From Favolaschia claudopus (taxonomy: Eukaryota > Basidiomycota > Agaricomycetes > Agaricales > Mycenaceae): 64,000 bases of DNA. Positions 1 through 64,000 of this stretch are shown piece by piece (within the stretch, counting starts at the first letter, position 1; every line of letters starts with the position of its first letter). Under the pieces are notes generated by a model. The model saw only the letters and a list, made by a program, of their open reading frames with translations. It did no database searches and was not told the DNA's origin. Both the position numbers and the translations under genes were made by a program. The stretch covers positions 1,674,001 to 1,738,000 of the forward strand of contig JAWWNJ010000027.1 in assembly GCA_037176885.1 (NCBI GenBank). Direction: 5' to 3'.

Positions 1-2067
1 CTTTTGGATTTGAAGCAGACACAATCAACTCACCAATGAAGAATAGGATTCAGTAGCCAGCCCTTCGCGTCCTTCTTCAAGCCAGAATATAGAAAATGGG
101 GGGAGAAAGTAAGGGTATCTTTGACTTGTCGTCTCCAGGAAAGTATAATTACGTTTGAGCTCCGTTCAGTCCAAGTCCAATCCCAATTAGGCAAGTTGTC
201 TGTCAGAAAAATCAAAAAAGGGTTGTTGGGCCTAGGCAGGCCTTGTAAGGTCTAATAAGGCCGTTGGGGAAAAGGAGGGTTACAAGGTTTAAATACGTAC
301 CAAATTACTACATATAGTGCCTTATAACACATAATGGACCTTATAGGGCCTAATGAGGCTTGTAAGGCCTTACAAGGCATGTTCGGCGGGGTTAAGCAAA
401 AGTATTACCCCTTTACCTTCTTTGTAAGGTGTCTGCTTGCACCTTGTCTTGACTTTCTAATACTAGACTATCTATTTCTATTGTACTCACTCTAACAATT
501 AATTACTGGTTGCTTGCGAGACTCGAACGCTCGACCTCTGCAGTGCGAATAAAACAGTGGCAATGTACAATACTGGTATGCTAAGAGAGCTTTACAGATA
601 AAGGAATTTTGTTCCATATATGGCGTAGCTCTTGGATGTGCAATTTCCCCATAACACAACAACTCAAGATATTGCTCGTACATTGACTGGTGATTTACTA
701 CACATGAGTATATGCTCCCCTACATACTTTTTGAAATTCAAATCAGCCATTCTTGGCATACAATCACAGCACAAATTATCAAAAACAATACAACTCTGAA
801 TTTTCCACCGAAAAAGATGCAATAAAACCACACCTACCATGTCTCTAACAACCCCAACTCAGTTTTGTAACCTCCGGGAAGTCAGCCTGGGAAAAATCGG
901 TCATTTCGAGGGCTTTATTTCGCCGGAAATAGCCTCAGATTGCCGAGGGTTTTACTGGCCGGGGCCATCGGCTTTAATCGGTCTGGCGACCGATTTGCCA
1001 TCACCCTTGGAATGGCGGGGTTGCCCAAGGCCTTACCAGGCTTTTTCAATTTTTCCGACTAATAAGAACTCCTCCGGAGTTTTCTTGGGGGGGGGGGATG
1101 TATTATACTCGCGCGGTCCACGATCTGAACTGCGAGTTTAAAAGGTCTTGTTTGATTGGAATTTCCTTTTATGGTAAGGACAACTTGATAAGTAACTTAG
1201 CATTCAACTTCCGGCACCCTTACATAAGCATAGCGTTTGCGCAGCGGCCCGCAGCCGCCCGCCAAATGTCAGGTTACAATGTACTTAAGATCAAGAGGTG
1301 TGCACTCTTGCTTCCTACAGAGACGGTGCAAATCAGAGTATCTCGATACTACAGTAGATGGCACAGAAAAAAGAATACTCAAGGAACCCTACTACACTGT
1401 AAACGTAAAAACAGTGTACTTAAAACGTCTCGCCGCGAGGCGAGGTCAAGGTACCTCAAGTAAAAGAAAGCACGAAAAACACGTCTTCTTGTATCGCCTT
1501 GTTCTTGCTCGTTTCTTGCCCCATCTCGACTACTGTACCATTTCGTTCAATTCTCCCCGCCTGTGACGCGTGACCCAAAAATTCGAACTTTGGATTTCTC
1601 AAAACACCCTGGAGCGCCGTGACACCCTAAAAAATTCGTAAATTGTTCAAATTACAGCACTCACCTCCCCATGCATTTTTAGAGCATCTGAGGCAAGTAT
1701 GATACTGTATGAATGAAAAAAAAACAGCTTGAAACCGAGATATTCGCAGGGTGAGCAAAATTTGCAGGGTTTTGCATGATTTCACTGCCAAAAAGGGTGT
1801 AATCAAGCCAGCCGCTATACTAAACGAGACCAGATTGTACACTGACCATTGAACGGTGTTCAGGAGCAATTTTGAGGAGGCAAAAAACAGGTTGGGGGCG
1901 AAAAAATCGTATTTTTGACGATTTTTCAGAGATTTTGTGACTTTTTTTCGACATTCGAAAAGGTCTCGGTGACCCGTCACAGGTACGAAAATATTCGAAA
2001 AAATCGGCCCTGTGACGCGTGACATACGAATTGAATAAGTAACGTGGTGTTTGACACGAAACCACGG
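1..2067. other. Gene-poor repeat-derived stretch
   Basis: I see no supported gene here. Around 226-382 the motif CCTTGTAAGG recurs in both orientations, which suggests a small inverted-repeat element, but its ends cannot be fixed. The stretch 893-1028 is a dispersed repeat listed separately. At 1087-1096 there is a run of ten G. Near 1563 and again near 2014 the sequence GTGACGCGTGAC occurs, a motif seen at other repeat ends in this window. The short open frames have no coding signature I can recognise. Confidence 0.5.
893..1028 (+). repeat. Dispersed repeat R3, copy 1
   Basis: This segment reappears in reverse complement at about 51475-51604 with only scattered differences. Shared blocks include the stretches around ATCGGTCATTTCGAGGGC and GGCTTTAATCGGTCTGG. 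The pair lies about 50 kb apart, so it is an interspersed repeat and probably internal sequence of a transposon. No coding function is apparent. Confidence 0.75.
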
Positions 2068-2077
2068 GACCATGTCG

Positions 2078-2765
2078 CTGCCGGCTGTCGAGATGTTGCA
2101 TCCGGTTCCCACGAACCTTCCCGACGGCGCCGCGCACCGCGAGTGCAGTGAGCGGTAGTGCGGCGCCGAGGGCATGCAATCCAGCAAGAAATATGTAGAG
2201 AATACGATGTAAGATAATGTCTACAGGGAAGTGTAAGTGTTCGTAAATAAATATATAAGTAGGAGAACGTACCCCTCAGCCTTCACACCGATAAGGTAGA
2301 GACTGAGGGACGTCGGACTAGATCCGCTGTTATATAACCGTTGCGATTGCGATCGAGAATGAACAATAAATAAAGGAAAATAGAAACGGAACGGATTAGG
2401 AACTGGACGCCAACGTCCACGAAAGGCAATAAGCCTTCGTCAACAAAATAAAACACGCGGGGGTTTGGGGCGGAGCCCCGACAAGCTGTGCACCAGCCGT
2501 AGGGAGGGACGCGAGCGCAGCGAGCCGGCCCTGCCGAAGGCGGGGGTGCTTAAGCTTGTACTTGAAAACAGGGCTAGGCCATCAGTCGCGTGACTTTTGA
2601 CAGAAAATTGTCGAGATGTTGAGATCGTACGAGACGTCGCGAGCGGAGCGAGCGCAGCGGGGTTTGGGGCGGCCAGCCCCAACAAGCTGTGTGACCGAAC
2701 GGAGGAAGGCCGGCGAGCGCAGCGAGTCGGCCGTGCCGGGAGGCAGGGAGCTAAAGCTTGTTTTT
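2078..2765. repeat. GC-rich repeat mosaic (first block)
   Basis: This block is built from GC-rich modules that recur at 21620-22935 and, in part, at 55952-56036. The modules include one around CTGTCGAGATGTTG followed by a GCGCCG-rich palindrome, one around GGTTTGGGGCGG, one around AGGCCATCAGTCGCGTGAC, and short GAGCGCAGCGAGC-type strings. The copy at 2078-2185 is the most diverged. A solo LTR (2194-2445) sits inside it. The modules are partly palindromic and carry no convincing ORF. Their class is unknown. Confidence 0.75.
2194..2445 (+). mobile_element. Solo LTR with 5-bp target duplication
   Basis: The 252-bp segment begins with TG (TGTAGAGAATACG) and ends with CA (GTCAACA). It is flanked on both sides by the direct repeat AAATA (2189-2193 and 2446-2450), as expected for LTR retrotransposon integration. 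The flanks join to re-form a continuous GC-rich repeat that exists uninterrupted elsewhere in the window, which supports the boundaries. A TATA-like TATATAAG lies at 2252-2259. About 20 bp downstream is a CCTCAG...CTGAGG hairpin (2274-2308) resembling the one in the copia LTR at 63102-63137. No internal coding region remains, so the element was probably lost by LTR-LTR recombination. Confidence 0.8.
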
Positions 2766-3338
2766 GTATGTATGAGCTCGCCTTAGTCCGGGCCTCGAGA
2801 CGCTGGTATTTTATTGGCAAAATTCCGACTTTCTTTTGGCCGACATCCACTTGACATCCAGCTTCTCCAAGATTGTCGCGCTCGGCGCGATTCTGGACTG
2901 AATCGCCCATGTGTAGGCGCACTTGGAAGGCATTTTTGGTCGCTCTTGGCATATGTGCAAGTTTAAATTGTGGCTGCCGGGTGTATATAACAACTTATCA
3001 GAATAATTTGTTTGGGACCATTTGATCTTACTCCATGTGCATATGTAGCAGCGTTATGCACCGCGCCGATTGAATCCCGCGAGATTACATATCAGCGGAT
3101 AGAGTGGATTGAATTTCGCTATGCAATAAAGCAACCCGGCGTAAGTGATCGCCGTCCGAAGCAACCAAGGTGACGGATGGCGGGGGTGATAGATTTGATG
3201 CACCGGCGGAGATACAAAAATTTTAATAAGTAAGTTATGTTGGGTACGTTAAACTGACTACGCTGCTTGAATCGATACCGCTAAAGCACTACCTGGTCAG
3301 CTCGGGTCACTGCATCAAGACAATCACATACGTGACTT

Positions 3339-3968
3339 CTAGCTGCGGAGTTGGAGAACACCGGCCTGGAGTGCTTGAGTCATTGCCATCGCGTCCGGTT
3401 CGTCAATGGTCAAGTCCAGGAATGCAATGGTCATGAGAATGTTGTGAATTCCAACAAGTCCATCCCCAACAGCAGCCTCGATGCCCTCAGTCGAGCCAAG
3501 GTACAACCACTGTAGAAGGAGCAAGAGAGCGCGGACATCCGGAGGATTGTAGATATTGACCCATTCGGACGGAATTGCGAGCTCGATGGAGGCAGCAACA
3601 CTTCGAAAAGACAGGCGTGAAGCGAGAGATCGTCGAAAGAGCATCGAACGAGAAGTAAGGTAGTCAAGGGTGGAGGTTATGCACTATGATGGCTTGGTGT
3701 CTCGGCAGTAAATGCCTCAAACATCATCGTGAGCTTCGAACACACCAGCCGAGACCTGTGAAAACTCACGAAGGTGGCAATCTGCGCTGAGTTCATTCCG
3801 GAAGTGATCCTTGGCGTTGTCACGAAGATAAAGTAGGTAACCGGGTGACACATGAAGGAAAGGATCGGTGTGCAGCCCCGCGATTTTGTGGAGGACCCCA
3901 ATATAGAAGCTCTTGCCGTTTTCACGTTCCTCCCGCAAATGCCTTTCGACTGTGTTGGAATCAGCCAC
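3339..3968 (-). pseudogene. Possible protein-coding remnant, unknown
   Basis: Two minus-strand open frames look coding rather than random: 3968-3717 (starting MADSNTVERHLREERENGKS) and 3644-3339 (ending DAMAMTQALQAGVLQLRS). A GTGAG donor follows the first frame near 3771 and acceptors lie near 3680, so they could be exons of one gene, but I could not find a splice that joins them cleanly. The second frame contains Leu-rich helical sequence. I do not recognise the family. It may be a host gene fragment or a transposon passenger. Confidence 0.3.
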
Positions 3969-3970
3969 AC

Positions 3971-5593
3971 CTAAATTCAGTCTCGATACAGCGATTAAGA
4001 TAGTATGCAGCAGATTGTCCTACGCCCGGCAACATAATTAGCCATGCGCGGGCGGCGTCAGGCAAGACTGGACTGCACCTCGGTCAAAATACCAGAAGCC
4101 GGCGTCGAAGAGTAATATGCTCGCCGGTGGAAAGTTCGCTGGCGGCCACCAATGGCCACCAGTGGACATCGGTGGACACTGCTGGACGATGTGATCCAGT
4201 GACGGCAGCGAAGTCCGTTGATCCTCGCTGTTTCCCACTGGCCCACACACACATCCGCACTGGATTCTGGTGGAAATCGTCGGGAGTCAGCGGAGAGTGC
4301 TGGTTCATTCGGAAAATATCAAGTTTATAGCAACTTTTAGACTCATCTCAGAGGAATGCATACATGAAGTTGAATTTTGTGTGTCTGGCTTAAGTTCCGG
4401 ACGGTTTTGACCCTCGTTACTCACGGTTCAATAAGTTGGAAACTAACGCGAGCCCGGGGTATATTTTCTTGGTTGAACTTGTTCATACTTGGTCCTCTTC
4501 TATTGTCTATTGTCAAAATGAATCAGTCCTCCCTCTGCTTTGCTTCATGAGCTAGAGAAGACAAATCAGCTGCTGTATTTGCCTTCTTTGTTTTTAGTAC
4601 AAAAGCAAAATACACGCGACAAGTTGTACCTCGACTCGGACACCGATATAGTTTGCGAATATCATACCGGGTTAGCTAAATTGTTTGAGCCCGGAACATT
4701 GTGAAAACTCGATGGACTCCACTGGATTACACTGGAAATTGGTGGGCAGCGGTCTCCAACGGCCTCCAATGTAATCCATCGGATTCCAGTGTAGTCCAAC
4801 TGGAGTCCAATGCCGGGTTGCCGGACAGCGTTGGAGCCCGGCGATCAACAGTGGAACTCAGCCGGTTGCCACCTCCGCGTATATTACTGGCGTCGAACTT
4901 GTGTCCGCAATGACTGTCGTTTTGTCGGAATCAGAGAGTTTACTGGACATAGCGGTGAAGACAGTCCCTCAGACTCGACGGAACGAGTTGATATAGCCTG
5001 CCACACCGCTGGACACAAAGTGCTGTTGGACTGAGACAGGGGTGGTGACAACATGTCCGATCGATCAGGATCGATCGGGGAAACTTCTCCATTCCGAGGG
5101 TGATGGCAAAAACGGTCCAGGTTCCCACGGTGGGTCATTGTTTTACCCTTCCCCAAGGGGGAATCCCTCGGCCGGGAACACGCGTTTTCGGCACCCAGAA
5201 AAGCCTCGATTTTTCGAGCCAGCCCCCAGCCGGTCACGTGAAGGTAGGCAATGATGTATGTGGACAAATGGTCCAAATAAGCTTAGGATCCGGAGGGGAA
5301 GCTATGTAGCTTGCTTCAGTCTCAAGGGGGCACCGGCATTCTAAAAAAATATATAGGGCCGTTTTTTTCTCCTCCGACCTCTGGGCTGGACTAACTAACT
5401 AACGTAAGCACTATATACGGCAATATGTTCTCACGGTTAAGTCGCCGGACTGCATTGATCTGAAGTTCATCCCACAAATAAATTTATTGAAGGGCCAGTT
5501 ACTGTTCTATTGTCTGGAGAAGAGTACTAGTCCTCACCAAGTCAGACTCTACAAGATTTATGATAGTCGATAAATCTATTATATAGAAGAGTA
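3971..5593. other. Gene-free stretch with degenerate CCAGTGGA-like repeats
   Basis: No gene is supported. Two parts (about 4120-4300 and 4696-4910) are rich in degenerate copies of TCCACTGG/CCAGTGGA in both orientations, giving local inverted-repeat character. Near 5252-5275 there is an imperfect TATGTGGACAA/TGGTCC palindrome with a cleaner relative at 53336-53360. Otherwise I see nothing in it. Confidence 0.45.
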
Positions 5594-6293
5594 CACTAAC
5601 TCGGCAAAAAAAAATGTCCGATGGGTTTTTTTGTCCGTATTGCGGTGTTAATACCTGTATTCGAGAGCAAACAACTTCTGAGCGTGCACACGATACTGAG
5701 ACCGATTGGTATGCTACCTCGCCGCCGTGCAATCCCTTGATCCGCCATCACATGAGCAGAATTCCCAAATAGCCAGATTTTCAATTTGAGTAGGGATTTT
5801 TTCTGACAATATCTGAGTGTGCAGGATGAAAGAAGACCCAAATACAAGTACTTTCACAAGTCAAACCTTATGAAAATATTCAGCCGTTGAAGCGCTATAG
5901 GCTCGACAAAACTGCCATTTTGGGCATATTTCGGCAAATTCCGGTCAACTCGGTCGAAAATGGTCACTTTGCGAGGGCTATAGCGCCTGTTTGCCTGTAT
6001 ATTTTTCCACAGTTTAAATTGGCGCATAGCTCGCTGGACCTCAGGCTATAACATGAGCAGATCAGCTCCCCGCACCAAAAGAATTTGACTGACTTGTAAA
6101 GTCGGCCGATATCAAAATTCCCATGTTTGCGCTTGGCGTGATGGCGTATCAAAAATTTGCCCAAAACCAAACCCAAAAAATAAGGCATCTGGATCCTATG
6201 AACACAACTAAAAGTTGTCTGAAGTCAAAGTGGGCAGTAATCATCGAAATACAGGCCAGAAATCAATCGGACATTTTTTTTGCCGAGTTAGTG
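5594..6293. mobile_element. TA-flanked MITE, CACTAACTCGGC termini
   Basis: The 700-bp element starts CACTAACTCGGC followed by an A run and TGTCCGAT, and ends with the reverse complement of this. The inverted repeats are about 28 bp with few mismatches. TA dinucleotides flank both ends (5592-5593 and 6294-6295), the target duplication of Tc1/mariner-type elements. No transposase is encoded, so it is non-autonomous. Confidence 0.8.
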
Positions 6294-6554
6294 TATCCAG
6301 ACCCGACTGGATGCTTACATCCTTCTTTAGAAGGCAAAACATGGCAACATCAGGTTGACAGCTCCACCAAACAAAGCCACATTGAGACTGACTACAGAGG
6401 AGTAGCACTATATCCTCTGAAAAGTTACATGTAGAGCTCAAACACAGTGATTCTCACTCAAATAGACTACCAGAAGCTCATTCCCGCCCACAAACTTGGG
6501 GGTCAAAATTTTTTTTCCGGCCTGACGGCCGAACGCCGAACCGTACCGACAGTA

Positions 6555-6930
6555 GGGGTGCTCAATTCTTAGTTCAGTTCGTTCAGTTCACTTTTTAAAA
6601 GAAAAATAATTTGTCAATCAGTTGATGGAAACTTGATGGAAACAATCGTTATCAACCACCCGCACTGCCGCCCTCCGCCCGCCGTGTTCATGCATTCATA
6701 GAACATTAATTTGCAGCATCGAAATGTTGTCGAAATACCTGGGTGAACTAGAAGCATGGGTATGGGCAAGGTGGGGTCGCATCGGTCGAGAAAAAAAGGC
6801 AACAGCAGTAGCTGGCGCGCAGGAGGGCGGGCATTACGACACCGATAAAGATCGTTCGCATCGACTGATTGACAAATTATTTTCTTTTAAAAAGTGAACT
6901 GAACGAACTGAACTAAGAATTGAGCACCCC
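6555..6930. mobile_element. TA-flanked MITE, GGGGTGCTCAATTC termini
   Basis: A 376-bp element with long terminal inverted repeats of about 70 bp, starting GGGGTGCTCAATTCTTAG and ending with its complement, flanked by TA (6553-6554, 6931-6932). The arms contain short CAGTTC/GTTCAG repeats. The GGGGTG terminus also occurs in some hAT elements, but no 8-bp duplication is visible, whereas TA fits. Confidence 0.8.
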
Positions 6931-7199
6931 TAGTGTTGGCCTCCACAGCTCTAAAGTAGTCGTACTTAAATACGACCTAAAACACATTTTGTTCCATATA
7001 AATTGCTTGCGATTTGAGCTCGCAATCGCCGCTGTACATCTCCTGGCTAGCATGGGTATACCGCCCCTTCAACGTCGTCGTAGAAGGCGACTTTTCCCAT
7101 ATTATAGCACTGACGGTAAGTTCGTCTTGCGAGACGGGTTTGGGTTTTTCCTTATTTGACAAATTTCCTGGATTTGGACAGCTCCAAGGCTGGGTACGC

Positions 7200-7612
7200 G
7201 AGGAAGGGAGGCAAGCGACTGCTCTCATGAGTATTTCATCTCCATCGCACGATTTGGCTCTACCTAGCTCGAACTCCACGCCATCAGCACTCCCCGATCC
7301 GGACATTCAAACCGGAACCATAGGCGACTTCCCTCTAGACACTTGGGATGGCTTTCCGGACGGTCGTTTGAAGTGCCATTTCACTCCTCAGCAGGTAGTG
7401 GACACCTCCCAGCTTGCCATCTACTGGGAGGGAGACCGGCTTCAGGGGAAACGCGGCAATCCAGACGCTATCACCCCAGATAAAGGGAAACTATCTCGCT
7501 TCAAATGCGCTGGCATCATTGAGTGCACTGCGACTGTGTGCACGACGCAGATTTTACCAGGAACCGATATATCTCGGCAGACTACATCGCCGTGCAGCTG
7601 CGAGTCTTCTCC
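7200..7612 (+). pseudogene. N-terminal fragment of a MULE-type transposase
   Basis: The plus frame from about 7227 carries DGFPDGRLKCHFTPQQV, then SQLAIYWEGDR, then a cysteine-containing segment (SRFKCAGIIECTATVC, then CSC) spaced like the GCM/FLYWCH-type zinc finger at the head of basidiomycete Mutator-like transposases. The match is from recalled family architecture, not a search. The reading frame is open back to 7014, but the first 60 or so residues look non-homologous. At about 7605-7613 the homology stops and a minus-strand gypsy integrase segment begins. The catalytic domain and SWIM finger are absent, so this is a truncated remnant. Confidence 0.55.
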
Positions 7613-9315
7613 ATCTGCCAGGGTCCATCCGCAATCCTGTGCGGGTGTAACTTGCCCTGTTTGTATCGGTTGACTCGCGACCTGGCGCAAGCTTCGCACT
7701 CCTTAATGTATTTTGCGATCCAATCGCCCGTCCTCGGCCAGCAATAATTTCGTTCAACGATCTCCCTGGTCCGGTTCTCTCCGGGATGTCCGAGCATCGC
7801 CGAGTCATGGTGCAAACCAATAATCTTATTCAGGAGGTCATCATCCCGCGGAACATAAATGAGACCGTTATGATATATCACGTCCTCCACCTTCTCCCAG
7901 CCTGGGAGCTTCTTCTCAAGCGCCTCCTTCACGCTCTTGTCGATTCTTCTTACTTCCTTGATTCGATCAAGGATCTCCTTCTCCACGCCTTCCACCACAA
8001 TCTCCTGGACGCGAAAGTACTCGGGTTTGAGAAGTGTGACGTTTTCATTGTCACCCTTCCCTTGGTCATGGTCCGCCCTACGGGACAACAGGTCGGCCTG
8101 ACGGTTCAGGGCTCCGGGTCGGTGCCGGAGCGTGAAGTCGTACTCGGATAGCTCCACTATTCATCGCGCCTGCCGTCTGTTCAGCTTCTGGGGCTTACGG
8201 AAGTATTGGAGGTTCTGGCGATCCGTCAGAATCTCAAATGTTTCCCGAGCGCCCATTAAGAGCTGTCGGTACTCTTCCAACGCAAGCATTATTGCGAGCA
8301 TCTCTTTGTCATAGATCTCGTAATTCCGCTCGGTCTCGTTTAGTCCATGCGACTGAAACGTCACAGGTCTCCACACACCCTCCTGCTCCTGACTGAGGAC
8401 GGCACCCGTCGCTTCGTCTGACGCGTCTGCCTCTAGACGGAATGTCCCATCGTCCGTTGGCAACGCCAGCACCACGTCATCCGCAATACGGTCCTTCAGC
8501 GCCTGGAAGGCCGCCTTCTGCTCCGGTCTCCAGGACCATCCTCCCTTTCCGGTTAACTTAGTTAACGGTTTGGCGGCTTCGCTGAAGGCGCGCACAAACC
8601 GGCGGTAGAAGTTTACAAATCCCAAGAACGCTTTACGTTCTGGGGTTCGGGCCACTCCATGATCCCGCGGATCTTGACTGGATCCATCCGCATGGAATAG
8701 AGTGTATTTGCAGCCCTTTTTGAAAGTTTTTCCGCGAGATCTCACAAAATGATAAGCGAGTTTCAGAAAATGATCTCAAAGCTTTCGCCAACCTTGGTCG
8801 CGCTTCAACTCAATTTCGCACCTGCCTCCTTGGTTCCAAAGCAGGTGCAACGAATTCACCGTTGCCGCAGGTCCTGCGGTGTCTTTTTTTGTGGTGGTCG
8901 ACGTCGCAAGCAGCGAACAGACGCGTTAGAAAGAGTGCGCAGTGGTGTGGAGCGAACGCGATTAAGCGAGTCTCACAAAATCCTAAGCGAGTCTCGCCAC
9001 GGAAAAATCGTCTTTTGGGAGGTTGCAAATACACGCTAATTCTGGAAAATAATCGCACCAAGATACTCTATCTCTGTTTTTTTTCAAAATCGCATTTTTC
9101 TGGTTTTAAATATAATTTATGTTTTTGTAGAGTTTTCAGTACTCTTTTTCCTCCAGAGTATTGGTGACAATCAAGAGTAGACCACCACATGACCCTCATT
9201 GATGAGATCTCTAAGGATGTCGTTCATCATGGTCTGGAACGTGGCGGGTGAGTTAGTCAGCCCAAAGAACATCACGAGCGGCGAATAGCCCTCGGTTGGT
9301 GCGGAATGCCGCCTT
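7613..9315 (-). pseudogene. Decayed Ty3/gypsy pol fragment (RT, RNase H, integrase zinc finger)
   Basis: Reading the minus strand from 9315 downwards, I see reverse transcriptase (VMFFGLTNSPATFQTMMND at about 9280-9210, ending GHVVVY), then after an interruption the RT thumb and RNase H (AFLGFVNFYRRFVRAF, LEADASDEATGAVLSQE, TERNYEIYDKEMLAI), then HRPGALNRQADLLSRR and the integrase HHCC finger (LGHPGENRT...CEACARS). Damage is heavy: a 1-nt shift near 9270, a second shift near 8640, an in-frame TGA at 8158-8160 where a Trp codon is expected, and replacement of part of RT by a 337-bp MITE (8700-9036) plus non-RT sequence to 9178. Integrase stops before its catalytic core at a junction with the MULE head. 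Repeat R1 abuts the other end. The element is dead. Confidence 0.85.
8700..9036. mobile_element. TA-flanked MITE inside gypsy RT
   Basis: The 337-bp insertion has terminal inverted repeats GAGTGTATTTGCAGCC / GGTTGCAAATACACGC, with TA on both sides (8698-8699, 9037-9038). It lies between the YxDD-proximal part of a gypsy RT and its thumb. The next 140 bp (9039-9178) are AT-rich and are not RT sequence, so a deletion or replacement accompanied or followed the insertion. Confidence 0.7.
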
Positions 9316-9321
9316 CCACTC

Positions 9322-10161
9322 AGTTCCCGAAAAGTGGATGGCTGTGCAATGTGCCTACTCTCCCACGGGTACGCCATCAGCTGTGATCTCCCACGGGTAC
9401 GCCATCAATACGTGATGTTAAACAGAGCCTTAGAGACAAGTGGCCTACTGTACAGCGGCGCAATCAGGGGAAAGTGCAATAAAGAAATACTCTCAGCCAA
9501 GGGCTCGCATCAATAGGATGTAATGCCGGTGCCCGGCTTACAGATGAGGGGGAGCTTGCGTTAATTCCGTCCAGACTACACAGAAGTACCGTTACGACAA
9601 AAAAAATCAAAACTGTGCATCAGTCCAATGGAAAAAAGAAAGCTATCTCTCTCGACCTGAGAATCTCAGAAGTTAGACTGAGAGGCCAAGTTTTGTCCTT
9701 AGATCAGCCTTCGATTCACAACTCAAGGCATCTTTCTTGTACATACTGTTGCAGTCCCGGTGAAATTTGCTACCATGAGCTGAATACAGGAATTTGTGCA
9801 GTTTTGACTGCTGGCCAGGTGTCTTTGATTTTTCTTTTTCGGAATTGTGTGAATTGAACTCGACTGCAGCTGCCTTTGTGCCATGTGGTGTCTTTGAAGG
9901 CGGGATGACTCCTTATACTTGATTTCCTGTTGATGCCGGCCCTTGGCTGAGAGTATTCCTTGACTGCATTTTCCCTGAGTGCACCGCTGTACAGTAGGCC
10001 ACCCTGAGGCCAACTTGAGGCCACTCGTCTCAGGTCTGAGTCGTCTCTAAGCCTCCATCACATATTTATGGCGTACCCGTGGGAGAGTAGGCACATTGCA
10101 CAGCCATCCACTTTTCGGGAACCTCAGACAAAAGGGGGGAGCAAGCTCCCCCAATTACTCC
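9322..10161. repeat. Dispersed repeat R1, copy 1, with inverted arms
   Basis: A segment of about 840 bp whose left arm (9322-9510) is an imperfect inverted repeat of its right arm (about 9930-10122). The shared outer sequence is GTTCCCGAAAAGTGG, and the arms also share a palindromic GGCCTACTGTACAGC block. The core and right arm recur almost unchanged at 48986-49645, and a degenerate piece recurs inverted at about 11965-12088. Short open frames in it (for example 9723-10024, minus) are repeat-derived. I cannot assign a class. The inverted arms suggest a foldback or TIR element. Confidence 0.75.
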
Positions 10162-10434
10162 CGACTTTCGAAGAAACCACAAAGGCAGGAATATGGTTGC
10201 GGCCAAAACTTCATGACCAGTCCCAATTTTGCTCAAAATCCTTCGGGAATTGAGATTTAGCAGGAACTAGGGTATGGTTTATAGGTGAAATTTTTGTTTC
10301 AGAGGAATCGGAGGTATGTTGAAGACTTGAAGTGTGTTGTCGTCCAGCCGAGACGGTCCGTAGATCCGCGTTCAACACGCGATAACCTCATGTAAATTAG
10401 TGATACGAATCATCGATTCTTTTGCTTTTGCTCT
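10162..10434. other. Unassigned sequence between R1 and an inverted-repeat element
   Basis: No gene or repeat recognised. One stretch near 10250-10290 (TAGCAGGAACTAGGG) has a counterpart in inverse orientation near 32125-32205. Confidence 0.35.
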
Positions 10435-11463
10435 GAGTATATACTAGAAACGAAAACGAAAACGACTATATATAGAATAGCCGATAGATGGCCGGCGGTG
10501 CCCGTCGGCAGCCATTTCAGAAACGAAAATGAAGTAGTCGGCACGGAACAGCTTAGCGGTCGGCTCTATATTGCCATCATTGCCAAGTGTCACGGTCACG
10601 TACACGCTGGCCGCATCTCCGGAGCGCATTCGTCTCGACGATACTAGTATCCTTGTTTTCCATTACCTGCGTGCCCTGGGGCGGTTTCAATTCGATTGCC
10701 CTTCCAAATCGGACTTCATCTTTTCAAGATTCAACAAGAATATGAGTCAACAGCGTGTTCCGGTTATCAGGACTCAATATTCCCTGAGAATCAGCGCAAT
10801 AACCATTTTAGTGGCACTATAGACATCCAAAGAGCATGAAATAATTTTACCAAGTAGTAAATATCCGGCAATCCGACGATGGACCCAAAAGATTGAGACG
10901 CAGACCAGCTCCTTCCTAATTGAGTATCTTGTTAAGTATCCGGTTCAAAAAACGGGTCTTTCTAGAAATTTTGATGATGAATTCCACTGAAAGTTAGGGG
11001 ACAGCGGTATTGACCCTATTAAAGGCTGCATACTAAATGCAGGCTTCCCTGAAATGGTGGTTTACATTTTATCGTGCAAATCATTCGCTTTGCCACATTC
11101 TGCAAATAAGTATAAATTTCCTTGCTTGGGCACCCTCTATGACTTACAACCCGGTAAGAATTCTTAATTAGCACCATAGTAATCTATCTATATGATACAC
11201 CGGGCCACTAATATGAGGATGGCAAATCGGCGGTAGATTTTGTGTGCGAGGTGACCTAGGACAGCCACTCGGACATCCCCGAAACAGGCTGATGAGATCA
11301 GGCTCAGACATATGTGACTGTAACATCAAAGACGGCTGCTTTGCCGTGTTGATACCGGTCATTTTCGTTTCTGAATGCTCGGATTGATGAACTTGATGGC
11401 CTGACAGGCCGGCTGATACATATCAGCTAACCGCGTTTTCGTTTTCGATTTTCGTTTATACCG
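10435..11463. mobile_element. Candidate hAT-like element with AAACGAAAACG-rich ends
   Basis: Imperfect inverted arms of roughly 95 bp are visible: the left arm carries AAACGAAAACGAAAACG and, further in, TTCAGAAACGAAAATGA, and the right arm carries the complements in mirror order. A 9-bp direct repeat TTTTGCTCT flanks the segment (10426-10434 and 11464-11472), close to the 8 bp of hAT elements. The 1.03-kb interior has no transposase ORF. The terminal few bases of the two ends match poorly, so exact boundaries are uncertain. Confidence 0.55.
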
Positions 11464-11964
11464 TTTTGCTCTCATCCCGCCTCTGCGCGTCGCTGCCCCG
11501 GAGTCGATATCCAACAAGGTACTCCTAACTTAGGGTTACAAAACACGAAATTTGAACAGCGAAAAACCAAAATTGTGTGTACTAAAATTGTGTGTACTAA
11601 ACTCGCGAGTTTGAGGCAGGTAATCAAGTCTTTCTCTGCCATACTGCCTCTGCAACCCCGGACTCCTTCTTCCGGACCCCACAGTGAAAGTGAAATATGC
11701 TCAAGAAATCGGCAATGGCCAGGCGACATTGATGCTGTTGCACAGCCACCGGTCCGAGTGATCCGCAATCAAAAGCGCGAAATTGCCGTGCAAAACACGG
11801 AAAACTGATTTTTCGAAGTTTTGCTCCAGTACGTTTGTAGATTACTTCTTGCAATGCTATTTACACAATCCCAGGATGTCTCAATGAAAACTGACGTGAC
11901 AGTATCGATTACCAAATTGGGACTGCGACTTGTCACGAAGTTCGGTCCGCAACCATACCATCAA

Positions 11965-12088
11965 CTTCAGTTCACACCCATCAATTCCATTCCCCCCCAA
12001 AAAAAATCAGAACCATTAGCCTGGGCAGCAGTCAAGATTGCACAAATTCCTGAATTCAGCTCTATGGTAGCAGATTTTACCGGGACTT
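11965..12088 (-). repeat. Degenerate fragment of repeat R1
   Basis: In reverse complement this matches the R1 core near 9750-9860, including the block around GCTACCATGAGCTGAATACAGGAATTTGTGCAG, at clearly lower identity than the copy at 49 kb. It is an older, truncated copy. Confidence 0.6.
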
Positions 12089-12149
12089 CGGCACTAAGAC
12101 AAGAAGTATGGCTTGAGTTGTGTATAAGGCCTTAAGGTCTTGGGCCCAA

Positions 12150-12310
12150 GGGTATTCCGATCCGCGAAATCCGGATATCACCTCAAATTTTTTTTTCAGC
12201 GACTTTGGCAGACCCCTCCCCTCATGGTTGCCGTAATTTTCCCATATGCGGCAGCTTCACGTAAGCTTTTCCCACCGGCTAATTTGTTAGCTTTATCATT
12301 TTCGGACTTA
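12150..12310 (+). repeat. Dispersed repeat R2, copy 1
   Basis: Matches 50555-50735 in reverse complement over about 160 bp (blocks around GCGACTTTGGCAGACCCCTCCCCTCATGG and GCTAATTTGTTAGCTTTATCA). No coding content was recognised. Confidence 0.75.
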
Positions 12311-12816
12311 ACATCAGCATTTGAAGCAAAGAACCTGTTGTTTTGCACATTTCCATTTACCTGCACTGTGCAAAATTGATATTTCTGAATGTCAGCAACC
12401 TGTCTTCTGGACCAAACAACAGCATATACACTGATAGCCGAGGCTGCCGAGAGTCGACAGTGGTCAAACCGATCTGACGGTGACAGTAGTGGCCAGAGTT
12501 GGACCTGAAGGCCTGAAGCACTGAAATGCCAGAATAAGACTGTAGAACAGCGTACATAGCATATATTTGCTGTATACAGAGTTCAAAAATTTTGTATGAA
12601 AGTTTTTTTCCAGGCTGAGGGGACCCCCCCTCCCCTACATCTATATAAGGAAATTTCTTATCTCGGAAGGCCCTTGGATAACATCATGATTTTTGGCGGT
12701 GAAAAGGAGCAAAAATGTGAGGCGTGACCTCAGCTTGTGACTACGAACTGAAGCCAGGTGCATACATCCGAGTCAGCCAAGATGGATTTCCTAGCAGTAG
12801 CTTGTTACACCTTATA

Positions 12817-13016
12817 CTGTACTATTTCGACCAAGTGTTCAGAGCACAGCAAATTACCTTATATGGTAGGCCGGCGCATGCCGGCCCGAATTTTTTTTCA
12901 CGTTTTTCGTCCATTTTGGGCGAAAAAACTCGAGTGTCACCGTCACCACAACCAAAAGTGTTCAGTTCACAGGTGCCTGTCACCCGTCACCTGAACACTT
13001 GGTCGAAATACTACAG
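12817..13016. mobile_element. TA-flanked MITE, CTGTACTATTTCGACC termini
   Basis: A 200-bp element with about 28-bp inverted repeats (CTGTACTATTTCGACCAAGTG and its complement with one mismatch), flanked by TA at 12815-12816 and 13017-13018. The interior contains GTCACCCGTCACC-type strings. A relative with the same left end lies near 52718-52860 but is cut off by another MITE. Confidence 0.75.
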
Positions 13017-13460
13017 TATGCGGCTACATCGAGTGAGTCCGACTACTGAACCCGTTACAGATAGTCCTGAGCTACAGTACCTTCTTCGACCCCTCTTTAC
13101 ATTCGGGAGGGGTAGATGATGTGTGAGTAGAATATTGAGTACATAATGGCACTCAACAACCTGGCTGGTGGACTTGGCAAAAATTTGACAGTCTTTCATG
13201 ATGAAATTCATGACGTTTTGTCATGAATTCATATGCTCAACAACTATTGTAAAAATGGGTTTCTGAGCATCATGAAAGGCATCTTGAATTTCATGATGTG
13301 GTTCATGACAAAACATCAGGAATCTTGAAATTCCTCATTAAGTATTGTTTTGAATTTCATGACAAATACTTCGCACAGTGCAAGTCAAGAGAGTGTACGT
13401 GAACGTGACACTTGGCGTGATGACAATCTATCGCCGGCCGCTTGCAATGTTCCGGGCCGA
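13017..13460. other. ATTTCATGA-rich stretch left of the gypsy element
   Basis: From about 13188 to 13375 the octamer TTTCATGA/TCATGAAA and close variants occur at least eight times in both orientations, with ATTTG...CAAAT at the edges, so this may be a small palindromic element. No gene is seen. Confidence 0.4.
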
Positions 13461-14116
13461 TGACACGCTTGTCTACGTCCTGAGCACGACAGCTCTAAGG
13501 AGAAGACAAGAACAATATATCACGAGTGCTTCAAAATAGATCCAGCGCCGTGACTGGCAACTGGGACCGAGCGCGAGCAAACAAACTAAGGCGAGACGGC
13601 GAGATCGAGCGGAGACGAGGCGTAGGCGTAGGCGTTAGACGAGAGCGGAGGCGGAGACGGCGGCGAGACGAGACGAAACAAAAACTAAATGGTGACTTCC
13701 GAGGTGGGATCAAAAGCTTCGTATTCGTACTCCAAGTACAGAATAAATATGAGAGAACATGTGAAAACCAGTAGATAGATGAATAATTCGAGTCCATGTG
13801 GAATAAAGAGCCAAGGTGGGAGAGAAAGAGCTGCTTTGAGGAAATCCAGGAGGTCGACAGTGCGTTGATCTCCAGGAACAGGCAGTGCAGAAAGATGAGA
13901 TAGAGTTGAGCCAATGAAAAGAAAGAGAAAGGGCCGAAGACCCGAGTGAGACTCGTGCCAACGGGGCGGGACCGCGCGGTCGATGGTGGTGGTAGCGATG
14001 AAAGGTGCGGAGCGGCGTGCGGGTCGGTGATCCGTGATGAGTCGGAAGCTCTTGACAAACAAACAGCATCTCCTGGCTTGTCATTCTACACGCGTAGCGC
14101 GCGAGCGTGCGCGTCA
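13461..14116 (-). repeat. 3' LTR of the gypsy element
   Basis: In element orientation it runs TGACGCGCACG...GTGTCA. It is the near-identical partner of 18730-19385. The GA-rich tract (GGCGAGACGG, GAGGCGTAGGCG repeats near 13590-13680) and several long shadow frames lie inside it and are not genes. Confidence 0.92.
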
Positions 14117-14126
14117 TCTCCTCCCG
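14117..14126 (-). other. Polypurine tract of the gypsy element
   Basis: On the minus strand the sequence GGGAGGAGA directly abuts the TG of the 3' LTR, the position and composition expected for the plus-strand primer. It independently confirms the LTR boundary. Confidence 0.75.
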
Positions 14127-14269
14127 ACTGAAATCGTGACTGTCCCCAGTCACTGGCCAAGGACGAAGATGCGAAGAATATGGGTATATGCGGGAAATTG
14201 GGGTAGAAAATCGGGTGCAAGGTGAGTTGTCGAAAATTCCTCCCGACTGAAATATTTTCGGTGAGGGAG

Positions 14270-17200
14270 CTATTCGTCGTCTATGACGGCGGCGGCGGTT
14301 TCGGGAAGCTCGGAAATATTAAACTCGACGTCCTCTGGGTCCTCAACAGTCGTCTGTTCAAGTTCGCGAAGGCGTTCCGTGTCGATGTCAAGGAAATCTT
14401 CAAGCGGCGGCAAATCAATTTTGGTACGCGCAAAATACGGGATAACGCGTAAAGCTGCGATTGGGCGATGGAAAACAGAGCCGTCAAGTTCGCAGAGGAT
14501 GTAGGCTCCTCCAAGGTTGCGGGAAATCACGATAAGTGGGCCTAAATATCGCTTGCGCATTTTCTTGCTGAATGATTTTTCAATCGCAGTGTTTCGCATC
14601 AAGACCAAATCACCGCGTTTGAAGTTGTAGTCACGGATAGTAGCAGCGTGTTCGATTTCAAAACGAATAGCAGCACGAAGGCGAGCCTCAAGTACGTTCG
14701 AATGCAGGTTCGCGAGCTGATCGCGGCGTTTCTGCAGTGCAATCGCACGTCGAGCGATGAGATCCGTGGTGGAGAGAACGGAATCAGGAGGGGGAAGGAG
14801 GTATGTGGCTTCAGATATGTCGAGGGGTAGCAGGGGATGCGTGCCGGTGACTGCAAAATACGGTGAGCAACCCATTCGGCGACGAACGGTAACACGATCT
14901 GCCCAGAATACTGAATGTGTCGCAGTATGCCACTTAGATTGGTCCCCGTCAACAGCTTTGAAAATACTCTCGCGAACATCGAAGTGTGGGCGTTCGATAA
15001 GGCCGTTTGCGCGCGAGTTGTAACCAGAGATTCGAATATGACGGACGTGGTATTTGGATTCAAGGTGAGCAAGGGCTTTCAGGAATGGTGGTCCGTTATC
15101 TGTAACGATTTCGATTAAGGTCCCCCAGCGACAGATTAGATCCTGGAAAATCCAGTCTCCAATTGCGCTAGCGACTTCTCGACGAAGCATACGGAATTCG
15201 GGATAATGGGTGAGTGAGCAGCGGCCGTGCACGATATATTTGAAGCCGCCGCTAGTAGGCATGTGCATTGTGTCCATATAGACTTTGGCGAAGATTGGAG
15301 CGGGCGTTGCGACGGTAGGTGGAATTAAAAGCTTCTGAGTAGAACGAACTTGACAAATATGGCAGGTATTAATCCACCAAGTAATATCGTCAGCGAGGTG
15401 CGGCCACCAGAAGCGTTCGGTGAGTAAGGCTCGTGTAGCCCAGAAACCTTTATGACCAACGTCGTCGTGTGCGGAGGTGAGGATGAAAAGTCGGCGATGA
15501 GTCGGAACAACGAGTTTGTGGCGAGACTGAGGGTCCTTTCGCCAGAGTTGGTCGCGCGCAAGGTAAAATTCCATGCAATATCGAACGAAAGATTTATATT
15601 CTTTGTCAGACATGTCGCGAGGCCGTTGGAGGTTTCCATGCCATACACGCACTAAATCAACGCGCGCATCAGCGAGTCGAGCAGGGTCGGATCGGGGCAC
15701 GATGTCGTAGGAGAGGGAAGGCGGCGGGTCCTGACCATCGGGGGCAATTTCGGCGGCCAGTGTAGCGACGGTGGATTGAGGTCGGCGAACATAAGGTGAG
15801 TCGTTTATTTGATGCATGAAACCGTGAACCTGATCGATCCAGTCGTCAAAGTCGTCTTCAGGTTCCGGTTCATCACCAGGCTGGGGAGGTCGACGAGAGA
15901 GGCCGTCGGGGCCGTGGAGAACTCCGGGGACGTGTACGAGAGTAAAGTGGAATGTGAGTATCGATAGAATCCAACGATTTATGCTGGCGCTTGGCTGGAG
16001 ATCAGGGTGTGCAAGCATTCCCTTGATATAACGAGCATCGACTTCAACGACAAGGTTGCGAATGCCTATCAGATAGATTTTCCATGAACGAAGCGCGCGG
16101 AATAAACCGTAAAGTTCGAGTTTGGAACGAGACTCGCGGTCGTTGAGGGTTATCGAGCCGAAACGAGCGTAGTATCGGCGGGAAAGGTTGGCGGGATCGC
16201 ATTGGCATAGCATGAACCCAATAGCCAGTCCAGAAGTATCAACACCGAGGATAGCGGGGGAAGGGGATTTATAGTCAATGGGACGGAGGGCAGGTGAGTG
16301 AATGAGTGCTTGTTTTAAATCTTCCTGAGCTTCGATTTGAGCAGGGCCAAACATGAATGGCATGTCTTTGCGAGTGAGGAGAATGAGGGGATGTGCGCGA
16401 TGGGCGAAGTTGCGGATATAGATGCGCACAACACCAACGGTGCCCAGGAAAGCGCGGACTTCGGTGAGAGTGCTGCAAGGTCCCCAGTTGACAATTTTAT
16501 CGACGCGTTTGTCGTCAGGGATACGACCTTGATGTGTGCAGACGTGGCCAACTTCGTACGAGCCGTCTGGAAGGATGTAGCAGTCTGCGGGACCACAACA
16601 AGGTACGTCGTCGATATAGGGAATAGTGAACTCGGGGATTTCGGGTTGGAGAATAAATGTGACGTCTTCATGGAATATTGGGACGGAATTGGTCCATCCC
16701 ATGGGAAGGGTGACGAGTCGGAGTGCGCCATACGGCGTTTGAAAAGTGGTGTAGTCACGGGAGGAAGGGGCGAGGAGGCGTTCATCATAACCAACATATA
16801 GGTCAAGAATCGCGCCGCACGCGCGCCCAGCAAAATGTTCAGCAAGTTGGTCGGTAAACGGGGTGACTCCTGAATGCTGAATAGTGACGGCGTTCAGTGG
16901 TTCGAGAGCGTGAACGAGTCGAAGGCTGGTGCCATCCTTCTTGACAACACAAAACCAACGCGATCGGTACGACGAGTTAGAGGGTTCGTATACGCCGGCT
17001 TCAATATTCGTGCGAATAACTTTACAGACTTCGTCATAAATCCCCGGAGGGATGGGAATGTTCCGTTGAACCCAAGGTGTGTGCGGCATTACGGGCATAT
17101 CGACGGGTGGAAAGAAATCGGTACGGAAGCGGCCGCGTTCGGAATCCTGCCACGCGAAGGCCTCATTCTGCAAACACATAAAGTGGTGCATCAATTTGCG

Positions 17201-17776
17201 CTCTTCGGGCCACAGGAAATCTTCTGAATGAAGGGCATCGAGGGCATCACGGCGTTCAGCAGTATAACGGCCGGTGGGAACGAAGGGAGGTGGATTGGGG
17301 TTGAGAGCGGGCATCTCATGAGCAGCGAGAGGTTCGCCATAAATATGGCGTTCAATGCGGAATTTATTAGGTAGAGTACCCAATACTGGACGGACTTTCT
17401 GCGCGACGGGTTTATATTTCTTCTTCGCATAGATTTCGACAAGCGGAGGCGGGGTATATTTGGGAGAGAATTCGGAGAAGTCGAATCGAGACGAGTTGAT
17501 ATTTGGAACGGAGCGAGATGTAGAGATTGGAAATAAAGGAATTAATTTATCACCGCGAGTTGAATCGCGTGAAGAGAATATCGGTTGAATGATAGCATGC
17601 GCAAATTGTACAGTGTTCGCGTCTTGATCTAAATTTGAACAGGCAGAGAGGTAGGCATGTTGAATAAAGGGGAGGGTGTCCGATGCGAGGGCCGATGTTG
17701 ATTCGATAACAAATTTTCCAGGTTGTTGTGGGTCTTCGACAATGACGACCGCAAGCTCTCCTTGATCAGTGATCAA
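14270..17776 (-). CDS. Ty3/gypsy pol polyprotein (RT, RNase H, integrase)
   Basis: A single open frame of 1,168 codons. Residues about 245-400 are reverse transcriptase, with the first catalytic Asp in LDLYVGYDER (about 325-334) and YIDD at about 387. The connection/thumb has RAFLGTVGVVRIYIRNFA. RNase H spans about 509-620 (GVDTSGLAIGFML, KLELYGL, VEVDARYIKGML). The integrase HHCC finger is HDDVGH...CHIC (about 770-808). The catalytic triad is D835 (YMDT), D893 (VTDNG) and E928 (GLIER). A GPY/F-like module (KRYLGPLIVISR) follows, and an acidic C-terminus ends it. In relatives I know, roughly 45-50 residues separate the GSYE motif from GHxCxxEGR; here GSYE and VGHVCTHQGR adjoin (about 406-417), so RT probably carries an in-frame deletion and may be inactive. 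The start codon is nominal, because the polyprotein normally continues from protease. Confidence 0.93.
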   Translation of the reverse strand: MITDQGELAVVIVEDPQQPGKFVIESTSALASDTLPFIQHAYLSACSNLDQDANTVQFAHAIIQPIFSSRDSTRGDKLIPLFPISTSRSVPNINSSRFDFSEFSPKYTPPPLVEIYAKKKYKPVAQKVRPVLGTLPNKFRIERHIYGEPLAAHEMPALNPNPPPFVPTGRYTAERRDALDALHSEDFLWPEERKLMHHFMCLQNEAFAWQDSERGRFRTDFFPPVDMPVMPHTPWVQRNIPIPPGIYDEVCKVIRTNIEAGVYEPSNSSYRSRWFCVVKKDGTSLRLVHALEPLNAVTIQHSGVTPFTDQLAEHFAGRACGAILDLYVGYDERLLAPSSRDYTTFQTPYGALRLVTLPMGWTNSVPIFHEDVTFILQPEIPEFTIPYIDDVPCCGPADCYILPDGSYEVGHVCTHQGRIPDDKRVDKIVNWGPCSTLTEVRAFLGTVGVVRIYIRNFAHRAHPLILLTRKDMPFMFGPAQIEAQEDLKQALIHSPALRPIDYKSPSPAILGVDTSGLAIGFMLCQCDPANLSRRYYARFGSITLNDRESRSKLELYGLFRALRSWKIYLIGIRNLVVEVDARYIKGMLAHPDLQPSASINRWILSILTFHFTLVHVPGVLHGPDGLSRRPPQPGDEPEPEDDFDDWIDQVHGFMHQINDSPYVRRPQSTVATLAAEIAPDGQDPPPSLSYDIVPRSDPARLADARVDLVRVWHGNLQRPRDMSDKEYKSFVRYCMEFYLARDQLWRKDPQSRHKLVVPTHRRLFILTSAHDDVGHKGFWATRALLTERFWWPHLADDITWWINTCHICQVRSTQKLLIPPTVATPAPIFAKVYMDTMHMPTSGGFKYIVHGRCSLTHYPEFRMLRREVASAIGDWIFQDLICRWGTLIEIVTDNGPPFLKALAHLESKYHVRHIRISGYNSRANGLIERPHFDVRESIFKAVDGDQSKWHTATHSVFWADRVTVRRRMGCSPYFAVTGTHPLLPLDISEATYLLPPPDSVLSTTDLIARRAIALQKRRDQLANLHSNVLEARLRAAIRFEIEHAATIRDYNFKRGDLVLMRNTAIEKSFSKKMRKRYLGPLIVISRNLGGAYILCELDGSVFHRPIAALRVIPYFARTKIDLPPLEDFLDIDTERLRELEQTTVEDPEDVEFNISELPETAAAVIDDE

Positions 17777-18247
17777 TTCCTCGAGTTCGGAAAACCCTGG
17801 GGACGGGCGCGAGGAGAGCCGCGAGGAACTGTTGGAACCGTGGCAGTTTTACCGGAGTTTGGATCGCAAATTGTGATGGTCTGGTTGTTAAAGATACGGT
17901 CGATCCTCGAGTTCGTCGTGGAAATCCGCAAGCAAAGGGTGATGCCAAAATACAGTAGCGTTCCGCTTTACTGTATTTCTCCAGCAGAGAAGTAGACTAG
18001 TAGCGTCAAGCTTTACTAGTTACTTGAGAATAGATTGTTGAATAGAAGTGTTTGCACACAAAAGTGGGTTGAATGTAAGATGATATTCAACGGAAGTATC
18101 TACGACTTTTTATACATGGTAGGGAGTCTCTGAGACAGGGATAAATGACATAGGAAACTAGGTAGGGTCTCAGGATAGGAATGATGAGGAGAGAATGGAA
18201 TGTAGAGTCAAGGGATAAAAGATAGACATAGGAACAATATTCAAGAC

Positions 18248-18729
18248 TCACGATCGTAGACTTGGAGCCGAGACATCCGTGCACCAAGATGTCTGTGATC
18301 CATGACACTGGTCCTCGTTGGAAAAGTTACGGATTGTGCTTTGTGTCAATACATCGAAGGGACGTCCCAGCAGAACATCGTAGGCGGGATTGCGGACAAT
18401 GTGGACTTGGAGATAGAGAGTGATGTCGCCAATACGGAAAGGTACGTTCCGAGCAAGTCCAAGCGAAGGACTAACCGCGCCGTTCGCAGATTGCATTCGA
18501 AGAATGACGCGCGGGTCGTACGAAAGAGCTAGTTCATGACAAACGGCTTCAGACATAGCGATGATCTGACAGCCGCCGTCGATAATGCATTCAACTTGCT
18601 GCTGGTTGTCGATGATTGGTAGGATCGAGCGGATGGCTGAGGACTCCATCGAGACGATAAGATCCTCAGGAGCACTTCCGGAATCGTAGTAAACCGCCAG
18701 GGGATCGGGAACGACCGTACCGCCTGCAA
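18248..18729 (-). pseudogene. Retroviral-type aspartic protease fragment of the gypsy element
   Basis: The frame runs from the LTR edge (18729) through DPLAVYYDSGSAPE, then SILPIIDNQQQVECIIDGGC, QIIAMSEAVCHEL and YLQVHIVRNPAYDVLLGRPF, the order seen in fungal gypsy proteases. The catalytic D-T/S-G triplet reads D-G-G here, which is unusual. After 18248 about 300 bp of unrelated sequence intervenes (to about 17945). Then a second protease-tail-like piece appears in a different frame (about 17900-17810, ITICDPNSGKTATVPTVPRG) before pol begins. The protease-pol junction is thus interrupted or duplicated. Upstream gag is missing. Confidence 0.8.
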
Positions 18730-19385
18730 TGTCACGCTTGTCTACGTCCTGAGCACGAAAGCTCTAAGGAGAAGACAAGAACAATATATCACGAGTGCTT
18801 CAAAATAGATCCAGCGCCGTGACTGGCAACTGGGACCGAGCGCGAGCAAACAAACTAAGGCGAGACGGCGAGATCGAGCGGAGACGAGGCGTAGGCGTAG
18901 GCGTTAGACGAGAGCGGAGGCGGAGACGGCGGCGAGACGAGACGAAACAAAAACTAAATGGTGACTTCCGAGGTGGGATCAAAAGCTTCGTATTCGTACT
19001 CCAAGTACAGAATAAATATGAGAGAACATGTGAAAACCAGTAGATAGATGAATAATTCGAGTCCATGTGGAATAAAGAGCCAAGGTGGGAGAGAAAGAGC
19101 TGCTTTGAGGAAATCCAGGAGGTCGACAGTGCGTTGATCTCCAGGAACAGGCAGTGCAGAAAGATGAGATAGAGTTGAGCCAATGAAAAGAAAGAGAAAG
19201 GGCCAAAGACCCGAGTGAGACTCGTGCCAACGGGGCGGGACCGCGCGGTCGATGGTGGTGGTAGCGATGAAAGGTGCGGAGCGGCGTGCGGGTCGGTGAT
19301 CCGTGATGAGTCGGAAGCTCTTGACAAACAAACAGCATCTCCTGGCTTGTCATTCTACACGCGTAGCGCGCGAGCGTGCGCGTCA
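18730..19385 (-). repeat. 5' LTR of the gypsy element
   Basis: Near-identical to 13461-14116; I see three substitutions (T/A at 18732, A/C at 18769, A/G at 19204, against the other copy). In element orientation it ends ...GTGACA at 18730, where protease-leader coding sequence begins directly. No sequence resembling a tRNA-complementary primer-binding site follows. Confidence 0.92.
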
Positions 19386-21619
19386 CCGAACCTTCATTTT
19401 CGTTTCTCGCTCTGTGATGACGGGCAGCTGCGGCCATCTCTCGGGCTATTCTATCGTCACTACGGTGCGGGACACGCAAAGTCAAAGTCGACAACTTTGG
19501 TCTTCCATTTATGGAAGGTGTGACACATGCCCAGGCGCAAAAAACGAAATGCCCCACTCCATCAAAAACCGGACAAAAACCGTAAAACAGCTGTATCTTG
19601 TCCGGACCCAAAGCCAAAAATGCCGAAATTTTCCCAAAATCACAAGGGGCGTCGGAAACAAAACCTGCTGACTACCCAAAACCTTGCTGTCAAGACCCCG
19701 AGAACCTCACCCACCACCACCACCCGGCAATCACTTGTCAATACCTAAACAGGTAAGGATTGACGTCACAAGATCCAAAGGAAGGCCGAAGCTCAAGGAA
19801 AACAGTGAAAGAGAAAAGGTGACACGTTCACAAGACCGAGACTGAGAAGTGCGGGATATCCAAGAGGAACATTGGCATTGTAAATAACGTGCAGAAAAAT
19901 CTGCTCAATTGGAATTACTGGCATCATTGGATGAGGGTGAACCGAGGAAATGCAGAACCTAGTGGTTGAGATAAGATTGTACCTGTAACAGGCAGAAACA
20001 ATACCAAGGACATTTATCCGGCCTACAATGTGCATTCTGGATGATATTAGAGGTTTCGCTATGAAAGTGCCGAAAGAGGTCACAACTGTTGACGCTTGTT
20101 GATACTCACGTCAATTGATCTGCACCTCCATTGCCCCTCACAAAAAATGGATTGGTGGATACTAACACTCTACATAAGACTCTCTATGGTTCCGAGCTTC
20201 AAACGGAGTGATACCAGTGAAAATGAAGGAAATATTCAAAACCTTGTCCAAATGGCGTGAAAAACCGCTTTTCCAGGACCCCGGAAACTTGATTGGGTAT
20301 CACCACCCCCTAAGTCGTTTTCCATCATTCGATTTCAAAAACATTCTATGAAGAGTTTTGATCAAAAAAGCGGCTCGATACTGATGTAGGTGGGGGAAAT
20401 TACGAAATTAAAGAAAAAAGAAACTAAAATATTGCACGTGAAAAGAGAGAGTTTGCCGTGATTTGGCAACAGCTTCTATGAGTCGTTCCGCGGACCTTCC
20501 GCTCCGATGCCGCTTTCGATATTGGGCGGCTCGATGAACAGACAAGGGTTCAGTCCAGCTCAAGCCGAAAAATATACTCGAGTATATTGGAGCGCACAAG
20601 CCTGTTTGAATATACATGAGAAGTGTCCATAAATATTTCCGCGTCCCGCTGTGCGATTTCCGCCTCAAAACAATTAAAGGTCAGTATCCTTCGATACTGA
20701 GCGGAGTTTCAATCCACATCAGCTTCGGATTTCGTCGGTCTTTCGGACATTGCGGTCCTCTTTCCGGAATTTTCCTCTCAACTTTGTCTCAACTCGCAGT
20801 CGTCTTGAAGTCATTCCCATTTCTAAAGACTTTCGCCTTCTCTTGTCCTCGCTAGCGGTTTCCTTGATCCGACACCTTTTAAATGATTGTTTCCGAGTCG
20901 AAGATTCGGATGCAACACCGACTCTTGAAGAGATGCAGTCCGGTCGCGTCAACTATCTCTGTAGCTCTGTGATTTAGAAGCCGCCGGACTAGCCAGAGTC
21001 TTCTGTGATTTCAATCGTCGAAATTCGGGCTGCACGACTGTAGCCGAGACTCTACATTGGTGCCACTTCAAACAACAAAGTCTCAACTCTCTCTCTGCAA
21101 TAAATAAATGGTCAAGAGAACCTGGAACTCTATCAACCTCAGGGGGCTTCCACTCATTCCGGAAGCCCCATCTCCGAGCCCTTTCGTGCGTTGGGATTCA
21201 AACTACTGGGATATTAGTTGTATTTGGATTGCCTCTCAGCGGGTTTCTATTGACATAAATAAACAAAATGCTTCTGAGACTGGAGCATCTTTCAGAGAAA
21301 ATGTGGCTACATCGGTGAGTACTTTGAGTACATCAAAAATGGAACAGCTGCAAAAAGAAATTGCTTGAAATTTTGCAACCAGGGCATCTTCTGAGCTGAT
21401 TCTCAGTTCAATTGTGGTCGCAAACCTTGAGATAGTACATTAATGTGACAGAAAGTAAGCTATAGAGCCACTACTGGGATGCAGAAACGGTAAACGACGC
21501 AACACAACAGAAAAGAAACCAAGTTAGGATTGCCGGCAAACTATCGGACCGGCGGCCCGTCAATTCAAACTCCGCTCAGTATCAGTATCAGTATCGATCA
21601 CTGACATGAGTATCCTATC
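19386..21619. other. Gene-free stretch right of the gypsy element
   Basis: I see no supported gene. Near 21050-21075 the string ACTCTACATTGGTGCC resembles an LTR end followed by a primer-binding site, which could mark a gypsy remnant upstream of it, but I could not find a matching partner. At 20686-20704 and 21575-21600 there are short GTATC-type direct repeats. The rest is unassigned. Confidence 0.35.
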
Positions 21620-22935
21620 CTATACTTGAAAAGAGGGCCAGGCCATCAGTCGCGTGACTTTTGACAGAAAATCACGCGGTTTTGTCAACATCCTACAACA
21701 CAACCGGCTGTCGAGATGTTGAAACTCACACGCGGTCCCCGGCGCCGCGCGCCGGCGAGTGCAGCGAGCGGCAGTGCGGCGCCGCGGGCACGGAATCCAG
21801 CAAAAAATCCGCGCGGGGTTTGGCCCCGACAAGCTTAAGCATCCCGCCTTCGGCAGGGCCGGCTCGCTATACTTGAAAAGAGGGCCAGGCCATCAGTCGC
21901 GTGACTTTTGACAGAAAGTCACGGGGTTTTGTCGACATCCTGCAACCGACTGTCGAGATGTTGAAACTCACACGCGGTCCCCGGCGCCGCGCGCCGGCGA
22001 GTGCAGCGAGTGGCAGTGCGGCGCCGCGGGCAAGGAATCCAGCAAAAAAAATCTATGGTGCGCTCGGCCTAAACACCACCAAACAGGAACGAAATTTATT
22101 ACGAGTGATCAAAAACCTTAGACCTTTGATCCTCTTGCCAAAACACTCCGATTAGATAGTACTTCGATCCCTCAAGACCATTTGTCCGCCGGATAAAAAC
22201 TCACAATAAATTGTTTTTTCTCGAGGGCAAATTGAGACATCAGTGATGCAATCAATCAATCAGGCATGTGTGCTTACATAACTTTCCTTTTTGGGTGACC
22301 AGACATACGTCTATGGTCTCGAGACGGCCACACAGAGCTATAACTAGGTTGTTTTTAGTGCTCCGGGGGCTTCAGTGAATATTCCTATGCCCCAACGGCC
22401 TCAGAAACGGAAGAAAAAGTTTTGGTTTTTTACTTCAGTCGATTTGAGACATCAGTGATGGCATCATTGATGGGACCTGCTTGGTGGTGTTTAGGCCGCG
22501 CGCACCATAGGCGGGGTTTGGGGCGGAGCCCCGACAAGCTGTGTACCCCCCGTAGGTAGGGACGCGAGCGCAGCGAGCCGGCCCTGCCGAAGGCGGGGTG
22601 CTTAAGCTTGTCGAGCCAAAAAAGCCTCAGGAGAAAGGATATCCTATACTTGAAAAGAGGGCCAGGCCATCAGTCGCGTGACTTTTGACAGAAAGTCACG
22701 GGGTTTTGTCGACATCCTGCAACCGGCTGTCGAGATGTTGAAACTCACACGCGGTCCCCGGCGCCGCGCGCCGGCGAGTGCAGCGAGCGGCAGTGCGGCG
22801 CCGCGGGCAAGGAATCCAGCAAAAAAAATCCAGGCGGGGTTTGGGGCGGAGCCCCGACAAGCTGTGTACCCCCCGTAGGTAGGGACGCGAGCGCAGCGAG
22901 CCGGCCCTGCCGAAGGCGGGGTGCTTAAGCTTGTA
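21620..22935. repeat. GC-rich repeat mosaic (second block)
   Basis: Three tandemly arranged, partly rearranged units carry the same modules as 2078-2765. Each begins near an ACTTGAAAAGAGGGCCAGG block (21628, 21871, 22652) followed by CGCGTGACTTTTGACAGAAA, then the CTGTCGAGATGTTG module with a GGCGCCGCGCGCCGG palindrome, and usually the GGTTTGGGGCGGAGCCCCG module ending GCTTAAGCTTG. The third unit (22650-22935) is uninterrupted. The second carries a 452-bp MITE (22056-22507). The many small frames in it are repeat-derived. Confidence 0.85.
22056..22507. mobile_element. TA-flanked MITE with documented empty site
   Basis: Inverted repeats TGGTGCGC(T/G)CGGCCTAAACACC (26 bp, one mismatch) bound 452 bp, flanked by TA (22054-22055, 22508-22509). 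The uninterrupted paralogous unit around 22808-22845 gives the empty site: removing the element and one TA restores the same junction except for one substitution. A second, broken copy lies at 52863-53090 plus about 55888-55951. Tc1/mariner-type mobilisation is inferred from the TA. Confidence 0.88.
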
Positions 22936-24160
22936 ACCGGGTGTGACAGTAGTGAAGGAAGTGTTGCAATCCGAGTTCCTGCTAGTATTTAGTTCGAGTG
23001 GAGTAGGATTTATTCATGGCAAAACGGAAACGAAAAGAAAGAAAAGGTGAACAAAACAAAACAAAAAAAATCGACCTGCACATCATGATGCTCTCCATTG
23101 TCCAGCCGACTGGGAGCCAAGCACAAGCCTATCCACGCTCCCATCATTGTCTGCCTCAAAGTCATGGTGCCCTGCTGAGAGTGATCCGGGTGAGGTCATA
23201 TAGTAACCTGGATTTGGTCGCGTAATGCGTTTCCCCCGACTGTAGCTCGTCAGAACCAAGAACAGAAAAAAAAAACCAAGATGGTATTTGCATACAAGAC
23301 GAATGTAAGGGTCGGCCTCTCGCATCCAATCGTTTTCATGGGGCCGCGGGCGGTAGGGTAAGACATCGAGAGAGAACTTTCAGGTGAGTCGGGCTTCGGC
23401 GATGCTCTCAGGAGCCGTGTACTAGCGGTAAGCAAAGGTGGAGGCTGCCGCGGAAGTCTAGGGGAGGTATCATCGAGTTTGGCTTTCCTGCACTCCATTA
23501 TCAAAGGGTCCGGATGCCGACAGCGCCAGTAACTGGGTGGTCGGGCGGCCGGAACCCAGAAGGGATTGTCAGGCGAGTTGTCCAAGAGAGGCTTTGACAA
23601 TCTCGTCGGCGGTGTAGGGGAAAGTAAAGGCGGAGGTGGTCTAGGATTGACTTCGAATTTCGGACGTCGACGTCGATTGGATGTGCGGTGCGTGCACTTT
23701 GCCTGGTCATATGACTTCACACGATATCGGGTTGTCGGCCTGAGATGACGGTCAACTTGAACACCTCTCACTGGAGTACCGGGTGGGGTTTGCAGGAAAG
23801 AAGGGACAGCTGGTCAGAAGAATGGTCACTTCCCCGACTCGCAAAGTTAGACGAACTCGCCAGCCATATGCCGACTGACTCTCTCCACAGGAATGATGGC
23901 GAGGTGGTACGTGCAAGGTACGTGCAGTTTGCGTGCAGTGGCGAAGTGAAGGTCTGAGCAAGGTCTGGGTCGTGGGTGAACGTATGTAGGTCACGTTGGA
24001 TCTGTCACGTTCAGTGTTGTGGTTGACCCGGGTCTTGACCCCCAGTGAAAACCCGGGCGCGGCAGGTAAGTATCGCTGGGTATCGGTGGACTTGGGCAGT
24101 ATCGTGCAGGCTCACAACAAAAGCTAGGACGTCACGTAAACTGTGTATTTTCCTCTCACT
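22936..24160. other. Unassigned stretch with a Pro-rich minus-strand frame
   Basis: A 173-codon minus frame at 23771-23250 is proline/arginine-rich and may be a genuine exon or chance. I find no motif in it and no clear splice partners. Near 23925 GTACGTGCA repeats occur. Nothing else is seen. Confidence 0.3.
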
Positions 24161-24533
24161 ACTAAACGCTATCCCCCCAACACCTGGCCCCCCACGTGAC
24201 CCGCGGATCAGCCTTCCGAGATGGGTTCCACGCTGTCAGAGACTTCCGCCGCCATCGACAAGTCCACTCAGAGGCGCCGCCAACGTTCTTCGCTTCAAAA
24301 GAGCCCATTTGTGAGTTATTTCTCTGAGGGTTACATGCCCCCGATGGTATTGCGCACCACATTGTCCCTTAGGAATCTTTTACATGAATTTATTCACTCA
24401 GGTTCATAATTCTAGCTATATTGCCCCGTTCACCAAGTTATCTGTCGGAAGTCTCTGACAGCGTGGAACCCATCTCGGAAGGCTGATCCGCGGGTCACGT
24501 GGGGGGCCAGGTGTTGGGGGGATAGCGTTTAGT
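24161..24533. mobile_element. Foldback element with perfect-looking 88-bp inverted repeats
   Basis: The arms 24161-24248 and 24446-24533 are reverse complements over 88 bp, beginning ACTAAACGCTATCC. The 197-bp centre is not repetitive. No flanking duplication is evident. The terminal GATAGCGTTTAGT motif has a degenerate counterpart at 58201-58214, in the tail of a MULE-like ORF, so a link to MULE sequence is possible. Confidence 0.8.
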
Positions 24534-24891
24534 GATCGGACTTAGTGAAAAATTCTCTACGTCGTCTCTAGACACTCCTAGTTGGTGGCGCAACTTGCGA
24601 ATGTGAACTCGTCGACCGTCACGGTGACATGCGTCATCGACGTTGTCATTGTGATGTAGCGCTGCACCAGGGGATTATGATCCGCGATAAGCCGTTTCAA
24701 TCGGCTCACCGCCGAAGCAGTGTCAAGCGCTGCGGTAGCTTCGCCACCTCTTCCAAAAATTTTATTTTCCCGTCCATAGACCTCAAAGAGCTGGTGGTCG
24801 TATCGACTTCAGTTTCTTCAAGACTGTGCCGACGTTGCCGGGATCGCTAACGGCACCTTCACACGGACTCCACAGTGTGCCTTCACAAATA

Positions 24892-25492
24892 AGATAGAGA
24901 GCGTGGGATCCCCGCACCTTACTTAAGCACGTTATGTAACGCTTATTAATCGTTCCCACGGCCAAATCCCCAGTCGCACAAAAAATTTCGTGCTCTTTCC
25001 GGCCTGCGGAAGGGCTGACCTACAGACTTAGAAGGCATTCTCGCTGTTTCGGCTCTGAAATTTTGGTCTTCGGTTTGAAAAGCACCTTCCACACTGCAAG
25101 GAGGTTCTGTCACTCATTGCGCCGCAAAGGTTTGACAGGTCCCACCCTTAAGCGAGCTGCCGAAGCATGCCGAGATGACTATCCTGTGGCTGTGCTGGAC
25201 AAATTTTCCTCCGAAATTTTTGAAAAGTGTCCCATTTGGTGAGAAAACCACATAGAAACACTCAGAAAAAAAGTGGTCTGAATTTTTTTGTGGGTCATAT
25301 AGCAAGAGACCAGGGGACATTTTGGCAACTCTGCCCAATAGGAACCCTTCATTGAACCTCTATCTAAGACTTGTATTGGGCAAAATTCCCAATCTGGACC
25401 TTAGCATCGTGCTATAAGCCCTCGACGTCGAGCGTGACAATGTCACAGTGTGATGCTGACATAAGGGTGCGGGGATCCCACGCTCTCTATCT
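24892..25492. mobile_element. MITE family A, copy 1
   Basis: A 601-bp element with inverted repeats AGATAGAGAGCGTGGGATCC(CCGCAC), flanked by TA (24890-24891, 25493-25494). A near-identical copy lies at 43553-44148 and a fragment at 50978-51069. The small minus-strand frame at 25338-25114 is identical in both copies but has no recognisable domain and is probably not coding. Confidence 0.88.
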
Positions 25493-25494
25493 TA

Positions 25495-26169
25495 CCAAGA
25501 AGTGCTGCGGAAAGCGTCCCACGCCTCTTTCTCCCCAACCACCACTACGACCACCGCACAAGTCTTGTATTCAGCTTGCCCTCACCCATTCTACCACCTC
25601 CTGTGCCACAGTGATCCACATCTGCCTTTAAATCACGCCCTTGGTCTCTGTCGTTCTAGAGTAACTGTTGTACCGTGTACAGTCGGCGCGTATATGAAGT
25701 TGCCCGCTACCACCAGCTGGCTTTGTCGAAATCTGAGATGTACGAGGGCCTAATTTCCATGGGTTATCTGGTGAGTTGTTGCCCCCAAGTTGCCCCTCGA
25801 CATTTAATTGTGTCTGAATTCTCTTGAATTAGTTCGTGTCGCCACTTATGTATCATCTGTGCGTTCAATACTCTCTTCTCTGTTCTTTTTTCTCCCTTCC
25901 ACTTCTAATGACTGCTTTTCAGCACTGTGTTGTATCGGGTATAACTTGTGTGGTACGTTTATGCGGTCCTTGTTTATTTACCGTTCTAGCACGGCATTCG
26001 AAGTCGAGGTTATTTTATAGGCTATCCATATGTGGCGGGTAGCACCGAACCGTTGTCGTCGCCATGAATACATGTTTTTTGTCACCACAATTGAGCCCTA
26101 TGTTTCCTAAATGTGCGGTAATGTGCGTTAACCTAAAATTGACTTAGTCCAATCCGGTCCCAAATTAAC
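25495..26169. other. Unassigned stretch before the tRNA-like gene
   Basis: No gene or repeat was recognised. The sequence is pyrimidine-rich on the plus strand between about 25560 and 25640 and around 25880. Confidence 0.3.
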
Positions 26170-26242
26170 GGACTGGTAGCTCAGTTGGTAGAGCCACCAC
26201 TATATATGTGGGAGGTCTCGAGTTCGATCCTCGACCAGTGCA
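26170..26242 (+). tRNA. tRNA-like gene, nominal anticodon UAU (Ile)
   Basis: The 73-nt sequence folds as a tRNA. The D arm GCTC/GAGC encloses AGTTGGTA, the T arm TCGAG/CTCGA encloses a canonical TTCGATC loop, and the acceptor GGACTGG/CCAGTGC has one G-G mismatch. The internal A box TAGCTCAGTTGG matches consensus exactly, and the B box is close to consensus. A T run follows at about 26247-26253 as a possible Pol III stop. The anticodon stem ACCAC/GTGGG has one mismatch, and the loop TATATAT has A instead of the nearly invariant U33, so the anticodon call is uncertain. It could be a degenerate tRNA gene or a SINE head, but no repeated tail is seen. Confidence 0.6.
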
Positions 26243-26558
26243 TTCTTCCTTTTACACACTTTCAATAACCTTCGCGGTTTTATGCAAGTCAACAATTATT
26301 CAAGTCTAATTAGGGTTCAAATAAATACATATTCACTAAGATCAATGCCCGTATCATCTAAAGTCAATCCAAGTTGAGCTCTCCTCTCAGTATCCGTCTC
26401 AAGCCGCTTCGCATAGATTCAGTTACATTTGCTCTTTTTAATCGCCCCCAATGAAAGCTCGTTCTAAAGGCCACTCTTGATATGGCAACAAAATGAGAAA
26501 TCCTTTTCACAAAGGTAAATTACTGCTCTCTTTAAAGTCAGTCCTTGACTTTTGTGTA
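26243..26558. other. Unassigned sequence after the tRNA-like gene
   Basis: I see nothing identifiable in this 316-bp stretch. Confidence 0.3.
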
Positions 26559-26724
26559 CAGTCGCCTCTGTCTTAACCCATACCTCTCATAACCCATAAT
26601 GGGCCATAACCCATACAAGTTTCGTGGATTTTGACTACATTTTGACTGGGATAACCCATAACTCTGTAATACCCCATATGATTTGGGTGGAACGGAGGCC
26701 TATGGGTTAAGACAGAGTTGACTG
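26559..26724. mobile_element. Pogo-like MITE, CAGTCGCCTCTGTC terminus
   Basis: A 166-bp element with imperfect inverted repeats CAGTCGCCTCTGTCTTAACC / GGTTAAGACAGAGTTGACTG, flanked by TA (26557-26558, 26725-26726). The interior has repeated AACCCATA units. The CAGT...ACTG ends with TA match pogo/Fot-type Tc1/mariner elements. Confidence 0.8.
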
Positions 26725-26738
26725 TATAGTGATAGCCC

Positions 26739-26795
26739 TACAATAAACCGCAGGTACGAGGACAGTTTTTATTGTAGCGTCTGTTTATAAGAGAC
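26739..26795 (-). repeat. Short hairpin element H, copy 1, with 12-bp direct repeats
   Basis: A 57-bp element flanked by the direct repeat TAGTGATAGCCC (26727-26738 and 26796-26807). On the minus strand it reads GTCTCTTATAAACAGAC, then a stem around CTACAATAAA, the loop core TCCTCGTACCTGCGG, and the return stem TTTATTGTA. Related copies lie at 35767-35836 and 47491-47562. A target duplication this long is more like retroposition than a cut-and-paste MITE. Confidence 0.6.
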
Positions 26796-26816
26796 TAGTG
26801 ATAGCCCATGCAGTTG

Positions 26817-27442
26817 TCAAAGGAAGTTGCTTTCTAGATAGTTGAACACAAGTACGACTTTCCCATCTTGAAGTGACTGGAATAATGGGAACCCAGTTTG
26901 GTTCGATTCCTGGTCATGCAGGCAGGGCAGGCCCTGAGGGAGAGTCAGTACAACTACACATCCCGACTTGCCACCCTCATTGCACTCAACAAAAAACACT
27001 GCAGGGAGTACATCTCTAGGATTTGATCCCGGATAGTACCAGAGTTTGCGCACAATCCCTTGGGCACCGTTCACTAAGCCTGGAGAAGAATTTATGTAGG
27101 TTACATATGTCCGAATAAACTTTGTGGCTCACCCTTAGAAGTCCACACATTTCTTGTGATCATAATTTTTGCACCCTCCGCAAGAAGAACCTCTCTTTCC
27201 AGACCCTCTGCGTCCTCTTCGGATGCTTTTTTGGCCTCACTACTAGCATGGACAGCTTGGCACCGAACAACCGGCTTTTGCAAATTTGTGAGTCGAACAA
27301 TGTTGAGGCTTTTCACTGAGTCTCGTGTCGGCAAGAGGTGAAGTGTCTCAATCCTTTTGGGACTTTCACTGTTATATTCGGCTGCGAGACAGTGCCAGGG
27401 GAAATTCCCAAAACTTATAAGACGCTCCTTTGAGAGTATCAT
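26817..27442 (-). pseudogene. PIF1-like DNA helicase, C-terminal fragment
   Basis: Minus-strand exon 27442-27133 carries PTRDSVKSLNIVRL, then EVLLAEGAKIMITRNVWTSKG. A 53-nt intron (27132-27080, GTGAG...CCAG) joins it in phase to LVNGAQGIVRKLWYYPGSNPRD and LPAVFFVECNE (27079 down). This block is the conserved segment of PIF1-family helicases, including the many PIF1-like and Helitron-encoded copies in mushroom genomes. After about 26985 the frame stays open to 26817, but the sequence no longer resembles PIF1. The ATPase motifs upstream and the final helicase motif downstream are absent, so it is a remnant. The helicase is normally ATP-dependent and acts on nuclear or mitochondrial DNA. Confidence 0.72.
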
Positions 27443-27631
27443 GATACCTAAGATCGTGTCAGGCGACTTTCAATAGCGGGCGAAACTCATACCGTTGTCA
27501 TTTAGGACTTCTTTGAGTACATCCGAGTGATGTATCCGGCAGTTGTCAAGTACGAGCACACTTTGGGCGTCGGGGTAAGGATTCATAACGGGCATCTTGG
27601 GTCAGTCAGCGAGAACAAGATAATGAGAGGT
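27443..27631. other. Sequence between the PIF1 fragment and an inverted-repeat element
   Basis: It may hold older PIF1 sequence, but frames are broken and I cannot identify it. Confidence 0.3.
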
Positions 27632-28014
27632 TGCGCAAAAAGCCATACGAGCCATCTGGTGGCTTTTGGCGTGTGCGCAGCCGATGGCTCCAATGGCTGC
27701 TGATTTTGGGCATTCTGTTCACAACTACATCAAAACCATCTGTGCTTATCTAGATAAAGCCCGGTGATGAACTGCGGACCTTCATGACGGGCAATACCCA
27801 GACAGTGAGGGAGAGACCACTCAAGCAGAGAAACTGTTGTTGATGCCATAAATTAACCGTGGATTCTGGTGATTTGGGGAAGCCCATGACAGCTACTACA
27901 CACTGTGCGGATATGTTACATACAATATAGGTATGATGCTTAAACGTCTAAGAATTAGGAGCCATATGCTGCGCACACGCCCAAAGCCATCTGGTGGCTC
28001 GTATGGCTTTTGCG
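27632..28014. mobile_element. Inverted-repeat element with GCGCAAAAAGCC ends
   Basis: Arms of about 60 bp (27632-27692 and 27954-28014) pair as inverted repeats through TTGCGCAAAA(A)GCCATACGAGCC and GGCGTGTGCGCAGC. A TAATG direct repeat (27621-27625... and 28023-28027) may be the target duplication but is uncertain. The GGTGGCTC / GCGCA vocabulary resembles the 33734-34175 family. Confidence 0.65.
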
Positions 28015-28759
28015 CAAACAGGTTAATGGCTTGTAAGCACCTAAATCCCATATAATCCCGGGCATGGATTATAGCGGCTGAAGAGAGCTTGAAAGGTCTA
28101 CACCTATGCGCTACAATCCCCTTATGGATTATGACCTCATGGCGGCTTATATTGACTTACGAGCCGACACATTGAAGCTGCCCAGGATTTTTCCGACAAA
28201 CATCTATATTACAATCGACCTCCCTAGGCGATTTGACTCGAGACAAACATGTTCCGAGAACGCCCGAAAGCCCCACTCACGTCATCAGTCCGCAGCCAAA
28301 CAGCTTACGACAACTTCGCTGCTGTCTCTTCCGTCGACCGGACTCCGCTCCACACCCAACGATGTAGCTGTACCCGTATCGTCGTCTCCAATAAACGGTC
28401 TTTCTCATCTTTCTGTGTGAACATTGAACATCTAATCTCTTTCCCACCACGAAATTAACATCCAAATGTACGGGCACTGTTCCTCATTTACAGTCGCGGA
28501 TGTACTCATCGCGTTTACAGGAATTTATTAAAACCTCCAACGACACCTCAAAGGCATTAACAACGACAGCGAGAAATCCAACGCGCTATTCGCGAAATCA
28601 ACGAAGCCAGCCCGCGTGTACTTACCTGCTCATCACGACCAGAACCCTAACTTCCACCACTGCGAACCCCAACGCCCGTTCTCTCGGTCAGCTCAGACGA
28701 CATCGAGCCCGAGAGAATCGTCCACACCCTTCAACGGAACCGCTTTCCAGTAGGTCACA
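28015..28759. other. Stretch upstream of an uncharacterised gene
   Basis: Several overlapping open frames (for example 28106-28420 and 28500-28952, plus) suggest coding ancestry, possibly 5' exons of the gene at 28760-29774. One frame around 28560-28790 reads as a charged helix but has a TAA at about 28648. I cannot derive a consistent model. Confidence 0.35.
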
Positions 28760-29774
28760 GGCGCAGAGAGCGCGGAGAGAGCGAGAACGTGCTGAAAAGG
28801 CCGCGAGAATGGATGTTGACGGTACCTGGTTGGACTCTTTCGCTCTTGCTGTTACATATCTGATGCCTTCCTTTTCAATTGCAGATCCGCCGAATGCGCG
28901 CAACTCACGCGTACTGCAGGTAGGTTGCGAGACCACTCTTCTCCTTCCCTAGACTCAATCTCCAGGCAATTCAAAACGGCCTCCCTACCCCTCCACAAAC
29001 TCAGCAACATGGAGCACGTAGCGTCTGTATCGTGTCCCAGTCAGACAGGCAAATCCTGCCCCGAAACAAAGCGCCGCCTCCGCGTCCCGACAGTCAGTGC
29101 CGCTTTCCCTCTCTAACCACTAAAATACTCAATCACCGAGTATAGATTAGCGACGAAATAGTCGCGCGCCCCGTGATCTGTTCCTGATCGCACAATCAAC
29201 CTTCGAACCCATGCTACCGTCCACGTCTGTGGTGTTTCGAGCGACATCGACAAGGCAAATTCGACTTTCGACGTCAAAGCAGAGCAATACCTCACTGCTA
29301 CTAGGACGCCAAACAATCTTTTCCCCATTCACTGTGTATTCCCTGCAGCGCCCAGGTGGGAGAAGTATAAACCCATTCCGGGGAAGCGAAAGAGTCTTTG
29401 TCGACGACGGTCGAGGGTTTTCTTACCGGTCTCGAGCTGAACGATGATCGTTCGGTGAAGTATTTCATTGTTGATGTTGAGAAAGTGACGTTCCTCAGCA
29501 ATGCTTCCTCGACGACGGTACCAAAAGCAGAAGAGAGTCCAACCAAAATTGGTATGTTTCTGTTTTCTATCTCTCAATGCCTGAATCTCAAATCACCAAT
29601 GGTACTCCAGCATGCCTCAAGTTCACCGGCTTTTTTGGAGGGCAGTCCAGCACCGAGTCTTCCAAGCCGAATTCAAAGAAGCGCAAACTAGATCACCGCA
29701 CCAAAGAGCAGGAGGACAAAGGGGAAGGGACTTCCAGTGGTCGTCGCGCCGGTGGCAATGGTGGTAGACATTGA
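28760..29774 (+). pseudogene. Uncharacterised multi-exon gene, probably frameshifted
   Basis: A coherent reading starts with SSRSQAQRARRERERAEKAA then MDVD. Introns at 28820-28883 (GTACC...GCAG) and about 28920-28968 (GTAGG...CCAG) join it to DPPNARNSRVLQ and AIQNGLPTPPQTQQHGARSV. Further on, HATVHVCGVSSDIDKAN, QYLTATRTPNNLFPIHCVFP and RWEKYKPIPGKRKS (about 29212-29393) are in one frame, while VEGFLTGLELNDDRSVKYFI and VDVEKVTFL (about 29404-29495) are in the next, so a 1-nt shift lies near 29385-29395. A likely intron 29551-29608 leads to a Ser/Lys-rich tail ending at 29774. I recall similar proteins as unnamed families in Agaricomycetes but know no function. The 5' end is not fixed. Confidence 0.45.
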
Positions 29775-30764
29775 ATCAACCATACTCAAATTTCAATGTA
29801 TTTGTAACACAAGCATTTAAGATCTCTTCATTCTGCTCTGCCATGTCCTTTTCTTTGTACTCTGATTACGCCGTAGCGTAGCACGGGTAACTGCTAGTTA
29901 TGATTAAATACGCTTCCGGCCCATAATGTATCATAATCGTAATGTACTAACGGCGTGGGGGCAAGAGGTGATTGATCTCTGGATCTTTCAATTTGATGTC
30001 GGCATAAGCGAGATCAATGATCTGCAACTGATCTCTTCCAACTCACAGTGTATTTGCGGCGAGAATCGTGTCTGGGGTACAATGTGCAATGTAATTGAAG
30101 GGAAGTAACGTTTGCTGACCTTCAGGAATCTTCTTTGTAGTTTTTCTTGTTTCTTTGTCTAGTCGTCCTAATAATAGAATCATTCAGTGCCTGGGTGTGC
30201 TGAACTTCCTGTTGTGAATACAGAAAGTACAGGAATAATAGGGTGTTAGAACTACTCCGAAACAATTTACCCACTGGCAGCCTCAGCGGACACCATAACC
30301 TGGCAGAAAGAGCGATTTACTGAGGCGGCGTTTGATGGCAACTGATGATCATTGCCTTTTCTGGGGGGGGGGTAGGTCGTGGGATTTATTGGCTGATCCA
30401 GAGATCGGTCACCTCTTGCGTGGGGGTCACCGCAGGTTACTGATGGTGACTTGTCACGTGCCTCTTTGCCCGCCAATTCTACCAGATGTACTAATCATGG
30501 TGACTTTGGCAAAATATATCCTCAATCTGATGAAGTAATCGAACGATTGAATGGATTGTGCTCACGATCGGAAGGATTGAAAGATTTGGTAGTTACTGTA
30601 CAATCTGATAGCTGAAGTTTTGTTTGGCTTTAATTGTAAAACTATTTAATTAGTTTGACAAACGGGTAGTTGTTCTATTTTTTTATACACAAAACAATTT
30701 CCTGTCTATCATCTCTCGATGGTTATTTGGAATTCAAGAGACATTATTTGACAGTGCTTGCACA
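29775..30764. other. Gene-free stretch
   Basis: No gene was recognised. A GATTAAATACG-type AT-rich string near 29900 recurs near 34683 and 32430. At 30360-30372 there is a G run. The 10-bp copy of the 30765-31035 target duplication occupies 30755-30764. Confidence 0.35.
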
Positions 30765-31035
30765 GGCCCCCGGTCACTGACATATAGGTTCGTCACATCC
30801 ATAGAGTAAAACAAGGTCGAGTTTGAGAGGTCTATTTCGCGAACCAGCCATCTGACCGAGGTTTTGACTAGATAGAACGACGCAGCTCCTCTAAACTAAG
30901 CGTTTGCGCGCATTTTCAGAACAAAATCGTGATTTTTGAAGCCGCCAGAGCCCCATCAGTGCCGAAAAATAGAGTAAATCAGGCCGAAATTCGGGTTTTC
31001 AATGTGACAAACCTAGTAGGTAGTGACCGGGGGCC
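30765..31035. mobile_element. MITE with 10-bp target duplication (MULE-type)
   Basis: A 271-bp element with inverted repeats GGCCCCCGGTCACT...GTGACA-type arms of about 33 bp, flanked by identical TGCTTGCACA (30755-30764 and 31036-31045). Duplications of 9-10 bp are characteristic of Mutator-like elements. It carries no ORF of its own. Confidence 0.82.
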
Positions 31036-31157
31036 TGCTTGCACAGAATTCTCCTAGCAAGAATTTCCCACACATCGGCAATTGCCGCCTTCGTGCTGGC
31101 AGTGTGCTGGCGGATACTCGGAGTCCTCGGACTCGGTTCTCCGATCACCAGAGAGTA

Positions 31158-31683
31158 TGGTGGGGGACGTGACTTCATGTCACGCCGCAATTTTTGGAAT
31201 TTTGACCTGAAACTCGGCTCAATCGACTTGAAATACCCAAGAGTGGCCGTTTTCCGAAATCTTGGACTGTGGGAACTTTTTGATGGGAGATGGCCAAATT
31301 TTCGCTGGAAAAACAACATTTTAAGGGGGTGAAAATACCATTGAGGCGGGACTTGAGAAGATTTTCAACATTCCAATTCGCCCCCATAACTCTCTTCTGA
31401 CCGAATTCATGAATTACCTATATCTGGAGGCAGATTGACCATTGATGGGGCATCAGATTCGCCCCGGCAGAGGCGTTTCGGATCAAATTCCGCTTTAGGA
31501 TGGCCAAATTCGTGGCCAAAATCACGAAAGTCAACGGAGGGTAAAACTGGTCCATCCAATCTGTTCTACTCCTCAAAAGAATGCCATTTCTGCAAGATCA
31601 AGACATTTGGGTGACTGTCACACAAGTTATTAGCGTCACAACATTGTCCATAAAAGTTCGTCACAAAGTCACGTCCCCCACCA
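31158..31683. mobile_element. TA-flanked MITE, TGGTGGGGGACGTGACTT termini
   Basis: A 526-bp element with 18-20 bp perfect inverted repeats (TGGTGGGGGACGTGACTT), flanked by TA (31156-31157, 31684-31685). Short frames inside overlap it by chance. Confidence 0.8.
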
Positions 31684-32777
31684 TATGATAGCGGACCGAA
31701 CTTCGTGACAAGTCAGATACCTAATTTGGAAATTGTTACTGTGCACTCAGTTTTCACCCAATGGTATTGAAACTGTGCAGAAATGACCATAAGAAGGAAG
31801 ACTAGAGATCCCTCGGGTCAAAAGTCTCAAAATCCACAAAATCATTTTTCCTTCCACGGATTTCGCGCTTGCGGTCCGGGCCGAGACATAGCCGGTGGCT
31901 GTACGATTCCATCAGCGCATCAAATGTCTGCCGCACCACTGAACCTTGACCAAAACTCAACCAAAACCAGGAGATTTCTGCCATGGATGTCTGCTGGGGT
32001 CAGAGTTGAGATACTGACTAACTTTATAATTAGGCCATGGGTTGATGCCTTTTTTTCCCAAAATCGCAAGTTATGTAGGTACACACACTTTTGACATTTT
32101 GCGCAGAAATTTCGCGCTTTTCTAACCCTAGACTAGGGTTACTTCGTTTGCTCTAAAATGCGAATTTTGCCTATAAACCCACCCCAAGTTCCTGCTAAAT
32201 CTCAAGTTTCAAAGAATTTTGGGCAAAATTCCGGCTTGATATGAAGTTGTGTCTGCTATCATACAATCGTGTATTCCGGTGGTTACCTCGGCTAAGCTAA
32301 GCGGGGGTCACCAGCAAGGTAACCAGAGCGGGCTGGTTACCCTAAGTATACTCTATACATTACAATACGGTTACGATTGAATAGGCGACCAAGCCTCCAG
32401 ATTATATTTTAATCTCAGAATAATTGTATTTAATCGTATTTAGTTGTATTTTGGAATATTTGTCGAACCGGCCGCAGGTGCAAGAAACATCGAAAATACA
32501 GTCACCAACTAGTTCCCTGCGGTAGTTTGCATTGCCCATACTGTTTCTTGTTCCTTTGAAGCCCTCCCTCTTCACAGAATCCGGCAGCAAACACTCTTTC
32601 GTCCATATTTGGAAATTGTGGAACATGCAAGTAAGAGTATCTGAGAATTTCAAATCTATTGCTCCAGTAAGTGGGTCAGACTACGGCGTCACTACCCTAT
32701 GCGCTCCCCTTCCACCATGCAATCCGACGACTAGCTCTGAGCCAGCATCACGTCCAGTTCAAGTTGAGATCACGCTA
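31684..32777. other. Unassigned stretch
   Basis: A GGTAACC-rich palindromic patch lies at about 32280-32342, and an ATTTAATCGTATTTAG-type AT-rich patch at 32410-32450. I see no supported gene. Confidence 0.3.
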
Positions 32778-33463
32778 CAGTGGTGGCAAATAGAAATTGC
32801 CGTGGCTTTTTGGCCAAAATCTTGCTGTATACTTCACCGAATGACCTGAAATAAGATGTAGAGATGAATATATGATACTACTGTACCACTTAGAATACTC
32901 AGCTATCTATTATGCCCTGACGATGCATCAATAACAGGACAGTTTCTGATTATTGCCATATCTGGAAAAGCTCAATGTATCCTCAGCAAAAAAAGTGTCA
33001 TAATAGGATGAAAGTACTTGAAAAACAATGCTAGTTATCACTTTGATTGACTGGAATTGAACCTCATTTGAGCTCGCAACGGCTGCTTGAAGTTGGTCCT
33101 TTTAGCTATTTTCTCTGCATTTTCAGCTATTTTGTGTGAAAATAGCCAACTTTGAGCGGCTGCTGTGAGCCCAAATGAGGGTCAATTCCATTCAACCAAA
33201 GTGGAAACTAGGACTGTTTTTCAAGTACTTTCATCCTATTATGACACCTTTTCGCTGAACCCTCATTGTGTTTTTCCGAATATGGCAAAAATCGGAAATC
33301 ATCCTATGATTGATGCATTCTCAGGGCATAATATATTGCTGAGCGTTCTAAGAGGTACAGAAGTATCACATACCCATCTCTACATTTTATTTGAGGTCAT
33401 TCGGTGAAGTATACAGCCAGATTTTCACCAAAAAGCCACGGCAATTTCTATTTGCCACCACTG
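32778..33463. mobile_element. Full-length palindromic pogo-like element, copy 1
   Basis: The whole 686 bp is an imperfect palindrome: each arm of about 330 bp matches the other in reverse complement, from CAGTGGTGGCAAATAGAAATT at the ends to the AGCTATTTTC region near the centre (about 33100-33145). TA flanks both ends (32776-32777, 33464-33465). A second copy (51895-52401) lacks the outer part of its right arm. Transcription across it would give a long hairpin RNA. Confidence 0.85.
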
Positions 33464-33733
33464 TACAAACAAAGCCAAGTTATGGCTCAATTTTGGCTAC
33501 TAGGTACAAGTAAGGACCTAGATTATCCACATAGCTCGTGGGATCATCCCAGTCTAGACTGTCCGCTCAACTACTCAAAAAAACCCAGTCACTGGTTGCG
33601 ATTGTCCGGCGTCTATGCACTTGTCAGTCGAGAGTCAGGCTCAATTCGAACGAAATCTACTACTTCCAGACTCGCACTTCCGAAAACCGAAATTACACCA
33701 AGTCCGCAGAGTCGGTAGAGTTGGTGTACAATA
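33464..33733. other. Short spacer between two MITEs
   Basis: I see nothing identifiable in it. Confidence 0.3.
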
Positions 33734-34175
33734 GAGACTTTGCGCAGAGCCACCGGTATTAAGCCACCCAGTGGCTCTCACGGCATGCGCTGTGGAGCGG
33801 CTACGGCATATGGTGGCTCGTTTGGTGGCTCGTCGCCCGCGTTGCAGGTGGGGCTTCAAGTATCTACATGGTACCTCTGTGACTATACCTCAATGTAGTG
33901 AGGTGTCGTGGTTAGGTCACCAGTTTCCCGCTTTATTTGGTGCGTTTTAGGCCGGTTCTTGCAAAACCGACGGTTGGCGTAGAACCTTGGTGTGCTTCCT
34001 GGTGGTTTGGGAGCCTAGCGCTTCGAGGTCATCCAGGGGGATGAAAAAATGCCGGAGAAAATGAATTTCAAGTTGTTCTTCCAGCCACCGAATGAGCCAC
34101 CATAGCGCGTAGCCGCTCCACAGCGCATGCCGTGAGAGCCACCGGGTGGCTCCCGGTGGCTCTGCGCAAAGTCTC
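33734..34175. mobile_element. TA-flanked MITE family B, copy 1
   Basis: A 442-bp element with inverted repeats GAGACTTTGCGCAGAGCCACCGG, extending with gaps to GGCATGCGCTGTGGAGCGGC, flanked by TA. Copy 2 at 53880-54319 is about 95 percent identical by eye and is also TA-flanked. Confidence 0.87.
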
Positions 34176-34946
34176 TAATAAACTGCCAATTCTTGCCGCA
34201 TATTTGCCTCATTCTCTCCTGCTTCCCCGACACTTCTTTATGACTGGTTCTCTCCGAAGGTGCGGTGTCCCTGGACTCATCGCGAGGGGCGTTACAGAGG
34301 GGTGAGAGGCTCGGAGGAAACATGTTGGGGGCGCGAGGCGGAGGGTTTATGGCGAGACAAAGGGAAATCTCGTCCATTGACTCGTTTCATATCTCCATAT
34401 ATAAGTGTGTTGAGTTGAATATTCATTTACACTGAACCCCGAGGAAAGTATTTCATCTGGGCATACAATCAATAAGACCCTCATTTTAAGTCCATAAAAG
34501 CTCGCTATAGTAGCCCCACTGAGTGTCATAACTTAGTACCTCAGAGTGCCTCATAGACATTCATAGTAAGCAGGTCAGTTTCAGAGTGCACCATAGTTTG
34601 CTATAGTCAATCATAGTTCCTCATAGTAAGCCGTTTTCTATAGAGGAGAAAGGCATTTCACTACTCCTGCCCTCCCTCAAGATTACGATTAAATACGGAC
34701 CCCGTACTGTAATATAATCGTACTGTAATGTAATTTAATCCCTCGTATCCCTCAGACTAAGATTATGGGGGGCGCCCATATTTAATCATAATTTTAGGAT
34801 TACAATCAATTATATTCAAATATAATCAAAATTATATCCAGCCTTAGTCCACAGACATGGGACATAGGCCAAAAAAAACGGGTATAGGTATTTTTTATTA
34901 TTTTCCGCAACCCCTTGTGCTGACTTTGAGCCCAGCATTGCAGATA
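34176..34946. other. TCATAGT-repeat and AT-rich stretch
   Basis: Between about 34505 and 34640 the unit TCATAGT/CTATAGT is repeated irregularly more than eight times. From 34680 to 34850 there are TTAATC/ATAATC-rich strings in both orientations. A short minus frame (34377-34015) overlaps MITE B. No gene is supported. Confidence 0.4.
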
Positions 34947-35393
34947 CAGTAGAGTCTGTCATATGGATCACAGTCGGGAGAGTCCAAGAGGTTATTCCAT
35001 ATTGTGGTTATTCCATATTAAAAAATCAATTTAAAAATGATTTTAAAAATGAATTTCTTTTCCGACAAAATTTCTTCGCTTACTAGGGAACAGGGGCTGG
35101 ATTCTGGGCTATTTCACACTCCAAGTCCCAGATCGAGGACTTCATGGCACTGGCCTGTTACAAGGCACAATTCACACCCATTATGGTCACAACACACAGG
35201 GAAAAAATAGCTCCCAGATCTTTTCCACCGCTCGGACAATGGAATATCCACCAAAAAAGCCTCCAAATCCATATTTCATATTCCGGACTGCGGAGAGTGG
35301 AATATTACCCTCTCCCAAGCCCGGAGAGGCCGGAAAGCTATTCCATATTGCGGCTATTCCACATGACGATATTCCATATGAAAGACTCTACTG
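34947..35393. mobile_element. Pogo-like MITE, CAGTAGAGTCTGTC terminus
   Basis: A 447-bp element with inverted repeats CAGTAGAGTCTGTCATATGG (about 24 bp with one gap), flanked by TA (34945-34946, 35394-35395). TATTCCATATTG strings recur inside. Confidence 0.8.
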
Positions 35394-36017
35394 TACAGGC
35401 CAGATAAGAGTTGAAATAGCAAATATCTGATACAAGTAACATTTTTGAACAATAATATCAAACTCCTTCTGCATACAATCTCCAGGATTGGGGATTCTAG
35501 TCTGAAATACAGTAATGAACACTTTCTCTTCAATCAATTAGTCATGGCCTCAATTTCCTGACATGCAAGGTAACATACATACGCTTTACTGGTGCCCCAT
35601 GGGTGAAGAAAGGTCAGAATCACATCTGAGAAGGAAATTTGTGGTCTGAATTCCATTGAGTACCGGTGATATCCGGAGTCACCTTCGGAAGGATTCCGAG
35701 CATGTGACATCACAAATCACACTGCCACAGTGCCAGCCAACTGCCAGCGCATCGACCTTCACCACTAGTCTCTTGTAAACAGACTACTCTAACACGGAAG
35801 TCCTCGTACCTGCGGGGTGTTATAAGTAGTCTGTCAGTTTGGTCGGATTGATGATTGGCGGTGGGAGTAATGCCGTAAAGTTTCCCATCAGGCGCGTCGG
35901 TGAGTGTTCCACGGGGCGTTTTTCGCTATTCCATGTTGTGGAGAGTCACTAGGTCGTTCAGACGCTTGTAGTTCGCGCTTGAACCCAACAAAAATCTGCA
36001 AAATCGTTGGCCGGTGT
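35394..36017. other. Unassigned stretch containing hairpin element H
   Basis: No gene is seen. Hairpin element H copy 2 at 35767-35836 is the only recognised feature. Confidence 0.35.
35767..35836 (+). repeat. Short hairpin element H, copy 2
   Basis: The left arm GTCTCTTGTAAACAGACTACTCTAACA, the conserved loop core TCCTCGTACCTGCGG, and the right arm TGTTATAAGTAGTCTGT fold into a long stem. The arm bases differ from copies 1 and 3, but the partner arm differs in step, so pairing is kept. Confidence 0.6.
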
Positions 36018-36619
36018 TAGTGTTGCCGCGGCTCGGCTCGGCTCCGGCTAGCCGGCTGAGCTGAGCTATTTTAAGCTGAGCTGAGCCAGCCGTTACTAGG
36101 GCGGCTCCACGTGGCTCGGCTCAGGCTCAAGCCGGCTCAAGCCCGGCTAAGCCGCAGCTCGACCACAATTTTGCTCAGCCTGCGCACCCGTTGCCCAGGG
36201 GTACAAATACTGTTTAAATACACATTTGCAGTCCCCCAATGCCCTTCACCTTCATATTTCACGTCTGCGCTGTCATTCGTAGTGTTTTCGTCACCATGAG
36301 AAAATGTATTTAAAAATAAATTTAATAAAGATTTAGCGAGCAACGTGGCTGGCCAGTGTCGACAGCGTCAAGAGAGCCTGTGAGTATTCTTAAAAGACCA
36401 GAAAGGGTGTCTGTATGCTATTCCTATGTTGTGCGGTCGATATACAGTGCTGAAATTGCACCTTTGTGAAAAGCTTGCTGAGCCGTTGCGGAGCCGTGGA
36501 TGAGCCAAGCCACGTAAGCCAGCCGTCAAAAATAGCTCGGCTCGGCTTTTTGCGGTGATGGCTCTGGAGCCATCAAAAGCCGAGCCGAGCTAGCCGAAGC
36601 CGAGCCGCGGCAACACTAA
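36018..36619. mobile_element. hAT-like MITE rich in GGCTCGGCTC
   Basis: The inverted ends read TTAGTGTTGCCGCGGCTCGG on the left and the complement on the right (about 37 bp). The arms are filled with AGCCGAGC/GGCTCGGC repeats. The AGTGTTGCCG terminus is typical of hAT elements. The 8 bp on each side (GCCGGTGT and ACCACTGT) agree at five positions, so a diverged duplication is possible. Confidence 0.65.
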
Positions 36620-37285
36620 CCACTGTACATTCCATAGCCACATCCTGGGAGCAGAATAGGATATCTTGAACCTGGATTCTCATCAAGGGGAGTATATAAG
36701 ATTTCCAAATCCGTAATTTACGGCATTACCTTCACCGCCTTACATCGGGGGGATGGAGGGGCAGAGAAGGGATGGGAGCAGGCCAGAGAAGGAGGGGGAA
36801 GAAATGATGAATGTGGGGATACTGGTGTGCTTTCCTCTCTTTTTGTTTGTCCCTCTCTCTTGTTCCTCTCTCTTGTCTTATTTTTTTGTGGTCTCCTCCT
36901 GACAGGCTCCTGTTGTTCTTCAAAAATTTGTTCCATTTTATTTCTACTGGTTGCCTTTCCATAAGCATTAAAAAATGTTTTCGCATTATTTCGACTGTTC
37001 TCGCCGCCATATCACCACCATCCCGAGACAGCTGTCGGGACCCCATCAAGTTTGGATCTCATTTAGAAAATCAAGCGGAGAATAAAGACCAAAAATCTAT
37101 TGGAGGAGTCCCCACCCCCTCATTAGATTTATTTTACCTCTAATTAAACATTCACCCCCAGCGAAAAGTCCATCTTGAGATATCTTGGGATATCTTGGGA
37201 AATCTTGTATCCTCCTAGCTATTTTTATCCACATCTTGTATCCTCTTGAGTCGCCTCAAAATTATTCCAAATTCATGTTTTCATA
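36620..37285. other. Left flank of the 5.7-kb TIR element
   Basis: A GA/CT-rich tract covers 36750-36930. A tandem ATATCTTGGGA-type repeat with three units lies at about 37168-37210. No gene is supported. Confidence 0.4.
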
Positions 37286-37791
37286 TATGCTGTTCGTTTT
37301 GTAAAAAAAATCAAAACCCCTTATGATGCAAGTGTACCTCATATACTTGAGTGTGAATAGAGCTTCAGGTCGCAATATGGTGTGTATAGCTTGACGAGAC
37401 GGACAATATATAGTGTGAGTTAGCGGTCAATATATATTGAGTCACTCAATATATTGTGAATGACACTCAATATATTGTGCAAATTTAACAAGCTATAGGA
37501 TTTGTATCTGGCACAGCGAGCGGGCCCTCCCGCCGGCCGTTTGACGCTGTACTCGGTTTGTCCCGCCGCCAGCGGCGCCGTCGTGCGACCCAGTGCACAA
37601 GGCTCGGACTTCTCGGGGATCTCCGGACCGAGTTCTGCCAGCAGCTTTCCGGGCGTGCCGCGATGATGTCAATGCTGTAGATTTCTTTTTACTTAGCAGC
37701 ATTGGCGTCATGAGCGGCGCCAGCGAACCAGGGGCCGCTCCGTGTGTACAAGAAATTGAATGCTATTAACAAAAATTAAACTGACGGGCTA
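37286..37791 (+). repeat. Left terminal inverted repeat (506 bp)
   Basis: Exact reverse-complement partner of 42525-43030 as far as I can read. A subterminal array of palindromic CAATATATTG and related CAATATATA units occupies about 37407-37480 and is mirrored in the other arm. Such arrays often bind transposase. The 72-codon frame in the repeat is duplicated only because the repeat is, and I do not call it a gene. The last codons of the BTB-like gene overlap the inner 16 bp. Confidence 0.92.
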
Positions 37792-38496
37792 CCTGCCAAT
37801 ATCATGTAAACCGGCCAGCCCATTGCTTGTACATCGACCTCTTGGAGCTGAGTCACCCTGCTCGTAAAGATGTCCGCGACGCCACTGTTAATCCATTTGT
37901 TAATGCTGAATCTGCCTCCCAGCTGAATACGGCGCGATGGGGGGAGGGGGATCCCATCCAGAACCTTGACTGCGTAATCCGTCGCAACAGGGATCTCCCA
38001 TTTATGCGCTAGTTTCATCAGGTGAGTACAGATGCGTTCGCGCTCGATGTCATCGTTGCCCAGAGCCTGCCACTCCCTAGGCGTATTTCAGAATAAAGTG
38101 CAGTGGGCAAGCGATACCACTCACGCGCGGTAGATCCATTGCAACAAATCGTCGAACTCGCTGACAGTTGTCCCGGGGAGGAAGAGGGGATACGCTTCAG
38201 TTCCTTCGCGAGTTGGATCATTTTTCTCTTTCCCGTCGGGAATGGTGATGAGACTGTTGAAGATCTCGGACAGCTTCTGGAGCATGGTGATGTGTACGTT
38301 GTAAATGGTCTTGTCATCGACCTGGGGAACGGACTCAATCTGTGAGAGTATTGTTTTTCACGAAAAATCTCACTCGAATTACTATTGAGCCGTCGGAGTA
38401 CCAGAACGTGGAATGCCTTTGGAACTGACCAATGTTCTTGACGACTCCTTGTCTATTGTAATTGTCCAAGGCCATCTTGTCGTTGTCGGTGCTCAT
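37776..38496 (-). CDS. BTB/POZ-like protein encoded in the TIR element
   Basis: Three exons join in phase on the minus strand: 38496-38374, 38339-38125 and 38076-37776, giving 639 nt (212 residues plus stop). The introns are 34 nt (38373-38340, unusually short) and 48 nt (38124-38077), both GT...AG. The protein starts MSTDNDKMALDNYNRQ and has QFQRHSTFWYSDGSIVI, KTIYNVHITMLQKLSEIFNS and VSEFDDLLQWIYR, the layout of the diverse BTB-like domains of mushroom genomes, followed by a helical C-terminal half (LMKLAHKWEIPVATDYAVKV). BTB domains mediate protein-protein contacts. The role here is unknown and could be regulation of transposition. The start codon faces that of the integrase gene 77 bp away. 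The C-terminal codons lie in the left inverted repeat. Confidence 0.75.
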
Positions 38497-38573
38497 AGTG
38501 AGTGGCGCAACAAACAAATTTACTGTTGCCAACTTCGGCTGTCGGCTCTAAATTTGGTCTGCTTCCTTCCACT
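38497..38573. promoter_or_regulatory. Putative bidirectional promoter between BTB-like and integrase genes
   Basis: Only 77 bp separate the two divergent start codons (38496 minus, 38574 plus). The interval must contain at least parts of both 5' leaders. I see no clear TATA box. The call rests on gene arrangement alone. Confidence 0.5.
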
Positions 38574-40578
38574 ATGTCGCGTCCACTTCCTCCTCTCCCC
38601 GAGCCGGAAAACGAGCCCTGGTCTGCAAATGTGCATGCAGCATATGAGCTCATGTCAGGCACCTTCCGCTCCGCGTCTTCAGTACTCAGTCAAGACGCTG
38701 ACGCCAAACGTCTTGAATTTCACGCTCAACACGCAACAAAAGAGCTGTTGCCAATACTTAAAGCATTCGAAGCACATGCAGAAGAAGAGCACATCCCTAT
38801 GCCATGGGTGCTTGACTGCACTGAAGCTGTCGGTGAATTAATTTTCAATCTCTGTCAGGCACAGGAATTGGCGTCGGAAAGGTATGCGGAATTGTTTACG
38901 CAAAACTAGATCCAAACTCAAATGGAGTTCAGACAGGAAAGTCATGTACATTTTGCCTCCTCAGTGACCGTCATCCGCATGGGGAAGAGAGGCCGCCCTC
39001 GTAAAGAGATCAACCCAGAGTTGCTTGCTGAGGCGATGGCTTCTCACCGTCGTATCTCAGTTGCAGCACTCGCCCGTGCTATGGGTGTCAGCCGGCCCAC
39101 TTTAATTGATCAGATGAAGAAACGTGGGGTTCACAATGATTTCACTCAGTTATCGAAAGCTGATCTCGATAAACTGGTGAGGTCTTTTCGCAAAGCAAAG
39201 CCAGATTCTGGAATCAGATACCTTATCGCTGCCATGGCGTCCGCGTTCAAAAACGTCGCGTGTTTTCATCTGTCCGCCGCGTTGACGGAATTGGCCGGAT
39301 TCTGCGCCAGCGCCGCATTATCGAACGCGGCAAATACCAAGTTTCCCGGCCGCATGCGCTATGGCATATTGACGGCCACCACAAACTCATTCTTTGGGGT
39401 ATTGTTATTCACGGAATAGTGGATGGGTACTCTCGGACGGTATTTTTTCACGCTTTTGGGAATCAATATTCATTGACTGACCACTGTCAGATAACTGGCT
39501 TGCGCGCCAGTACTAACAACCGCGCTTCAACAGTGCTTGATGTATTCCTTGAAGCTGTTGGCAAGTACGGACTTCCATCCCGTATGCGCGGAGACCGTGG
39601 TTCAGAGAACAAGAAGGTCTCCGTGTACATGATTTTGAAGCGGGGCCTTGGTCGCGGGTCATTCATTTGGGGGTCGTAAGTCACTTTCATATATAATACA
39701 GTGCATTGTGCGTAACCACCTTATTACAGATCCACAACCAACACGAAAATCGAGCGGCTCTGGGTTGAGGTTGGCTCTCAATTTGCTCGACGCTGGAGAG
39801 CCTTCTTTTATCGCCTCGAGGCTCTTCATGGTCTGGATCGGGGTAACCCCCACCACTTGTGGCTTCTCCATTTCTTATTTCTCGATCTCATCAACGAAGA
39901 CTGCGACAGCTTTCGCTCAGAATGGAACTGCCATCCAATTTCAGGCGAAGGTCATGACCAAAGCCCTGAGGTACGGTTCATGATTGAATTAACATTGTTT
40001 GCACAATAATTGACAATTTCCGATAGGAGATGTGTTTTATGGGCCGGTTACAGAATGGTTTTTATGACGAGGACTGCAACGGGGTCCATCCCAATGTCCT
40101 CGAGCGCTATTACGGTACTCATGGTCGTGAACGTCAACGGGCTGCTGGGGAAACAGGCGCTGGTCAACTCGAAGATGAAGAGATTTCCAATCCACCCAGC
40201 GCCACCGGAAGCCAGTCGGACGATACGCAGAGCCTGGAGGAACGGATCGCAGAGGCGCACGAAGACAATTTCCATCATGAGGCAGTTGCCGTTCCAAAGC
40301 ACGCTAATCCATTCGATGATGACGACTCGATGCAACTGTTCTACGACACCCTCGAGGCTGCGATCCAAAACAATGTTGTTCCGCACGGGTACGGGCTCCA
40401 GTCGGATGAGTGGGGAGAGGATGGATATCCCAGTTTTGAAATTTTGAAGTCAGGGCGTCATGGTTCAAAGCGCCTGCGAATTGCTCTCCCAGATTTCATT
40501 TGGCGACCACGAGCAGAGATGTGGGGGCGAGCGTTGGCTATATTAGACCAGATCACATACAGAAATGAGGCACAATGA
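38574..40578 (+). pseudogene. HTH-integrase (DDE) transposase gene with one frameshift
   Basis: Exons are 38574-38881, 38933-39439, 39491-39675, 39730-39970 and 40027-40578. The four introns of 51-56 nt are all GT...AG. Exon 1 encodes a helical N-terminus ([16 protein letters not shown]...). Exon 2 has KRGRPRKEINPELL and a helix-turn-helix (ISVAALARAMGVSRPTLIDQ). The catalytic core shows LWHIDGHHKLILWGIVIHG (first D), RMRGDRGSEN (second D) and TKIERLWVEV (E), with 34 residues between the last two. The C-terminal part has WRAFFYRLEALHGLDRGNP, LFLDLINEDCDSF and NGVHPNVLERYYGTHG. Total phase is off by one nucleotide: between GIRYLIAA and HGVRVQKRRVFSSV (about 39230-39250) one base appears to be missing. 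Everything else is open. This architecture matches the rve-like integrase proteins common in Agaricomycetes. Confidence 0.85.
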
Positions 40579-40654
40579 GATAGAATCTTATTCTTGGAGC
40601 ATCGCGACGCATAAAGTTTTTTCGACAGCTCGGAAATCACTCCAAAATTGACTG

Positions 40655-40750
40655 ACACACCATTTTTTTCTCGTTCTTTCTCTCTTTCACCCAGCCAACC
40701 ACCCACCCACCCACACTCTCTCCTTCTTTCTTTCTTTCTTTCCTCCTCAT
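40655..40750 (+). promoter_or_regulatory. CT-rich tract upstream of the 421-aa gene
   Basis: A pyrimidine-rich leader with CACCCACCCACCCA and TTCTTTCTTTCTTT runs ends just before the ATG at 40754. CT-rich stretches are typical of the core promoter/5' leader of well-expressed fungal genes and support the chosen start. Confidence 0.5.
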
Positions 40751-40753
40751 CAT

Positions 40754-42346
40754 ATGGCCTCCACCTCCACCTCTCAGGTGCGAGCTGTCGAGTGCATTGC
40801 ACAAGACAGAGATTCCGACGATGAGTGCACCTGTACCGAGTATCGTCCACTCGGAGACCTGGGCATTTGTGCGCAACCGAACTGTTTACACAAAAAAAAA
40901 TACCACGTTGCAGTGTCGTCGAAGAAAGGGAAAGACGTAGACAGCATTCTCGAGAGAATTGCCAACAAAGGCTCTGGAAGCTCCGCGTCATCTTCAATGC
41001 TAGCCAAAATCGGTAAAGCCCGAACTGGACTCACTTCGTCTGGCGCAAAAAAATCTCGCAAGACCCGAGCAGCCGCAAACCTCGAGTCCAACCAGGGAAT
41101 GCGACCAAAAAAAAACAAGGTAATGCTCACTCGGCCAGCATTTCATCAGCTTAACATCACCCAAGCACAAACAGACCCAGAGCACAAGTAACAATTTCCG
41201 TGTTGGCTCGATTACGATTTTGCCGTGTGGTACAATATGCTCGGTGGGTTTTGATCCAGCTTTATGGGCTACAGTGTGCTTACCTTTCCTCTCAGAATGG
41301 GATGCGTCAATTGCCAAAGAAGAATCGTCCCATTCCCGGTAGGCCGGCAGTCCAATTGGCTGTTGTTCATGGCCTTGCTGTGGTGGATATTACACATGGA
41401 ATTTCGATTGACCGGACAGCGGACCACGACGAGCTCAAAGATAGGCTTCACGAATTATTTCCACAGCCGTTTGCCTATTTCGATCGCATCGAGGCGGAGT
41501 CTGACTCGAAAGAGCCTGTATGGTGGTTGGGGACGGTCAATAGCAAACAACTACAAATTGCTCCTGTAACTCACCCAACTGGGGCGGATGCCGAATACAA
41601 CAAAGGAGCTACTACAAGTGGATTCCGCCACTGCCGCCTCTTCATTGGTAAGTTCATCCGCTGCGACGTGTCATCTATACTAATGAGAAACGTAGTTTCG
41701 AACCAACCCATACCCAAAGAAATCCTCGATACTTGGGTTGATGAAGAGACACTTGCCGCACTCCAGGGCGGCAACAGTGAGTTTTTTCTCTGTGGTTTTG
41801 TCTGGCGCTTCGAGAGCTTACAATTTGCTCAGAGAATATCCAGTCTGACAACGATTCGGAAGGGAGTGACTCCGAGTCCGAGGATGAGGAGCCTCGCAGC
41901 AGCAGCGTAGAGCCAATCCCCATCAGTATCCGAGTCCCTGTCCTTCGGTCAAAACGTAGATCAGACACGGGCGAAGAGGAAAGGGCTACGAAGAAGAAGA
42001 AGCGTGCGTGTATGAATTTGTAGTCCATGCTTGAGGTATTGATTCCGACCCCAGTGTCTGCTGACAGTGCGCTTCCGGAAATTTTCAAGGACAGTGTTGC
42101 CCAAGAAATCATCGGTACGTGGATGGTACTTTGTACGACGGACCTCATATACTTACCTGAGGCTGGTCAGGCAACGGTGTCGAAAACGGCTTGATTGATC
42201 TCACCGCTGAGACTGACGACCAACTTGAAACGGTGATCCGTCAAAAGACTCCTTCCCCTGCACCAGCACCTCCTACACTATCCCCCGAATTCAAGGTTGA
42301 CTCGTCGCTCGGGGACCCATATGCGACCAGGGTCTACGATTGCTAA
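40754..42346 (+). CDS. 421-residue accessory protein of the TIR element
   Basis: Seven exons (40754-41119, 41175-41243, 41296-41647, 41696-41776, 41833-42007, 42068-42114, 42171-42346) separated by six GT...AG introns of 48-60 nt sum to 1,266 nt with no stop, which is strong support. The N-terminus has a Cys/His cluster (ECTCTEY...ICAQPNCLHKKKYH), possibly a small zinc site, then basic stretches (KKSRKTRAA, RPKKNK). The middle contains RPAVQLAVVHGLAVVDITHG, DELKDRLHELFPQPFAYFDR and WWLGTVNSKQLQIAP. The C-terminus is acidic and Ser-rich (SDNDSEGSDSESEDEEP) followed by a basic KKKKR patch that may be a nuclear signal. I recall similar proteins beside integrases in mushrooms but know no function. 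It may be a transposition partner. Confidence 0.78.
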
Positions 42347-42524
42347 GGTTGGGATCTTGGACAATGTTTGAACTGATGTGGACATCGTACTAGTAGTTAC
42401 CAGTGTTTTTGCTTTGCTCTTGCCCCTCATTTTTTTTCTCAAACCGGACATTCACTCGCCTTACCTAGACTCTCTCGGACATCTTGCTATACCCACACTT
42501 TCCTTTACCTTTTCCACCGTATCT

Positions 42525-43030
42525 TAGCCCGTCAGTTTAATTTTTGTTAATAGCATTCAATTTCTTGTACACACGGAGCGGCCCCTGGTTCGCTGGCGCC
42601 GCTCATGACGCCAATGCTGCTAAGTAAAAAGAAATCTACAGCATTGACATCATCGCGGCACGCCCGGAAAGCTGCTGGCAGAACTCGGTCCGGAGATCCC
42701 CGAGAAGTCCGAGCCTTGTGCACTGGGTCGCACGACGGCGCCGCTGGCGGCGGGACAAACCGAGTACAGCGTCAAACGGCCGGCGGGAGGGCCCGCTCGC
42801 TGTGCCAGATACAAATCCTATAGCTTGTTAAATTTGCACAATATATTGAGTGTCATTCACAATATATTGAGTGACTCAATATATATTGACCGCTAACTCA
42901 CACTATATATTGTCCGTCTCGTCAAGCTATACACACCATATTGCGACCTGAAGCTCTATTCACACTCAAGTATATGAGGTACACTTGCATCATAAGGGGT
43001 TTTGATTTTTTTTACAAAACGAACAGCATA
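42525..43030 (-). repeat. Right terminal inverted repeat (506 bp)
   Basis: Mirror copy of 37286-37791, including the CAATATATTG array at about 42838-42910. Outside it the flank (CAGCGGTCCC) shows no duplication of the left flank (TTTTCATA). Confidence 0.92.
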
Positions 43031-43552
43031 CAGCGGTCCCTCGAACCATCCGTCCCCACCCTGATTCCCGCACCACTCCCACCCCACTGGCTCTATCTCC
43101 ACCTTTTCGACCTTTGACCTCCCACCTAATATGTACATGTCGCTCCAGTTTCCGACCTGCTATTTTAGACCCAGAGCAGCTCTCCTTTTGCCCGCCGGTC
43201 CTAGCCATTTCCCCACCACCCATTGCTGCTTGAAGTGCACCCCCACGCGCGCCCTCTCCTTGCGACTCAGCCGAGACTTTTCTCAAAGACTCGGAGAGGT
43301 AATCATTGATGTTGACGTTGTCAGTGAGTCGTCACAGTACTGGCAACGCAAAGTAGATAGCAGAAAGTGTAGGAGTTGTCGAGTCGAGCCCCGAGTTCAA
43401 GCCAAAACAAATGTGGCGTTATCGTAGAGAAAATAAGTTGTACTTATATCAGAAGAATCAACTTGTGGCTGTTAGCCAGCTCCAAACGTTGATATCCTCC
43501 ATCGCCGGCGGCAGAAAAAGGGTAGGAGGAGAGGGATTGTAAGACCAAGCTG
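43031..43552. other. Right flank of the TIR element
   Basis: No gene is supported. Frames at 43131-43427 (plus) and 43286-42990 (minus) partly overlap the inverted repeat and show no domains. Confidence 0.35.
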
Positions 43553-44148
43553 AGATAGAGAGCGTGGGATCCCCGCACCTTACTTAAGCACGTTATGTAA
43601 CGCTTATTAATCGTTCCCACGGCCAAATCCCCAGTCGCACAAAAAATTTCGTGCTCTTTCCGGCCTGCGGAAGGTCTACAGACTTAGAAGACATTCTCGC
43701 TGTTTCGGCTCTGAAATTTTGGTGTTTGCTTTGAAAAGCACCTTCCACACTGCAAGGAGGTTCTGTCACTCATTGCGCCGCAAAGGTTTGACAGGTCCCA
43801 CCCTTAAGCGAGCTGCCGAAGCATGCCGAGATGACTATCCTGTGGCTGTGCTGGACAAATTTTCCTCCGAAATTTTTGAAAAGTGTCCCATTTGGTGAGA
43901 AAACCACATAGAAACACTCAGAAAAAAAGTGGTCTGAATTTTTTTGTGGGTCATATAGCAAGAGACCAGGGGACATTTTGGCAACTCTGCCCAATAGGAA
44001 CCCTTCATTGAACCTCTATCTAAGACTTGTATTGGGCAAAACTCCCAATCTGGACCTTAGCATCGTGCTATAAGCCCTCGACGTCGAGCGTGACAATGTC
44101 ACAGTGTGATGCTGACATAAGGGTGCGGGGATCCCACGCTCTCTATCT
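43553..44148. mobile_element. MITE family A, copy 2
   Basis: Near-identical to 24892-25492 with the same AGATAGAGAGCGTGGG termini. TA follows the right end (44149-44150), but the left neighbour is TG, probably a substitution in the target duplication. The copy is missing a few bases (GCTGAC) present in copy 1 near 25012. Confidence 0.87.
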
Positions 44149-44176
44149 TATGACAATAACAGTGGGTTCAAAACGG

Positions 44177-44580
44177 CAGTGTTCGCCCGAAGACCGAAGG
44201 CCTTAATTCGTTAAGGCCTTATTAAGGCCTTAATTAAGACCTTAACGATTTCGAATCCATTGCGGCAGACCTTAGTTAAGGCCTTAAGGCCCCGGGGTCC
44301 CCGGTTTTCAAGGCGATGACAAGGAATTTACTCGCCAAGTTGTTTGTTTGAGTGATCTCGAGGACGAATGTGCAAAATTACCGCTGCGAGTACCTAAAAT
44401 CATCGTCGGTGCTGGTCGGATCCCGTCGGGAGGACGATGCGGGAGTGATGCCAGCGCTGCCGCCGGCCGTGGGAAATTCGGCTTAAGGCCTTAAGCTGCC
44501 CTTAAGAATTAAGGCCTTAGACCTTAATAAGGCCTTAAGACTTCCGGGACCCTGGAATTAAGGCCTTAAGGCGAACACTG
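44177..44580. mobile_element. hAT-type MITE with 8-bp target duplication
   Basis: A 404-bp element with CAGTGTTCGCC...GGCGAACACTG ends flanked by identical CAAAACGG (44169-44176 and 44581-44588). Both subterminal regions are packed with AAGGCCTTAA palindromes, which would be candidate transposase-binding sites. The 8-bp duplication and CAGTG start are hallmarks of hAT elements. Confidence 0.9.
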
Positions 44581-44646
44581 CAAAACGGAGATATAGCGGC
44601 CCACACAAATTCGAAATGCATTGAGGAAACCTTGACCTGTGCAATA

Positions 44647-46018
44647 GGGTGTTTCAGATATCTCGATTCAAGGGGGTGTCGGGATTAAAATTTCGGATAT
44701 ACGGTCGATAAGGCCTTGGACTGACCCCCCCTCCCCCCCTCCCCTCCTATATAGGGTAATGATTTCCCACAGTTGTCATCAAGCCGCTTTGCCGATTTTC
44801 CGGCAACTGCCGAAGTACCCCATTTTCTATGTTTGTTTTTTGGGCGTGCACCAGGCAGATAATATTATGTAGAGCCTCCTTTGAGGCTAGTAATACGAGT
44901 ATACACTGTGAGACTTATTTGAAAGCCTAAAGCCCATTGCCTGTTCCACTCGAGTACTACCAGTCAACCAATTCTTCACTCATTCAATCACCTTTCAATG
45001 AGGTTTCAGTATCAACGGTATCGGCATGAATAATGGCCCAGACTAAGATACAGTCAGTAGGTGTAGCTTGACATCTCCTGCAGCACAACGCAACTCAATG
45101 CAGATACTTCAGGTTTTGAAAAAGAATTTGCTAAACTGACACTGTGATGCTACTGATTCGGCGTGCGAAGTTGAACCAAATGCGGGAAATTTACCGTCCC
45201 TTCGACCGTGTTCGCCTCTTGAACCAAAATAATGTGCTGATGCAGGGCAAGTGTCATTTTATGTGTCCCTCTGAGCTCTGAGAGCATTATGAGTAAGTAC
45301 CCCCCACAAAATTTTTTAAGGACCTCCCGGGACCCCCCCTCCCCCCCCACCCCCGGTACGAAATTTTAATCCCGACACCCCCTTGTCTCCATTTTGGTCC
45401 AACTTTGAGTCCGACTTTGGTCCCAACTTGGTCCCAACTCGAGGTCCGATTTCAGAAGTTGCGATCAAAGTTGGTACCGAGAACTTTGAAACACCATTGC
45501 CCAATTTCTTCACAAGGTTGCAAACAAGTTGCGCAACTTGGAGGGCGTGGGATCAGAAATAGTCCTGCTTGCACCTCCCGGATAGAATCGGAAGACACTC
45601 GGGGTAAGTCCGTAGGACATATGCACTCAAGTCTGGCAATTCTCACAGATTTTGTAATCAATTAAGCGCTAATTACTTGCATCTCAAGAGACAACAAATG
45701 AGGAACTTTATAATTTATTATCTACGAGATTTTTTTTTTCTGCTTATAACAGGGTAAACAGCACAACAAGAACACAGTCAAATAAACTCGGGCCGCATGT
45801 ACGGGCACGGCAACATCCGAATAGCCGAAGTTGAGAGGTAAGTTGGAAAGTGAAAGTTGGGAGGAAAGTTGGATGTCAGGTCGTGGTCTTGTGCACGACC
45901 TGACATCCAACTTCGAAATCGGCATCGAATTCGGACTTCCGACTTTCAAAGTCGGGCCTCAAGTTGGAACGAAAGTTGGACACCAAGTTGGACCAAAATC
46001 GAGATATCTGAAACACCC
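44647..46018. mobile_element. TA-flanked inverted-repeat element, GGGTGTTTCAG termini
   Basis: A 1,372-bp element with ends GGGTGTTTCAGATATCTCGAT and its complement, flanked by TA (44645-44646, 46019-46020). Internal inverted sequences include GGGGGTGTCGGGATTAAAATTTCG-type blocks (44672 and 45355) and CCAACTTTG/CAAAGTTGG-rich patches (45395-45490 and 45940-46000). A C-run low-complexity patch lies at 44727-44745 and 45333-45355. No transposase ORF is present. Confidence 0.75.
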
Positions 46019-46540
46019 TAATAATAATCATATATGGGAGAACACGTAAATCGGGGTGGGTGTCAGTAGGAGCTGACAGATCGGGAATCGGAAACCTCGT
46101 CAAGGGAAAGATGAGTTTTATGTTACTGAGCTCAGGATAAGGCCTCGAAGAATCCCCGACTTTTACAAATTTGGGATGGAGAGTATTCAGAATTTTTTGC
46201 CGGTGCGGCGAATGATTCAGAGCAGCTTTTCCAAGGAAGCCAGAAACTGCCACGCCACGGAAGCCAATACAAGGAACTGTTAGGTGTAGGGTAGAAAGTA
46301 GACCTTTGGTATGAGGGTCCGCCTTTTCGCGGTAGCTTGAATATAGAAACAGTACGAGAATTATATCATAGACACCTGCAATGCCGCAGACACAAATATT
46401 TTGTCTCCGAGCGCGATGACCTGCCAGAGGCTCCTACGAGGTGCATGGAATCCAACGTGAAATAAATATAACCGAAAATTTAAGAACTCGATCTCGGATT
46501 GAAACAGAGTCATTAGTAAAACCCCAAGTCAATAATAGTA
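46019..46540. other. Unassigned sequence
   Basis: Nothing recognised between two TA-flanked elements. Confidence 0.3.
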
Positions 46541-46645
46541 CAGTCGAAGCTGTCGTAGCCCATAGGTCTCGGTGGAGTATGGGTTAAAGCAGATTATGGG
46601 TTAGGAGAGCTATGGGTTATGACTGGGTTATGACAGCTTCGACTG
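46541..46645. mobile_element. Small pogo-like MITE, CAGTCGAAGCTGTC terminus
   Basis: A 105-bp element with perfect 14-bp inverted ends CAGTCGAAGCTGTC, flanked by TA (46539-46540, 46646-46647). Its interior has TATGGGTTA units like those in the 26559-26724 element, so the two are related. Confidence 0.82.
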
Positions 46646-47877
46646 TAAAGCCATGAAGCAATATATCGTAGGGCATGCAACACATTGGATAAAGTCGGCA
46701 GAGCCGCCATGTAGAGTATGGACCACATAATTGAGCATGAGTGAAGTCGGCTTGAGTAAAGTAGCGACTCAAAGGTGAAGAAGATCGAAACCCAACCGAA
46801 GTTGGGAGGGAATTTGAAGTATGCACAAAACCAATGGCGTGAGCGTCGAACACATACAGTGATGAAGCTCGATAATTGAAAGTAAAGGTGGGCATGCATA
46901 CTAACACAATTATCCGACAAATTAGTGGTTAATGTGAATATGTACCATGCAGAAGTGCAATTCGACAGAGAAATTCGATGAATGTAGCGATAAGCTGAGG
47001 TCAGAAACCCCGATGAATGAGGAGACTATCGAGCATGGGTGATTGAGAGAATTATTCCTCTCCGTTCCGTCTTCATAGATCGGCAAAGAATATGGTTGCC
47101 AAGAATACTAGGACTCAAATGGCTGCCTGCAGGTCATAATAAAAATTTAACCGACTGTTGTAAGAGCAAGTAGAGGCGCTAACAGTATTGTTATGTAGGA
47201 GAAAGAATGCATAGAACAAAAGACGAGAGTCCGAGCAGTATGCCCCAATGTGAAGCCTGAATCAATATTCATCAATTTAGATCGGAAAGCAGGGTAGGTC
47301 GAAGATGAATCCACCCAGGAAGCCACCCATCAGGTATTTAGAAAACTGCTCAACATTGAATGGCGGGATCACCAAGCATTGGAGGAATTGAGCCGCAATG
47401 GGAGTAATAATGCGAGCCAAATTGATGCCAATGACTCAATGGTCCTGGTAGCGTCAGGCAACCTCGTCACAAATCAACGTCGAAGCGACGTAGTCTCTTA
47501 TAAACAGACAATATAAACAAAAAATGTCCTCGTGCCTGCGGTTGTTATATATTAGTCTGTCGCTTCCCACGGTGCCTTGACGGGAGGGTTGTCTTTTTTT
47601 TTTTTTTTTTTGAATCCTTGTTATTTGCCCTTCGTCCCTAAAGACATGGTAGGCATACTCGGTACTTTGTGTAGCTAGATATCTGGATGGACCTTATCAA
47701 AGTATGTTAATCGACCGGCGGCAGACTGTCAATCACGCCCACATTGGACAGTGGAAAACGTACGCGCAAAGTGCGCATGAATAATGTAGGTGGGGGGTCT
47801 AGGCCTCACAATGGGGGCACTGGTGAGTATAATAAGAGAAGAAGAGAAACCGGGAGGCATAGGAGATGAGAGGCGAC
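46646..47877. other. Gene-free stretch including hairpin element H and a poly(T) run
   Basis: No gene is supported. Hairpin element H copy 3 is at 47491-47562. A run of 18 T at about 47595-47612 would be a poly(A) tail for a minus-strand retroelement ending there, see the ORF1-like feature at 47878-48985. Confidence 0.4.
47491..47562 (+). repeat. Short hairpin element H, copy 3
   Basis: The left arm GTCTCTTATAAACAGACAATATAAACA and the right arm TGTTATATATTAGTCTGT pair around the loop core TCCTCGTGCCTGCGG (one change from the other copies). The outer AAGCGAC/GTCGCTT bases extend the inverted repeat. Confidence 0.6.
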
Positions 47878-48985
47878 CTATTCGGGAGATGTGCTACGCG
47901 CAGTCCTAGACTTCGTTTTGGAATGCGAGACTCGGCACTGTGACCCGTTGATGACAGCTCCGTGCTTTACTAGATGATCAGCATCGTCTTGAGAGGCGAA
48001 AGAAATGCGCATCGGTGCAGTCATGGGCCTTTGGGGCCCCTCCTTGCTGCGTAGAAATGTATAATACATCGGGGTTGCCTCCACACCGCTGGCACGTAGC
48101 CAGGTCATTAAGCCAGGCAAGTCTGCGTTGTAGTAGCCAGGCTCGCCAATAGCCGGCATGAGAGGGGCGTTATGAACTATGACTGAGTGCCAAGCACCAC
48201 CCCCGACGACAATCTGAGGGATATCATACGGCTCTGGGAAACGGAGCAGCGGCTGAATAGTGTTCCATATAGTGGTGGCAGCCTCGGTAGCGAGCCTGCG
48301 GGTGAATGTTCTGTCTTTAACAAAGTTAACAGCAAGATTTCCGCCGTGGGTCCAGCGGATACTGTTGAGGCGCAGGGGTAGGGCAGTGGAGGCTGTTTTC
48401 CCCGCTAGTGCTTCGAAGCAGACAGCAGGATACGGACGGCAGGAGGGTGGGGCAGGGAGTGTATCGACGCGAAAAATGAGATCGGGAGTGAGACTATTCG
48501 TCTCCGATGGTGTGCTCGCAGTTGGTGCGGGTGCGGGCGTCGAGCTGCGAGTAATGGGGGGCTTCGCTTCTTTCGGCGGGGCAGTTTGATCCGGCGAGCT
48601 ATGCACAGCCTCAGCGTACGTGGCATGCGCAGACGGCATAACGGAGGGAGCGGGTGTGGGGCTACTAGTACAAGGTGAAGGCGCCTGCGCTGGAGTATCC
48701 AACAGATCAATGCGCCGACGGAGGGCATGAAAAACCCCTTTGGCATGGGCGGATAGAGTCGGACCAGGGTCAGTGTCGAGGATGATCATCATCGTGGCAA
48801 GGGCGGAGTCAAGTAGACACTCGAAGCGGGTGAGGTGGTCAGATGTTGCATGAAGAGGAGAGGTCGTCGAGGCTAAGAAGCTAGCAGTCGGTATTGAAGG
48901 CGGGGGAACAGACTGCGGTTCCGCTTTAGTGGCGGGCACCGTATCGTTGCAGCGTAAGAACATGAGGGTTGTCTTAACTATGTCT
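47878..48985 (-). pseudogene. ORF1/gag-like protein of a non-LTR retrotransposon, 5'-truncated
   Basis: The minus frame (about 369 native codons) has a Pro/Ala/Ser-rich N-terminal half and a C-terminal region with LNSIRWTHGGNLAVNF, WHSVIVHNAPLMPAIGEP, DLPGLMTWLRASGVEATPMY and MRISFASQDDADHLVKHGAV, then GSQCRVSHSK. This succession (nucleic-acid-binding module ending in a capture-of-CRVS motif) matches ORF1 proteins of fungal Tad/LINE-like elements as I know them. No zinc knuckle follows before the stop at 47878-47880. No endonuclease or RT is found downstream. The frame continues upstream to 49071 only because repeat R1 is inserted at 48986. A T run (47595-47612) may be the copied poly(A) tail. 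Confidence 0.55.
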
Positions 48986-49645
48986 TGTAATGCCGGTGCC
49001 CGGCTTACAGATGAGGGGGAGCTTGCGTTAATTCCGTCCAGACTACACAGAAGTACGACAAAAAAAATCAAAACTGTGCATCAGTCCAATGGAAAAAAGA
49101 AAGCTATCTCTCGACCTGAGAATCTCAGAAGTTAGACTGAGAGGCCAAGTTTTGTCCTTAGATCAGCCTTCGATTCACAACTCAAGGCATCTTTCTTGTA
49201 TTACTGTTGCAGTCCCGGTGAAATCTGCTACCATGAGCTGAATACAGGAATTTGTGCAGTTTTGACTGCTGGCCAGGTGTCTTTGATTTTTTTTTTCGGA
49301 ATTGTGTGAATTGAACTCGACTGCAGCTGCCTTTGTGCCATGTGGTGTCTTTAAGGGCGGGATGACCCCTTATACTTGATTTCCTGTTGATGCCGGCCCT
49401 TGGCTGAGAGTATTCCTTGACTGCATTTTCCCTGAGTGCACCGCTGTACAGTAGGCCACCTTGAGGCCAACTTGAGGCCACTCCGAACTCGTCTCAGGTC
49501 TGAGTCTAAGCCTCCATCACATATTGATGGCGTACCCGTGGGAGATCACAGCTGATGGCGTACCCGTGGGAGAGTAGGCACATTGCACAGCCATCCACTT
49601 TTCGGGAACCTCAGACAAAAGGGGGGAGCAAGCTCCCCCAATTAT
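48986..49645 (+). repeat. Dispersed repeat R1, copy 2
   Basis: Near-identical to the core and right arm of R1 at 9517-10161, but without the inverted left arm. Its right arm keeps a short tandem duplication (GATGGCGTACCCGTGGGAGA twice, 49527-49570) that copy 1 has only in its left arm. It truncates the ORF1-like gene. Confidence 0.85.
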
Positions 49646-50554
49646 GTAATCTGAATTTTCTCGCGTTCGCTTGCACAATTTTCGACGCGTTCTTGCGCGT
49701 ATTTTTGACACCATTCTCCAAGATCTTCCAAATAGACCATTTTCCCAACTTGAATTCAGTCGAGAGCTGTAAAAACGACCGAGTTCTCGTTTGATGTGTT
49801 GGCCGCCGGCCAAAGGCGGCCAAACACAACTGTGTTTCGTATCTCAAACACCTACCCAAATTTAAAGCATTTAACGTTCGGGGAGTGTAAAGAAAGGTTT
49901 CAAAATGTATTTTGTTCCTAAAACTATAGAAAAATGAGGAGCGACTGAGTGGAAACAGCCAGGGAGGGCCGTGGGAACTACCTGCCAAACCCGATGATTA
50001 TATAATAAGGCGACCCTCCTATGACTTGCCACGCGGGAAGTTCTAGACTAGAAGCGACGTGGATTGTCGTACGTTGGTGTCGACAGGTTTCGATGGGAGA
50101 CTGACTGCGAAGCGTACTTATGTAGATCAGACCAAAGTCGGATAAATGAAAACGCAATCTCGGAATCGGGGGCAAAAGTAAGCACGAACATAGAGTTCGG
50201 TGAACCGAGATGGAGGGGTATTCAGAGAGCAGAAATTGTGAAGGAACTTGAAGGAATTCGAGCGGTAAGTTGATAAGAATACTAAGAGCTGCTGGCCTGT
50301 ATTCCTGATGTAGAAAAACTGGTGTCTTTGTATTGGTTTCGCCGGGATAAGCAGCAACTTTGTCTCATAAAGTGCAGCCAACAGCAGTGAGAAACATGAC
50401 GAATCCGGTTGTTTTTTGTGCGTAGACCGGCTCAACTCCAGGAGTACAGGCCCTTTGTGCCATTTCAGCGTGCCTGTGGTGGTTTTGCTGTGCGGTAGAG
50501 CGGTTTTGATGCAAATTTCCTTATTTGGTAAGTAAATTGATTTTGCCGCAACTC
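49646..50554. other. Unassigned stretch
   Basis: No gene or repeat was recognised. A frame at 50435-50127 (minus) has no motif. Confidence 0.3.
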
Positions 50555-50735
50555 CGAAAATAAGTACATAAACTTGATAAAGCTAACAAATTAGCCGGTG
50601 GAAAAAACTTACGTGAAGCTGCCGCATATAGAAATATTACGGCAACCATGAGGGGAGGGGTCTGCCGAAGTCGCTGAAAGAAAAAATTCGAGGTGATATC
50701 CGGATTTCGCGGATTGGAATACCCTTGATGTACAA
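50555..50735 (-). repeat. Dispersed repeat R2, copy 2
   Basis: Reverse-complement match to 12150-12310. Confidence 0.75.
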
Positions 50736-51474
50736 GCACTTTCCAGGGTACCAAGCAAGGAAATAGAAGGAGGAAAGGGTCTGTGACAAGATGGGGGGTG
50801 TTGCTGTACCAAATGCCCAGACGTTATAGCGTGATCGTTACTCCAAAATCTCTTATCATTTATTGAAACTCCGCCGGATCAATCCGAGTCAGATAAGATA
50901 AGAATATCGCCCTCAAGCAATTCACAGGTCACGCTATAACGTCTGGGTTACCGAGACAGCCCTTGCAGTGTTAACCCTTCTGCAGGCCGGAAAGAGCATG
51001 ATTTTTTTTTTTTTTTTTGCGCGACTGGGGATTTGGCCGTGGGAACGATTAATAAGCGTTACATAATGAGGCTCCCGGCCACTTGCTATCTACAAGTCGA
51101 ACGAACCTCCGTGCTGTCGTCGGACCGAATTTCTTGAGATTTAAGCAATAAACACAAAACTCGCTATTTTCTTGCCCAGATGAGTGCCGAAAACAGTCAA
51201 TCGCATCAAGTTTTGGAGATGGCAAGCGCGCCCGATGCCAAAATCAAGTTGTACGAAGGCGGCCTGGCGCGGCACGACCAGGGCCGCGCCGGATTTTTTT
51301 TTTTGTCCGGCGCGTTTTGGCCAGATCTACAGTAGAGTTTCGCGCAATTCGTATGTCACGCGTCACAGGCCCGAAAGTTTACGTCACCGAGCTGATTTGG
51401 CCCAGAAAAAGGCGCCATTAAGATTTTGATCCAAAATGGCCCCAAACACGTGATGTGAGCGAATCGTATAAGTT
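50736..51474. other. Spacer with a MITE A fragment and a TGTCACGCGTCACA motif
   Basis: An inverted pair GCGTGA...CAGACG (CCAGACGTTATAGCGTG at about 50817 and its complement at about 50932) suggests a 130-bp palindromic element. MITE A fragment at 50978-51069. Near 51327-51370 a TACAGTAGAGTTTCGCGC end is followed by TGTCACGCGTCACAG, as at other TA-type ends. No gene is seen. Confidence 0.4.
50978..51069 (-). repeat. Truncated MITE family A fragment
   Basis: Reverse complement of about 90 bp from the left part of MITE A (block GCGACTGGGGATTTGGCCGTGGG). The short A run of the other copies is expanded to 18 T here (51002-51019). Both ends are cut. Confidence 0.8.
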
Positions 51475-51604
51475 CGGGCAAGCCCGCCATTCCAACAAAT
51501 CGGAAGCCAGACCGATTAAAGCCGATGGCCACGGCCAGTAAAACCCTTGGCAATCTTAGGCTATTTCCGGCGAAATAAAGCCCTCGAAATGACCGATTTT
51601 TCCT
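51475..51604 (-). repeat. Dispersed repeat R3, copy 2
   Basis: Reverse-complement match to 893-1028. Confidence 0.75.
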
Positions 51605-51894
51605 CTTTTCAACCAAGTAACGGTTGCCCCACGTGATTTAACCTTTTCGAGAAGATATAGTCCGTTCCACCTATGCTCGAGGGAAATTAAAAAATCTGGC
51701 TCTACAGTTCTGTGTGCATACATACTAGATACTTAAAAATCAAATACAATGCATGCAAGATGAGATTCGACGGACTAGTTCCCGAATTGATGGCAGACGT
51801 CAAAATCCCATCAAATTCATCGTTTTTTCATCATTCAAGAACTAGTCTTTCAATTTCACAGCTTTCTCTCAAGTCCAAGTTTAGGGACATCGTA

Positions 51895-52401
51895 CAGTGG
51901 TGGCAAATAGAAATTGCCGTGGCTTTTTGGCCAAAATCTTGCTGTATACTTCACCGAATGACCTGAAATAAAATGTAGAGATAAATATATGATACTACTG
52001 TACCACTTAGAACACTCAGCTATATATTATGCCCTAACAATGCATCAATAACAGGACAGTTTCTGATTATTGCCATATCTGGAAAAGCTCAATGTATCCT
52101 CAGCAAAAAAAGTGTCATAATAGGATGAAAGTACTTGAAAAACAATGCTAGTTATCACTTTGATTGACTGGAATTGAACCTCATTTGAGCTCGTAACGGC
52201 TGCTTGAAGTTGGTCCTTTTAGCTATTTTCTCTGCATTTTCAGCTATTTGTGTGAAAATAGCCAACTCTGAGCGGCTGCTGTGAGCCCAAATGAGGGTCA
52301 ATTCCATTCAACCAAAGTGGAAACTAGGAGTGTTTTTCAAGTACTTTCATCCTATTATGACACCTTTTCGCTGAACCCTCATTGTGTTTTTCCGAATATG
52401 G
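51895..52401. mobile_element. Palindromic pogo-like element, copy 2, right arm truncated
   Basis: Matches 32778-33290 with few differences, starting at CAGTGGTGGCAAATAG after TA (51893-51894). It ends at ...GAATATGGC (about 52401), where the sequence switches to CTGGGCATGGAGACTC; the outer 170 bp of the right arm are missing. Confidence 0.85.
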
Positions 52402-52862
52402 CCTGGGCATGGAGACTCCTTACTCTGTTCTCTAAGGATTCTCCCTCTGCCCAGGTGAGTAGACACTCTTCCTCTTGTTGTAGCTAGCCCTCTAAGGATT
52501 CTCCCTCTGCCCAGCGCTTGTTGGACTCTTGAGTACCTCGAGCCTCAGGCCCTGGCAGCTGTTGCCCTTACACAGTCGACCCGGAACAGAATCGCGGAAA
52601 TGGCAGGGAAATGGCTGTGTCAGAGGGAAATATTCATTTCCAAAGTAACAAGGGCAAAAACAAAAATTCTGGCCGGGACATTCCCTAGGGATTGCTAATG
52701 GCTAGAGATTATACTGTACAATTTCGATCAATTCGTCTGTCACGCGGCACAGCCGATTTCCGAGGACCCCGCCAATGATTTTCTTTCGATTTTAGCGGAA
52801 TTTGGAGATTTGTCGGAAAAAATTAAAAAGTCACGTGCGAGACGTTGATCGAAATAGAAGTA
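52402..52862. other. Spacer with a 24-bp direct duplication
   Basis: The 24-mer TCTAAGGATTCTCCCTCTGC(CCAG) occurs at 52431-52454 and 52491-52514. The first copy is followed by GTGAGT...TTGTAG. From 52718 a TACTGTACAATTTCGATC end, related to the 12817-13016 MITE, runs to the TA of the next MITE. No gene is seen. Confidence 0.45.
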
Positions 52863-53127
52863 TGGTGCGCATCGCTTAAACACCACCAAACAAGAACGAA
52901 AAGTATAGCACATGATCAGAGCCTCCAGGTTTCTGATCCTCTGGCCAAAACACTCCGATTAGATGGTACTTCAATCCCTCAAGAGGGTTTCTCGATTGGA
53001 TAAAAACTCACAATAAATATTTTTTTCCTCGGGTCAAATTGAGACATCACTGATGTAATCAAGCACGTGCACTTACGGAATTTCCTAATGCAGACAACCT
53101 AACCTGAGTTAATACACCCTATTCAAG
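52863..53127. mobile_element. Left part of a second 22056-type MITE
   Basis: Starts TGGTGCGC after TA (52861-52862) and matches the 22056 element for about 230 bp with moderate divergence. The matching right-hand part (GATTTGAGACATCACTGATC..., about 55888-55951) lies beyond the 53130-55791 insertion, so the two halves were probably separated by that insertion. Confidence 0.65.
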
Positions 53128-53129
53128 TA

Positions 53130-55791
53130 CAGTCGGATAGCTCATAATGCATAAGGCCCGTGGACCCCCAAACCCTATGCATTATGAGCAATATGCATTT
53201 CTGCATAATGTCACACTAGGTGACATGCGTGATATTGTCACGAAAATACTATATATGGTAGTCCGGCGAACACCGAATCACGTGGAAGTTGCCGGGAGCC
53301 TGTCAACATTAGCTGTAATAACCAGCAGAATATGATGTATGTGGACAATGGTCCACATAGGAGGGTAAGCTTGCTTCAGTGCGAATGGGAATTCAATATC
53401 CTGAGTTGAATACGTCCAATTCATGTAGCTAATCTTGCTAAATTCATTCGGGCAACATTACTGGCTCGAGCAGTTTTCGCCCGATTTGCGTAACCAACTT
53501 ATTCAGTTAATGAACCTTAGAACCGCCTCAGTAATCGCCCTCATATACACCTTCAAAACTCTTCTGCTCCTGATGAATCTGGTTGGAGTGACTCAGCGGC
53601 CCTGTTTTTTCTGGATTATTGATTTTGACAGCTGAAGCTTACTTATACTCACTGGATAGTGGTAAGTATATCCAAGACACTGGCAGTAGTACAAAGTCTG
53701 GTGATTTTTTTTGAAGTTGCTCAAAGCATTCCCTGAGCCCCGGTACTGGTGACAAAGTGCTTGTAACTTGAGGAGACTTGTTACAAAAGTTGATGCTTAC
53801 TGAATTCTTTCTTCAAGTGAGCAAGCAACCATTGAGTATACATATAGGTGTTGGTAGGGTATTGTACATACTTATATTAGAGACTTTGCGCAGAGCCACC
53901 GGTAGCCACCCAGTGGCTCTCACGGCATGCGCTGTGGAGCGGCTACAGCATATGGTGGCTCGTTTGGTGGCTCGTCGCCCGCGTTGTAGGTGGGGCTTCT
54001 TCAAGTATCTACATGGTACCTCTGTGACTATACCTCAATGTAGTGAGGTGTCGTGGTTAGGTTACCAGTTTCCGCTTTATTTGGTGCGTTTTTGGCCGAT
54101 TCTTGCAAAACCGACGGTTGGCGTAGAACCTTGGTGTGCTTCCTGGTGGTTTGGAAGCCTAGCGCTTCGAGGTCATCCAGGGGGATGAAAAAATGCCGAA
54201 GAAAACGAATTTCAAGTTATTCTTCCAGCCACCGAATGAGCCACCATAGCGCGTAGCCGCTCCACAGCGCATGCCGTGAGAGCCACCGGGTGGCTCCCGG
54301 TGGCTCTGCGCAAAGTCTCTATTTATCACAGCACATGAGGTTCAAACAGGCCAATTGAACTTGAGCTGAGCAAGAGTTGAGGCGGCACTCGGAAACATTC
54401 GGCGCGCAGTCCGAAGTCACATGACAGTGACAGTGACGGCTCCCCGAAGTCCGAGGCCTTAGGCCTCAGGCCAGGACTCCAGGACAGTGCTTACAAACCA
54501 CCTGGACGGAGATTTGTAAGCATCTGCATTCCGGAGCCCTATACCGATGAATGGGGAAGCAAGCAAGGAACTTGGCTAAACTTTGGGGTAAAAATGACAC
54601 AGCTGTGTATTCAGGGTGCGGAACATGTCTAAATTGGTCCTGAGAGCTACAGTGCCGGACAACCAAAGTCGACAATGATGATTACCGAAGAACGCAAATT
54701 TTTGGCATAAATCTGACTTCAGAATCAGACTCAGCACCCTCGAAAACGTCCAAAAAAACGCCTCCGAAGTTTTTCCCACGACATTTTAGCTGCGGCCAAA
54801 TTTTTGAGCCAAAAAATCAAAAATTGTGTGTACCTCTCCGAACAAAAGTTAGCTAACTAGTATGCCTTCTGAAGCCCCATTTGTGCTCTAACCAACCATG
54901 CCGCCGTCGTACGCGTCGCCCTCGCCGCCCTTGCCGCTCATGATTATGGGCAAAGAATGTTTGATGCGGATGCCCAACTGTCGCTTCCGGTGCTTGATAA
55001 AACATCTCCGACTCCTTCTGAACCTCTCGGGAGGCGGATTTACACCATGCCTCATACTACTTCCATCAAGTCAGCCATAGATTCTCAACTTTGAGTGACA
55101 GTATAATGAGAAGAATAATTGTCGAACACAAACAGAGTTGGGCAGCCCATTTCAAATTTGGGTAAGGCAGCTCTGAGCTGAAGAAAAGGATTTTGGCTCA
55201 TGATAGAAAGGAAGGATTGGTTGAGTGCCATGTCGCAAGACTTTCATAGGTGTGCATTCCATGCTGCACACAATACCTCAACAACGTTGCAATGCTAAGT
55301 TGATGCTAAGTACAATCTTATCTTTGACAGTAACATGTAACGTGACTCGGAATTGCCAAATCCGGTGCGATTTCCCAGGCAAAGAAGAGGCAGATTTCTC
55401 GGAAACCGCTCGTGGAATTTTCTTTATTTTATTAGAATCATAACTTACTCAACGAAAGGAATCGATTGCGCTATGTCCGAGGTTTTTCCCATCAATTTTG
55501 AGGGTACGGCCAAATTTTCGGCTATCATTTCATAATTTTTCGTTTTTTGGACAATCGGCTCGTGCAAAACTGTTCTTTGGATGCTTAGCGACTGTTTTAC
55601 ATAAAAATCTAGACATCTGGGGGTATGTGACACCTTCCATAAAGGGAAGATCAAAGTTGTCGACTTTGCGTGTCCGGCACCGTATGAGGATAATGCATAA
55701 AATCCCAGCCTACCAAGTCGGTGGACACCAAAAGTCGATGCATAATGAGGTTTATGCATTTTGACCTCATGCATTATGAGATATCCGACTG
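53130..55791. mobile_element. TA-flanked pogo-like element, CAGTCGGATA termini
   Basis: A 2,662-bp segment with inverted ends CAGTCGGATA(G/T)CTCATAATGC (27 bp, two mismatches), flanked by TA (53128-53129, 55792-55793). The ends carry extra TGCATAATG units. I find no pogo-type DDE transposase frame inside, so it is a deleted or non-autonomous derivative. MITE B copy 2 is nested in it. Confidence 0.75.
53880..54319. mobile_element. TA-flanked MITE family B, copy 2
   Basis: A 440-bp copy of 33734-34175 with the same GAGACTTTGCGCAGAGCC ends and TA flanks (53878-53879, 54320-54321), nested within the 53130-55791 element. Confidence 0.87.
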
Positions 55792-55951
55792 TAGCATATA
55801 GGTGGAAGGAGATGCGGTAAAACACTGCCAACAACTCACTCAACCACCTCTGACCCTTTTCCGCTGCCAGAAAGGCAATATAAAATATGAAAATTTTTGT
55901 TTCGTCGATTTGAGACATCACTGATCCCATCAATGATGGGACCTATTTGAC

Positions 55952-56036
55952 GTCGCGAGCGGAGCGAGCGCAACGGGGTTTGGGGCGGCCAGCCCCAACA
56001 AGCTTTAGCTCCCTGCCTCCGGCACGGCCGACTCGC
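55952..56036. repeat. Fragment of the GC-rich mosaic repeat
   Basis: Shares the GACGTCGCGAGCGGAGCGAGC and GGTTTGGGGCGGCCAGCCCC blocks with 2630-2690 and the GCCTCCGGCACGGCCGACTCGC block in altered order. It abuts the right end of the split MITE. Confidence 0.7.
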
Positions 56037-56219
56037 ACTAAGGATTAAAAATTTACAACGTCACGTGCTATAAGCCACGACCACGAGTCCACGACAACAA
56101 CACGACGACCACACGACGCAAAAAACGTTGCCACAACGTGCGGCAAACTAGAAAGGGCCATGTTGCTTTTCGATCCCTTCCTCAATCTCTTTCGCCCGCG
56201 AATTCGACAACACCCCAAA

Positions 56220-57392
56220 ATGGCCCCTCTCATCCACAGCTTAACTCCCACCAAGTTCATTACCGACGCTCTTGTCAACTCAGTGCTGGAGTTCACTACG
56301 GACTCCTGGCTTGCCAGACTTTCAGCAGTCGGCAGTGACGAATCTAGGCTGCTCGACCTATCTCAGCTGGTGGTCGAGCGAGTAGACCATTTTCGGCTTA
56401 TTGGCGGCACGAAATCGACCCACGAAAAAGTCGCATTTGTATTCTCGCTGTTGGGCCCCACCGACCGCTTTGGTTTGCAATCCGCAAGAGACACTCGGGC
56501 AGGTTGTATAGATAGGACGGCCAGCGACCTGGACTCGAGGTCCCAATCAGGGTGATGTCATTATGTTGGCCCTCAACTTGTTTTTCTGACTACGCTACTT
56601 TAGACTATTCTGTGCAGACTCGACCGTCAAACTGGGCGCCCGATCCCTGGCTGTTGACAGGGTCTTCATCAATAGCGGCTACGACCGTCTGGGTTTAGAG
56701 CCCGGCACAACGGTGGAAGGTTTACCAAACGGAGGAAAATATCATACAGCCCAGTATTTCATCATTCCCCGTGGAGCGCCCGCTTCGGACCGCTTGACAG
56801 TCCTGGACTGCGCAATTCTGGCCTCGGTGATTTCTGATAGGGCCAGAGACTACAGCAGCCTCAGTTATATGTGCTGCTGGTATGCAACAATGTTTTTCCT
56901 TTGTGCCCACCGTATCTGCTCCGATCGCAAGATTGCCCCCCCCATCCAAGTACTGGTAAATGGGGGAAGTTCACCCTCATTGACTATCACACCGGTCGTC
57001 TCAAGCTGCCAAATGGCGCCTCTTTTGAAGATACCAAGCAATCATTCGAGCGCAGTATGACACGCAGGCAGGTTCCTCCTGCCCAGATAGCTTCGATCTT
57101 GGCCACTTTGGGTGCCGACAAGAGCCATGCAGAGACCGAGACCGAGGCCTGGATCATGGGACCTGATCCTATCTCTGTGGTCATCGAACTGTTCAATGCC
57201 CGGCGATGCCAGCTCATGCGCTCTATGAAGGCTGACATTGCACGTGCCGTTGCAGTCAGGACAAGAGCCGCACGAGAAATTGCCGAAGCAAAGGCGGAGG
57301 CGGTGGAAGCAAAGGCGGAGGCGGTGGAAGCTTCCAGAGCTAACGGACAGCTAATAAGATCGAAAACTGGACTACAGAGAGCTCATACCTGA
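56220..57392 (+). pseudogene. Uncharacterised fungal gene with a homopolymer frameshift
   Basis: Exon 1 (56220-56502) starts MAPLIHSLTPTKFITDALVN. A 115-nt GT...AG intron (56503-56617) joins it in phase to DSTVKLGARSLAVDRVFINS and YFIIPRGAPASDRLTVLDCA. At a run of eight C (56936-56943) the frame shifts: upstream reads SDRKIAPP, and the next frame continues PSTGKWGKFTLIDYHTGRLK to the stop at 57390-57392. A ninth C would restore it, so this is either a mutation or an assembly slip. The C-terminus is an Ala/Glu/Lys helix with an AEAKAEAV direct repeat (57283-57330), a likely coiled coil. I do not recognise a function. An upstream in-frame ATG exists at 56160. Confidence 0.55.
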
Positions 57393-58077
57393 TATGAACG
57401 CAACTTGGGATTATTCTGATGATTTGTTTGACATCGTCGGGTATATCGATGCAGACATATTTTTGGTGACATTCCTGGTGACGGATGCGAATGAAATACT
57501 CGGAGTCATCATCCGGCGAGGCCCATATTGTGAGCCATCCTTGACACTCAAAGGTAGACATCTGAGCCTTGTCCCGCTGCTTTTCCGAACTTGCTTTTTT
57601 CTGTGACTTCTCCTGACGCAAAGAATTTTGTGCACAAGTGTATTCATAGCGCGCGGTTGAGCTTCGTTTGAACTCGTAGACAGAATTATAGCTGGATATT
57701 GGATATTAAGTAAATTCTTGCCAACAAAGGATGAAAAAATACACACAGGAAGCGATAATCAATCTTATCCCAAATTAAATCCGCAATGGTGTCCGCCGCA
57801 TCTCTGACACTGTCTTTCCCAAGCGCCGAGACGTCGACAAGTGCCGTGAATAGTTTGATGTCACCAGCAGCTATCAACGCGTCCAAAAACGCGTCGATAT
57901 CCATGGCGGGAACTTAGACGCGTCCGTAGCATCTTCTGAGTTGTCTGCTTCATTCTCCTTTTCTGGATTGTTGTTATTCCGTTTCTCCCGCTTCTTCGCG
58001 CTGGTGGAATCCAAACACTGCCGACAATTGCTCGTGAGATGAATCCCGCCCTCCTTGAACGATGATATACAGTTCAT
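57393..58077 (-). pseudogene. Head region of a MULE-type transposase
   Basis: Reading from 58077: a Cys-containing start (SFKEGGIHLTSNCRQCLD), then MDIDAFLDALIAAGDIKLF...DKIDYRFL (57904 down), a GT...AG intron (about 57752-57699), then YNSVYEFKRSSTARYEYTCA and MSTFECQGWLTIWASPDDD, IRIRHQECHQKYVCIDIPDD. This order (short helical domain, CAQ-type Cys motif, CxGWLTI and HxxCH segment) is the N-terminal half of mushroom MULE transposases as I know them. The frame between the first two pieces is off by one near 57908. It stops at about 57400, before the catalytic domain, against the opposing gene at 56220-57392. Confidence 0.55.
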
Positions 58078-58214
58078 TTGCTATTTTATGCAGTTGAATT
58101 GTGAAAGGTGGTGGACTTAGACGTTTCGAGCAGTCTACGGAAGTTCCCTGACAGCGGAGATCACGGATTGATGGTTACGACATGCGCCCCAGTGTTGGGA
58201 GAATAGCGTTTAGT

Positions 58215-58837
58215 AGGACCTCTGACATTCACCTATGATGCCTGCCCGCGAAATTTTCGATTCGGATAAAACATGCCCAAAAATTGCGCGCACCCTGCCC
58301 GGATTCGGATAAGAAATCGACCATTGACGACGCCTCCCCTGCCCCACAATTCGGATAAATCATGGAGGCTGGGAGCCAAGCCTGGCTCAGATTCGGATAA
58401 AAAACACCGGGGACTCCTCGGACACAAGTTCCACCACTGATTCCCACCAAATTGGGGCAACTTCGAGGTCAATCAAGTACAATCTGATGGATTTTGCACC
58501 GAAAACGCATTTTCTACCTATTTCTGGGAACTTTCGGAAATCAGGGACCGGCAAGCGCACCTCAGCAAGCGAAGAACAGCATTCAAGCTACATGACAAGC
58601 TTTCGCATTACTCAGAAGAGGTAGAGGGGCCACCTAGACGCGTGAAGAGATAAATTGCGATTTTTTTGCGATTTTAGCTGATTTTTTGAGGCCTGGTTCA
58701 GCGTCCGGATAAAACATCGACCTCTTGGAAGGCCTGGTTCGGATTCGGATGAGATCTTCCCCATTTGGGGTCCGGATACGATGTCCCAAATCCCAGATTT
58801 TTCGGGGCAGGCATCATAGGTGAATGTCAGAGGTCCT
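58215..58837. mobile_element. hAT-type MITE with 8-bp target duplication CGTTTAGT
   Basis: A 623-bp element with inverted ends AGGACCTCTGACATTCACC (about 38 bp of near-perfect match), flanked by identical CGTTTAGT (58207-58214 and 58838-58845). Its sense is independent of the MULE-tail frame it interrupts near that frame's C-terminus. TTCGGATAAAAC/GTCCGGATACG-type motifs recur inside. Confidence 0.9.
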
Positions 58838-59434
58838 CGTTTAGTCTGGTGCGGTGTGTTGACTGGTTCTGTTGGCTCCGGGTAGCTGTCGCTATTGTCG
58901 TCTTGGCTCAGCGCAAGTACATCAGGGTTTTCCGCCGGTGAATCATCGGACTGATCTTCATCATCGAGGAGATGCTCATCGTCGAAGAGGGTTTGGACGG
59001 CGCAGAGATGCTTGCAGAAGCAGTTCAAGGGGTAGTCGAGGCACTGGCAGGAGTAGTTATCGATGTCGACTTCGTAGGTCTTGGAAGGATTTGATTCCGA
59101 TGGCACCAAGAACTTGACGTCGGATAGCTGCTGAATATCTTTCTTCTGATAGCACCTGCTTCGCTTGATGATAGCCTTGCGTTTCTTGACCTCAAGATCA
59201 GGTCCTTCGAAGCCCAAGTCCCGACGCCGCTGCTTTAGAGCATAGTAAGCCGCAACGTCGGCTATGAGGGTGTAGAGCAGGTGGTCCAAGCGCCGGTTTC
59301 GTTTGCCATGAAGGAATTTGCCCTTCAAGACGTGGTGCCATCTAAAAAAAGTCAGCGCTGACGGTAATCAGAACGGGAGAACACCTGTACGCCTCCACGA
59401 GCATGTTGGTGTCGCACGCCTCGAAGATGTTCCG
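58838..59434 (-). pseudogene. MULE transposase tail with SWIM zinc finger
   Basis: The first exon piece (about 59434-59385) reads IFEACDTNMLVEAYR. A 43-nt intron (59384-59342) joins it in phase to WHHVLKGKFLHGKRNRRLDH, then a basic region (KKRKAIIKRSRCYQKKD) and the SWIM finger DIDNYSCQCLDYPLNCFCKH with its C-x-C...C-x-H ligands, then an acidic tail. Upstream of the TNMLVEAY motif the frame is replaced by a sesquiterpene synthase, so the DDE core is missing. The C-terminal codons are split by the hAT MITE at 58215-58837; without it the frame would run on (QTKRYSPNTG) to a stop near 58160. Confidence 0.75.
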
Positions 59435-60394
59435 TGTGTTTCGGTGTACGCCTGACCACATTCGACGCGATACGAGAAAATGTCCTTGATGAACTTGATC
59501 AGAACTTTTGAGTGGTTACAGCCAGAACATACATTCGACCATGTCACAAGGTCATTTGCGGCTTCGCCCAGACTTACAATCACGGAATGTTCCATGACGG
59601 TGTCTGGAAGATTCAGGTTGTTGGCATATCTACCGTATGCAGTCAGATAAACCACATATCTATAGAGCTGTTAAGTGATCACTCTATCAGAGCAAACGAA
59701 GGTTTGCAACCTGCAAATTCTGGTTATGAGAAGGGAATATGCCAATGATGTATAAATATACCGGACGTGTCTCGACGGAGAGAAATATAGGAGTCGAGAT
59801 TGGGAATTGCTCCCGAGGCTCGATCTTGAGCCTGCTGTTGAATGCTCTGAAAAAACAGGCCAAAGGTTTTAATAAACTAGGGTCTTTGAGTTGGCGGATG
59901 TCGCGTCAGAAACGGCTATTTACTCGCTGCTGCGTTCCTGCTGAGGCAGTCAAGACCATTCGCCTATAAAAACTGGACGGAACTTGTAAATTGTGTGGCG
60001 GTGAAGAAGAAAGAGCGTACTCTTTTGTCATCTTCCCGACGTGAGAAGCCCGGTACGTGTCCGGGTTACGCAGAGTGCTCAGCACAGTATCCGCGGTGGC
60101 TGCTATAGACAAGTCATTCATGTCGTCCGAGAGGTTGTCGAGGAAAAATAGGTATGTCAAAAAGTCGTTGCAAACACGCAAGTGAGGTGCGCTTGCAGTG
60201 GGGTAACACATTGCAGTGAGTCGTCCACAGTTGAGCCCATGAAGTCTACGGAGAGCATCGCTCGGCATATTCCTCTGCTTAACGAGCCATCTATTTGTTT
60301 CAGACGCAATCTGTTTTCGGTGTCTGTTGATGTGTATCTGAAATGAGCAGTGTGACACAAGGCAGGGCACAATAAATGTGGTTGGGGCGCCCAT
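59434..60394 (-). pseudogene. Truncated sesquiterpene (class I terpene) synthase
   Basis: Exons on the minus strand: 60394-60021, 59972-59924, 59876-59762, 59710-59683, 59629-59533 and 59484-59434. The five introns are 47-53 nt, all GT...AG. The first five exons total 663 nt (221 codons) with no stop. The protein has the start MGAPTTFIVPCLVSHCSF, then NRHRKQIASETNRWL, the metal-binding region FFLDNLSDDMND (D86-D91), DFYRRMVLTASAGTQQR, NLDSYISLRRDTSG, and the second metal motif NDIFSYRVE (N221-E229, the NSE triad). Such enzymes cyclise farnesyl diphosphate using Mg2+ in the cytosol. The sequence ends at about residue 238 (family about 330-400), at a junction with a MULE tail, so the last 90-100 residues including the conserved RY pair are lost. 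Confidence 0.88.
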
Positions 60395-60908
60395 TGTAAC
60401 CTTGAAGTTTCAGTGAGTTCCTGGCCGAAGATTATATCTTTATGCGGCCACATTGCTCCGCTCCGAAACCGGGATGGGGATCGCATATAAAGATAGATTC
60501 TGATAGTCCGCATCCATAAACATCCGACTTGATGTTAGCCCCGCGAAGGGAGGGAACAGATACTCTTTTACTGTGCCCATACCACCACCACCTGGTGCGA
60601 GCCTTGCCTAATATAGTGGCTGTCGTCCAAGCCCGGTCGCCATTTTATTCTTTCTCTCATCGCGCCCGACCATCTCCAATTGTGACTGACTATGCTGCAT
60701 TGTGCATTATCACACATTAGAGGGTCTGCGAAGGGCCACGCGCCCGAAGCCATGCCAACTTTATAAATGTATTTTTCGTCAAATAATATCCACATTATCG
60801 AGTGCACGAGGACGGCACACGACTCACAAAGATAAGTGCACGGGGAGGCTCATTTCTGCACAGGCACAGGATTATTTCACTGTTTGGTGACCACAGTAAG
60901 CACTTTTC
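60395..60908. other. Spacer between terpene synthase and copia fragment
   Basis: It includes the 5' flank of the terpene synthase. A TATA-like TATAAAGATAGAT string on the minus strand near 60485 could be promoter-related, but this is weak. No other gene is seen. Confidence 0.35.
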
Positions 60909-62996
60909 AGGCGTGAAAAAGAATATGAGGATTTTGCTCAGACACTGCGGAAGAGGTCTACCCCATATTATGGTGATGATGACGATGATGGTGAACCGGA
61001 CACTTTGCATCACCCAATACGTATACCAGGTTCAGTGGGGGATAATCTAAGTCAGGCTGATCCGCCGTCTATTGTCCATCCATCAAATAGGGGAGCTCCA
61101 CCATTGCGCAAGGTCGCAGGTGTACGACAGGAACCTACTAGGCGGTCAACACGTCCACATGCAAGGGCACAACATCCCACCGCTGAGTACGACAGAATAG
61201 CTGAAGGACCACAGCATCAGTCAAAAGCTCAGCGCGATGCAGAGAATGAAGCACGTAAACAGGCAAAAGAAAATGAAGCTTCTGATGAACCAGACATTGA
61301 AGTCCCTGACGCTCCAGAGGCAGTCTTGCTTGCTTCTCTAGATGATGCTATTGAAGAAGCCTTTTTGGCTCAGAACCCTCTCGACCCTTCTAGTTGGCAA
61401 GAGGCATTGCAGGGTCCTGATGCTGAACATTGGAAAGCTGGACTTGAAGAGGAACTTGCTGGATTCAGAGCAAATGACGTCTATGATGTTGTTCCCATAC
61501 CAGACGGTGTCAAGCCTATTAAATCTAAAGTGGTTCCCAAAGTCAAAGTGGATGAAACAGGCAAAATTGCTCGTTACAAAGTCCGAATCGTTGCCAGAGG
61601 AGATACTCAGAAAGAAGGTGTTGACTACAAAGAAGTTTTTGCGCCCACTGCCAATCCTGAGTCTGTTCGCATCATTTGTGCTCTTGCTGCCAAATACGAC
61701 TTAGAACTGGATCAGCTGGATGTTTCACAAGCCTACCTCAATGGTAAACTGGAGGAAGAAATCTACATGATGCCTCCGGAAGGTGTTGAAATTCCAGAAG
61801 GTCACTGCTGGCGACTCAAGCGATCATTGTATGGTCTTAAACAAGCTGGGAGAACTTGGAACAGGACCTTTGACACGATTCTAAAACTCGGATTTCATCG
61901 CTTGAATTCAGAGACCTGCCTTTATGTTTATAAAGAAGGCAACCAGACTTGTTTTGTTGTGGTCTATGTTGATGATCTTCTTGTTGCTGCAACTTCTAAA
62001 GAATTCTCTTCCAAAGTCAAAAGAATGCTTTCATCTACTTTTAAAATGCGAGACCTGGGTCCAGCCAAATACCTCCTTGGGATCGAGATCATTCGAAACC
62101 GTAAGAAGCGCACCATTGCACTGAACCAGCGTCAGTATATTGACAAAGTCCTTTCTCGCTATGGCATGACAGACTGCAAACCTGTATTCACACCTATGTC
62201 TACTGGAACCCCTCTCACAGAGAATGACCCTGATGACGACAGTATCATTACCCATATGGCTATTGTCGAAGGTGGAGCTATTGTTCCATATTAAAGTGTA
62301 ATCGGGTCTGCTATGTATGCCATGCTAGGTACTCGACCAGATCTTGCATACAGTGTAGGAGTACTTGGTCGATATAGTGCGAAGCCAAAGATCTAGAGAA
62401 TTCATTGGGCAGCAGCAAAACGACTTCTTCGATACCTCAAAGGCACCCGTCATTGGGAACTTTTATACAACGGGGCCGACATCAGCATGGACATGCAATT
62501 TCTGGGATACAGTGATGCCAATTGGAATGGAGACAGATCTAGAGATACATCTCGTTCTACTTCTGGTTATGTGTTCATTGTCAACTCTGGAGCAATCGGA
62601 TGGTCTAGCCGTCGGCAATCCATGGTCGCTCTATCTTCTACTGAGAGTGAATACATTGGACTTGCAAATGCAGGACAACATCTAGCATGGTTAAGATCCT
62701 TTTTTGACGAACTAGGTCAACATCAGAGAAATCCCACTGAGTTGAGATGTGATAATCGAGCTGCCATTATTCTGTCCCAGGATCCACAATACCGCGCTAG
62801 GACTCAGCATATACAAAGAAAATATCATTTTCTTCGTGATGACTTGGTTCGCACTGGAGAATGTATTGTCTTGTGTTATCCTACAGATGAAATGGTGGCC
62901 GATATTTTCACAAAACCTTTATCTCATGACAAGCACTCCAAATTCTGTCTATCTATGGGACTACGGCCTGGGTCGAGTGGGGGTGTCAGAATATGA
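60909..62996 (+). pseudogene. Ty1/copia pol 3' half (RT and RNase H) with two stops
   Basis: The frame opens at about 60909 (REKEYEDFAQTLRKR), passes a charged linker, and enters reverse transcriptase: PKVKVDETGKIARYKVRIVA, LDQLDVSQAYLNGKLEEEIY (catalytic D), SLYGLKQAGRTWN and VVYVDDLLV. RNase H follows: FLGYSDANWNGD, SSTESEYIGLANAGQHLAWL, LRCDNRAAIIL, and the end GLRPGSSGGVRI. TAA at 62292-62294 and TAG at 62394-62396 lie in the same frame. Relatives have Gln at the first stop position, so C-to-T changes could explain both. Gag, protease and integrase are absent upstream. The stop codon at 62994-62996 overlaps the LTR start, as is usual for copia elements. Confidence 0.9.
62975..62983 (+). 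other. Polypurine tract of the copia element
   Basis: The purine-rich GAGTGGGGG directly precedes TGTCAG, the LTR start, as expected for the plus-strand primer. Confidence 0.65.
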
Positions 62997-63284
62997 ATTA
63001 TTCCGGGTAGCCGCCCCGCCGCTCCGGCCCTTGATAGATATCTGATACTTATCGTACAGCCTTGTTTTCTTACATATAAACCGTGCTCGTCTGTCCACCA
63101 CCCTCAGTCTTTCATCCCACATTGCGGGAGACTGAGGGTGAGTTCTCTATCTATCTACCTACTTGTATTTACTTACTCATTGTGTAGTTATTGCGCCTTC
63201 CGCGCATTTTCAGGTATTTAATATACAGTCTTTCATCCCACATTGCGGGAGACTGAGGTTATTGCGCCTTCCGCGCATTTTCAG
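62984..63284 (+). repeat. Copia 3' LTR with duplicated, intron-less terminal segment
   Basis: Begins TGTCAGAATATG. A TATA-like CATATAAA lies at 63073-63080, followed by a perfect 9-bp stem CCTCAGTCT/AGACTGAGG (63102-63137). Exon-like block 63105-63137, a 50-nt GTGAG...GTGTAG stretch with a CTTAC branch-like site (63138-63187), and block 63188-63213 follow. A second copy of the two blocks (63226-63284) lacks exactly the 50 nt. The LTR may end at the TTTTCA of the first (63212) or second (63283) copy. No 5' LTR partner is in the window. Confidence 0.7.
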
Positions 63285-64000
63285 ATTCTGTTAGAGCTCG
63301 CTAGGAACCAGAGCTACAAAACAAATGCGTAGAATGTACTCTATATTCTGCGCTACTCTGAATCTGATACGAAATTCATGTATTCATAAGGAAGGGAGAA
63401 AAGCCCAGCACGTCCGTGACGTCACTTGTGCATTTGATCCTATCCGAGGCCAACCGATATCTGGCGATAGTAAGTACCAGCCGCGCCCGTGTTTTCAGTG
63501 GGGCTCAACAACAAACCGGAGTTGGCTTAAATGAAAGAGTATGCTTCAAGTTCACGAAAAAGACCATGAGTGGGTTGGAATTTCCATGTTTCAGAAACTG
63601 TTCCATCGAACTCAGCAACCTTGTAATTGCAAGGAGGTGCCAGATTCCCTGCTGGGGAATGGCTGTTAGGGCCCAAATCCGCGTGTTGCTCTTCTACGTA
63701 ATGTTGCGCTTTCTAGTTTACGACTGTACTCTTCAGATAGTTCCAAGTTGCACTGGGGTTCCTCCGGCTATTATCGCTGCCATTCATTCGCCCATCCCTC
63801 TGCACATGGCGACAACTAGGGTCCCATTTTTAAATTTTTGGCGACGACTGGCAGGCAGCAAGTCATGGTTTCCATAGCTTCCCCGACATGTGTCCAGCAG
63901 CAGTGACCTTGGATAAGCCGGGTATTGACCGCGGACAGCTTGTTTTTGCTGCTGACGATGAACATCTCAAAACGCGGGAGTACATCCGGACATGGGGCGT
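63285..64000. other. Unassigned right edge
   Basis: No gene or repeat is recognised. The frame 63416-63877 (plus) has no motif. ATTCTGTTAGAGCTC at 63285-63299 could be an old primer-binding site after an LTR end, but this is speculative. Confidence 0.3.

Follow-up and report, generated by a model that had tools for sequence, protein, structure and literature searches.

A probable IS3EU-type transposon with two accessory genes in Favolaschia claudopus and a copy with rearranged ends

Introduction

Among the described DNA transposons, those closest to the element reported here are the IS3EU elements, which have TA..TA ends, usually produce target-site duplications (TSDs) of 6 bp and, in the portion of the source consulted, are characterised as being without the HHCC motif (PMC10045372). 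For Ginger1 and Ginger2 elements, TSDs of 4 or 4–5 bp are given there (PMC10045372). In the rusts (Pucciniales), the consulted sections describe IS3EU elements with TAYGG..CCRTA ends, terminal inverted repeats (TIRs) of more than 30 bp, 6-bp TSDs and accessory genes encoding a TET/JBP demethylase and an alpha-kinase, the latter running opposite to the transposase (PMC12730594); the word BTB is absent from the main text of that paper.

The element described here lies in a 64,000-nucleotide stretch of the Favolaschia claudopus genome, which as a whole is called "the window" and corresponds to C27:1674001-1738000. With IS3EU/GingerRoot elements, it has in common TA..TA ends, 6-bp TSDs, an rve-type DDE transposase and an HHCC motif that is not found; it differs in a BTB-like and a third gene, neither of which is described in the portion of PMC10045372 consulted. 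The rust elements likewise combine conserved accessory genes, one of them antiparallel to the transposase, with 6-bp TSDs and TIRs above 30 bp, and their TAYGG ends resemble the TATGG end of one remote relative (L044); however, in the sections of PMC12730594 consulted, the accessory genes are different ones, and the ends of the window subfamily read TATGC, not TAYGG. Ginger1 and Ginger2, as far as they are covered in the portion of PMC10045372 consulted, share the rve-fold DDE catalytic core, whereas the F. claudopus TSDs are 6 bp long and a zinc-binding integrase match is absent from the transposases scanned. By its anatomy—i.e., ends, TSD and transposase type—the element would belong to IS3EU, which was the second guess of a first-pass annotation of this DNA and is supported by the published end and TSD features. 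While the superfamily is known, what appears to be new is a mushroom branch with BTB-like and Cys/His-acidic genes: no description of IS3EU with such genes was found in the literature searched, Repbase entries may exist, and a literature search on transposon, BTB and transposase in Agaricomycetes returned no published work.

The window copy, which is damaged and has rearranged ends, very likely derives from a cut-and-paste DNA transposon of the IS3EU type in Mycenaceae, with a complete three-gene unit of ~6.2 kb. This unit consists of a DDE transposase gene, a divergent BTB-like gene whose product has a C-terminal Cys-His-Cys-Trp motif and a Cys/His-acidic gene, which follows the transposase gene downstream and includes a SIM-like motif. 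Non-transposase genes that are kept by selection in a DNA transposon show how an element must act on its host in addition to cutting DNA; this opens the testable question of the recruitment of ubiquitin-ligase or SUMO machinery by transposons.

Layout of the Window Copy

The whole element copy (37286-43030, unstranded) is 5,745 bp long, has TATGCTG..CAGCATA ends and is flanked by TTCATA and CAGCGG. Its left arm (37286-37791, plus strand) and right arm (42525-43030, minus strand) are 506 nt each, are separated by 4,733 nt and are complementary at 100%, which confirms the perfect inverted repeat reported by the first-pass annotation. Other inverted repeats listed in the same 10.5-kb stretch have at most 31 nt, and the arms are thus far beyond chance. 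Between them, the three spliced genes that had been claimed are present, though two of them in damaged form: the BTB-like gene (37776-38496, minus strand; exons 38374-38496, 38127-38321 and 37776-38075; annotated protein P0121), the DDE transposase gene (38574-40578, plus strand; exons 38574-38881, 38933-39439, 39491-39675, 39730-39970 and 40027-40578) and the third gene (40754-42346, plus strand; 7 exons, 424 aa).

The BTB-like protein has lost ~115 C-terminal residues, its match reaching residue 207 of 322, and its final residues and stop are supplied by the left arm. In the transposase gene, a 10-bp deletion relative to the copy L010 disrupts the frame near 39228, so that the integrase described earlier as "off by one" base does contain a real break, with this deletion as its cause. 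The open reading frame of the third gene is intact and closes as had been claimed, yet at 1,275 nt including the stop rather than at 1,266 nt.

A search with the arm, which had been proposed as a check, revealed at least 46 matches, including both window arms, in the 264.6-Mb F. claudopus genome (40 of 92 first-look candidates scored), and the single arms found mostly lacked a partner in the surrounding stretch read. A chance inverted duplication of host sequence is ruled out, the arm being found again elsewhere with the same genes.

Complete Relatives, Ends and Target Duplications

Two complete copies, L038 (C20; 6,221 bp) and L040 (C34; 6,207 bp), contain all three genes in the order and orientation seen in the window, have TIRs of ~40 bp and show perfect 6-bp TSDs, TCAACA and GGCGCG, respectively. 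In L040, another sequence resembling the right end occurs at 7349, 0.9 kb farther out and without a matching flank. The short relatives L021 and L022, for which none of four protein queries gave a match, have 6-bp TSDs as well (GCGAAG and TAGGGA). TATGC..GCATA is found at both ends of the window copy, L009–L011, L021, L022, L038 and L040; the target duplication, whose derivation had been suggested, could thus be read as a perfect 6-bp TSD in four of the eight two-ended copies (L021, L022, L038 and L040), 6 bp being the sole length tested. It is lacking in the window copy, L009, L010 and L011, the last three of which represent one insertion.

A scan for ends with a 6-bp TSD, in which L038 and L040 were picked up again and 1 of 20 shuffles produced a chance match, found none in L036, L037, L039 and L041–L044. 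In L044, the right end was read as CCATA (i.e., a TATGG end) at the point of divergence from L046; a left end was looked for in this copy and not found. A TATGG sequence is present in L047 also. Judged from this anatomy and from the published family, the transposase would cut at TATGC..GCATA and insert with a 6-bp stagger.

Long Relatives of the Window Subfamily

The subfamily of the window copy includes L009 (8,128 bp), L010 (9,026 bp) and L011 (8,134 bp), the genes of which are ~96–98% identical to those of the window and which have an extra ~2 kb at the left end. Since they share common flanks and are 98.9–99.8% identical to each other, they were counted as one insertion in three copies; a 6-bp target duplication is absent from it. 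The TIRs of L010 are ~420 bp long and ~85% alike. All three copies have an early stop in the third gene, and the L010 transposase has frame breaks, so among the copies read, the subfamily of the window copy and L009–L011 has no undamaged member.

Within the right flank of L010, positions 9570-9958 match the interior of the short elements L021–L023. The L010-type relative could accordingly sit inside an older relative or be joined to one, and its lack of a target duplication might stem from this. Two additional segments of L010 (~0.44 kb and ~0.9 kb) were rejected as lost element parts, since by eye they look like later insertions: L010:3740-4178 resembles a small transposon with 8-bp repeats (TGCCAACT) and 18-bp inverted ends, and L010:7206-8098, which among L009–L011 only L010 has, resembles another, flanked by TA and with inverted ends of 28 bp. 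Beside the left end lies a fragment of a host gene, that of the proteasome subunit RPN1 (L010:1435-2203), hence a fourth element gene at this end is ruled out. The RPN1 piece is likewise present in L009, L011, L012, L016, L017 and L020, has 12 matching genome sites and falls within the stretch that is missing from the window copy.

Co-Occurrence of the Three Genes

Searching the genome with the BTB-like protein yielded 80 matches and, by our own count, 22 loci at E < 1e-30, of which 12 were read together with two weaker ones (C222 and C54:1414706). A divergent transposase adjoins the BTB-like gene at 11 of these 14 loci (window, L009, L010, L011, L036, L037, L038, L040, L041, L042 and L044), and all three genes are present at seven (window, L009, L010, L011, L036, L038 and L040), with L009–L011, as one insertion, not being independent in either count. 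In L037, L041 and L042, the transposase matches concern the N-terminal half only and the third gene is absent. At the remaining 3 of the 14 loci—L039 (C54:278877), L043 (C180:158086) and L045 (C54:1414706)—no transposase match was obtained near the BTB-like gene in the stretch read. L039 and L043 look like copies of one another, and the L045 protein keeps the C-terminal Cys-His-Cys-Trp motif; these genes may represent remnants, or else host genes belonging to the same family. The first-pass annotation had named integrase copies lacking the arms or the partner genes as evidence against its reading; such copies were found with respect to the long arms, not with respect to the partner genes.

In L044, a remote BTB-like gene (27%) stands head-to-head with a transposase that is 86–95% like P0042. 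Given that P0042 is 45% identical to the window transposase and belongs to another clade, the occurrence of the pair there suggests that the pairing of BTB-like gene and transposase is old.

The Three Proteins

The transposase is of the rva_4/rve type, with a PF24764 match (E 2e-55; L010 copy, Pfam), a weak PF00665 match and an HTH-like N-terminus; the integrase zinc-binding (HHCC) model gave no Pfam match in the transposases scanned. At least 15 of 16 sequences retain the catalytic D, D and E residues. A quick tree of transposases, restricted to 89 rows of homologues from the transposase protein search, places its 18 rows from Favolaschia and 37 from other Mycenaceae in several mixed clades.

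The label "BTB-like" derives from names in UniProt and from a fold match of modest strength (Foldseek, best E 0.4), not from Pfam: none of five proteins examined (that of L010, P0123, P0124, P0127 and P0130) has a PF00651 match above the cut-off, the best score below it being that of P0127 (E 0.19), and a PDB profile search with the alignment gave one match, to a non-BTB protein (E 0.2). This sets the protein apart from the BTB-BACK adaptors (SPOP, NPR1, KBTBD and KLHL), as may its C-terminal Cys-His-Cys-Trp motif. By pattern search, C-x2-H-x2-C..W..W..HP is found in 10 of 15 homologues. The five others (P0121, i.e., the window's own protein, P0122, P0125, P0126 and P0133) appear shortened or altered there in the alignment; in the window protein, the motif was cut off by the join.

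The third protein comprises an N-terminal Cys/His region, an acidic stretch, the SIM-like motif IDLT and a conserved C-terminal LSPEFKVDxSLGxPY. Homologues in four Mycena species are 38–61% alike over the alignment. The predicted structure has a mean pLDDT of 35.

Selection on the Accessory Genes

Identity between L038 and L040 is 84.7% across the aligned sites and 78.2% outside the exons used. For this one pair of copies, dN/dS (Nei-Gojobori, 95% bootstrap range) amounts to 0.06 (0.03–0.10) over 274 codons of the BTB-like gene, 0.07 (0.05–0.09) over 602 codons of the transposase and 0.13 (0.08–0.20) over 366 codons of the third gene, with gap and stop codons dropped and the first BTB-like exon as well as small exons excluded. 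In L040, the length of one transposase piece cannot be divided by three, which points to a possible frame break in this copy. In the last exon of the third gene, dS is 0.02, because of which the dN/dS there (0.29; 0.00–0.73) says little; gene conversion is possible in this exon. In L038/L040, purifying selection thus acts on both accessory genes as well as on the transposase, which argues that both serve the element and suggests that it may bring its own helpers. Together with the 6-bp TSDs of these two copies, this bears out that the three genes travel together.

Alternatively, the BTB-like and third genes could be hitchhiking host genes, useless to the IS3EU element. The 8–9 kb relatives and others did capture a host RPN1 piece, to which the two genes would then be comparable, and BTB-like copies without a transposase exist (L039, L043 and L045). 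We nevertheless consider this unlikely: against it stand the dN/dS values of L038 versus L040 (0.06 for the BTB-like gene and 0.13 for the third gene), the gene order and orientation that are fixed in these copies, the third-gene homologues in four Mycena species (38–61% alike) and the BTB-like gene paired with a distant transposase clade in L044.

If the accessory genes indeed serve the element, the BTB-like protein may recruit machinery of the host, for which the role of a Cul3-type adaptor is the most likely one, whereas a nuclear co-factor or an anti-silencing factor may be encoded by the third gene. A more far-reaching proposal, which we put forward tentatively and regard as rather doubtful in its full extent, is that the BTB-like/CHC gene is an old second gene of a mushroom IS3EU branch, standing head-to-head with the transposase in clades that are only ~45% identical, and that the element would thus encode both a ubiquitin-ligase adaptor of its own and a nuclear factor that binds SUMO, by which host silencing would be disarmed or transposition steered.

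Origin of the Perfect Arms

The right arm of the window copy is the native right end of the subfamily (~93–94% identical to the right ends of L009–L011 over 505 bp); the left arm is an inverted copy of it in place of the native left end. L009–L011 have a different left end, and the BTB-like C-terminus is cut by the join; therefore, the window copy is a derived form, in which ~2 kb at the left was lost and the inverted right-end copy took its place, resulting in perfect 506-bp arms. At the junction (37788-37800, unstranded), read from the sequences, a 2-bp overlap (TA) common to both sides and a few filler bases are followed by the BTB-like gene. Among the copies read, such a replacement is seen in the window copy only. 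Breakage of the left end was probably followed by repair in which the template switched to the right end, and the resulting element would be unable to make its own transposase. The window copy may thus serve as an example of how one end, copied onto the other, produces perfect long inverted repeats.

An assembly artefact, in which the inverted end was copied by the assembler, would account for arms that are 100% identical, for the absence of a TSD and for a junction seen in one copy only. It is quite improbable, however, considering that the filler bases and the 2-bp overlap resemble repair and that 4.7 kb separate the arms on a single long contig. P0121 crosses the junction and stems from the same assembly; therefore, it gives no independent support against an artefact.

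That the 506-bp repeats define a new long-TIR superfamily, as the first-pass annotation had considered, is highly improbable and was not borne out: perfect arms around the three genes are, among the copies read, confined to the window copy and reflect an end duplication, whereas the complete relatives have TIRs of ~40 bp (~420 bp and ~85% alike in the 8–9 kb relatives), 6-bp TSDs and TA..TA ends as in IS3EU, as far as the latter is described in the consulted portion of PMC10045372.

Other Repeats in the Window

A long minus-strand frame at 14270-17776 contains reverse-transcriptase RNase H and integrase zinc domains; with the 300-bp direct repeats that flank it (13460-13759 and 18729-19028; 99% alike), it constitutes an LTR retrotransposon. 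A Copia-type reverse transcriptase frame (PF07727) is located at 61005-62294. One further repeat, 99% alike in its two copies, is found at 24892-25319 and at 43553-43975, the second copy lying ~0.5 kb beyond the right end of the element, and palindromic repeats like TTAAGGCCTTAA are clustered at 44211-44726. Finally, 9519-10157 and 48986-49644, which are ~39.5 kb apart, share several blocks of 97–100% identity in the same order.
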